This document shows, in pieces, positions 1-39,236 of a DNA stretch of 39,236 bases. A program made the position numbers and the translations under genes. The notes under the pieces were generated by a model. It did not search any database and was not told where the DNA came from. It saw nothing but the letters and a program-made list of their open reading frames with translations. The number at the start of each line of letters is the position of its first letter. The first letter of the stretch is position 1. The DNA lies in NCBI GenBank assembly GCA_001784565.1, contig MFRL01000032.1, positions 1 through 39,236 of the forward strand, read 5' to 3'. Source of the DNA: Candidatus Melainabacteria bacterium GWF2_37_15 (GTDB taxonomy: Bacteria; Cyanobacteriota; Vampirovibrionia; Gastranaerophilales; UBA9971).

Positions 1-150
1 TCTAAATATAATATGAAGTTCTTTTGATAGTCAATAAATAGGTGCATATTTTAAGAATTATTTTTTACAATAGTTTTTTTACTTGACATATGTGTTTAAT
101 AGAAAAATTTGTCATGGTTGTAGATATAGTAAATAGAGAAATTTTTACAT

Positions 151-181
151 AATAAAAGGCTGGAATTGCCAGCCTTTTATT
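151..181 (-). terminator. Rho-independent terminator after the pyrophosphatase gene
   Basis: A 13-bp perfect stem (151-163 with 169-181) closes a 5-nt loop. A T-rich tail is formed on the minus strand by the A-rich left arm. It lies 28 bases past the stop codon of the minus-strand pyrophosphatase. The stem is symmetric enough to work in both directions. Confidence 0.8.
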
Positions 182-208
182 ATGTTTCAAGCAAATTAAT
201 GCTTGTAA

Positions 209-2692
209 TTATTTTACGTGACACTCACAAACTATTGTTTCTTGTGTATTTGTAACGTCATGGTGTTCTGAATCATCGTGATCATTTTTAAGAACAGGTA
301 ATTTCATTCTATAGAATGAACGATATACAAAGAAAATTGCTGTTGCAAAGAATACCCATGCAATGTATGGAGCAAATAGCCTGAATTCTTCCTGAATAGC
401 TATTTCCATAGCTAACAGGCCGAACAGGGTAGTGAATTTGATTATAGGGTTCATAGCAACAGAGGAAGTGTCCTTATAAGGATCTCCTATTGTGTCGCCA
501 ATAACGGTTGCTGCGTGTAAAGGTGTTCCTTTTTCTTTTAATTCAGTTTCAACAATCTTTTTGGCATTATCCCAGCATCCGCCAGCATTTGCCATAAAAA
601 CAGCCTGGAAAAGACCGAATACTGCAATTGCAATTAAATAACTGACGAAAAATGCGACAGGTGCGTTAGAATTTAATGGTGCTGAGAAAAACGCAAATGA
701 TAATGAAAAGCTGAATAAAGCCATAAAGATGTTAAACATGCCTTTTTGCGCATATTTGGTGCATATTTTTACGACTTCTTTGGAATTTTCCTCTGATGCT
801 CTTTTTGTTGAAACATCCAGGTTAATATTGTTTTTTATGTATCTTACTGCTCTGTAGGCTCCTGAGACGACTGCCTGTATGGAAGCGCCGGTAAACCAGT
901 AAATTACAGCTCCTCCTGTTATAAATCCAAGCAGGGTGTATGGATTAAGCAGGTTAAGAATCATTTCAGGTTCGATATGAAGCGTATTTTTAATAACAAG
1001 TATAAGAGCAAAAATCATGGTAGTAGCACCAACAACCGCTGTGCCGATTAAGACAGGTTTGGAAGTGGCTTTAAATGTGTTACCAACGCCATCATTTTCC
1101 TCAAGATGTTGTTTTGCTTTAGTGAATTTTGGAACAAATCCATATCTCTCGCTTATTTCATTTTTAATATCAGGTAGTTCTTCTATAAGTGAGAGTTCAT
1201 ATACTGACTGAGCATTATCGGTTATAGGACCATAGCTGTCTACTGCAATAGTTACAGGACCCATTCCAAGGAATCCGAAAGCAATAAGTCCGAATGAGAA
1301 TACTGCAGGATATATCATAATGTTGTCAGGAATAAAAAGATTTGCCAGATAACCGGCAGCCATAAGAGCTACAATTGCCATACCAATCCAGAAAGCGCTG
1401 AAGTTTCCACTTACAAGACCGGACAGTACAGTTAAGGAAGCTCCTCCTTCTCTTGAAGCAGTAACTACTTCTTGTGTATGACTGCATTTTGTACTTGTGA
1501 ATACTTTTGTAAGTTCGGGAATAACTGCTGCGCCGATTGTTCCACAGCTAATAATAAGAGAAAGTGTAAGCCACATATTATTAGGCAGAGAGTAAAGCTG
1601 CCAGAAGCTTACTATAAAAGTAACAGCTATTGATAGAATAGATGTTATCCAAATCAGTGAAGTAAGTGGTTCTTCAAAATTGAATTTTTCTTTTTCTTCG
1701 TATTGTAAGCCGCATAGTGCATTGTTTATCTGATAAGCTACTATAGAAGTAAGTATCATTAAAAATCTCATTGTAAATATCCAGGTTAACAGGAGAATCT
1801 GATATTCCTGCCCAACAGCAAGGACAATAAAGCTGATTAAAGCAACTCCTGTAACTCCGTATGTTTCAAAGCCGTCTGCTGTAGGCCCAACGCTATCTCC
1901 TGCATTATCTCCTGTACAGTCTGCGATAACCCCAGGGTTTCTCGGATCATCTTCTTTAATATTTAATACTATTTTCATAAGGTCAGAACCAATATCAGCA
2001 ATTTTGGTAAATATACCACCAGCAACCCTTAAGGCACTGGCTCCAAGTGACTCACCTATTGCGAAGCCCAAGAAGCAAGCTCCTGCAAGATGTCCCGGCA
2101 TAAATAATAGTATAATGAGCATCAATAATAGTTCTACGCTGACAAGAATTACGCCTATGCTCATTCCAACTCTTAAGGGCAATTTTATTATTGCAAGCGG
2201 ATCATTTCTAAGGGCAAGAAAAGCAGTTCTTGAGTTAGCATGTGTATTCATCCTGATTCCATACCAGGAAACGAGGTATGAACCAAGTATCCCCATAATG
2301 GACCAGGCAAGTATCAGCCCAACGCTTGCTGCATTCATCTGTTGTAAGTAACCAAAATAAAAAGCTATACATGCTGCTAAAAATAATTCGAGTACTATTA
2401 AAAACTTTCCTTGTTGTATCAGGTATGTTTTACAAGTTGCAAATACAAGTTCTCCTATTTCCAGCATGGATTCGTGAACTCTTATCCTTTTAACTGCAAA
2501 GTATTCAAGTAGCCCGAAAAGTAAGCCAAAACCGCAAACCCCCATTCCTACGAGTAAAAGATAATAATTAAACGGATCGCTTTTCATGTCGGGAATTATA
2601 AGATCAGCCTCACTAGCGAAACAGGGCTGAATAAGAAATAAAACTAATACTAATAAAACAAAAACCCAGCTTTTACTGCCTAATTTTTTCAT
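209..2692 (-). CDS. hppA: Membrane-bound ion-pumping pyrophosphatase, divergent K+-independent type
   Basis: Hydrolyses cytosolic pyrophosphate and couples this to cation export across the membrane. The 827-residue protein has many hydrophobic segments and the family's substrate-site motifs: DDPRNP near residues 247-253, the following aspartate-rich DNAGD stretch, and GDPYKD near residue 735. The motif near residue 539 reads GNTFKA. Lysine at this place marks K+-independent pumps in the family, whereas K+-dependent ones have alanine. It is longer than the usual 670-770 residues and begins with a signal-peptide-like segment ending PCFASEA. Several motifs (SVGPTADGFETYG, SSVAMNP) differ from the classical consensus, so it may belong to the divergent group described as Na+-regulated proton pumps. 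The ion pumped cannot be read from the sequence. An AAGGA ribosome site lies 7 nt before the ATG. Confidence 0.93.
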   Translation of the reverse strand: MKKLGSKSWVFVLLVLVLFLIQPCFASEADLIIPDMKSDPFNYYLLLVGMGVCGFGLLFGLLEYFAVKRIRVHESMLEIGELVFATCKTYLIQQGKFLIVLELFLAACIAFYFGYLQQMNAASVGLILAWSIMGILGSYLVSWYGIRMNTHANSRTAFLALRNDPLAIIKLPLRVGMSIGVILVSVELLLMLIILLFMPGHLAGACFLGFAIGESLGASALRVAGGIFTKIADIGSDLMKIVLNIKEDDPRNPGVIADCTGDNAGDSVGPTADGFETYGVTGVALISFIVLAVGQEYQILLLTWIFTMRFLMILTSIVAYQINNALCGLQYEEKEKFNFEEPLTSLIWITSILSIAVTFIVSFWQLYSLPNNMWLTLSLIISCGTIGAAVIPELTKVFTSTKCSHTQEVVTASREGGASLTVLSGLVSGNFSAFWIGMAIVALMAAGYLANLFIPDNIMIYPAVFSFGLIAFGFLGMGPVTIAVDSYGPITDNAQSVYELSLIEELPDIKNEISERYGFVPKFTKAKQHLEENDGVGNTFKATSKPVLIGTAVVGATTMIFALILVIKNTLHIEPEMILNLLNPYTLLGFITGGAVIYWFTGASIQAVVSGAYRAVRYIKNNINLDVSTKRASEENSKEVVKICTKYAQKGMFNIFMALFSFSLSFAFFSAPLNSNAPVAFFVSYLIAIAVFGLFQAVFMANAGGCWDNAKKIVETELKEKGTPLHAATVIGDTIGDPYKDTSSVAMNPIIKFTTLFGLLAMEIAIQEEFRLFAPYIAWVFFATAIFFVYRSFYRMKLPVLKNDHDDSEHHDVTNTQETIVCECHVK

Positions 2693-2773
2693 GACTCCAT
2701 CCTTACACTAATTAAACACTATACTATTCATAATATGACGAAAGTGAAATTAAGGGAATAAAAATAATTATTT

Positions 2774-4135
2774 TTATATTAAAAATCTTAATGACATCGT
2801 TACGAGTATGAAATAAACAGCTAAACCAACTATATCAATGGCTGTGGCAATAAAAGGCCCGCTTGCAATGGCAGGATCTACCCCGATTCTTTTTAAAATA
2901 AAGGGTGAAGCAGTTCCTAATATAGTTGCAATAGCCATATTAGCTGCCATGGCAATACCAACAACGCCTCCCAGGACAACATTGTTTTTCCAGTTCCAGG
3001 TTACAAGCATAACAAGAATGCCAAAAATTAATCCTATTATCAGTCCGACTTTAAATTCCCTGAAAATATGATGTAAGGCGGAATTCATTGATACCTGTCC
3101 TGTAGATAAGCCTCTAACCATAAGAGTAACGCTTTGTGTTCCGATATTTCCTCCAAGACCTATAAGAAGAGGTATGAATATGGCTATAACCGGAAGCTGA
3201 TGTAAAATTCCTTCAAAATGATTTGCAACATTTACAGCTCCAAACGCTCCTAATAGCGTTATGAAGAGCCAGGGAGCTCTTGCTCTTATAGCAAGTCTGA
3301 TTTTTCCGGTTAATATTTCGTCCTCATCAACTAAACCTGTTGAAATACCTGATGAAGCATAAATTTCCTCGGTTGTTTCCTCTTCGTTTACATAGTGAGC
3401 ATCGTCCCAGGTTACAATCCCTTTAAGCCTGTTAAATTCATCAACTACAGGAAGTGCAAGGTACCCGTATTTTATGAGGCTATCAGCAACGTATTCCTGC
3501 TCGTCGGTTGCAGTTACCTTGAATACGTCAGTTGTCATTATACTGCCTACTTTTGCGTTAAGGGGCGAGCTTAATAAGCTCCTAAGACTAAGTACACCAA
3601 GGAGATGGTCTTCTTTGTCCACCACATACATATAGTAAAAATCAATATTTGTTTCTGCTTTGCTTCTTATATATGTAAAAGTTTCCTCAACCGTCATATT
3701 TTCATATACATACAGGTATTCGGTTGTCATTATACCGCCTGCAGTATCCTCCGGGTAGCTTAAAAGTTCCCTGATTTGAGATGACAGACGGCGTGGGAGC
3801 CTGTTAAGGTATGTGTTGACTTCTTCATCAGATAAATCCCCCAGAAAGTCAGCAAGTGAGTCATGCGGCATTTGGGAAATTATTTTTGATGATTTTTCTT
3901 CATCTATTGCTCCTAAAAGCTCAACTTGCATTTGCGGAGTAAGTTCCTCAAGCAGGTCTGCTGCTTTTTCCAGATTTAAATATTCAAAATATTTAAGCCG
4001 CTCTTCGGGAGTAATATTGTCAAAAACCTCAGCAATATCAGCGGAGTGCATGCTGTTAAGCTCGTTTTGAAGGGCTTCTTCATTAGATAGCTCAACATGT
4101 CTTTTTAGACGTTCAATTGTTTGTGCTTCAACCAC
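2774..4135 (-). CDS. mgtE: Magnesium transporter MgtE
   Basis: Inner-membrane Mg2+-selective channel that closes when cytosolic Mg2+ is high. The 453 residues show the standard order: an N-terminal superhelical domain (about 1-130, with HSADIAEVFDNI and LEKAADLLEEL), a CBS pair (about 130-260) that senses Mg2+, and a five-helix membrane domain (about 285-450) containing GGNIGTQSVTLMVRGL. Length matches the family. The start is GTG at 4135 with GAGG 7 nt upstream, and an in-frame stop lies close upstream. It is 81 bases upstream of the pyrophosphatase on the same strand, so the two may be co-transcribed. The physiological link is plausible because pyrophosphatases use Mg-PPi, but that is inference. 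Confidence 0.96.
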   Translation of the reverse strand: MVEAQTIERLKRHVELSNEEALQNELNSMHSADIAEVFDNITPEERLKYFEYLNLEKAADLLEELTPQMQVELLGAIDEEKSSKIISQMPHDSLADFLGDLSDEEVNTYLNRLPRRLSSQIRELLSYPEDTAGGIMTTEYLYVYENMTVEETFTYIRSKAETNIDFYYMYVVDKEDHLLGVLSLRSLLSSPLNAKVGSIMTTDVFKVTATDEQEYVADSLIKYGYLALPVVDEFNRLKGIVTWDDAHYVNEEETTEEIYASSGISTGLVDEDEILTGKIRLAIRARAPWLFITLLGAFGAVNVANHFEGILHQLPVIAIFIPLLIGLGGNIGTQSVTLMVRGLSTGQVSMNSALHHIFREFKVGLIIGLIFGILVMLVTWNWKNNVVLGGVVGIAMAANMAIATILGTASPFILKRIGVDPAIASGPFIATAIDIVGLAVYFILVTMSLRFLI

Positions 4136-4175
4136 TTTAATGCCTCAGTGTTTTCTCTTTTTTTAATTCTAAAAC

Positions 4176-4216
4176 AAAAAAGAGGTTTTTGCTTTAAAAA
4201 CAAAAACCTCTTTTTT
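4176..4216 (-). terminator. Strong hairpin terminator after the 113-residue orphan
   Basis: A 16-bp perfect stem (4176-4191 with 4201-4216) encloses a 9-nt loop and has runs of T/A at both ends, so it can work on both strands. It lies just past the stop of the minus-strand orphan at 4234 and isolates it from mgtE. Confidence 0.85.
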
Positions 4217-4233
4217 GAGTTAAATTTTAATTC

Positions 4234-4575
4234 TTAAGCTATGCCGCCGAATTTTGCGCCAACAGCGCTTGCATCATAGTTTTGTAGATCAGCTTTATGT
4301 GCAACCTGCGCTGCCTGATACTGACTCTGCGCTACAGGTGTGGAAAAGATACTTCCGGTTTCCTGCACAACAATCGGGTCATCTGTTTTAACGCCTGTTA
4401 ATGCTTTTACTTTGTTTTCAGGTTCTACACCGTGCGCCTGGAAGATGTTTTCGAGATCAGGCTTCCTTTGTGCTGCAAATTTGTTTTGTGGTTCCTTAAC
4501 TTGAGTCAGCGCTCCTGCCTGCTTGGCTATTTGCTCGGCAAAGCCCTGGCTTGCTACCGCTAAATTGACTGACAT
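4234..4575 (-). CDS. Small hypothetical protein, 113 residues
   Basis: I do not recognise this protein. It is soluble-looking, rich in Ala, Gln and Val, and has no signal peptide, membrane segment or cysteine. The middle part (ENIFQAHGVEPENKVKALTGV) looks helical and the tail ends in AKFGGIA. It has a good ribosome site (AAAGGAG about 9 nt before the ATG) and its own strong terminator, so it is probably a real and well-expressed single-gene unit. The upstream region to 4730 is very AT-rich with alternating TA runs and probably holds its promoter. It is likely a lineage-restricted protein of unknown role. Confidence 0.7.
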   Translation of the reverse strand: MSVNLAVASQGFAEQIAKQAGALTQVKEPQNKFAAQRKPDLENIFQAHGVEPENKVKALTGVKTDDPIVVQETGSIFSTPVAQSQYQAAQVAHKADLQNYDASAVGAKFGGIA

Positions 4576-4718
4576 GGGAAATACTCCTTTGGTTCTTACC
4601 TATTACCTTACGCTCAGTTTTTACATATAGATATACTAAATATATATACCTATATATATAAAAAACAATTGCTTTTATTTTTTTCAGTTTTCTTAAAAAT
4701 CTTAAAATTTGTTAATAT

Positions 4719-4724
4719 TACAAT
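4719..4724 (+). promoter_or_regulatory. Putative -10 box (TACAAT) placed for a leaderless mRNA
   Basis: TACAAT ends 6 nt before the ATG at 4731 and there is no Shine-Dalgarno sequence. Transcription starting about 7 nt past the box would begin at or next to the initiation codon. No convincing -35 box was found. Confidence 0.35.
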
Positions 4725-4730
4725 AATAAA

Positions 4731-5669
4731 ATGATGAAAATTTTTAAAATAATTAATGTTCTTTTTTCTTTAGCAATATTGTTTGTGCTTGTCCGTGTGG
4801 CTTTAATATTTGCTGCGGATGAATTAAAGCCTGTCATTATTATTGTAGCGATAATTCTTTTCTTTGTTAAAGCAAGGATAGGGCTGGAACACTTTGTATT
4901 AATAAGTCATTTCTTATCAAAAGGTTTTAATTATTTATATATAAAAATCAGGGGTGAAAACAAAACAGATCTTATTGTTAACCTATCGTTAGTCTTAGCA
5001 GCGCTTTTGGTTATAGTAAGCCTTATAATGTTTTTGCAAAAATCGGTAAAAACTGTTGTTTCGGTTTCTGATACTACTATTCAGGAAATTTTGGGCGTTA
5101 TGCCCGCAACTTATAAAAACGGTGCAATAAATACTTCTGCTGAGCCGGTGCAAATTCCCTTTAGAACAGAAAATCCGATAATGCACAAAACAAAGGGAGG
5201 GGAATACTATATCTTTCCGCTTGCAATATATGAAATAGCAGGAATTGTTGCAGTAAAAAACATGGAAAGCATGCTTATGCTTGGAGGAGCTGATCTGGGG
5301 CCTGTTGATATCGGTCTTGTATGGGGAAAACTGGCAGAGCCGGAAAATTATAAGAACATAAAGTTCGCCTCAGCTTTTAGACTTATGATGCCGTCAGTTA
5401 AGCGTGAAATAAATTTAGAGCGTGATTATGTTCAGACACATTTTTCACATAATCATATAATCCCCTCTAATAGTGAAATTCTTGACGCTGTTAGGAATTT
5501 AAAAGTTAATGAAAAGGTAATACTCAGAGGGTATCTTGTGGAAGTAAAAATAAAAACATCTAAATTGCAGACAGTATGGAAAAGCAGTTTGAGAAGGGAT
5601 GACCATTTGTTTAATTCGGGTGCAGGATGTGAGGTTTTTTATGTTACAGATGTGCTAAAGGAGATTTAA
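4731..5669 (+). CDS. Conserved membrane protein of unknown function
   Basis: 312 residues with three N-terminal membrane helices (about 10-28, 33-48 and 84-104), then a soluble domain of about 200 residues. The soluble part has the pattern DIGLVWGKL, HNHIIPSN, LKVNEKVILRGYLVEV, SSLRRDD and GAGCEVFYVTD. From memory this resembles an uncharacterised group common in Proteobacteria (consensus pieces like LGWG, SANMHLIPA, GDLVRLSGYLV, SLTRxDTGxGACE). No enzymatic motif is evident. It is followed 12 bases later by rsmE, so the two are probably co-transcribed. Two ATG codons stand in tandem at 4731 and 4734 with no ribosome site. Confidence 0.8.
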   Translation: MMKIFKIINVLFSLAILFVLVRVALIFAADELKPVIIIVAIILFFVKARIGLEHFVLISHFLSKGFNYLYIKIRGENKTDLIVNLSLVLAALLVIVSLIMFLQKSVKTVVSVSDTTIQEILGVMPATYKNGAINTSAEPVQIPFRTENPIMHKTKGGEYYIFPLAIYEIAGIVAVKNMESMLMLGGADLGPVDIGLVWGKLAEPENYKNIKFASAFRLMMPSVKREINLERDYVQTHFSHNHIIPSNSEILDAVRNLKVNEKVILRGYLVEVKIKTSKLQTVWKSSLRRDDHLFNSGAGCEVFYVTDVLKEI

Positions 5670-5681
5670 AGGAGACTTAGA

Positions 5682-6407
5682 TTGCCGAATTTTTTTATAG
5701 AACAACAAAATATAGATAAAAACCGGATATTTATCACACAAAAATCCGACATTAATCATATTTTAAATGTATTAAGAGCAGACAAAAAAGACACAATTAT
5801 ATTAATAGGGCCGGATAATAAAATATATGAATCTCAAATCAAAGTCATACACTCTGATTCTATTGAATGCGAAATCCTCGGCAGCTATGTGTCAGATAAA
5901 GCCTTGAAAATAAACATAACTCTTGCGCAAAGTATTATAAAGTCGCAAAAGCAGGATTTTTTAATTCAAAAGGCCACAGAACTTGGTGTAAAAGAGATTA
6001 TTCCTTTTATAAGCAGGAATACCGTGGTTAAACCGGATAAATCAAATAAAATTAAAAGATGGCAAAAAATAGTTTACGAATCCGCAAAACAATGCCAGAG
6101 AGGCGATCTTGCAAAAATAAGCGATATTATCAGCTTTGAGGAAGTGTTAAAACTTGATGGATTTGATCTTAGGGTTTTATGTTCTGAGAAAAAAGCAGAT
6201 ATTACAATAAAGCAGTTTCTGGTTCAAAATCCGCATAAATCTAATATATTGCTGATAATAGGCCCGGAAGGCGGCTGGGATGATTGTGAAATAGAGAAGT
6301 TTTTAAAAGCCGGTATAACCCCGGTAAGCCTTGGTAAGCTTGTATATAGAGCAGAAACAGCGGCTGTAACTGCAATTTCGCAGATTATCTATGAATACGA
6401 ACTGTAA
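5682..6407 (+). CDS. rsmE: 16S rRNA m3U1498 methyltransferase RsmE
   Basis: SPOUT-class methyltransferase that methylates N3 of U1498 in 16S rRNA on the assembled 30S subunit. The 241 residues show the family signature: ATELGVKEIIPFISRNTVV near residue 100, GPEGGW starting at residue 194 (cofactor-binding knot), and LVYRAETAAVTAI near the C-terminus. Length is typical. The start is TTG at 5682 with GGAGA 6 nt upstream. It sits directly behind the membrane protein at 4731 and is followed by two strong hairpins that probably end the transcript. Confidence 0.95.
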   Translation: MPNFFIEQQNIDKNRIFITQKSDINHILNVLRADKKDTIILIGPDNKIYESQIKVIHSDSIECEILGSYVSDKALKINITLAQSIIKSQKQDFLIQKATELGVKEIIPFISRNTVVKPDKSNKIKRWQKIVYESAKQCQRGDLAKISDIISFEEVLKLDGFDLRVLCSEKKADITIKQFLVQNPHKSNILLIIGPEGGWDDCEIEKFLKAGITPVSLGKLVYRAETAAVTAISQIIYEYEL

Positions 6408-6423
6408 ATAAATCTTATTTTTT

Positions 6424-6456
6424 GGCAGAGAGGCCGCCGGAGGCGGCCTCTCTGCC
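6424..6456 (+). terminator. GC-rich hairpin, likely terminator of rsmE
   Basis: A 15-bp perfect stem (6424-6438 with 6442-6456) with the triloop GGA follows a T-rich stretch and is followed by TTTT. It is almost pure GC in an AT-rich neighbourhood. It may also be a unit of a palindromic repeat family. Confidence 0.7.
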
Positions 6457-6491
6457 TTTTGGGAGTGGCGCCGAAGGCGCCACTCCCAAAA
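6457..6491 (+). repeat. Second GC-rich palindromic hairpin
   Basis: A 12-bp perfect stem (6461-6472 with 6476-6487) with the triloop GAA is extended to 16 bp by flanking TTTT/AAAA. It lies head to tail with the hairpin at 6424. The shared architecture (GC-rich stem, purine triloop) with unrelated stem sequence suggests a palindromic element class or a double terminator. Confidence 0.6.
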
Positions 6492-6633
6492 AAAGAATAG
6501 AAAAATAATTAATTGTTAACAAATGTATCAATTTTTTAAAAATCCCTTAAATTTTATCAAGCCTGCTTTATAAAAATCCGATAACTTTATTGTGCAGGCC
6601 AAACAGTTGCAGGGCTAAATAGGGATAATGTGT

Positions 6634-6792
6634 ATGTCAGATATAATCAGAAGATCACCAAATACAAATATTTCTGAATCAGTCTTATTTTTGTTGCGTG
6701 GAGCTAAAAAAAGAAGATCCATGGCTGTAGCGAAGGCAAAGATGATACAGGGACAGTTAGGGGTTGTGCCACGTCTGGTGGCGGTGAAATAA
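6634..6792 (+). CDS. Possible small basic protein, 52 residues
   Basis: The frame from ATG 6634 to TAA 6792 encodes a 52-residue protein rich in Lys and Arg, with the middle segment RGAKKRRSMAVAKAKM. AGGGA lies 8 nt upstream of this ATG, and an in-frame ATG at 6628 is less well spaced. A plus-strand terminator at 6831 supports transcription in this direction. I recognise no family. The alternative is that 6560-6855 is a structured RNA: a short stem (GCCAC/GTGGC at about 6768-6782) lies inside the frame. Confidence 0.4.
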   Translation: MSDIIRRSPNTNISESVLFLLRGAKKRRSMAVAKAKMIQGQLGVVPRLVAVK

Positions 6793-6830
6793 GTTCAGAG
6801 ATCACGGTAATTTCTTATTCCTTTGTACGG

Positions 6831-6857
6831 AATCTGCCTTAAGGCAGATTTTTTATT
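6831..6857 (+). terminator. Plus-strand terminator overlapping the cbiO stop codon
   Basis: An 8-bp stem (6831-6838 with 6843-6850) with the loop TTAA is followed by TTTTTATT. The T-run exists only on the plus strand, so it ends a plus-strand transcript, presumably the small gene at 6634. It overlaps the last codons of the minus-strand cbiO. Confidence 0.75.
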
Positions 6858-7696
6858 ATGTTGTGGTTATTAATAAGCTGTTTAAGCTCATTTTTAGTTC
6901 TTGGCGGTCTATGATTTTCAGGCAAAATTCCATTGTTTTTTAATTCATTATAAATTTCAAGAATAAGCGGCTTTTTCAGGTTTGCTTTTTCTATGAGTTC
7001 ATCATTATTAAATATAACGTCGGGAGTTCCTTCTTTTAAAACCTTGCCATTCTTCATAACCACAATAGTGTCAGCCCAGGAATAAGCTACATTAACATCA
7101 TGCGTAGATAAAATTATCGTTGTTCCTTTCTGATTAAGTTCTTCAAGGAAATCTATTATTTGTTCTTTATGTTTTGGGTCAAGATAGGTTGTAGGCTCGT
7201 CAAAAATTATGGCTTCAGGATTCATTGCTATAATGCTTGCGATAGTTACTCTTTTTTTCTGCCCATAGCTTAAAAAATGTGTTGGCTTATTCCTTAAATC
7301 ATTTATCCCTGTTGATTCTAATGCAGTATCAACGCATTTTTTAGTTTCTTCTACACATAATCCCAAATTCAACGGACCAAAAGAAACTTCCTGGCATACA
7401 TTTGCTGAAAAAAGCTGGGTGTCAGGATCCTGAAATACTATGCCCACCGATTTTCTTAGGTTCATGAGCGATTTGTTGTCATATTTCATTTCCTGGTTTT
7501 TAAAAAAAAGTTTTCCTTTTTGCGGTGTTAATATACCATTAAAATGCAGGAATAGTGTAGATTTTCCCGCACCATTTTCTCCAAGAAAAACAATTTTTTT
7601 ACCTTTTTCAATTTTTACACATATATTATCCAGCGCCTTTGTGCAGCCTGGATAGGCAAATGATACATCTTTTGCTTCTAAAATATACTCGCTCAT
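6839..7696 (-). CDS. cbiO: ECF cobalt transporter ATPase CbiO
   Basis: ATP-binding subunit that drives the energy-coupling-factor cobalt importer at the inner membrane. In 285 residues it has Walker A GENGAGKST at residues 39-47, the Q-loop FQDPDTQLF typical of ECF ATPases, the signature LSYGQ near 143, Walker B AIIFDEPT near 166 and the H-loop STHD. Its start overlaps the end of cbiQ by 4 bases. The cobalt assignment rests on cbiQ and on the cbi genes beside it; the matching CbiM and CbiN lie 14 kb away on the other strand. Confidence 0.93.
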   Translation of the reverse strand: MSEYILEAKDVSFAYPGCTKALDNICVKIEKGKKIVFLGENGAGKSTLFLHFNGILTPQKGKLFFKNQEMKYDNKSLMNLRKSVGIVFQDPDTQLFSANVCQEVSFGPLNLGLCVEETKKCVDTALESTGINDLRNKPTHFLSYGQKKRVTIASIIAMNPEAIIFDEPTTYLDPKHKEQIIDFLEELNQKGTTIILSTHDVNVAYSWADTIVVMKNGKVLKEGTPDVIFNNDELIEKANLKKPLILEIYNELKNNGILPENHRPPRTKNELKQLINNHNIIKNLP

Positions 7697-8430
7697 ACAT
7701 TAAATTCCATTAATATAAAAAATAATTCTATAACAATAATGAATACAATGTTTTTTGCTGAAAAGCAGTATTGTTTTTCCAGAATATTAAGGTTTCCGTT
7801 ATAACACCTGGATTCCAGAGAAATAAATAAATCATTAGCTTTTTTATAAGAAAGTATAAACATTGATGAAACAAGCTGGCTTAAAGACCGGAATTGGTTT
7901 TTTAAGCTGGAGTAGCCCAGTCTTGAGGATTGAGCGGTGTGGATTCTGCCGGCTATGTAAACTAATATAAATATCAACCTGTAAATTAGGCTAATAAGCT
8001 CGATTAGAATATCGGGCAATTTTAGTTTTTTTAAAACTGAGGTGAAATCAACAAGCGGCGTTGTTAAAGAAAAGAAATACAAACAGGATGCAGATCCCAA
8101 AGCCCTAAAAAACAATTTTGAGGCTGTTTCAATGCTTTGCTGGGTTATACTAAAAGAAAGCGCTGGTTCAGTATGGATTTCTATTAATATGGTTATTACC
8201 CCCAAAAACAGGAAACCAAAGGGAATAAGCATTAATTTAAAGTAAAATTTTGCTGGCACACCTGCTTTAAGAATAGTAAGAGAACTTACTGTAAGCAGTA
8301 TCAGGATTGGAGTAATAATTGAATTTGAGCTTAAGCAAACAATAATGGTCACCATAACGAAAATAAACTTTTCCATTGGGTGAACATTTATTAAATTATT
8401 TGAATAAGCGCATTTATCAATATTTAACAT
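7693..8430 (-). CDS. cbiQ: ECF cobalt transporter transmembrane protein CbiQ
   Basis: Integral membrane T-component that links the ATPases to the substrate-binding CbiMN. The 245 residues contain several hydrophobic helices, the cytoplasmic coupling region with SSRLGYSSLKNQFRSL, and SLESRCYNG near residue 210, which corresponds to the family's ExRG-type coupling motif in a somewhat degenerate form. It is first in a cbiQ-cbiO pair transcribed away from the cobalamin operon. Only 46 bases separate its start from the plus-strand kinase-like gene, too few for a riboswitch. There is no ribosome site, and a TATAGT box lies 10 nt before the ATG. Confidence 0.92.
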   Translation of the reverse strand: MLNIDKCAYSNNLINVHPMEKFIFVMVTIIVCLSSNSIITPILILLTVSSLTILKAGVPAKFYFKLMLIPFGFLFLGVITILIEIHTEPALSFSITQQSIETASKLFFRALGSASCLYFFSLTTPLVDFTSVLKKLKLPDILIELISLIYRLIFILVYIAGRIHTAQSSRLGYSSLKNQFRSLSQLVSSMFILSYKKANDLFISLESRCYNGNLNILEKQYCFSAKNIVFIIVIELFFILMEFNV

Positions 8431-8476
8431 AATAATTCATACTATAATATCTTTTAAGAGAAATGAATATATACAT
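8431..8476. promoter_or_regulatory. Compact divergent promoter between cbiQO and the cobalamin operon
   Basis: The 46 bases contain TATAAT on the plus strand at 8443-8448 and TATAGT on the minus strand at about the same place, so the two promoters overlap back to back. No -35 consensus and no riboswitch fits here. Confidence 0.5.
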
Positions 8477-9115
8477 ATGAAATTTAAGGGTAAGCACGCA
8501 AAAATTGAAATTTATCTTGAGCGACAAAGGGTTTTTAAAACTTATAAAGATCCTATGTATGCTGATAATGAGTATTTTGCGCTTTGTTTTCTTGCAGATC
8601 AGAATATAATGGACCTGAAACCACGAAAGGAATCCCTTTTTACAATTTCCCTGGATTTTATTCAGGATGCGAAAAGCTTGGATTTTACCTGTAAAATGGA
8701 TACTGAAAGATTTGTGGGGCTTTTAACCCTGTATTTAAGAAATTTACATAGATCTTCCCTGCATAATTTTGGCAAATACATAACACACGAAGATATTTTC
8801 CCTGATAATATCCTGATATGCGAAAAATTGGGCACATTATATTTTATAGATTGGGGATTATCTAAAAAACGGGAATCGCCATACCCTGATATTGCATCGT
8901 GCGCGCTTGGCGTATTTAATAATGAGGCTGGTCTTTACAGGTTATTTTTAGAACAATATTTTGGTGATATTTCAAAAATTAATTTTAATTTAATTGATAA
9001 ATACATAAATGATATTTACAATGAATGTAAATCCATACGGCTGGAAAACAATTTTGAAATAAATTCATTGGATGAGAGATTTGAAAAAGCAAAACACATT
9101 ATACAATCAATATAA
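8477..9115 (+). CDS. Phosphotransferase-fold (APH-like) small-molecule kinase, candidate threonine kinase
   Basis: 212 residues with the catalytic core of the aminoglycoside/choline-kinase superfamily. H104-x-D106-x4-N111 (HEDIFPDN) forms the catalytic loop and D125 in FIDWG is the metal-binding aspartate. The N-terminal lobe is short and diverged; K-T-Y-K near residues 22-25 could hold the ATP lysine. Its end overlaps the start of cobD by 44 bases and it is the first gene of the cobalamin operon. CobD needs L-threonine phosphate, made in other bacteria by unrelated PduX/BluE kinases. A role in phosphorylating threonine (or serine/aminopropanol) is therefore an attractive inference. A sugar or lipopolysaccharide-type kinase is the main alternative. 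Confidence 0.75.
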   Translation: MKFKGKHAKIEIYLERQRVFKTYKDPMYADNEYFALCFLADQNIMDLKPRKESLFTISLDFIQDAKSLDFTCKMDTERFVGLLTLYLRNLHRSSLHNFGKYITHEDIFPDNILICEKLGTLYFIDWGLSKKRESPYPDIASCALGVFNNEAGLYRLFLEQYFGDISKINFNLIDKYINDIYNECKSIRLENNFEINSLDERFEKAKHIIQSI

Positions 9116-10136
9116 ACACGGCGGGGGCTATAAAAAAGCAGCCGGGCTGGAGGGTTTGGACTGGGAGCAAGTAACAGATTATTCCACGTCTATAAATTGG
9201 ATGGCAGCTAAATTTTATCCTGAAAACCTGATATACCCGCATCGTGAAAATATTCAATACCCTGATCCTGAATATAAAGACCTTCAGGAAACAATTGAAG
9301 AGTTTCACGGTTACTCACCAAAGTATTTTTTAATGACACATGGCGCAAATGAAGCTATTTCATACCTGTTTCATATGTTTTTGTTACAGAGCTTTAAAGA
9401 TGTTGCTTTAGCTGGTTCAACGTACTCTGAATACAACAAATGCTGCGATTTAAACGGGTTTAATTCAGTTAAAGTAAGCTATGATGAGCTGTATAGCTTA
9501 AGAGATAAAATAATTGTTATAGTAAACCCCAATACCCCTTTTGGAACATATTTTGATCTGAAGCCCCGGCTGGAAAATTTATTAAATCAGGGCAATACAG
9601 TGGTACTTGATGAAAGTTTCATTGATTTTACAGACAAACCATCAATGTATGAACTGGTAAAGGATTATCCAAATTTATTTATAATTCACTCCTTGACCAA
9701 GTTCTACGGATCAGCCGGAGCAAGGCTTGGACTGATACTCAGTTCAAATAAACTTTTGCAGGAATTCATGTCGGTTTTACTTCCACCGTGGACTATTTCT
9801 GCTTATGATAGCTGGTTTTATAAGAATATGATTCCTAAATATAGGGAAATTCAGAGTGCAACCCTGGCGTGGATTGCTGAGATAAATAAAAAGACAGATA
9901 ATGTTTTAAGCAAATCCAGTAACATTAAAAGTTTAGGTGATTCAATCACCTGTTATCGAACCCTGACTCTGGAAAAAGAAGTTTCTGACATCAGAAAATT
10001 CTTTTTAAATGAATATAAGATCTATGTGAGGCCAACATCAGACTTTTTTAACTGCTCAAATAACTCATTTAGGGTCGGGTTGCGATTACCAGAGGAAAAC
10101 GACCCACTATGGCGTGCTATTGAGGATATCGGATGA
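9072..10136 (+). CDS. cobD: L-threonine-O-3-phosphate decarboxylase (CobD/CobC type)
   Basis: PLP enzyme that makes aminopropanol phosphate, the linker of the cobalamin nucleotide loop. The 354 residues begin with the family's KHGG pattern followed by DYSTSINW. They contain NPNTPFGTYF and DESFIDF (cofactor contacts), and SLTKFYG with the Schiff-base lysine at residue 210. It is related to histidinol-phosphate aminotransferase, but the N-terminus and the operon fix it as CobD. ATG 9072 lies inside the upstream kinase gene and no good ribosome site is visible, so translational coupling is likely. It ends in an ATGA overlap with cbiP. Confidence 0.9.
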   Translation: MRDLKKQNTLYNQYKHGGGYKKAAGLEGLDWEQVTDYSTSINWMAAKFYPENLIYPHRENIQYPDPEYKDLQETIEEFHGYSPKYFLMTHGANEAISYLFHMFLLQSFKDVALAGSTYSEYNKCCDLNGFNSVKVSYDELYSLRDKIIVIVNPNTPFGTYFDLKPRLENLLNQGNTVVLDESFIDFTDKPSMYELVKDYPNLFIIHSLTKFYGSAGARLGLILSSNKLLQEFMSVLLPPWTISAYDSWFYKNMIPKYREIQSATLAWIAEINKKTDNVLSKSSNIKSLGDSITCYRTLTLEKEVSDIRKFFLNEYKIYVRPTSDFFNCSNNSFRVGLRLPEENDPLWRAIEDIG

Positions 10137-11524
10137 CCAAAAGACAGAATTTATTGTTTATAGGAACAACATCCAATGCCGGAAAAACTTTTATTACCGG
10201 CTTTGCAGGCAAAATATTAAAAGAGCATTTTGGAATACAAACAGCTCCTTTTAAAGGCCAGAATATGTCCAATTACGCCATTGTTTGCGAATACAACAAG
10301 GAAATTTCCATTGCCCAGGCATCTCAAGCAGCATTAATAGGAGTAGAGCCTAAAGCGGATATGAACCCGGTGATTTTAAAACCTCTTGGTGAGAGCCGCT
10401 CACAGGTTATAGTCAGGGGTGTCCCTAAAAAAATAGTTTCAGCAAGGACATACTACCAGGAAATAGGCGAACTCAAGCCAGAGGTAGACGCTGCATACGA
10501 AAATTTAAAGCAAACCTGCGACATGCTTGTTATTGAAGGCGCAGGATCGGGATTTGAATTAAATTTAAAGAACCGTGACCTTGCAAACCAGCATATGATG
10601 GAAAAACCTGATGTTGATGTTGTTCTGGTAACAAATATAGAGGATGGCGGGGTATTCTCCTCAATTCTCGGCTCATACCAGCTTATGAGCGAGGATATAA
10701 AAAAACGCTTTAAAGGCGTGATTATAAACAATTTCAGGGGTGATGTTTCGCTGTTTGATGAAGGAAAAGAAATTATAGAAAACTGGGGAATCCCGGTATT
10801 AGGAGTAATTCCTCATATTAACTATGGGCTGGACAGCGAAGATTCACTTGCTGAAATGAAAAGTTTTGAGCAGAAAAATAAGGAGCTTGTACATGTTGGC
10901 GTGATTAAATATCCAAGAGCCAGCAATATTAACGATGTTGAATCGCTTGTACATGACCCGAACGTGCAGGTATCTTTTATTAACCAGAGAACTAATCTTG
11001 AAATATTTGATAAAATTATCCTTCCTGGCTCAAGGGCTGTGCTGGATGACTTGCGGTGGCTGAAAAAAACAGGAATTTATGATGATTTAAAAGATACAAA
11101 AGTTGAAATTTACGGTATTTGCGGTGGGTACCAGATGCTCCATAAAACAATAAACGATCCTCTTGGCACAGAAAGCGGAGAGGGCAAGCCTGATAAAGAT
11201 GAAGGACTTGGATTTGTTCCGGGGAACATAGAGTTCAAAGCAGAAAAAATCCTTAAAAGGCAGGATTACACTCTATATGAAGAGATAAAAGTGCCTGGTT
11301 TTGAAATGCACACAGGCGTGTCGGATTCAAATCCTGTATTTTTTGATTCAAATCACGTAAAAGGCTCGATGGTGCATGAAATTTTCCATGATGATAATTT
11401 CAGGAAATGGTGGCTAAATTCTAGCTCTTATAAAGACTGGAGCTTTAAAGCCTGGAAAAAATCACATCAGGACAGGGTAGCTAGTACATTGAAAGAACTT
11501 ATTGACTGGGAGAGAATGCTTTGA
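10133..11524 (+). CDS. cbiP: Cobyric acid synthase CbiP/CobQ
   Basis: Glutamine-dependent enzyme that amidates four side chains (b, d, e, g) of adenosylcobyrinic acid a,c-diamide. The N-terminal ATP domain has GTTSNAGKTF near residue 10 and APFKGQNMSNYA near 40. The C-terminal glutamine amidotransferase domain has C330 in ICGGYQML and H415 in VHEIFHDDNFR. Length 463 is slightly below the usual 480-500. It overlaps cobD by 4 bases, and its stop codon overlaps the TTG start of cbiB. Confidence 0.95.
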   Translation: MTKRQNLLFIGTTSNAGKTFITGFAGKILKEHFGIQTAPFKGQNMSNYAIVCEYNKEISIAQASQAALIGVEPKADMNPVILKPLGESRSQVIVRGVPKKIVSARTYYQEIGELKPEVDAAYENLKQTCDMLVIEGAGSGFELNLKNRDLANQHMMEKPDVDVVLVTNIEDGGVFSSILGSYQLMSEDIKKRFKGVIINNFRGDVSLFDEGKEIIENWGIPVLGVIPHINYGLDSEDSLAEMKSFEQKNKELVHVGVIKYPRASNINDVESLVHDPNVQVSFINQRTNLEIFDKIILPGSRAVLDDLRWLKKTGIYDDLKDTKVEIYGICGGYQMLHKTINDPLGTESGEGKPDKDEGLGFVPGNIEFKAEKILKRQDYTLYEEIKVPGFEMHTGVSDSNPVFFDSNHVKGSMVHEIFHDDNFRKWWLNSSSYKDWSFKAWKKSHQDRVASTLKELIDWERML

Positions 11525-12423
11525 TACTTGACAGCGATTGGATAATAATTGTTTTTATAGCCCTTGTTGTTGATTTCATAATAGGGGAGTTCCCTATTAA
11601 ACACCCAGTAGAATTCATGGGCGATTATGTAAAGTATTTTGAAAAAATAGCATATAAAGACAGCGTTAAAAGTGGAATGTGGCTTTTGGTTTCTCTGATA
11701 AGTATTGTTGGATTAGTTTCTATAATTATTCAGTTTATTTTACCTGCAATATTAGTGGGTATTATTGCTTCCACTGGCCTTGCAAGTAAGTCACTTCAGA
11801 CTCATATTAAAAATGTTTTGTTTGAAGAAAATGATGAAAAGAAAAGAGAGAAATTAGCAGGATTGGTTACCAGAAATACCAGGATCCTTGACGATAAAAA
11901 AGTGTACGCCTCATTAATTGAAACCCATTCAGAAAATTTAGCAGATGGTTTTATATCACCGCTATTTTATTTAATTTTGTTTGGATTGCCGGGGATTATG
12001 GTTTTTAAGGCGGTTTCCACACTTGACTCTATGGTTGGCTATAAAAACGAGAAATATTATAATTTCGGCAAAGTGTCGGCAATTGCTGATGATGTGCTGA
12101 ATTTTATCCCTGCACGACTCACTGGGTTAATAATATGGCTAATGAGCAAACATAAAATACTTCTTAAAAAACTTTTTGAGGATGCTAAAAAATACAGCTC
12201 CAGCCCAAATGCCGGTTATCCCGTTGCGGCTGCGGCCTATGCTGTTGGAGTGCAAGTAGGTGGAACTGTTTATTATGGTGATATGCAGGTGGATAAAGCC
12301 GAAATTGGCCATGAAATAACTCATGACTATAAAGAGGCAGCTTTTAACTTTTTAAAGATACATTTAAAAATTGAGGTAATAATCCTAATTTTGGTTACAA
12401 TTGGAGTAGTATTAGCGTTATGA
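11521..12423 (+). CDS. cbiB: Adenosylcobinamide-phosphate synthase CbiB
   Basis: Membrane protein that joins aminopropanol phosphate (from CobD) to adenosylcobyric acid. The 300 residues carry HPVEFMGDYVKYFEK near residue 20, TRNTRILDD near 119, HSENLADGFISPLFY near 140 and SPNAGYPVAAAAYAVGV near 226, all typical of the family, with hydrophobic helices between them. It starts with TTG at 11521, overlapping the cbiP stop, with GGGAGAG as ribosome site. It ends in an overlap with cbiK. Confidence 0.95.
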   Translation: MILDSDWIIIVFIALVVDFIIGEFPIKHPVEFMGDYVKYFEKIAYKDSVKSGMWLLVSLISIVGLVSIIIQFILPAILVGIIASTGLASKSLQTHIKNVLFEENDEKKREKLAGLVTRNTRILDDKKVYASLIETHSENLADGFISPLFYLILFGLPGIMVFKAVSTLDSMVGYKNEKYYNFGKVSAIADDVLNFIPARLTGLIIWLMSKHKILLKKLFEDAKKYSSSPNAGYPVAAAAYAVGVQVGGTVYYGDMQVDKAEIGHEITHDYKEAAFNFLKIHLKIEVIILILVTIGVVLAL

Positions 12424-13202
12424 AAAGATTAAGGCATTATAATAAAGAATTAGCGGTTGTATTATCTGTTTTCGGTTCATCTGAACCCGCTGCAATGGCG
12501 CAGTATGAAGAACTAAAACAGGAAATTAAACATAGCCTTCCCTCTGAGGCTGAGATAAGGATGGCAGTTTCCTCAAGAACAGTGCTTAAAAATCTTGAAA
12601 ATAAAGGTCAGAAATTCTATACACTCCCTGAAGAACTAGCTAACATTGACAGATTAGGTTACAAGAAGGTAATTGTAGCCTCTATAAACCTTTTCCCCAC
12701 TGATGAGCATGAACATTTATTAAAAATAACAGAAGGTTTTAAAAACAATATTTCTCCCGCTCGTTATGAAGTTACAATGCCGTTTTTTGCAAAAGCAAAG
12801 CCGACAAATGAATTCCTGAAAGCTCTGGATAATAAATTAAGGCAGGAACATAGCCCATCAAGCATTGTTTACATTGCACACGGCTCGTCGAATTTATGCA
12901 ATACAGGAAGTCAGACATTTTTATACGTTAAGGAATACCTGAAAATGCTTAATCCCAATAATTATTTCTTCACAATTGAAGGTGCATTCAAGTATGAAAG
13001 AGTCTTAATTGATATAAAAGGCAGCGTTTTGGTAGTTCCCTTGCTTCTTGTAACAGGAAATCATATGTTGAATGATATTTACGAAATAAAAGAGGAGCTT
13101 GATGGTCAAATGCCTGAAGATTTCAGCCTTTTAAAGCTGGAAAACACTAGAAAATACTTTGTTGATGAAGTTCAGGAGGCAATTAAAAGATGTTCTATAT
13201 AA
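12420..13202 (+). CDS. cbiK: Sirohydrochlorin cobaltochelatase CbiK
   Basis: Inserts Co2+ into sirohydrochlorin (the early-cobalt, anaerobic route). The 260 residues show the CbiK layout: VLSVFGSSEPAA at the N-terminus, H154 in IAHGSSN, and H215 in TGNHMLNDI, the two histidines expected to bind metal. FPTDEHEH near residue 97 also fits the family. There is no signal peptide, so it is a cytoplasmic enzyme unlike the periplasmic Desulfovibrio form. It overlaps cbiB by 4 bases and cbiL by 13 bases. Confidence 0.92.
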   Translation: MKRLRHYNKELAVVLSVFGSSEPAAMAQYEELKQEIKHSLPSEAEIRMAVSSRTVLKNLENKGQKFYTLPEELANIDRLGYKKVIVASINLFPTDEHEHLLKITEGFKNNISPARYEVTMPFFAKAKPTNEFLKALDNKLRQEHSPSSIVYIAHGSSNLCNTGSQTFLYVKEYLKMLNPNNYFFTIEGAFKYERVLIDIKGSVLVVPLLLVTGNHMLNDIYEIKEELDGQMPEDFSLLKLENTRKYFVDEVQEAIKRCSI

Positions 13203-13849
13203 TATCATTGGGCCCTGGAGACCCTGATTTAATAACTATTAAGGCGATTAAAGCACTTGAAAAATGCGACATCATTTTTGTGCCCGTTAGGTCAAAAATC
13301 CTGGAATGGGAGGGATCAGTTGCCTACAAAATCTTAAGCAGGCTTGAACATAACTTTCAAAGCAAGTTCCAGCCTATTTACACACCCATGAGCTACAACC
13401 CCGAATCGTGGAAAGACCAGGTTGAACAGATTGCAAGCGCTTGTATTACCAATAAAACCGTTGGTTTTGTAACTCTTGGCGATGCGGCTGTTTACAGCTC
13501 TGCTTATTATCTGTTAAGCATAATTAAAGAGAAATACAACTCAATTTACGAGAATACTGAGGTTATTCCCGGCGTTACATCAATATCTTACGCATCGGCA
13601 AAGGTTAAAATCCCGCTGTGCCTTGGAAATTCCAGTCTTGAAATAGTCCCAATGCACAGGGAAGACGTAAAATCTACAAAAGTTTATATGCGGCTTCACA
13701 AAGGTGATGATGTAAGGAGTCTAAAAGGCGAAGAATTGTACTATTTTGAGAACCTTGGAATGGAAAATGAAGCTTATGGCGAGGGTACGCCAGGTATAAT
13801 AGAGAATTATCTCACTGTTATCATAAATTTTAATGAGGGACAGAAATGA
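13190..13849 (+). CDS. cbiL: Cobalt-precorrin-2 C20-methyltransferase CbiL
   Basis: SAM-dependent tetrapyrrole methylase that adds the C20 methyl group. The 219 residues have the N-terminal GPGDPDLITIKAIKAL loop, TLGDAAVYSSAYYL near residue 97 (the family's GDP motif reads GDA here), and VIPGVTSISYAS near 125. It follows cbiK with overlapping ends, so metal insertion and the first ring methylation are encoded in pathway order. It overlaps cbiA by 4 bases. Confidence 0.93.
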   Translation: MFYIISLGPGDPDLITIKAIKALEKCDIIFVPVRSKILEWEGSVAYKILSRLEHNFQSKFQPIYTPMSYNPESWKDQVEQIASACITNKTVGFVTLGDAAVYSSAYYLLSIIKEKYNSIYENTEVIPGVTSISYASAKVKIPLCLGNSSLEIVPMHREDVKSTKVYMRLHKGDDVRSLKGEELYYFENLGMENEAYGEGTPGIIENYLTVIINFNEGQK

Positions 13850-15183
13850 AGGCTGCAGTAATCTCGGCATTATCATCAGGTCAGGGCAAAACCCTGTTTA
13901 CAATGGCGCTTTTACAATGGCTAAAAGAAAATGTTGGTTCTGTTCGGCCTTTTAAAGTGGGGCCAGATTATATTGATCCAAGATTTCACGAAAAAATAAC
14001 TGGTGTGGCCTCTGTCAACCTTGACCTATATATGATGTCAGAAGTTGAAGTCAAAAACGCTTTTTCATACTATACAAAAGACTTTGATTGTACGGTTGTT
14101 GAGGGTGTAATGGGGTTATATGACGGCCTTGATTATGGTACTTCAACCTATGAAGTGGCTAAAGCCATAAACATACCGACTATTTTAATTATTTCAGCAG
14201 AGGGTTCATATGCGACATTAGTGCCTGTATTAAGAGGGATTCTTGATTATAAGCCAAATAATACTGTGCAAGGTGTTATTTTAAATAAGGTTTCATCGGA
14301 AAAACATTATGAAACGGTTGCAAAACAAATAAATAGCGAAATTCCAAACCTGAAAATCCTTGGCTGGATACAAAAAGGGCTGGATATTATTACTTCAAGA
14401 CATCTCGGCCTTGATTTGACCGAGCTGGAAAATGAAAAGTTTAGTGAAATTGCGAATAAAGTGATGGAGCATATAAATATTACAGAGCTCATGGATTTTA
14501 TGGAGCTAAAACTTTCTATAACCTCTGAAAAAGACTGCTTCATGCGCAATATTGAAAAACATAAAAAAACAATTGCGGTTGTGAATGACAGGGCATTTTC
14601 CTTTGTTTACAAGCAAAATCTTGATTTTTTTGATAAATTTTTCGAAAAAGTTTATAGAATTTCAGCACTGAATAATGACGAAATTCCGCAAGATGCTGAT
14701 GTGGTTTATATTCCGGGCGGGTATGTTGAAACACCAGATGTAGCTTATATTCTGGACAAGGCTGATAAATTTAAGTCAAGTTTAAAAGCTTTTTCAGAGA
14801 ATCCTAAAAAGAAAATTTATGCAGAATGCGCTGGATTTATGTTTTTAGGGGAAAAAATCCAGACCACTGACGGAAATTGGATTAACGGAGCCGGGATATT
14901 GCCTGTTGATTTTGAAATACAGAAGAAAAGAAACCGCCTTGGATATTATAAAGCTATAGACAAAGATGATCTAATGTTATATAAAGGCCATGCATTCCAT
15001 TATTCCTGCCCTACAAATATAGAAGAAGAAGCTATAGTCAAATGGGGATTGTTTAAGGATAAAGATTCACAAGCCAGTGTTGGTGCCTGGACAAATGAAA
15101 AAAGGAATGTACTTGGCACATACTTGCATACGCTTTTCTATAACCAACCCGAATTAGTTTTAAAATATTTTATTGGAGAATAA
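13846..15183 (+). CDS. cbiA: Cobyrinic acid a,c-diamide synthase CbiA
   Basis: ATP- and glutamine-dependent amidation of the a and c carboxylates of cobyrinic acid. The ATPase domain has SSGQGKTLFT near residue 8, FKVGPDYIDPRFH near 40 and VVEGVMGLYDGL near 84. The glutamine amidotransferase domain has YIPGGYVE near 289, nucleophile C328 in AECAGF and H428 in YLHTLF. Length 445 is normal. The ends abut or overlap cbiL and cbiC. Confidence 0.95.
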   Translation: MKAAVISALSSGQGKTLFTMALLQWLKENVGSVRPFKVGPDYIDPRFHEKITGVASVNLDLYMMSEVEVKNAFSYYTKDFDCTVVEGVMGLYDGLDYGTSTYEVAKAINIPTILIISAEGSYATLVPVLRGILDYKPNNTVQGVILNKVSSEKHYETVAKQINSEIPNLKILGWIQKGLDIITSRHLGLDLTELENEKFSEIANKVMEHINITELMDFMELKLSITSEKDCFMRNIEKHKKTIAVVNDRAFSFVYKQNLDFFDKFFEKVYRISALNNDEIPQDADVVYIPGGYVETPDVAYILDKADKFKSSLKAFSENPKKKIYAECAGFMFLGEKIQTTDGNWINGAGILPVDFEIQKKRNRLGYYKAIDKDDLMLYKGHAFHYSCPTNIEEEAIVKWGLFKDKDSQASVGAWTNEKRNVLGTYLHTLFYNQPELVLKYFIGE

Positions 15184-15846
15184 ATGACAGATTTTCAGAT
15201 AAAAAAACCGGAAATAAAAGACCCTCAGGAAATCGAAGACCTTTCATTAAAAACAATATCGAGGGAAGCTGCTACCTATCCTGCATTCAATAAATTTTAT
15301 CCTGAAGAACAAAAAGTAGCGCAGAGGATGATCCACACAACCACCTGCTTTGAGCAGATAATAAACAATATTTACTTTTCTGACAACGCAACCACTCGAA
15401 TCAAGGACCTTTTGAAAAACGGTGCAGCTATAATTACTGATACTAATATGATTAAGGCTGGTTTAAGCAAAAATTATACGGAAAAATATGGAAACAATGT
15501 TATCTGTTATGTAGCGGAAGTCCCACGCCAGGAAGGGGTAACAAGAACAGACACAGCCGTGAAAAAAGCTTTAGAAGAATGCAATAATAAGCCTATGATT
15601 TTGGCTTGCGGTAATGCCCCAACATTTTTATATGCTGCTATTGAATATATAGTGAAAGAAAAGCTAGAAATATCTAATATTGCGTTAATTGCAATGCCTG
15701 TTGGGTTTATAAATGTGGTTGAAAGCAAGGAATACACGCTTGAATTCATGCAAAAGCTTGACGTACAGGGTATTGTACTAAAAGGGCGCTATGGCGGCTC
15801 ACCGCTTGTAGTAAGTACGTTACACGCCTTGTATAAAGCTATTTAG
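15184..15846 (+). CDS. cbiC: Cobalt-precorrin-8 methylmutase CbiC
   Basis: Moves a methyl group from C11 to C12 to give cobyrinic acid. The 220 residues contain the catalytic histidine H51 in MIHTTTCFE, ITDTNMIKAG near 80, GNAPTFLYAAIE near 142, MPVGFINVVESKE near 168 and GRYGGSPLVVSTLHAL at the C-terminus. It starts directly after the cbiA stop codon with no gap. Confidence 0.95.
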   Translation: MTDFQIKKPEIKDPQEIEDLSLKTISREAATYPAFNKFYPEEQKVAQRMIHTTTCFEQIINNIYFSDNATTRIKDLLKNGAAIITDTNMIKAGLSKNYTEKYGNNVICYVAEVPRQEGVTRTDTAVKKALEECNNKPMILACGNAPTFLYAAIEYIVKEKLEISNIALIAMPVGFINVVESKEYTLEFMQKLDVQGIVLKGRYGGSPLVVSTLHALYKAI

Positions 15847-15854
15847 GAGCAGTT

Positions 15855-16304
15855 ATGTGTAAAAAAAACACAATGGGATCTGAAGTTGTTGAGGGATTCG
15901 CCTGTAAACCTCAAAATTTGGACGTGAATAAGCCTCTCATGTATTCGGCCGCCCAGATTTTTATTTGTGAAGGTCACCGTTGCGGCGAAACCCAGGACAC
16001 AGACCTGACTGATAAAGTCAGAGTCCTAATAAAAAATCTTGGTTATGATAAAGGAAATAACAGAATAAAGGTTACACGAACCCATTGCCAGGGAGCATGT
16101 AGGTTCAGGAATTTCATGTGTGCATATAGAAATGGGAGTGCTGTTAATTTTTCTCCTGAAAACAGCTTTTCTGCCTGGAAAAAAGTAAATCAATGGAACG
16201 AGGAGCAATGGCAAGAGCTGATAAAATATCTTGCAGAAGGCATAGAACCCCAAAATATAATAGAATTTAAAGTGGAAGAAAAGATTTATTGTGACTGTGA
16301 ATGA
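15855..16304 (+). CDS. Thioredoxin-fold 2Fe-2S ferredoxin-like protein
   Basis: 149 residues with the cysteine spacing of the COG3411-type 2Fe-2S ferredoxins: C38 and C43 in FICEGHRCGE, then C78 and C82 in THCQGACRF. Additional cysteines stand at 2, 17, 89, 146 and 148. It lies between cbiC and cbiD, with 8 bases to cbiC and a 14-base overlap with cbiD, so it is co-translated with corrin-ring genes. Some cobalamin operons (for example cbiW of Bacillus megaterium, from memory) carry a ferredoxin-like gene. An electron donor for a reduction step, or a partner of the missing CbiJ step, is possible but unproven. Confidence 0.8.
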   Translation: MCKKNTMGSEVVEGFACKPQNLDVNKPLMYSAAQIFICEGHRCGETQDTDLTDKVRVLIKNLGYDKGNNRIKVTRTHCQGACRFRNFMCAYRNGSAVNFSPENSFSAWKKVNQWNEEQWQELIKYLAEGIEPQNIIEFKVEEKIYCDCE

Positions 16305-17379
16305 GAAACCCCTGAAAATTGGATATTCAACCGGAAGCCACGCCACTTCCGCTTTAAAAGCAGCGCTTATGCTTTTATTGGGAATTAAAAGTAATGTTGA
16401 AAGTGTTGAAATTACCTTACCTGAAGGTAATATTGCATTTCTTGATATTGATAAAACTGAAAAATTTGATGATTATGTCAAAATTGAAGTTGTTAAAGGC
16501 GATAATGATGACATTGATGTTACAAAAGGATGCAGAATAGTTTGTTTTGTAGGGTTTGACTCCAAAAAAATTCCGTACACACAGCATGAAATTCAGCATA
16601 AACCCTATAAAATTGATAACATATTTATTTATGCTGGAAAAGGACTTGGGGTGGTAACTAAGGAAGGTTTAAAGCCGCCAGTTGGCTACCCAGCAATAAA
16701 TCCCGCCACATTGGAAATGATGAAGAATAATATCCAATTCTTGTATATTAATACTGAAGTTTATGTATTTTTTGAGGTGGAAAACGGCGAAGAAATCGCA
16801 AAAAATACTGCAAATTTAAAAGCGGGCGTGGTTGGAGGAATATCTTTTCTAGGCAAAAAAGGCATAGTTAAGCCAATTTCTACTGATGCGTACCTGGAAT
16901 CACTTGAAGTAGAAATAAATGTAGCTGCAAAAAATCCCTCAAAAACCATTATTTTTACAATGGGGAATGAATGCCTTGAATTTGCAAAAAAAGTTTACGG
17001 CCTTGATCCTGAGTGCTATGTTGAGATTGGCAATTTTGTATATGATTCGCTCTCATTAATAAAGAATAAAGGGTTCTCTAAGGTGGTAATCTCAGCTAAT
17101 ATTGGTAAACTTACAAAAATTGCACAGGGAAAAAAGAATACTAACAGCAGATATGGCGGCATTGATTTTAAAATACTCCAATCCTGGTTAGGAATATACA
17201 CCATATCAGATACAATAACCACGGTAGGCGCGCTGGAAGTACACCTTCCGCATTTGGTAGGGAAATTATATGAGCAGGTTTCAGTCCATGCCTTAAATGT
17301 ATTGAAAAAATGGATGAATGAACTTAATATAAAGGGAACTAACCTTGAAATCCTACTGAAAGAGGCCATAATATGCTAA
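16291..17379 (+). CDS. cbiD: Cobalt-precorrin-5B C1-methyltransferase CbiD
   Basis: Methylates C1 during anaerobic corrin formation. The 362 residues show GYSTGSHATSALKAAL near residue 11 (usually GYTTGSCAAAA), AGKGLGVVTKEGLKPPVG near 115 followed by AINP, and HLPHLVGK near 318. The start is GTG at 16291, inside the 2Fe-2S gene, with a second GTG two codons later. It ends in a 7-base overlap with cbiET. Confidence 0.93.
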   Translation: MTVNEKPLKIGYSTGSHATSALKAALMLLLGIKSNVESVEITLPEGNIAFLDIDKTEKFDDYVKIEVVKGDNDDIDVTKGCRIVCFVGFDSKKIPYTQHEIQHKPYKIDNIFIYAGKGLGVVTKEGLKPPVGYPAINPATLEMMKNNIQFLYINTEVYVFFEVENGEEIAKNTANLKAGVVGGISFLGKKGIVKPISTDAYLESLEVEINVAAKNPSKTIIFTMGNECLEFAKKVYGLDPECYVEIGNFVYDSLSLIKNKGFSKVVISANIGKLTKIAQGKKNTNSRYGGIDFKILQSWLGIYTISDTITTVGALEVHLPHLVGKLYEQVSVHALNVLKKWMNELNIKGTNLEILLKEAIIC

Positions 17380-18539
17380 CAATAGCCGGATCAGGAATTA
17401 ACGATTATTCACTGCAAGAACTGTCACAAAAGGTTTGTTTCTCTGATTTTGACTGCCTAATAGCTGATGTGAATTTTAACACACCAGCAAATAAGGAGCT
17501 TATATCCAATAGTGTTCAGGTAAAATTCCTGTCATGCAAGGATATAAAACCATTTATCCTTGAAAATACAATCAAAAAGGTTTTATACGTTGTGACAGGC
17601 AGTCCACTGTTTTTCTCGGCTGCGCAGGTAATTATGAAAGATATAAAGGATGTTAATTTAATTCCGGCGGAGTCTTCAAAGGATTATTTTTTGAAAAAGC
17701 TGGGAATTGCTGAAAACGAGGTGACTTCACTTTCTCTTCATGGCAGGGAAAGCGTTGATTTAACAAAGTTTCTCACTACAAAATATACATTTGTGCTGTG
17801 TGATAAAGATTCCATAGAAAAACTAAGCGAATTAACCTATTATATAAAGGATGATCTGATTTTTTATCTGGGATCAAAGCTGGGCTCTGTTGATGAAAGG
17901 ATTGAAACAGTTAATTTGTATGACATTAATGCTGAAGCATGCGTTCCTTATGTCTTATTGATTGAGAAAAAGTTTTCTTCAATTAATGAAGGCTTTGAAA
18001 CCAATGCAGGAATGATTACAAAGGCGGATAAAAGAGTCCTTACGATTCAGGCACTCGAATTAGAGCCCAATATGACTATGTGGGATATAGGCGCAGGTTC
18101 AGGTTCTGTTTCAATTGAAGCATACAAATTTTTCAAAATTAACACAGTTCTTTTTGAGAAAAATGAGGCACAGTGCCGGTTTATTAAGAAGAATTTATCA
18201 AACCACAAAGTTGCATCAGCCAAGTTAAGTGAAGGAGACGTGCTGGAAAATTATGAAAACCAGCCAAAACCTGACCGAATATTTATCGGGGGCGGCGGGG
18301 AAGCTGTGTTGTCAAGAATAAAGCTGTTTTATGATGAATTAAAAGACAATGGCATACTTGTTGCGAATATTATAGGTATGGAAAATCTAACGGAGGCGCT
18401 ATCAAGTCTAAAAAATAGCGATTTAACCTATGAAATCAGACGAATCGACCTAACTTACTATAAAAAAATTAGTGAAAATATACAGCTTAGTATTCCCGAG
18501 CCGGAAAGAAGTCTGTATCAGTTAATATTGAGGAAGTAA
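17373..18539 (+). CDS. cbiET: CbiET fusion: cobalt-precorrin-7 C5- and -6B C15-methyltransferase/decarboxylase
   Basis: A fused enzyme of 388 residues like CobL. The C-terminal CbiT half (from about residue 205) has a clear SAM site, WDIGAGSGSVS at 237-247, and methylates C15 with decarboxylation. The N-terminal CbiE half should methylate C5, but its SAM-binding loop is degenerate: AGSGINDYSL replaces the usual GIGPGxxxxLT, and GSPLFFSA replaces GDPGFYS. PAESS, K-LG and SLHGR remain recognisable. Activity of the CbiE half is therefore less certain. It is spaced 2 bases from cbiF. Confidence 0.9.
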   Translation: MLTIAGSGINDYSLQELSQKVCFSDFDCLIADVNFNTPANKELISNSVQVKFLSCKDIKPFILENTIKKVLYVVTGSPLFFSAAQVIMKDIKDVNLIPAESSKDYFLKKLGIAENEVTSLSLHGRESVDLTKFLTTKYTFVLCDKDSIEKLSELTYYIKDDLIFYLGSKLGSVDERIETVNLYDINAEACVPYVLLIEKKFSSINEGFETNAGMITKADKRVLTIQALELEPNMTMWDIGAGSGSVSIEAYKFFKINTVLFEKNEAQCRFIKKNLSNHKVASAKLSEGDVLENYENQPKPDRIFIGGGGEAVLSRIKLFYDELKDNGILVANIIGMENLTEALSSLKNSDLTYEIRRIDLTYYKKISENIQLSIPEPERSLYQLILRK

Positions 18540-18541
18540 TC

Positions 18542-19276
18542 ATGCATAAAGTAATTTTTGTAGGAGCAGGGCCTGGTGATCCAAAACTTCTTACCGTTAA
18601 GGGAAAAGAAGTTCTGGAATCTGCTAAAGTAGTGCTTTATACAGGCTCACTTGTGCCAAAAGAGGTGCTTAGCTGGGCGCCGAAAGATTGTTTAATTGAA
18701 AATTCAGAAAAAATGAGTTATCAGGAAATTTTTGACTTTATTGAGAAATATACCAAAACTTTCGATGTTGTAAGGCTTCATACAGGTGATCCATCTTTAT
18801 ATTCCACAATAGCAAAACAAATAGAATTTTTAAAATCAAAAAGCATACCTTATGAAGTAATTCCGGGCGTAACAGCCTCATTTGGCGCAGCTGCACAGCT
18901 CGGAATTGAATACACAATTCCAGGTGTGAGCCAAACACTGATAATTTCTCGAGTAGAAGGTAAAACCCCAAGCCCTGAAAGCATTGAAACCATACTTTCC
19001 TGCAAAAATTCCTCGCATGTTTTTTATCTTTCAATAAATTTAATGGATGAGCTTTATAACAAAGCTATAAGTCTTGGCTACTCAGGTGATACCCCGGTAT
19101 GGGTTGTGGAAAAAGCAACCTGGCCGGAACAAAGGGTGATAAAGGGAACATTAAATAATATAAGACAGAAAATTGAGGAAGCAGGAATAAAAAGAACTGC
19201 GATAATACTGTTTGGCGAGTATTTAAACCAGCAAGAACGAGAAGAATCACACTTATATACAAGGTTTGACTATTAA
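18542..19276 (+). CDS. cbiF: Cobalt-precorrin-4 C11-methyltransferase CbiF
   Basis: SAM-dependent methylation of C11. The 244 residues start with VIFVGAGPGDPKLLTVKG, then VVLYTGSLVP, RLHTGDPSLYSTI near residue 78, VIPGVTASFGAAAQLG near 105 and a C-terminal ILFGEYL. All of these are typical of CbiF/CobM. It lies 2 bases after cbiET and 3 bases before cbiG. Confidence 0.95.
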   Translation: MHKVIFVGAGPGDPKLLTVKGKEVLESAKVVLYTGSLVPKEVLSWAPKDCLIENSEKMSYQEIFDFIEKYTKTFDVVRLHTGDPSLYSTIAKQIEFLKSKSIPYEVIPGVTASFGAAAQLGIEYTIPGVSQTLIISRVEGKTPSPESIETILSCKNSSHVFYLSINLMDELYNKAISLGYSGDTPVWVVEKATWPEQRVIKGTLNNIRQKIEEAGIKRTAIILFGEYLNQQEREESHLYTRFDY

Positions 19277-19279
19277 AGT

Positions 19280-20179
19280 ATGAAAAATATAGCCCTGATA
19301 ACACTGAATAATCCCGGACTTGAAGCAGCACAGCGCACTGCGGAGGATTTACTTTTAATTGATAAAAAGTTTAATGTGAAAATTTATAATAAGAATATTG
19401 AAGAAAACATTGATGAAATTTGGGCTAACAGCGATGCAATCATCTGGTTTACAGCTACAGGAATAGTTATAAGGAAGATTGCAAGATTACTGGAGTCAAA
19501 AACCAAAGACCCGGCGAATTTAGTGATGAATTTATCCAGAACACAGGTAATTCCCCTACTTTCGGGTCACATTGGAGGTGCAAATGAACTTGCACAAAAA
19601 CTAACCGAGGTTATTCCAGGTCTTGTTCCATTTATAACTACTGCTACAGACAGTCTGGATGTGTTTGCATTTGATACTTTCGCTAAAGAGCAGGGATTTG
19701 ATACTGTTAACATCCATAAACTTGCTGCTGTATCCAATGCTTTAATTAATAAAGAGCCCATAGTGATAATTTCCCCGTTTAATGAGGATACAGAACACCT
19801 TCATATAAAGATAAAGCCTATATTTTTCGGCATAGGATTAAACAGGGGGACTTCTTTTGAGGAATTAAAAAGGGACGTGCTTGGTTTCACAAAGAAGCAT
19901 AATTTAAGTATTGAAAATATTGCCCAAATAGCATCTTTTGAGGCTAAAAAAGATGAAGAAGCGCTGCATTTGTTAGCGAAAGAACTTAATGTAGAACTTA
20001 TATTCTTTAATGAAGATGATATTAACAATCTCAATATGGAATTTTCTCCATCCCAGGCCGAAAAACACTTCAATATTAAAGGCGTGGCTGAGCCTACAGC
20101 GGTTCTAGCCTCAAGATTTAAAACTTTATTTATTAAAAAGAATATTTACAAAAACACGACCATAGCAGCAGCATTTTAA
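19280..20179 (+). CDS. cbiG: Cobalt-precorrin-5A hydrolase CbiG
   Basis: Opens the delta-lactone and releases the C20 unit as acetaldehyde, the step that defines the anaerobic pathway. In 299 residues it has the N-terminal domain with ATGIVIRKIA near residue 55 and SGHIGGANELAQ near 95. The C-terminal CbiG domain has GIGLNRGTSFEEL near 182 and VAEPTAVLAS near 270. CbiG together with CbiK and CbiD shows that this is the oxygen-independent route. Confidence 0.94.
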   Translation: MKNIALITLNNPGLEAAQRTAEDLLLIDKKFNVKIYNKNIEENIDEIWANSDAIIWFTATGIVIRKIARLLESKTKDPANLVMNLSRTQVIPLLSGHIGGANELAQKLTEVIPGLVPFITTATDSLDVFAFDTFAKEQGFDTVNIHKLAAVSNALINKEPIVIISPFNEDTEHLHIKIKPIFFGIGLNRGTSFEELKRDVLGFTKKHNLSIENIAQIASFEAKKDEEALHLLAKELNVELIFFNEDDINNLNMEFSPSQAEKHFNIKGVAEPTAVLASRFKTLFIKKNIYKNTTIAAAF

Positions 20180-20200
20180 ATTTAAAGTTAAGGAGATTAT

Positions 20201-20989
20201 ATGAATAAAGGTGCAATTTACATATTATCAACAGGAACAGGTGATCCCGGCCAGTTGACTCAGAATGTTGTTGATTATTTGCAAAAATCCGACCTTATTG
20301 TCAGCTATACCAAGTATCTTAAAGATATTGAGCCTGTGGTTAAAGGCAAGGAAGTTTACTCTACGGGTATGACTCACGAGGTTGAGCGCTGCAAGTACGC
20401 AATTGAGCAGGCTTTAACCTGTAAAAAAGTTGCCCTTATTTCAAATGGGGACGCCAATGTGTATGGAATGGCAGGGCTGGTGCTGGAAATAATAGAAGAA
20501 AACAACCTCTGGAATAAGCTGGAGGTGGTTATTGAGCCTGGCATAACCTCTTTTCTTGCAGCTGCAGCTAAAGCAGGCGGGGCGGTTATGAATGATTTTG
20601 CCATAATATCATTGTCAAACCTGCTGACCCCTGACGATAAAATACAAAAACGCATACACGCAGCGTTTGAAGCGGATTTTGTTGTTGGAATATACAACCC
20701 TCTCTCGCATTCAAGAAAAGAACCTTATTTTATGTTTCTTGATGCCTTAAAGCAATATAAAAAAGCTGAAATACCAGTAGTTGTCGCGCAAAACATAGGG
20801 AGAAAAGAAGAGCAAATTTGGGTAAAAACAGTTGGAGATTTGCTGGAATTAAAAGACAATATGGATATGATTAATATGTCAACAGTGCTGATTATTGGGA
20901 ATTCCAACACAAAAACCGTTAATTCTGGCAAAAATGTTGTTACAAAAAGAGGTTACCAGCAGAATTACGATTACAAAATTGATGAATGA
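20201..20989 (+). CDS. cbiH: Cobalt-precorrin-3 C17-methyltransferase CbiH
   Basis: Methylates C17 and contracts the ring. The 262 residues contain STGTGDPGQLT near residue 7, DLIVSYTKYLKDIEP, the GDANVYGMAGL loop near 86, VIEPGITSFLAAAAKAG near 110 and VGIYNPLSHSRKEP near 165. It has a strong ribosome site (AAGGAG) after a 21-base gap from cbiG, the longest gap in the operon. It ends in an 8-base overlap with the Cys-rich gene. Confidence 0.94.
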   Translation: MNKGAIYILSTGTGDPGQLTQNVVDYLQKSDLIVSYTKYLKDIEPVVKGKEVYSTGMTHEVERCKYAIEQALTCKKVALISNGDANVYGMAGLVLEIIEENNLWNKLEVVIEPGITSFLAAAAKAGGAVMNDFAIISLSNLLTPDDKIQKRIHAAFEADFVVGIYNPLSHSRKEPYFMFLDALKQYKKAEIPVVVAQNIGRKEEQIWVKTVGDLLELKDNMDMINMSTVLIIGNSNTKTVNSGKNVVTKRGYQQNYDYKIDE

Positions 20990-21347
20990 AAAGATAAAAC
21001 AAAGATTAAAAGAATTAAGCGGGCTTGAGCCTGAAAAAATAGCTGAAAAGTTTTCGTACAAGGTTATGCAAAAAGAATGTCCTGATTTTTGCAGGCTTTA
21101 TAAGGAAAACAAAACCTGCCACAACTTACCTCCAGAAGAATTAAATTGTTTTAGCTGTTATTGCCCGAATTATAAACTTGAAGAAAGTTATGATGAAGAG
21201 TCAGGGCTTCGTAAAAAAGGGGTTTGTTCAATTAATTCCAAATTTGGCTTTTATAAGCATAAAGAAAATTATCTTATTCTAACCTGTATAAACTGTACAG
21301 TGCCTCATAGGAAAGCCTATATAAAAAATTTATTGAAAAAGTTTTAA
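20982..21347 (+). CDS. Cysteine-rich small metal-binding-type protein in the cobalamin operon
   Basis: 121 residues from ATG 20982, which overlaps the cbiH stop. A longer frame from 20895 would run inside cbiH and lacks support. The protein has at least nine cysteines in a pattern like ECPDFC, NCFSCYCPNY and CINCTVPH. This matches my memory of the zf-like Cys-rich small domain (Pfam PF04071), which often accompanies cobalamin genes in Clostridia and archaea and is sometimes fused to CobD. Metal or cobalt handling is a reasonable guess, but no function is established from the sequence. Confidence 0.8.
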   Translation: MNEKIKQRLKELSGLEPEKIAEKFSYKVMQKECPDFCRLYKENKTCHNLPPEELNCFSCYCPNYKLEESYDEESGLRKKGVCSINSKFGFYKHKENYLILTCINCTVPHRKAYIKNLLKKF

Positions 21348-21353
21348 AAAAAA

Positions 21354-21382
21354 TTGACAAGTTAATTTACATTTAGTTTAAT
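21354..21382 (+). promoter_or_regulatory. Sigma70-type promoter for the riboswitch-controlled operon
   Basis: A perfect -35 TTGACA at 21354-21359 is separated by exactly 17 bases from TTTAAT at 21377-21382. Transcription would start near 21389, at the 5' edge of the cobalamin riboswitch. Confidence 0.75.
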
Positions 21383-21383
21383 A

Positions 21384-21530
21384 TATTAAGAATAATAAAC
21401 TCCAAAGACAAAATAAGGAAATCCTGTGAAAAACAGGAGCTGTACTCGTAACTGTATTGGCGAAAGCCTAAGCCAGAATACTTATCTAGTCTTATATTAA
21501 TAGTCTGCGAGTACATGAAAGGAGTCAAAA
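21384..21530 (+). promoter_or_regulatory. Cobalamin riboswitch (B12 element)
   Basis: The conserved core is present in order: AAGGAAATCC, GTGAAAAACAGGAGCTG, the AACTGT box, and the B12 box GCCAGAATACT at 21472-21482. The loop GTACTCG at 21442-21448 is perfectly complementary to CGAGTAC at 21508-21514, the expected L5-L13 kissing interaction that senses adenosylcobalamin or another cobamide. AAAGGAG follows the kissing partner. The downstream genes should be switched off when B12 is plentiful. Confidence 0.9.
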
Positions 21531-21531
21531 T

Positions 21532-21552
21532 ATGCGTAAAATAATTTTTTAA
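21532..21552 (+). other. Six-codon leader ORF in the riboswitch expression platform
   Basis: AAAGGAG at 21518-21524 is followed 7 nt later by an ATG and six codons (MRKIIF) ending in TAA, immediately before the terminator hairpin. The ribosome site lies just after the kissing-loop strand. It may be a true leader peptide that relays riboswitch state to the terminator, or a chance frame. Confidence 0.35.
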
Positions 21553-21581
21553 AAGCTACAGTTTTAACGTGTAGTTTTTTT
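21551..21581 (+). terminator. Terminator in the riboswitch expression platform
   Basis: An approximately 10-bp stem (21551-21560 with 21570-21579, one G-U pair) and a 9-nt loop run into seven T residues. It sits between the riboswitch and the porin gene, which argues for control by premature termination. Confidence 0.75.
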
Positions 21582-21621
21582 GTTTGGGTTTAAATTTTTA
21601 ATTAGTGGTAAGGAGATTATA

Positions 21622-22926
21622 ATGCAAAAGAAACGAATTTTAGCAGTTCTGGCTATGGCTGGATTAATGGCACTGAGTTCACATGTTCAGGCCGAGGAAG
21701 AAATTCTAACAGATAACCTTGACGCTTCCCCAATACAACTTGCATTAGAAGATTCGGACTATAAGGCTAAGGTTGAAGAAAATTTTTATGGCAAAACAAA
21801 AAACCTTTATAATGGGCTGGCAGAGAAGGGTTACACAATAGAGTTATACCATACCAATGATAGTATGATAAATTTTGGTGGCCAGCTCTCTAAAACCTCC
21901 AGCGTTAAATCCATGAGCCTTCTGGATATGTCAATAACCCTTGATACAGAACGCATGGGCTTATGGAAAGGCGGTACTGGTTATATTTTAGGAGAAACAA
22001 TGTACGGCAAAGGCCTGACAGAAAGCAGGCTGGGTGATCTTCAATACGTGAGCAACATAGAAGTAACGGATGAAAGAACCCAGTTAAGCGAATTCTGGTA
22101 TGAACAAAAGTTATTAGATGAAAGAATAAGACTGGGCGCTGGAAAACACGATGCTAGTGTAGAATTTGGCCTGCTTGAAATGGCTGGAGATTATTTAAAC
22201 TCATCATTTACCTTAATGCCTAATATCCCTGCCCCAACTCTTCCTGATCAGGCAATAGGTACCTGGGCAGAAATTGCTCCTGTAGACTGGTATAGCTTTA
22301 AAACAGGCATTTTTGACGGTGGTTCAAGAGGTGATGACCTTGGTTTCAGGACAGCTTTTGAAGGTAAAAGCGGCTATGTAACTTTTTTTCAGAATGAACT
22401 AAAGCCGAGTATTAAAGGTCATAAAGGGAGTTATATTGTTGGCTCCTGGACTCATTCAGGAAATCTTGAAACCATACCGGCTAATGAAGAGGATGAGGTG
22501 GTTTTCAAGAAGAGCAATTATGGCTTATACACTGCATTCCAGCAAATGATTTATAAAGAACAGGATACTGAGGATCAGGGCTTGTCGTTAATGGGTCAGT
22601 TTAGCTGGACTCCTTCAAACAGGAATGAAATTGCCCGTTATTATGGCGCTGGCTGCGCATATAAAGGCCTGATCCCAAAAAGAGATGAAGATGTGTTAGG
22701 GATGGGAATGGCTTTAGCAGATCTAAGTCCGAAATATAAACTTGCTGAAGGCTTACAAAACGAGGCGGCAATAGAATTTTTCTATAAATTTGTGTTAAAT
22801 GACACAATTACGCTTCAACCTGATTTCCAAATAGTTCTAAATAATGGCGGAAGCGAAAAAACCGGGTTTGCGCTTGGCTTACGCTCAATAATAAGTATTG
22901 CGCCAAAAAGCCCAGAAAGGATATAA
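21622..22926 (+). CDS. OprB-family outer-membrane porin, candidate cobalt or corrinoid channel
   Basis: 434 residues from ATG 21622, chosen because AAGGAG lies 8 nt upstream and a signal peptide follows (MQKKR, a hydrophobic core, cleavage after VQA at residue 24). A longer frame from 21580 starts inside the terminator. The mature part is beta-rich with alternating aromatic residues. It ends with the OprB pattern NEAAIEFFYKFVLNDTITLQPDFQIV and a final strand LGLRSIISI. The family usually conducts sugars. Here the B12 riboswitch upstream and cbiMN downstream (3-base gap) suggest that it passes cobalt, a cobalt chelate or a corrinoid through the outer membrane. Substrate is inference. Confidence 0.85.
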   Translation: MQKKRILAVLAMAGLMALSSHVQAEEEILTDNLDASPIQLALEDSDYKAKVEENFYGKTKNLYNGLAEKGYTIELYHTNDSMINFGGQLSKTSSVKSMSLLDMSITLDTERMGLWKGGTGYILGETMYGKGLTESRLGDLQYVSNIEVTDERTQLSEFWYEQKLLDERIRLGAGKHDASVEFGLLEMAGDYLNSSFTLMPNIPAPTLPDQAIGTWAEIAPVDWYSFKTGIFDGGSRGDDLGFRTAFEGKSGYVTFFQNELKPSIKGHKGSYIVGSWTHSGNLETIPANEEDEVVFKKSNYGLYTAFQQMIYKEQDTEDQGLSLMGQFSWTPSNRNEIARYYGAGCAYKGLIPKRDEDVLGMGMALADLSPKYKLAEGLQNEAAIEFFYKFVLNDTITLQPDFQIVLNNGGSEKTGFALGLRSIISIAPKSPERI

Positions 22927-22929
22927 CAA

Positions 22930-23592
22930 ATGCACATAATGGAAGGTTTTTTGCCTGTTAGCCATGCGGCTTTTTGGGGAGCAGCCTCGCTTCCGTTCTT
23001 TGTAATAGGCATTAGAAGAATTAATCAGAAAGTTAGCGCAAATCCCCGTCTTAAATTGTTACTGGCGCTTGCTGGTGCGTTTGTTTTTGTGCTTTCCGCC
23101 TTAAAACTTCCTTCAGTAACCGGGAGTTCCTCCCACCCGACGGGTATTGGCCTGGGAGCAATACTTTTTGGGCCTGCGGTCATGACTGTTCTTGGAACAA
23201 TTGCCTTGTTGTTTCAGGCTTTATTGCTGGCACATGGAGGTATTACCACCCTTGGGGCAAATGTTTTCTCAATGGCAATAATAGGTCCTTTTGTTGCATA
23301 TTATTCTTATAAGTTACTTTCAGGTCTTAAAGTTCCTGCTGGAGTTGCTGTATTTGTCGGCGCATCTTTGGGGAACCTGTTAACTTACGTAGTTACTGCA
23401 ACACAGCTTTCAGCAGCTTTCCCGCAGGCAGACGGAGGAATGTATGCTGCAATGCTAAAGTTTATGAGCATTTTTGCCTTAACTCAAATTCCTCTTGCTA
23501 TAAGTGAAGGTATTTTAACTGTTCTTATATTTAATTTCCTCAAAAAATATAATTTAAAAGAGCTTAAAGATCTTAACGTGGTGGAGGAATAA
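22930..23592 (+). CDS. cbiM: Cobalt ECF transporter substrate-binding protein CbiM
   Basis: Seven-helix membrane S-component that binds Co2+ at its N-terminus. The 220 residues begin with MHIMEGFLP, whose His2 forms part of the metal site, and contain the conserved [18 protein letters not shown] near residue 72 and [14 protein letters not shown] near 102. A ribosome site AAAGG is present. It sits in a porin-cbiM-cbiN-hemA operon under the riboswitch; the energising cbiQO pair lies at 6.8-8.4 kb on the other strand. Confidence 0.96.
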
Positions 23593-23595
23593 GTA

Positions 23596-23877
23596 ATGCA
23601 AAAACTTCAGAATATACTATTAGTAGCACTTGTTGTTATAATTGGAGCAATTCCTCTTTTTATAGTTAAAAATTCCGACTTTGCCGGAGCGGACAGCCAG
23701 GCAGAAGAGGTAATTATGGAAATGAACCAGGACTATAAACCTTGGTTTAAACCAATCTGGGAGCCGCCGGGCGGGGAAGTAGAAACTCTTTTGTTTACTC
23801 TACAAGCATGTATAGGCGCAGGTTTTATAGGATATTTTATTGGATTTTCTGTTGGAAGGCAAAAAAATGGAGACTGA
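23596..23877 (+). CDS. cbiN: Cobalt transport accessory protein CbiN
   Basis: 93 residues with two membrane helices (about 5-22 and 66-86) around an extracytoplasmic loop containing FAGADSQAEEVI and DYKPWFKPIWEPPGGEVE, the classic CbiN signature. It assists cobalt loading of CbiM. The gap to cbiM is only 3 bases. Confidence 0.96.
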   Translation: MQKLQNILLVALVVIIGAIPLFIVKNSDFAGADSQAEEVIMEMNQDYKPWFKPIWEPPGGEVETLLFTLQACIGAGFIGYFIGFSVGRQKNGD

Positions 23878-23904
23878 GTTGTTTATATATATAAAGGTTA
23901 TATA

Positions 23905-25182
23905 ATGCCAAAAAAATTTAATCCCGGATTTAATCTTGAAAATCTAATAATGACAGGTGTTGATTATAAAAACTGTCCTGTAGAAACAAGAGAAAAGGTT
24001 GCTTTTACGCATTCAAACCTTGAAAAAGCTTACGAGCGGATAAAAAAGTCCGGAAAAACCAGTGAACTACTCATTCTTTTCACCTGTAACAGGAGTGAAT
24101 TATACGCTGTATCTGAAAATCCAGCGGAGGGCGTAAAATATTTAAAACAGTTTTATACGGATTTCTTTAACGTAACAGATGAAGAAATCGGTAAATATAT
24201 TATAGTTAGGACTCATAAGGAAGTCGTTAAGCATATATTTGAGGTGGCTATGGGATTTCAGTCCATGGTGTTCGGTGAAGACCAGATACTTGGTCAGGTA
24301 AAGAATTCTTATGATAAAGCCCTCAAAACCCGATCCACAGGAAAAATATTAAATAGGCTTTTTATTGAAAGTATAACTTCGGCTAAAAAAATCAGGGTTA
24401 TGACCGGAATATCAGAAAACAGCGTCTCAGTCAGCTCAATTGGGATAAAACTGATTGAGCAAAAACTAAATTGCTTGTCTGGCAAGAACGTACTGGTTAT
24501 CGGCCTTGGTAAAATGAGCAAGATTGCTGTTAAAAATATAATTAAAAAAGGAATTAATAAGCTCTACGTGACTAACAGGACAAGAAGAAAGGTTACGGAT
24601 TTTGCAAAAGAGTTCCCACAGGTAATCCAGATTGATTTTAAAGACCGCTACAGCGTTATAGACGATGTGGACGTTATTATAAGCTGCACATCAGCCCCGC
24701 ATTATGTTATAAGTGAAAAAAAATTCCTCGATGCATACAAAAACAGGCCTTTATACATGCTAGACCTGGCAATCCCACGAGATATCGAGCCTGCCATAAA
24801 TAATATTTCCGGAGTGGAGCTATACAGGATTGATGACCTTGAAAAAATAGCCCAGGACAATATTGAAAAACGGCTAAAAATAAAGCAGCAGGCTGAGAAA
24901 ATACTTGTTGAAGATATGAATAAGTTTATTGACTGGACACATGAGGCTATAGTTACAGATGCTATAATTTCTATTCAGAAGTTTTCCAGGGAAATAATCG
25001 AGGAAGAACTAAGTAAACTGCGGGAACAGCTTACTAATATTGATGAAGAACAACTGGAAATTATAGAGGATACTTTTTGCAATTTAGCAAAATTACTAAG
25101 TCACCAGCCAACAGCAAAGATTAAGGAATTTGCAAGAGAATATCAAAAGTGTAGCTGTCATAGTATTACGCTTTGCGACTGA
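23905..25182 (+). CDS. hemA: Glutamyl-tRNA reductase HemA
   Basis: NADPH-dependent reduction of Glu-tRNA(Glu) to glutamate semialdehyde, the first step to 5-aminolevulinate and hence to corrins. The 425 residues have the catalytic C61 in FTCNRSELYA, VFGEDQILGQVKNSY near residue 120, the Rossmann loop VLVIGLGKMSKIA near 195 and the C-terminal dimerisation helices. The C-terminus after about residue 412 is cysteine-rich (CSCHSITLC), which is unusual. It lies 27 bases after cbiN and so is probably also under the B12 riboswitch, linking precursor supply to B12 demand. Confidence 0.95.
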   Translation: MPKKFNPGFNLENLIMTGVDYKNCPVETREKVAFTHSNLEKAYERIKKSGKTSELLILFTCNRSELYAVSENPAEGVKYLKQFYTDFFNVTDEEIGKYIIVRTHKEVVKHIFEVAMGFQSMVFGEDQILGQVKNSYDKALKTRSTGKILNRLFIESITSAKKIRVMTGISENSVSVSSIGIKLIEQKLNCLSGKNVLVIGLGKMSKIAVKNIIKKGINKLYVTNRTRRKVTDFAKEFPQVIQIDFKDRYSVIDDVDVIISCTSAPHYVISEKKFLDAYKNRPLYMLDLAIPRDIEPAINNISGVELYRIDDLEKIAQDNIEKRLKIKQQAEKILVEDMNKFIDWTHEAIVTDAIISIQKFSREIIEEELSKLREQLTNIDEEQLEIIEDTFCNLAKLLSHQPTAKIKEFAREYQKCSCHSITLCD

Positions 25183-25188
25183 GTGTAA

Positions 25189-25194
25189 TATAAT
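25189..25194 (+). promoter_or_regulatory. Putative -10 box (TATAAT) placed for a leaderless mRNA
   Basis: A perfect TATAAT ends 7 nt before the ATG at 25202. The spacing leaves no room for a 5' leader or ribosome site. The -35 region is poor. Confidence 0.4.
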
Positions 25195-25201
25195 CAAAAT
25201 T

Positions 25202-25516
25202 ATGAAAATTAATGAACTAATAGATGATCTTAATAGCGAGCTTTCTTCAAGTTTTGATAATTTTGAAGGAATATACTTTTATGGCTCAAGGGTAAAGGGT
25301 GATTTTGCTCCAGAAAGTGATTTTGATTTTATTATTATGTTTAAAGACAATTACAGTAATGAGGATGAGTATAAACTTGCCGGAGTTATCATAAAAATAG
25401 AGTTAAAGTATGACATATTTATTGATTATCATCCAATGACAAAGAAAGAGCTTGAAAGAAATCCTATTTTTTATGATCAGGTAGCGAATAAAGGTATTTA
25501 TTATGAAGCAGCATAA
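25202..25516 (+). CDS. MNT-type nucleotidyltransferase, antitoxin of a HEPN/MNT pair
   Basis: 104 residues from ATG 25202. A longer frame from 25130 would overlap hemA and lacks the TATAAT signal. It has the minimal nucleotidyltransferase motif GSRVKGDFAPESDFDFII near residues 27-44 (GS...G...SDxD), and a third acidic position in YDIFIDY near 77. In this family the small enzyme neutralises a HEPN ribonuclease toxin, in some systems by AMPylating it. It overlaps the HEPN gene by 14 bases. Confidence 0.85.
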   Translation: MKINELIDDLNSELSSSFDNFEGIYFYGSRVKGDFAPESDFDFIIMFKDNYSNEDEYKLAGVIIKIELKYDIFIDYHPMTKKELERNPIFYDQVANKGIYYEAA

Positions 25517-25889
25517 GGATATTCTTATAAAAAACCTTAAAGAAAAATCAAATGCAGCATTGGATGATGCAAAGCTGGCCATAGATAATGACAGATTAGA
25601 TACTGCTCATAACAGAATTTATTATGCTATTTTTTATATTGTGGCTGCTCTTGGATATAAGCAAGATTTTGTTACTTCAAAGCATGCCCAATTATTAGGT
25701 TGGTTCATTAAAAATTTTATAAAAGAAAATATCTTTGATATAGAAATGGGTGAAATTTACAAAAAAGCATATGAAAACCGCATGAAATCAGATTATGAAT
25801 TTACTTATAAACCGGATAAGGAAAAAGTCGTTGATTTATTCAATAAATCTAAGAAATTCATAATCACAGTGCAGGATTATGTAAGTTAA
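25503..25889 (+). CDS. HEPN-domain protein, toxin partner of the MNT gene
   Basis: 128 residues, all-helical by appearance. The pattern RIYYAIFYIVAALGY near residues 38-52 and ENRMKSDYEF near 97 is typical of the COG1895-type HEPN proteins found with MNT nucleotidyltransferases. The classical RxxxxxH ribonuclease motif of the MntA/HepT type is not obvious, so toxicity is uncertain; a role in substrate binding for the nucleotidyltransferase is the alternative. AAAGG lies 8 nt before its ATG, within the upstream gene. It is followed 7 bases later by the CCA enzyme. Confidence 0.8.
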   Translation: MKQHKDILIKNLKEKSNAALDDAKLAIDNDRLDTAHNRIYYAIFYIVAALGYKQDFVTSKHAQLLGWFIKNFIKENIFDIEMGEIYKKAYENRMKSDYEFTYKPDKEKVVDLFNKSKKFIITVQDYVS

Positions 25890-25896
25890 TACCTTT

Positions 25897-27267
25897 ATGC
25901 TGAATATAAACGATGAAATCAACCGGAGGCTGCTCGATATTTGTCCTCCAGATACAGAAATATACTTGGTAGGCGGGTATATAAGGGATGTTTTACTCGG
26001 AAGGGAATGCTTTGACCGGGACTATGCAGTAAAAGGTTACTCCGCCATTAAATTTGCTAAAAAAGTTGCTGATTTGTTCAATGGGTATTTTGTTCCACTG
26101 GATAAGGAACACGATATAGCCAGGGTGGTACTTCCTGATAAAATAAACACCCTGGATTTTGCCGGATGCGTGGGGCCAAATATATACACAGACCTTGAAA
26201 ACAGGGATTATACGATTAACGCCATGGCATGCAAACTGGAAGAAACAGGCTGTGAACTCATAGACCCCCTTAGCGGCAGAAAAGACCTTGAGGCCAAGCT
26301 AATAAAGGTTATAGCTGAAAAAAACCTTATAGATGATCCATTGAGGTTACTCCGGGCTTTCCGTCTGGCAGCACAGTTTAGCTTTGTTATTGAGGAGAAA
26401 ACCCTGGAATTAATTACTGCCCATCATAAATTAATAAACAATGTAGCTGTGGAAAGAGTGAGTACAGAACTTATAAAGCTGTTAGAGTCGGAAAACGCAG
26501 CACAAAATTTAACTTTAATGAAAAACACAGGCATTTTATTTGAAATTCTTCCTGAACTCCTCCCGCAAACAACAGTTCCGCCGAATCTTCACCACCATCT
26601 CTGGCTAATAGATCATTCCCTGGAAACCGTCACGCAGATGGAAAAACATATAAAAAGATTCCCTATCCCGCCTGATAAAATAGCACTCCTTAAAATCGCA
26701 GCTTTGTTGCACGACATAGGAAAACCTGTAACCTGGTCAATAGATGAAGAAGGCAGACACAGGTTTATAAAGCACGAAGATGTAGGCTCGGATATGGTTT
26801 TAGAGGTGTTAAAAAGGCTCAGATTCAGTAAAAAAGACGCAAAGCATGTAAGCCTGCTCGTAAAAAACCATTTATACCCCTCTCAGTTAATAAGGGAAGG
26901 GCTGAATGTCGTGTCAGAGAAAGCTTTGATGAGGTTTTTCAGGAGAATAAACGATGCTGTGCCCGAACTTTTATTACTTGCAATGTCAGACAGAAAGAGC
27001 GCACAGGGGCCGGACATTACCCGGGAAATAGTAGAGAATAACGTTACTGGAATTTTTAAACTTCTGGAAAAATATAAGGAATCGCAGGAAGAAGTACGCA
27101 CACTCCCGAAACTCGCCAGCGGAGAAGATGTAATGGAATTACTGAACATTCCTAAAGGACCGCAGATAGGAAAAGTGCTGTCAGCGTTAAAAGAAGCGCA
27201 GTTTTCAGGAGATGTTAACACACGAGAAGATGCGGTGGAATTTATAAAAGGCTTTGCGCTATCTTAA
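25897..27267 (+). CDS. cca: CCA tRNA nucleotidyltransferase with HD domain
   Basis: Adds or repairs the 3' CCA of tRNAs. The 456 residues have the nucleotidyltransferase head VGGYIRDVLLG near 25-35 with DRDYAV near 41, ENRDYTINAMA near 102, DDPLRLLRAFRLAAQF near 148 and an HD hydrolase domain with H272-D273 in LLHDIGKP. It is consistent with the tRNA-Lys gene in this window, which lacks an encoded CCA. Its last 26 bases overlap the convergent ispD. Confidence 0.93.
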   Translation: MLNINDEINRRLLDICPPDTEIYLVGGYIRDVLLGRECFDRDYAVKGYSAIKFAKKVADLFNGYFVPLDKEHDIARVVLPDKINTLDFAGCVGPNIYTDLENRDYTINAMACKLEETGCELIDPLSGRKDLEAKLIKVIAEKNLIDDPLRLLRAFRLAAQFSFVIEEKTLELITAHHKLINNVAVERVSTELIKLLESENAAQNLTLMKNTGILFEILPELLPQTTVPPNLHHHLWLIDHSLETVTQMEKHIKRFPIPPDKIALLKIAALLHDIGKPVTWSIDEEGRHRFIKHEDVGSDMVLEVLKRLRFSKKDAKHVSLLVKNHLYPSQLIREGLNVVSEKALMRFFRRINDAVPELLLLAMSDRKSAQGPDITREIVENNVTGIFKLLEKYKESQEEVRTLPKLASGEDVMELLNIPKGPQIGKVLSALKEAQFSGDVNTREDAVEFIKGFALS

Positions 27268-27883
27268 AATCCTCTTCAGTTGTGATTTTTAGATTTTTAT
27301 AACTACCCTGAACCACAAAAACCTTGTGTTCTGCTTTTTCCATTAAAGCCGCATCATCGGTGAAGTCTTGCCCTGCAAAGATTTCATGCGCTTTTAGTAA
27401 ATCTGCATACCTGAATACCTGAGGAGTCTGCACATTCCAGAGCTCTTTTCTGTTTAATGTTTCAATAACCTCACCGGTACCGGGATTTACTCTTTTAATG
27501 GTATCTTTTGCAGGCACAGCAACAATTGCAGCTCCTTTTTTGGCAGCAATACTTATTGAGTTTCTGATTATCTTCGGAGATATTAAAGGCCGTGCCCCAT
27601 CGTGTATAAGCACTAAATCAGGGTTAGTGAGTGCTTTTAACCCGTTAAATACAGATTCCTGGCGTGTTTTACCGCCAGGTATTGTTTTATAGCCTTGAAG
27701 CAAATTAGAAATTTCAGGAGACGACGTACACACCACGACCTCAGTTATTTCCTTGACAGAAGAAATAGCTTCTAATGTGCGTAAAATTACAGGAATCCCG
27801 CCTAATTCCTCTAACAGTTTGTGTTTTGTGGTGCTATATCTGGAGCCTGTACCTGCTGCCGGTATTATTGCTGAAATTTTCAT
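27242..27883 (-). CDS. ispD: 2-C-methyl-D-erythritol 4-phosphate cytidylyltransferase IspD
   Basis: Third enzyme of the DXP isoprenoid pathway, forming CDP-methylerythritol. In 213 residues it has PAAGTGSRYSTTKHKLLEEL near residue 9 (CTP site), VVVCTSSPE, the GGKTRQESVFNGL pattern near 72, LIHDGARPLI near 94 and VQTPQVFRY near 150. There is no ribosome site, and a TATAAA box lies 8 nt before the ATG. It is divergent from dapF with only 45 bases between. Confidence 0.94.
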   Translation of the reverse strand: MKISAIIPAAGTGSRYSTTKHKLLEELGGIPVILRTLEAISSVKEITEVVVCTSSPEISNLLQGYKTIPGGKTRQESVFNGLKALTNPDLVLIHDGARPLISPKIIRNSISIAAKKGAAIVAVPAKDTIKRVNPGTGEVIETLNRKELWNVQTPQVFRYADLLKAHEIFAGQDFTDDAALMEKAEHKVFVVQGSYKNLKITTEEDFKIAQSLL

Positions 27884-27891
27884 TTTTTTAT

Positions 27892-27897
27892 TTTATA
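27892..27897 (-). promoter_or_regulatory. Putative -10 box (TATAAA) placed for a leaderless ispD mRNA
   Basis: On the minus strand TATAAA ends 8 nt before the ispD ATG and the intervening bases are nearly all A, with no ribosome site. Confidence 0.35.
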
Positions 27898-27928
27898 TTA
27901 AAAGTATTATTTTAGAGAGAGCTACCCG

Positions 27929-28726
27929 ATGAATTTTACAAAAATGCACGGTCTGGGCAATGATTTTGTTATCATAGAGGCTCAGGAACTCAAAAAAACT
28001 GATTTAAGTTATGAAAAATTAGCTCAAAAATTCTGTGATCGTAATTTTGGAGTAGGCGCAGACGGTTTAATAATAGTGAACCCGCCTGATGTTAAATCAA
28101 ACTGTGACATTAATTGGCGAATATTTAACTCAGACGGCTCAGAACCCCAGATGTGCGGGAACGGAATACGCTGTTTTGCCAGATATGTGTATGAAAAAGG
28201 TTTAATAAAAAAGAAAAAATTTTCTGTATGCACGCTAGCTGGAGAAATTATCCCGGAAATTCTTGATAATAATCAGGTTAAGGTAGACATGGGAATGCCT
28301 AAAATTGAGCTTGTTGACTATTTCCTTGATATAGGTGAAAAAATTAACATCACTACAGTAAATATGGGCAATCCACACTGCGTTTTATTTACAAAGGCCG
28401 ACTCTGCCGCTCTTGCAAGGAGCCTGGGGCCAAAATTAGAAGTGCATGAACTATTCCCTGAAAAAACAAATGTAGAAATAGTTAAAATAATTTCAAAAGA
28501 TAAAATCCGGGTAGATGTCTGGGAAAGAGGCTGTGGAATCACGCTTGCCTGCGGCACAGGAGCGTGCGCGTCCGCAGTTGCTGCAGCGAGGAATAATTTA
28601 ACTGAAAATAAGGTGGAAGTCGAGCTTCCCGGCGGAACCCTTTACATAGAGTGGCTAAAAGACGTAAATAAAATATTTATGACCGGCGGCGCGGAGTTTG
28701 TATTTACTGGCAATTATCTAAATTAA
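27929..28726 (+). CDS. dapF: Diaminopimelate epimerase DapF
   Basis: Converts LL- to meso-diaminopimelate for lysine and peptidoglycan. The 265 residues start with FTKMHGLGNDFVII and carry the two catalytic cysteines: C76 in MCGNGIRC and C208 in ACGTGACAS. Length is typical. GAGAG serves as ribosome site about 9 nt before the ATG. Its last 23 bases overlap the convergent EF-hand gene. Confidence 0.97.
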   Translation: MNFTKMHGLGNDFVIIEAQELKKTDLSYEKLAQKFCDRNFGVGADGLIIVNPPDVKSNCDINWRIFNSDGSEPQMCGNGIRCFARYVYEKGLIKKKKFSVCTLAGEIIPEILDNNQVKVDMGMPKIELVDYFLDIGEKINITTVNMGNPHCVLFTKADSAALARSLGPKLEVHELFPEKTNVEIVKIISKDKIRVDVWERGCGITLACGTGACASAVAAARNNLTENKVEVELPGGTLYIEWLKDVNKIFMTGGAEFVFTGNYLN

Positions 28727-29213
28727 ACTGATGCCGTATTTCTGTAAGAATTTCTTTGGTTAAGTTCTTGCTTTTTCCAAACAGCATTCCCATACTGTTT
28801 ATAAAGCCTGTATTGGTTATTTTTCCGTCAATATCGTTGGATTGTGTGTCCAGTGCATCCTGAAATAAGGTGAAAGCTGCATCTTCTGCAACTGAAATTT
28901 TTCCGTCATTGTCAGTATCAACGGGCGCAATCTCTGGATGCTTTTTCACTCTTGGATCAAAGCCTTTTAAATCCTCGTGAGCATATCCTAACAGACTTTT
29001 TGTATTGAATTGGGGTCTTTTAAACAGTTTTTTAAATGCTTTTACAATAAAATTATCCGGTTTTGAGTAATGGATTTCAAATTTTGGGTTCCATTGATCT
29101 ATAGGTGAGTGATTAAAATTTTTAAAATTATAATTAGCATTTCGCCCCCAACCTTCTGGTTTGTAGCGATTATAAGGCCCGCTTTTGCCTTTTATTGAAG
29201 CAATTTCATACAT
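28704..29213 (-). CDS. EF-hand protein of unknown function, 169 residues
   Basis: One clear EF-hand calcium loop is visible at residues 99-110 (DTDNDGKISVAE, with acidic or Asn ligands at positions 1, 3, 5 and a Glu at 12). A second degenerate loop follows at about 120-133 (SNDIDGKITNTG). The N-terminal 90 residues are basic and rich in Asn, Tyr and Phe, with no signal peptide or membrane segment. The family is not recognised. A cytoplasmic calcium-binding or sensing role is suggested only by the loop. The start is supported weakly by a GGGAA about 10 nt upstream. Confidence 0.7.
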   Translation of the reverse strand: MYEIASIKGKSGPYNRYKPEGWGRNANYNFKNFNHSPIDQWNPKFEIHYSKPDNFIVKAFKKLFKRPQFNTKSLLGYAHEDLKGFDPRVKKHPEIAPVDTDNDGKISVAEDAAFTLFQDALDTQSNDIDGKITNTGFINSMGMLFGKSKNLTKEILTEIRHQFNLDNCQ

Positions 29214-29377
29214 TCTGCCAAATTCCCGAGTTACTTCCCATATTTATAAAAACCTTAACAGGAAAATTATTGACATTTTCTTAATATAAATTAACATTCC
29301 AACTGTATAGTAGCAATTTTTTCCCTTCATAAGTTTTATGGAGGAAGATGATATTAAAAAGTAAGGAAAAATAGCCA

Positions 29378-29941
29378 ATGATTACTAATATTGCTTTACA
29401 GCATTCCCAGCATAACTATAAACCTTTAATTCGTAATACTCAAAACAATGTTAATAAAAACATAGCTTTTCAAGGTGATAAAGGTATTGATGCTTTTGCA
29501 CGTGAAGCAACCCTAATCCTTCAAAGTCTAACGCCAGAAGTGAAACAAAGAATTAGTACAGAGTTTTTTAAAGGTTTTTTCGGAGAAAAAAAGGTTTTAC
29601 TTTTAGGTAAACTTGCTAACTTTTTTAAAGATATAAGTGAAAAAATTGCAAAAACTGAGGAGAAAAATGGACATCACAGAGCACTAACAGACTTTATAGA
29701 TAAAGAGGCCCATGATTGTTTAAATAGTTTAATTCTACCAGAGGTAATTACTAATTTAGCGAAAAAGAAAAAAGAGGGTCTTCTAAAACTGGCTAATCCC
29801 TTAAGACGTCTAGAAAATGGTCAAGTAAAACTGAATGAATCCTTAAGGAAACAAATTGTTGATCTGCTGGAAAATTCCAAAACTTATGAAGATTTAAAAA
29901 ATGGAATAAAAGCTTTTACTCCTACGGATATCCGATCCTAA
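29378..29941 (+). CDS. Lineage-type hypothetical protein with an N-terminal NIAFQG tag
   Basis: 187 residues. The first 35 are Asn/Gln-rich and disordered-looking and end in NKNIAFQGD; a similar short tag (aromatic residue plus Gly after a polar leader) recurs in the window at NPAFGG. The rest is helical and rich in Lys, with segments such as KRISTEFFKGFFGEKKVL replaced by alternating charged helices. No known domain is recognised and there is no signal peptide. AAGGA lies about 9 nt before the ATG. The stop codon overlaps that of the convergent gltB2 gene. Confidence 0.65.
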   Translation: MITNIALQHSQHNYKPLIRNTQNNVNKNIAFQGDKGIDAFAREATLILQSLTPEVKQRISTEFFKGFFGEKKVLLLGKLANFFKDISEKIAKTEEKNGHHRALTDFIDKEAHDCLNSLILPEVITNLAKKKKEGLLKLANPLRRLENGQVKLNESLRKQIVDLLENSKTYEDLKNGIKAFTPTDIRS

Positions 29942-31578
29942 CACCCATATTGAATCTGTAACTTCTCAGCTACAGCCTTATCAGTAGTTACAAGCGCATC
30001 AGACCGCCCTACAGGCAGTGAACTGTTGCCAATAGGCGCCATGAGTTTCTTGATTTCCTTATCCACAGCAAGGAAATAATTAACCACATTCTCCGCAACC
30101 TTGTCTACATCAAGCCGCTGGGTTAATACCGGGTTTTGTGTGCAGATACCGACCGGACACAGGCCTGTATTGCAGGCATTGCACTTGGCTTTTTCATTTC
30201 CAACACACCCTGCAAGCTGTAACATTAACTTGCCGGTAAATACTCCATTCGCTCCAAGACATATCATCTTAGTAGCATCCGCAGCCAGGTTTCCTGTCAT
30301 GCCAAGTCCGCCGCCACCCCACAAAGGAATTTGTCCCTGCTTGCCTTGGTGTACAGCAGCATGGTAGCAGTCTCTTAATTTTGAGATAATTGGATGACCT
30401 GTATGATTAAGTGAAATTTCGTGAGCTGCGCCTGTTCCGCCAAATAAACCGTCAAGGAAGAAACCACCAACTATGTTATAAGGGTCTCTTAAAAGGTTAT
30501 TATACACGGACACGCTGGTTGCGCTTGCAGAAACCTTTATTGCTACGGGAACCTTGAACCTGAACGCAGCATTCAAGGATAAGAACATCTTTTGTACGCT
30601 TTCTTCAATTGAATAAAGTCCCTGATGGTTAGGCGGACTTAAAAGGTCAGCTTTTGGTACCCCGCGGATTTCCTGGATATGTTTTGCAACTTTCTTTGCC
30701 TGTAACAAGCCTCCATCTCCGGGTTTTGCGCCCTGGCCGATTTTTATAAGCACGCCCGCAGGGTCTTCCATCATTTCAGGCATGGTGTTTATAATTCTGT
30801 TCCAGCCAAAATGCCCTGATGCTATTTGAAGAATCATATATTTCAGGTATCTTGACCTGAGAAGCCTGAGCGGCATGCCTCCTTCACCTGAACACATCCT
30901 TATCGGGATGCCTGCCTGTTCGTTAAGATAAGCTGTTGCAATTGCAAGAGCTTCCCACATTCTGCAGGATAAAGCGCCTATGGACATATCACCTATTATA
31001 ACCGGATAAATCCAGCGTACAGGCGGTGTTTGTGATGCTACTTCCAGTTTTCCGTCTCTTACTTCCAATGGCAGTCTTTCCGGCGGTAAAACCCTTCCAA
31101 ACGGTGCAAGCATATCAAACGTATGCCTCTGTGCGTCAAGTGAGGGGTCTGTCATCTGGGAAATGCGGCCAACTATGATTTTATCAAAAGTTCTATTGTC
31201 AGAATTAAGGTTTGACCGGCCTCCCCTTGTTACTGAATCTCCGGTATTAGACCTGATCTTCATTGCAAAGCGTTCATCAGGATTTCTTACAGGTTTAATG
31301 GCATCATTCGGGCATACAAGCTTACAAATTCCGCATCCCCTGCAAAAATTAACCTTATTTACAACCTGTTTAATAACAGGAACAGTTTCAAATTTTAGTT
31401 TTGGCGTTGGGGTTGGGCCAGTACTGACAACTTTGCGCCTTTTTTCTACTCTGGCTTCTATTGCGCTGAAAGGACATGCAGCAACGCATTGCCCACACAT
31501 TGTGCATCTGTCTGAGTTATATTCTATCTGCCAGATTAAATCATCTTTAGATAGCTCATTTACCTTCATTGTTGCCAT
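29938..31578 (-). CDS. Archaeal-type glutamate synthase FMN subunit with 4Fe-4S domains (GltB2)
   Basis: Catalytic synthase part of a split glutamate synthase, transferring ammonia to 2-oxoglutarate. The 546 residues begin with a ferredoxin domain binding two 4Fe-4S clusters (C25, C28, C31, C35 and C79, C82, C85, C89). The FMN/glutamate synthase barrel follows, with GEGGMPLR, KIGQGAKPGDGGLL, SPPNHQGLYSIE and the cysteine-rich CNACNTGLCPVGICTQ. This architecture is the archaeal-type form that probably takes electrons from ferredoxin. It overlaps gltB1 by 13 bases; AAGGG 7 nt upstream supports ATG 31578. Confidence 0.92.
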   Translation of the reverse strand: MATMKVNELSKDDLIWQIEYNSDRCTMCGQCVAACPFSAIEARVEKRRKVVSTGPTPTPKLKFETVPVIKQVVNKVNFCRGCGICKLVCPNDAIKPVRNPDERFAMKIRSNTGDSVTRGGRSNLNSDNRTFDKIIVGRISQMTDPSLDAQRHTFDMLAPFGRVLPPERLPLEVRDGKLEVASQTPPVRWIYPVIIGDMSIGALSCRMWEALAIATAYLNEQAGIPIRMCSGEGGMPLRLLRSRYLKYMILQIASGHFGWNRIINTMPEMMEDPAGVLIKIGQGAKPGDGGLLQAKKVAKHIQEIRGVPKADLLSPPNHQGLYSIEESVQKMFLSLNAAFRFKVPVAIKVSASATSVSVYNNLLRDPYNIVGGFFLDGLFGGTGAAHEISLNHTGHPIISKLRDCYHAAVHQGKQGQIPLWGGGGLGMTGNLAADATKMICLGANGVFTGKLMLQLAGCVGNEKAKCNACNTGLCPVGICTQNPVLTQRLDVDKVAENVVNYFLAVDKEIKKLMAPIGNSSLPVGRSDALVTTDKAVAEKLQIQYGC

Positions 31579-32672
31579 TGTTCAACCCTTAAATCATTAT
31601 TGATGATTACTGTTTCTCTTTCATGCGGGTAAATATCGTCCTGCCAGTTTCTTTCAGGCAGTATTTCGTTCAATCCACACACCTCTGACGTGATAACCAC
31701 TGTTTCATCAGTCTTGCCAATTACAACCGGCCTGAGTTTTTTGGAATCACACACTGTAAATAGCGTTCCATCAGGCATAGCTCCTATAATCGTGTTAGGG
31801 CCGTTGATTTCAAGGTGTGCAAGTGATTCCTTGATTTTTAACAATACTGCTTTATCTTCCCTTTTCATAATATCGTCGTATGGAAGCGGCGTGATTGTGT
31901 GTTTGTAGTATGTTAGAGGCCACTTAAGAATCTTATTTAAGTAGTGCAGTGTGTATAAGAAACACTGTGAATCAGACTCAAAGCCTACATATCCTTTATA
32001 AAGACTTTGCTGGAATAGTTTATTCTTTTCATAGAAGGTATTTTCACCGTTTGCAAGGGTAGTGTAGCCTTGCAGGAAAAACGGATGAGCTGCATACCTG
32101 ACAATGTCATAGTTTGTGTTTTGCCTGCATTGGGCTGTTATGACCTTTGCGGTAAATTCGGAGTTTTCTTTCCACAATCCAAAATATGTGCCAATATCTT
32201 TTGGATCGCCAATTTCTTTTAATGTTAAAACATCGGGCCAGAATGAATAAACATACCCTTTATCTTCTTTTTCAAGGGCTTTTCTTATTTTCAGCCTGGT
32301 ATTAACCAGTAAATCTTCTTTTTCTTCCTGAGTAGCGTATTTATATGATTTTGGATACTGTAGAACCAGGAAAACATACAATGGCATGGTCTCAATAATC
32401 AGGTTCGGAGAAGGGTTAGTTTCAGGAGTCCAGTGCATGACCCTTGTGAATCCTTCAGATGAGAGAATATTATCAACTATATTCATTCCCTCTTCAGTAC
32501 AAGCCATAGAAAGAATAGGCAAATCCTTATAATCCTTGAAAATCCCGCCCAAATCCTGCATTACCATCGCAAAACCGGAATTATCGTGTCCTTTTTGTTG
32601 TGATCTCATAAGATAAAGGGCTTGAGACGGATGAATGTATTTTTTTGATTTTATTGCGCCGATTCTACACAT
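31566..32672 (-). CDS. Archaeal-type glutamate synthase amidotransferase subunit (GltB1)
   Basis: Class II glutamine amidotransferase that releases ammonia from glutamine for the synthase subunit. The 368 residues begin MCRIGAIKS with the nucleophile Cys2 exposed after Met removal, then MRSQQKGHDNSGFAM (the Q-RG-DSG-like pattern). AAHPFFLQGYTTLANGEN near 198 and FESDSQCF near 236 are family features. AAGGGG precedes the ATG. It is the first gene of a two-gene operon. The third subunit of the split enzyme (GXGXG domain, GltB3) is not in the window. Confidence 0.9.
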   Translation of the reverse strand: MCRIGAIKSKKYIHPSQALYLMRSQQKGHDNSGFAMVMQDLGGIFKDYKDLPILSMACTEEGMNIVDNILSSEGFTRVMHWTPETNPSPNLIIETMPLYVFLVLQYPKSYKYATQEEKEDLLVNTRLKIRKALEKEDKGYVYSFWPDVLTLKEIGDPKDIGTYFGLWKENSEFTAKVITAQCRQNTNYDIVRYAAHPFFLQGYTTLANGENTFYEKNKLFQQSLYKGYVGFESDSQCFLYTLHYLNKILKWPLTYYKHTITPLPYDDIMKREDKAVLLKIKESLAHLEINGPNTIIGAMPDGTLFTVCDSKKLRPVVIGKTDETVVITSEVCGLNEILPERNWQDDIYPHERETVIINNDLRVEQWQQ

Positions 32673-32707
32673 AATTCGAACCCCTTAAGATCTCAGTTAT
32701 ATTATAT

Positions 32708-32713
32708 TACAAT
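32708..32713 (+). promoter_or_regulatory. Putative -10 box (TACAAT) placed for a leaderless mqnC mRNA
   Basis: TATTACAATAA ends close to the ATG at 32721, nearly the same sequence as before the gene at 4731. The 7 nt between TACAAT and the ATG contain no ribosome site. Confidence 0.35.
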
Positions 32714-32720
32714 AAAATTG

Positions 32721-33716
32721 ATGAATATTAGTAAAATAGTTTCACTATTGGAAAATAATGACATAATTGAACTCGGAACTTTAGCCTATGCAAAGCGCCG
32801 GGAAATTCATGCTAACAACAATATAGTTACGTTTGTCATAGACAGGAACATAAATTACACCAATGTATGCACCTGTAAGTGCAGCTTCTGCGCTTTTCAC
32901 AGGGATAAAGATGCAAAAGATGCCCATGTGCTGGATTATGAAACAATAAAGGCTAAAATTGATGAATTAGTTGCAGCAGGCGGCACACAACTTTTATTGC
33001 AAGGAGGTTTGAATCCTGACTTATCCCTTGAATACTACACTAACCTGCTTAAAACAATAAGAAAAGATTTTCCTGACCTTGCAATCCACGCATTCTCGCC
33101 ATCTGAAGTGGATTTTATTGCTAAAAACAATAATTTAAGCCCAAAAGAACTGCTTCAGGAATTCATAAACAACGGTTTATCTTCAATTCCCGGCGGAGGC
33201 GCGGAAATCCTCCACGATGAAATAAGAACAAAACTAAGCCCCAATAAAATATCCTCGGAAAAGTGGCTCTCTATAATGCAGACTGCGCATGAATTGGGAC
33301 TAAAAACTACCGCTACAATGGTTTTTGGTTTTGGGGAAAAATATGAGCATATAGCTGAACATTTGCTTAAAATCAAAAATTTACAGGCGAAAACCGGCGG
33401 TTTTACCGCATTTATTCCATGGACTGCTGTACCGGGAGAGGCTACAGCGCATGATTATTTAAAAGTGCTTGCTGTGTCGAGGTTGGTACTGGATAATATT
33501 CCAAATATTCAGGTGTCGTGGGTAACGCAGGGGTTAAATGTTGCGCAGGTTGCGTTGAATTTTGGGGCAAATGATTTTGGGGGAACTATGTTGGAGGAGA
33601 ATGTTGTTAGAGCAGCAGGCTGTGTTAACAACACCACTGCAAGTGAGATAGTACGGCATATTGAGCAGGCAGGATTTAGGGCTGCCCAGCGGGATACGTA
33701 TTATAGGATTATTTAA
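32721..33716 (+). CDS. mqnC: Cyclic dehypoxanthinyl futalosine synthase MqnC
   Basis: Radical SAM enzyme of the futalosine route to menaquinone. The 331 residues have the cluster motif C50-x3-C54-x2-C57 within NYTNVCTCKCSFCAFHRD. QLLLQGGLNPDLSLEYY, HAFSPSEV, IPGGGAEIL, GFTAFIPW, QVSWVTQG and NDFGGTMLEENVV all follow the MqnC consensus and distinguish it from MqnE. ATG 32721 is preferred to the TTG just before it. No other menaquinone gene is in the window. Its stop overlaps the stop of the convergent gene by 4 bases. Confidence 0.92.
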   Translation: MNISKIVSLLENNDIIELGTLAYAKRREIHANNNIVTFVIDRNINYTNVCTCKCSFCAFHRDKDAKDAHVLDYETIKAKIDELVAAGGTQLLLQGGLNPDLSLEYYTNLLKTIRKDFPDLAIHAFSPSEVDFIAKNNNLSPKELLQEFINNGLSSIPGGGAEILHDEIRTKLSPNKISSEKWLSIMQTAHELGLKTTATMVFGFGEKYEHIAEHLLKIKNLQAKTGGFTAFIPWTAVPGEATAHDYLKVLAVSRLVLDNIPNIQVSWVTQGLNVAQVALNFGANDFGGTMLEENVVRAAGCVNNTTASEIVRHIEQAGFRAAQRDTYYRII

Positions 33717-34324
33717 ATCAGCTTATCTATATTATAGTTAATTGCTTTTGTAGTTCCATTTTCAATTTTACTTTGCAAGCTGTTGGCCATGTTCTTCGGA
33801 CATTCTACGACACCCTTTTTCCCTTTAAATATAAATTTCCCGCCTATTTCTAAATATGGATCTGAAATACGAACTTTTCCTTTGCCGTTAGTATTATCTA
33901 CTATTATGTTTCCACCTACTCTACTTCCTTTTATGCCCATTCTATGGTTAGCTTCCCTTATATCAACATCTTGGGCATCCACGTCTCCTCTTACTTCCCC
34001 ACTGATAATTGCTGTTTTAGCATATATATTTCCTTTTACTCTCCATCTGTTTTCTGAATAGGGGGAAGCCATGTCGTTTTTTATATCACCAAAATTATGC
34101 GCTGTTTCTTCGGCAACCATATGTCCTAAGACTTCACCACCCTCATAATTAATTGCTTTTTGTGCGTAAACATTTTTTTGTGCAGTACCGTGAATAAATA
34201 CTTCATCAGCTACAGCATCGATATTACATACTTTTCCATCAGGGATAGTAAGACTATTTTCGCTGAACGTAGGATTGCGTATGCTTGCTGCTCTATAAAT
34301 GCTTGAGCTAATTGAATTTAACAT
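33713..34324 (-). CDS. Bactofilin-like beta-helix protein, copy A
   Basis: 203 residues. A short leader with the tag NPTFSENSLTIPDG is followed by repeating beta-strand turns such as GNIYAKTAIISGEVRGDVDAQDVDI, the alternating pattern of right-handed beta-helix (bactofilin or polymer-forming) domains. The tail FKGKKGVVECPKNMANSL is shared almost exactly with the neighbouring paralog at 34524. There is no signal peptide, so it is presumably cytoplasmic. GAGGAAA is the ribosome site. A structural or scaffolding role is inferred from the fold only. Confidence 0.65.
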   Translation of the reverse strand: MLNSISSSIYRAASIRNPTFSENSLTIPDGKVCNIDAVADEVFIHGTAQKNVYAQKAINYEGGEVLGHMVAEETAHNFGDIKNDMASPYSENRWRVKGNIYAKTAIISGEVRGDVDAQDVDIREANHRMGIKGSRVGGNIIVDNTNGKGKVRISDPYLEIGGKFIFKGKKGVVECPKNMANSLQSKIENGTTKAINYNIDKLI

Positions 34325-34435
34325 AAATATTTTCCTCTTTTATACTTACTTAGCTTATTCACCTATATACATAAAAAGCGTAAAAGAAAAATTTGATATT
34401 TTTATTGCTCAAAATAATAAAACTTTACAATTATA
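34325..34435 (-). repeat. Upstream region of copy A, duplicated before copy B
   Basis: About 110 bases upstream of the start codon align almost base by base with 35133-35245, including CCTCTTTT, TACTTAGCTTA, TACATAAAAA and CTTTACAAT. The segment should hold the promoter and a conserved leader for both copies. Confidence 0.75.
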
Positions 34436-34468
34436 GTGTAGGGTGCGCTATTGTGCACCGTCCAGCTC

Positions 34469-34508
34469 ATAAAGATAGGGCGCATCCGCGGATGCGCCCT
34501 ATCTTTAT
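34469..34508. repeat. Perfect 40-base GC-rich palindrome
   Basis: The left 20 bases are the exact reverse complement of the right 20, with the centre GCATCCGCGGATGC. A smaller stem (GGTGC at 34442-34446 with GCACC at 34455-34459) stands beside it. It lies just past the stop of copy B and could end its transcript, although no clear T-run follows on the minus strand. Confidence 0.75.
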
Positions 34509-34523
34509 AGATTTTTTATCAAA

Positions 34524-35132
34524 TTATATAATAATATTAAGTGGTTTTGCTTTTCCGTTTACTATTCTAAGGCTGTCGGCCATTTCTTTTGGGCATTCTA
34601 CGACACCCTTCTTCCCTTTAAATATAAAGCTACCGTCTACTTTTACGTCTTTATTTGTAATACGAACTGATCCTTTGCCATCAATATTATCTATTATTAC
34701 ATCGCCAGCTACTTTGCTTTCTTTTACACCCGTTCCTTTTATTCGATTACTTACTTCCCTTAATTCAATTTTACTGGCATCTATGTCTCCATCTATTTCT
34801 CCACTGTTAATTACGGTATTACCAGTAACATTTTTTACACGCCCTCTGTTTTCTGCATAACCGGCAATCATATCTTCTCCTATGACTCCAAAATTATGTA
34901 CTGCATCTTCAGCGTATACACTTCCTTCGACTTGTCCCCCTTCAAAAATCATTGCATCTTTTGCCTCAACGTTTTTCGCTGCAACACCACGTATTAGCAC
35001 TTCATCAGCTATAGCGTCAAGATCCCAGCTTGTACCTTTAGGAATAGAAAGATTACTTCCACCGAACGCAGGATTGCGTAAATTTTGAACATTTGCTGAT
35101 CTGAAAACGTTTGAGTTAACTGAATTTAACAT
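34524..35132 (-). CDS. Bactofilin-like beta-helix protein, copy B
   Basis: 202 residues from ATG 35132, chosen because AGAGGAAAG lies just upstream and the start aligns with copy A (MLNSVNS against MLNSISS). A frame extended to 35171 would include the conserved leader. The tag NPAFGGSNLSIPKG, the beta-helix turns (GEVDGDIDASKIELRE-like, VAGDVIIDN) and the tail FKGKKGVVECPKEMADSL match copy A throughout. The pair is a tandem duplication including its upstream region. Function is unknown; a polymer-forming scaffold is the best guess. Confidence 0.65.
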   Translation of the reverse strand: MLNSVNSNVFRSANVQNLRNPAFGGSNLSIPKGTSWDLDAIADEVLIRGVAAKNVEAKDAMIFEGGQVEGSVYAEDAVHNFGVIGEDMIAGYAENRGRVKNVTGNTVINSGEIDGDIDASKIELREVSNRIKGTGVKESKVAGDVIIDNIDGKGSVRITNKDVKVDGSFIFKGKKGVVECPKEMADSLRIVNGKAKPLNIII

Positions 35133-35644
35133 AATTATCTTTCCTCTTTTGTATCTACTTAGCTTATCCACCTAAGTACATAAAAATCGTAAAAAAAAAA
35201 CATGATATTTTTTATTGCTTAAAATTACAAATCTTTACAATATTTGAGGGTGCCGAATAATGTTGTTAGTTTAAGGCATATACGAACACTATAACTCGCA
35301 ATATTGTTCGGAATATGGTACAATAAGATTGATAGTTTTTGTATCACTCTTAATTTCTAAAAATCAGAAATTTAAAAAGAGAAATTTGGAAAAATTTAAA
35401 AAAGTGTATAAAAATGTCTAATTATGTATAGTACAATGAACTTAAAAGCAGTAATAACAATCAATTTCCCGAAAATAACCCACAAAAACCACAACTATAA
35501 AGAATTTAAGGTCAAAATGGCATAAAATTAGCTGGTTTGAAAACTAAAAATTATGCACAAATTTACCCTGTTTGGGCACAAATTTTACACAAAATGCACA
35601 AAATATTATACAAATATTTCGGATAATCAGAAATAGAAGTCTAA
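35133..35644. other. 512-base AT-rich gene-free region
   Basis: It contains the duplicated upstream region of copy B (35133-35245), a 13-bp inverted repeat (35253-35265 with 35299-35311, two G-U pairs), a small stem (AATTTCT at 35352-35358 with AGAAATT at 35366-35372), and a run of DnaA-box-like sequences at 35551-35615. No open frame, tRNA or riboswitch was seen. Confidence 0.6.
35551..35615 (+). other. Cluster of DnaA-box-like sequences in AT-rich DNA
   Basis: Two exact matches to the relaxed box TTWTNCACA occur at 35551-35559 (TTATGCACA) and 35583-35591 (TTTTACACA). Near matches follow at 35593-35601 (AATGCACAA region) and 35607-35615 (TTATACAAA), all in one orientation. The motif CACAAA recurs at 35556, 35577, 35588 and 35597. 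It could be an origin-like or DnaA-regulated site, or an operator array. Confidence 0.3.
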
Positions 35645-36679
35645 TTATCTCTCGTCAGCGCCAATAAGCTGCTCTTCCTTAATCCAGCTCATCATACCGC
35701 GGAGCTTCCTGCCGATCTGCTCGATTTCATGGTTTTTGTCAGCTTCAACAAGCTTCTTAAGGTTAGGCTGACCCTGTCTGTTCTCTTCAATCCATTCTTT
35801 TGCGAACTCGCCGTTCTGAATTTCTTCAAGGATTTTCTTCATTTCATTTTTAATTTGTGCGGTAATTACCCTTGGCCCGCGGGTAACATCACCATATTTG
35901 GCGGTATCGCTGATAGAATACCTCATGTCCTGAATCCCACCGTAGTAGATCAGGTCAACAATAAGCTTCAATTCATGTAAACATTCAAAATAAGCCATTT
36001 GTGGCGGATAGCCGGCTTCTGTGAGTGTTTCAAACCCTGCTTTAATAAGTGCTGTAGCCCCTCCGCAAAGTACAGCCTGCTCGCCGAACAAGTCAGTTTC
36101 TGTTTCATCTTTGAATGTAGTTTCAATAACGCCTGCTTTACCTGCGCCATTGCACTTTGCATATGCTATAGCAACATCAAACGTATCGCCTGAAGGATTC
36201 TGGCCTACTGCTATAAGTGATGGGACGCCTCTGCCTTTTGCATATTCTGATCTTACAAGGTGACCTGGGCCTTTTGGTGCAACTATGAAGGTGTTTACAC
36301 CAGCAGGAGGCACTACTTCGCCGTAATGAATACTGAACCCATGGCCAAAACCTAAATACATACCATCTTTCAGGTATGGCGCAATGTGATTTTCATATAC
36401 ATCTCTATGAACTGTGTCTGGAAGTAATATCATAACCACGTCAGCCCATTGGACTGCTTCTTCAAATGAAACACACTCGATACCTGCTTTTCTCACTCTA
36501 TCGCAGGATTTTGAGCCTTGACGCAGGCCAACTTTTACCCTTACGCCGGATTCGTGAAGGTTCTGCGCGTGAGCGTGTCCCTGACTGCCGAATCCCAGAA
36601 TAGCCACGTTTTTATTCATTATTGGGTTTTCGTTAATATCGTTTTCATAATAAACTTTAAGATCGTCGTATTTTGCCAT
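35645..36679 (-). CDS. ilvC: Ketol-acid reductoisomerase IlvC (class I)
   Basis: Mg2+/NADPH enzyme of valine, leucine and isoleucine synthesis. The 344 residues have the Rossmann loop GFGSQGHAHAQNL near residue 29, cofactor loop GLRQGSKSCDR, APKGPGHLVR near 134, and the metal-site part ETDLFGEQAVLCGG near 192 with FECLHELKLIVDLIY near 229. It is the short bacterial form. AGGAGA precedes the ATG. It lies 11 bases after the crotonase gene on the same strand. Confidence 0.97.
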   Translation of the reverse strand: MAKYDDLKVYYENDINENPIMNKNVAILGFGSQGHAHAQNLHESGVRVKVGLRQGSKSCDRVRKAGIECVSFEEAVQWADVVMILLPDTVHRDVYENHIAPYLKDGMYLGFGHGFSIHYGEVVPPAGVNTFIVAPKGPGHLVRSEYAKGRGVPSLIAVGQNPSGDTFDVAIAYAKCNGAGKAGVIETTFKDETETDLFGEQAVLCGGATALIKAGFETLTEAGYPPQMAYFECLHELKLIVDLIYYGGIQDMRYSISDTAKYGDVTRGPRVITAQIKNEMKKILEEIQNGEFAKEWIEENRQGQPNLKKLVEADKNHEIEQIGRKLRGMMSWIKEEQLIGADER

Positions 36680-36690
36680 GTTAAGTTCTC

Positions 36691-37407
36691 CTATTTCTTC
36701 AAGATAATACTATCATGATCAATCTGTTCAAGGTATAGTTTTTCCGAAAGTTTTATTTTTTCTTTTAAATCAACGTAATTCAGCTTTTTATACGTCCCTA
36801 ATGTTGTTTTTATAGCATCAGGGCTAAGAGCTAAGATGGAATCAATGAATTTTTCCGCTTTTTCATCAAATTCATCTTCTGCAAATACCTTATTTATGAG
36901 CCCTAATCCATGCGCCTCTGCTGCAAACACTTTATTTCCAGTTAAAACCATCTCCAACGCTTTTTTATTCCCTACTATGTATGGAAAGTAAACCATAGAC
37001 ACCGGCGGGAAACAGCCCAGTTTTATTTCAGGCTGGGAAAAATACGCATTCTCCGCAGCCAGCACAAAATCACAGAAAAGTGCAAGTTCGCACCCCCCGC
37101 CTATGCAGCCGGATTTGACCAGGCTGATAGTAGGTATATCCAGCTCCATCATCTCGAAAAACACACCATGAAAGGCGTCAAGCATTTCCACAACTTTTTC
37201 TGATGTGTGTTCAGAGATGTCCGCACCTGCTGAGAACACTTTCTGGTCGGATTCTATGGTAATTACTTTAAGATTTTCCTGAGTTTTTAGATTTTTAAGC
37301 GCACTGGAAAGTTCACGCAAGTCTTTTATACCTAAAACATTAAGGGGAGGTTTTGATAAGATTATGCGGGCTCTTGCGCCATCAATCGTTAATTTTATGT
37401 TGCTCAT
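36691..37407 (-). CDS. Enoyl-CoA hydratase/isomerase (crotonase) family protein
   Basis: 238 residues from ATG 37407. A longer open frame reaching 37542 runs through the tRNA-Lys gene and is not credible. Crotonase features are the oxyanion-hole region FSAGADISEH near 64, GGGCELALFCDF near 104 (first catalytic Glu position) and QPEIKLGCFPP near 127 (second Glu). The substrate cannot be told; a fatty- or cyclic-acyl-CoA hydratase is possible. It lies directly upstream of ilvC, so it may take part in branched-chain metabolism, but this is context only. Confidence 0.85.
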   Translation of the reverse strand: MSNIKLTIDGARARIILSKPPLNVLGIKDLRELSSALKNLKTQENLKVITIESDQKVFSAGADISEHTSEKVVEMLDAFHGVFFEMMELDIPTISLVKSGCIGGGCELALFCDFVLAAENAYFSQPEIKLGCFPPVSMVYFPYIVGNKKALEMVLTGNKVFAAEAHGLGLINKVFAEDEFDEKAEKFIDSILALSPDAIKTTLGTYKKLNYVDLKEKIKLSEKLYLEQIDHDSIILKK

Positions 37408-37422
37408 AATTCCATATAAAAT

Positions 37423-37494
37423 TGGGCCTGGAAGGAGTCGAACCTTCAACCTGCCGGTTAAGAGCCGGATGCTCTGCCATTGAGCCACAAGCCC
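37423..37494 (-). tRNA. tRNA-Lys (anticodon CTT)
   Basis: 72 nt fold into a cloverleaf: acceptor GGGCTTG/CAGGCCC, D-arm GCTC/GAGC, anticodon loop CTCTTAA, five-base variable loop AGGTT, T-arm GAAGG-TTCGACT-CCTTC and discriminator A. The lowest anticodon-stem pair (27-43) is a T-C mismatch. CCA is not encoded, in line with the CCA-adding enzyme at 25897. Confidence 0.95.
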
Positions 37495-37566
37495 AGATTT
37501 CTTACATTCTATAGGAATTATACAATAAATAACAAAACTCAATAAAAAAGCTGCGCTACTTTTGAT

Positions 37567-38328
37567 TCATTTCCATTCTAACCCTCTTTGTTTAAGGAAA
37601 TAAAGCCTTTTAATAAATCTATAAGTTCTCAATATATGCGTTCCAAATAACATATAAATTTTATGCGATAATCTTGAGGGGTTTGTCGTATTTTTACCGT
37701 GAATTCTCCAATATATTAATGGTTTATCAAGATATTTTATTCCGTTCATTTTAGATGCAATAAAGCCGAACCAAAAGTCATGGCTTTCAGTAAAATTCGG
37801 TATTGGTAAGGCATAATGCAAAATTTCCCTCTTGCATAAAGCCGTACAGCCCTGTACGCAGGTAATCCAGTTAATATACCTGTTATGAGCTTCCGGGGGG
37901 TAAACAAATTTTTTAACTTTATAATGTACTTTTGCGGACTCAGCTATAATATTTTTTTCAGCGTCAACAGGAATTGCGTCTGAGTGTATCATAGTATTTT
38001 CACCTAGTTCGTCAAGCAAAACCTGAATTTTTTCACTCATCCAGATATCGTCCTGGTCGGAAAAGGCTATATATTCGCCATTGCATAATGAAGCAGCTTT
38101 TTCAAAATTCTTGATAAATCCTAAATTTTTTTCATTAATAAAATGCTTTAAGCCGTATTTTTGTTTGTATTCTTCAAGAATTTCGACTGTTTTATCAGAA
38201 GAACAGTCATCGCAAACAATAATTTCAATATTTTTATATGTTTGATTATAAATAGAATCAAGCTGTTCTCTGAGATATTGTTCTCCGTTATAGGTCGCCA
38301 TTGCTATTGATACGAGTTTTTCATTCAT
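37567..38328 (-). CDS. Family 2 glycosyltransferase
   Basis: 253 residues from ATG 38328, selected because GAGGAG lies about 11 nt upstream and the GT-A fold begins right after (SIAMATYNGEQYLREQLDSI). CDDCSSD at residues 39-45 and FSDQDDIW at 89-96 are the nucleotide-sugar and metal motifs. The later SHDFWFGF and IYWRIHGKNTT fit rhamnosyl- or related transferases for surface polysaccharide. There is no membrane helix. The gene stands alone, without other cell-surface sugar genes nearby. Confidence 0.9.
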   Translation of the reverse strand: MNEKLVSIAMATYNGEQYLREQLDSIYNQTYKNIEIIVCDDCSSDKTVEILEEYKQKYGLKHFINEKNLGFIKNFEKAASLCNGEYIAFSDQDDIWMSEKIQVLLDELGENTMIHSDAIPVDAEKNIIAESAKVHYKVKKFVYPPEAHNRYINWITCVQGCTALCKREILHYALPIPNFTESHDFWFGFIASKMNGIKYLDKPLIYWRIHGKNTTNPSRLSHKIYMLFGTHILRTYRFIKRLYFLKQRGLEWK

Positions 38329-38504
38329 TTTTAGATGTTCTCCTCTTTTCAATATTGCCCTGACTATTGAAACCGAGCTATTCATCACATGTATAATTCT
38401 TATATTTGCGACATTTTTAAAAATTGGAAAAAATCTATATTTAATAACTTTAGATTATTTTTGTATTAAAATTATAAAAATATTTTCAGGGGTGAAGGAT
38501 AAAT

Positions 38505-38867
38505 ATGGAAAATCAGGAATTTCAAAAAACAGTTATAGAAGAGTTAAAAAGCATTAATAAACGCTTTGATACAGTTGATAAACGCTTTGATGGAGTTGAC
38601 AAACGTCTCGATGTGGTTGATAAACGCCTCGATGGAATTGACAAACGTCTCAATGTGGTTGATAAACGCCTTGATAATCTTGAGAAGGATAACACTCTCA
38701 TTCAATCTCAAGTAAGTGAAAATACTCAGATGTTAAAGGCATTAATCCATGTTTCAGAAGTAAATAAAGCTTATCAAGATAGAATGGAGATAACTTTAGC
38801 AAGAATTGAGGGAAAAGTTACCGCTAATTCTTCAGATATAGTACAACTGAAAGCTATAAAGAAATAA
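38505..38867 (+). CDS. Heptad-repeat coiled-coil protein
   Basis: 120 residues. Six perfect heptads of the type VDKRLDG occupy about residues 18-59, preceded by FQKTVIEELKSINKRF and followed by a second helical region (SQVSENTQMLKAL and RIEGKVTANSSDIVQLK). It is predicted to be a long coiled coil, soluble and highly charged, without known domain. GGGTGAAGG lies upstream of the ATG and a terminator follows. The repeats are also clear at DNA level (38556-38681). Confidence 0.75.
   Translation: MENQEFQKTVIEELKSINKRFDTVDKRFDGVDKRLDVVDKRLDGIDKRLNVVDKRLDNLEKDNTLIQSQVSENTQMLKALIHVSEVNKAYQDRMEITLARIEGKVTANSSDIVQLKAIKK
38556..38681 (+). repeat. Six tandem 21-base units inside the coiled-coil gene
   Basis: Six units of 21 bases, each coding one heptad around GATAAACGC or GACAAACGT. 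Units 3-4 and 5-6 repeat as a near-identical 42-base pair (GACAAACGTCTC then GATAAACGCC), which points to recent expansion in steps of two heptads. Confidence 0.85.
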
Positions 38868-38885
38868 AAAAGTTTTATTACAAAA

Positions 38886-38917
38886 CAAAAGCCCATCTCC
38901 TATGAGTTGGGCTTTTG
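38886..38917 (+). terminator. Terminator after the coiled-coil gene
   Basis: A 10-bp stem (38886-38895 with 38908-38917) with a 12-nt loop has A/T-rich outer ends (AAAA/TTTT). It lies 18 bases past the stop codon at 38867. Confidence 0.7.
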
Positions 38918-39071
38918 ATGGAGGCTTAAAGATAAAAGCCTGTACACACTGGGTTGTGAGCGATTTTAATAAATTTTTTTTAAAATTTGAAGAATTTTTA
39001 GCAATTTTTATTTTTCAGGCGCGTATAAAAACTATAACTAGTTTAATAAATAAGCAAGGAGTGAATAAGTT

Positions 39072-39149
39072 ATGTTAAATTCAATTTCAGGTTATGGAAA
39101 AAATTCAATTGGCTTCAGCTCTACTATTAATGAGTTGGTGAAGAACTAA
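39072..39149 (+). CDS. 25-residue ORF, possible remnant or micro-protein
   Basis: ATG 39072 has AAGGAG 9 nt upstream and encodes 25 residues ending in TAA. Its first six residues (MLNSIS) match the start of the bactofilin-like copy A, and it carries the tag-like IGFSS. It may be the truncated 5' end of a lineage gene or a genuine small protein. Confidence 0.35.
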   Translation: MLNSISGYGKNSIGFSSTINELVKN

Positions 39150-39236
39150 AACAGTAATTAGGCACACATCTTTTTAGCCTGTGGTTTAAGGGATACAGAT
39201 TTTCTAAGGAGCTTAGATTGTAGTAATTTCTTAGCA

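Follow-up and report, generated by a model that had tools for sequence, protein, structure and literature searches.

In Salmonella and its relatives, L-threonine is phosphorylated by the kinase PduX (EC 2.7.1.177), which is not the only enzyme connected with this reaction. BluE is the L-threonine kinase of Rhodobacterales and a non-orthologous replacement of PduX (PMC8123684, PMC6249242). In Dehalobacter, where pduX is lacking, CbiU (Dehre_1608) has been proposed as an L-threonine kinase from its operon context (PMC4285132). The subsequent steps, from threonine phosphate onward, are established biochemistry (PMC7242693, PMC6249242).

We analyzed a stretch of 39,236 nucleotides, here referred to as "the window", which contains a candidate kinase gene next to cobD. 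Its predicted reaction and pathway position are common with PduX, and so is the close linkage to cobD, as a PduX-like gene of Listeria lies directly after cobD and overlaps it by 11 bp. However, PduX has the GHMP fold (PF00288), while the window kinase gives no PF00288 match. With BluE, which was reported from Rhodobacterales and is compared here by description only, the window kinase would share the reaction and the replacement of PduX. CbiU is likewise a context-based candidate for the same gap in the absence of pduX, but it belongs to the phosphoglycerate-mutase/homoserine-kinase-like family TIGR02535, unlike the window kinase. The aminoglycoside phosphotransferases (APH), choline kinases and type-II homoserine kinases (PF01636, PF01633 and NF003558) possess the same catalytic signature; the window kinase differs from them in scoring below every curated cut-off, in its short length and in its linkage to cobD. 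Since replacements of PduX are already known (BluE) or proposed (CbiU), the window kinase is a fresh candidate for a recognised gap. A literature search that was thin on subscription papers turned up no APH-type kinase reported for the threonine step.

Gene organization of the cobamide locus

The genes of the locus are compiled in Table 1. The first-pass annotation had placed the kinase at the head of a cobalamin operon, and this is borne out by the genes that follow it, namely cobD, cbiP, cbiB, a cbiK-like gene and the corrin ring genes. Just 46 bp separate the kinase from the divergent cbiQ, and a search of the window with Rfam gathering scores gave no cobalamin riboswitch.

Table 1. Features of the cobamide locus and neighbouring genes in the window
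Feature	Coordinates	Strand	Basis
cbiO and cbiQ, divergent cobalt transporter genes	6839..8430	-	CbiQ: TIGR02454, E 3.9e-47; CbiO ORF identified from reading its sequence
Candidate small-molecule kinase	8477..9115	+	ORF, ATG start, 212 aa, motif, orthologues
cobD, threonine-phosphate decarboxylase-like PLP enzyme	9072..10136	+	TIGR01140 (below cut-off, see text); 354 aa
cbiP/cobQ, cobyric acid synthase	10133..11524	+	NF001989, E 1e-129, over cut-off
cbiB, adenosylcobinamide-phosphate synthase, uses the CobD product	11521..12423	+	TIGR00380, E 2.7e-59, over cut-off
cbiK-like cobalt chelatase	12420..13202	+	PF06180, E 2.3e-21, over cut-off
cbiL, cbiA, cbiC, ferredoxin-like gene, cbiD, cbiET, cbiF, cbiG, cbiH (corrin ring)	13190..20989	+	Names from cbiL to cbiH given from reading the sequences, without family search
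Cys-containing ferredoxin-like protein, between cbiC and cbiD	15855-16304		149 aa; no Pfam or NCBIfam match
Cys-rich small protein, end of the operon	20895-21347		Zinc-finger-like PF04071, below cut-off
Outer-membrane-porin-like protein, between the operon and cbiM	21580-22926		448 aa; signal-peptide-like start

The window CobD matches TIGR01140 with E 1.1e-54 and 185.7 bits, which is below the cut-off of 290.55, and HisC comes second (5e-34). Comparison with its orthologues shows the conserved segments YKHGGGY and SLTKF. The overlap of 44 bases between kinase and cobD, as given in the first-pass annotation, is exact if the ATG at 9072 is taken as the start of cobD. The first nine or so residues of CobD have no counterpart in the orthologues, so that cobD may in fact begin a little further downstream and the exact overlap is uncertain. 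Some overlap is unavoidable, because the stop codon of the kinase (9113-9115) falls within the stretch coding for the conserved YKHGGGY.

The genome that contains the window (G000) is a Gastranaerophilales-type MAG and belongs to a non-photosynthetic cyanobacterial lineage; the assembly has 2.27 Mb and a completeness of 92%. Another contig of this genome (G000:C89) carries cobU, cobT, cobS and cobC together, the last three named from reading their sequences. With these genes present elsewhere, what the pathway visibly lacks is a threonine kinase.

Two further proteins of the window were noted. The ferredoxin-like protein is conserved with 58% identity at the related locus L013. The porin-like protein possibly takes part in the uptake of metal or corrinoid.

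Catalytic residues and family assignment of the kinase

The central part of the 212-residue kinase, translated from the forward strand, is shown below.

ITHEDIFPDNILICEKLGTLYFIDWGLSKKRESPYPDIAS

Its catalytic stretch reads ITH104-E-D106-IFPD-N111-ILICEKLGTLYFID125WGLSKKRE, which confirms the HxDx4N motif (104-111) and D125 named in the first-pass annotation. In the protein-kinase-like superfamily, the residues that correspond to H104, D106, N111 and D125 make up the catalytic loop and bind the metal. In all three orthologues, the window protein included, K21, E32, H104, D106, N111 and D125 are invariant. The other two orthologues come from two other families and are 50% and 43% identical to the window protein; a motif kept over such distances is not a chance occurrence. 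By analogy, K21 may be assigned as the N-lobe lysine and E32 as the helix-C glutamate, and strands and a helix are predicted there with low confidence.

Single-sequence scans of the window kinase gave Pkinase at E 0.0023, Bud32 at 0.0025 and APH at 0.0096, all below the curated cut-offs; for APH (PF01636) the score was 16.1 bits against a cut-off of 23.2. When all three members were scanned, each matched both APH (weakly, best E 1.7e-4) and Bud32 (best E 2.1e-6), whereas Choline_kinase (PF01633) and the homoserine kinase family NF003558 (E 0.0044) were each matched by one member. Across these family scans Bud32 and the Ser/Thr protein kinases score about equal to APH, and in a profile search against PDB sequences the protein kinases rank first. 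The AlphaFold model of the window kinase is poor (pLDDT 57.8) and its structural matches are meaningless. The model of the L013 orthologue is somewhat better (pLDDT 62.5, pTM 0.67), and its top fold matches are APH(9)-Ia, choline kinase B and APH(2'')-Ia, with E values of 0.007 to 0.05, a best value of 0.0074, low TM scores and no structural match at E 0.001. No further credible APH protein was found in the window's genome.

Membership in the protein-kinase-like superfamily is secure from the residues; within it, the APH/choline-kinase branch is, on modest scores, the better guess and not proven.

Distribution of the kinase, cobD and PduX

We found the kinase in three of the 383 sampled genomes of the order (G000, G011 and G012), which belong to three different families. 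Among the 241 genomes of the order sampled for CobD, exactly these three hold close relatives of the window CobD (E up to 1e-40). No carrier of this CobD lacks the kinase, and the kinase was never seen without cobD. It lies directly upstream of cobD in each carrier, overlapping it by 8 bp at L013 and separated from it by 82 bp in G012, where the gene order is cobU-kinase-cobD-cbiP. The co-occurrence with cobD in relatives, whose lack the first-pass annotation had named among its refutations, held in all carriers.

Beyond the carriers, we disregarded weak matches to the kinase (E about 4e-4 to 9e-4) elsewhere in the class, since they lie in long ORFs or a broken frame. The GTDB contigs gave no match other than the record of G011, and three cyanobacterial CobD loci have no kinase within about 1.5 kb on either side. 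Scans of plasmids and viral contigs found no kinase relative, and on this ground the gene was rejected as phage or plasmid cargo. Because only close relatives come within reach of these scans, the family may extend further than observed; with three carriers, most if not all of which are MAGs, and none found elsewhere, the phylogenetic support is not broad.

We further searched all three carrier genomes with the GHMP kinase domain PF00288 and found no PduX. In the window's genome the matches were two proteins (G000:C24, L004 and G000:C56, L005), both IspE over the TIGR00154 cut-off. In G011 and G012 there were one IspE and one ThrB each, the ThrB over the TIGR00191 cut-off. As a control, the cobD-linked protein of Listeria, which we regard as PduX on account of its position and its GHMP match, scored 49.7 bits with PF00288, so any PduX should have been found. 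Thus the possibility raised in the first-pass annotation, a PduX elsewhere in the genome, did not materialize. BluE was approached indirectly, through AAA_33: all matches in the window's genome are below the cut-off, and the ones we looked at were identified as AroK, Gmk, CooC-like, Tmk, TsaE, FtsY and MiaA.

A role as replacement of homoserine kinase was rejected, since G011 and G012 carry a GHMP ThrB besides this kinase. As a separate observation, the window's genome has no GHMP ThrB besides its two IspE-type kinases.

A natural comparison is provided by G017, a genome of the same genus as G011 that was found through a CbiP search of the order. A single contig (L053, G017:C27, 4903-10622) carries cobU-cbiP-cbiK-Cys-rich-cobT-cobS-cobC, and a genome-wide search found neither the kinase nor a close cobD. 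Here cobU and cbiP are 6 bp apart, where G012 has the kinase and cobD between them; that is, kinase and cobD are missing from the G017 cluster as a unit. G017 keeps the genes of the nucleotide loop and salvage without kinase or cobD, and therefore the kinase goes with cobD, the side-chain gene, rather than with salvage. Resting on one imperfect assembly (92% complete), this pattern argues for a role upstream of CobD and against a cobinamide or ribazole kinase. We also noted that cbiB and the ring genes are absent from this stretch, and that the Cys-rich protein between cbiK and cobT is the counterpart (40% identity) of the one at the end of the window's operon.

Proposed function and alternative explanations

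Taken together, the product of the candidate gene is probably a non-orthologous L-threonine kinase that feeds CobD and replaces PduX. The evidence for this consists of the ORF, the conserved residues, the cobD linkage, the joint absence in G017, the lack of PduX and the well-populated pathway. The replacement suggested in the first-pass annotation is thus supported, though not proven, by the linkage in three of three carriers and the absence of PduX; threonine as the substrate is inferred from the fold, the linkage and the pathway gap. The kinase would phosphorylate the side-chain hydroxyl of free L-threonine, presumably with ATP, and the resulting L-threonine O-3-phosphate would pass to the co-translated CobD, to which the kinase would be coupled. 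CobD would decarboxylate it to (R)-1-aminopropan-2-ol phosphate, and CbiB, encoded two genes on from cobD, would join this product to cobyric acid. PduX would then have been replaced on an APH/choline-kinase scaffold instead of a GHMP scaffold.

The main alternative substrate is L-serine. A kinase acting on serine, or on serine and threonine, would lead CobD to ethanolamine phosphate and the cell to norcobamides, with identical chemistry and gene context. The window CobD is distant from the characterised CobDs, falls under the TIGR01140 cut-off and has the serine-phosphate decarboxylase of Sulfurospirillum among its homologues, all of which fits such a product. We nevertheless hold this to be unlikely, as the norcobamide cluster of Sulfurospirillum has no kinase beside its decarboxylase, and serine synthesis provides serine phosphate as an ordinary metabolite, so that a dedicated kinase would not be required. 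It is a little less probable that the kinase acts on another intermediate, such as free aminopropanol or, in salvage, cobinamide or alpha-ribazole. Amino alcohols are frequent substrates of enzymes with the APH/choline-kinase fold, and the kinase comes after cobU in G012, but the window's genome has CobU, the known cobinamide kinase, and an aminopropanol kinase would leave CobD without a supply of its phospho-substrate. Moreover, a salvage or nucleotide-loop role predicts the opposite of G017, where cobU, cobT, cobS and cobC are kept and kinase and cobD are absent.

Control of CobD or of the operon by a protein kinase or by a regulatory ATPase of the Bud32 kind would agree with the Pkinase and Bud32 scores and with the best PDB sequence matches given above. 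However, a full protein kinase would be expected to be longer than 212 residues, the segment YPDIAS after the catalytic Asp resembles the D-x-A segment of APH enzymes, and APH(9), choline kinase and APH(2'') lead the fold matches. To our knowledge, a regulatory protein kinase in cobamide operons has no precedent, and we regard this explanation as quite improbable. There is an archaeal precedent for a CobD that phosphorylates threonine itself: MM2060 of Methanosarcina mazei reportedly has its own threonine kinase activity and is said to carry a C-terminal extension of roughly 110 residues. CobD alone might therefore suffice, and the role of the kinase would be unrelated or accessory. The window CobD, with its 354 residues, lacks such an extension, and a kinase never found without cobD fits poorly with an unrelated role, which makes this the least probable explanation and a very improbable one.

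With the L-threonine kinase as the preferred reading, these proteins somewhat probably represent an undescribed family of L-threonine kinases on the APH/choline-kinase scaffold, translationally coupled to CobD and replacing PduX, and similar small kinases adjacent to cobD might close this gap in further cobamide producers. The carriers are rare gut relatives of cyanobacteria and the range is phylogenetically small, so with three sampled genomes the reach of the finding is limited for now. The threonine kinase step is among the least accounted-for in B12 synthesis, and many B12 makers have no known enzyme for it. A common and easily overlooked kinase fold paired with cobD offers a concrete candidate, and it hints at what to seek beside orphan cobD genes.
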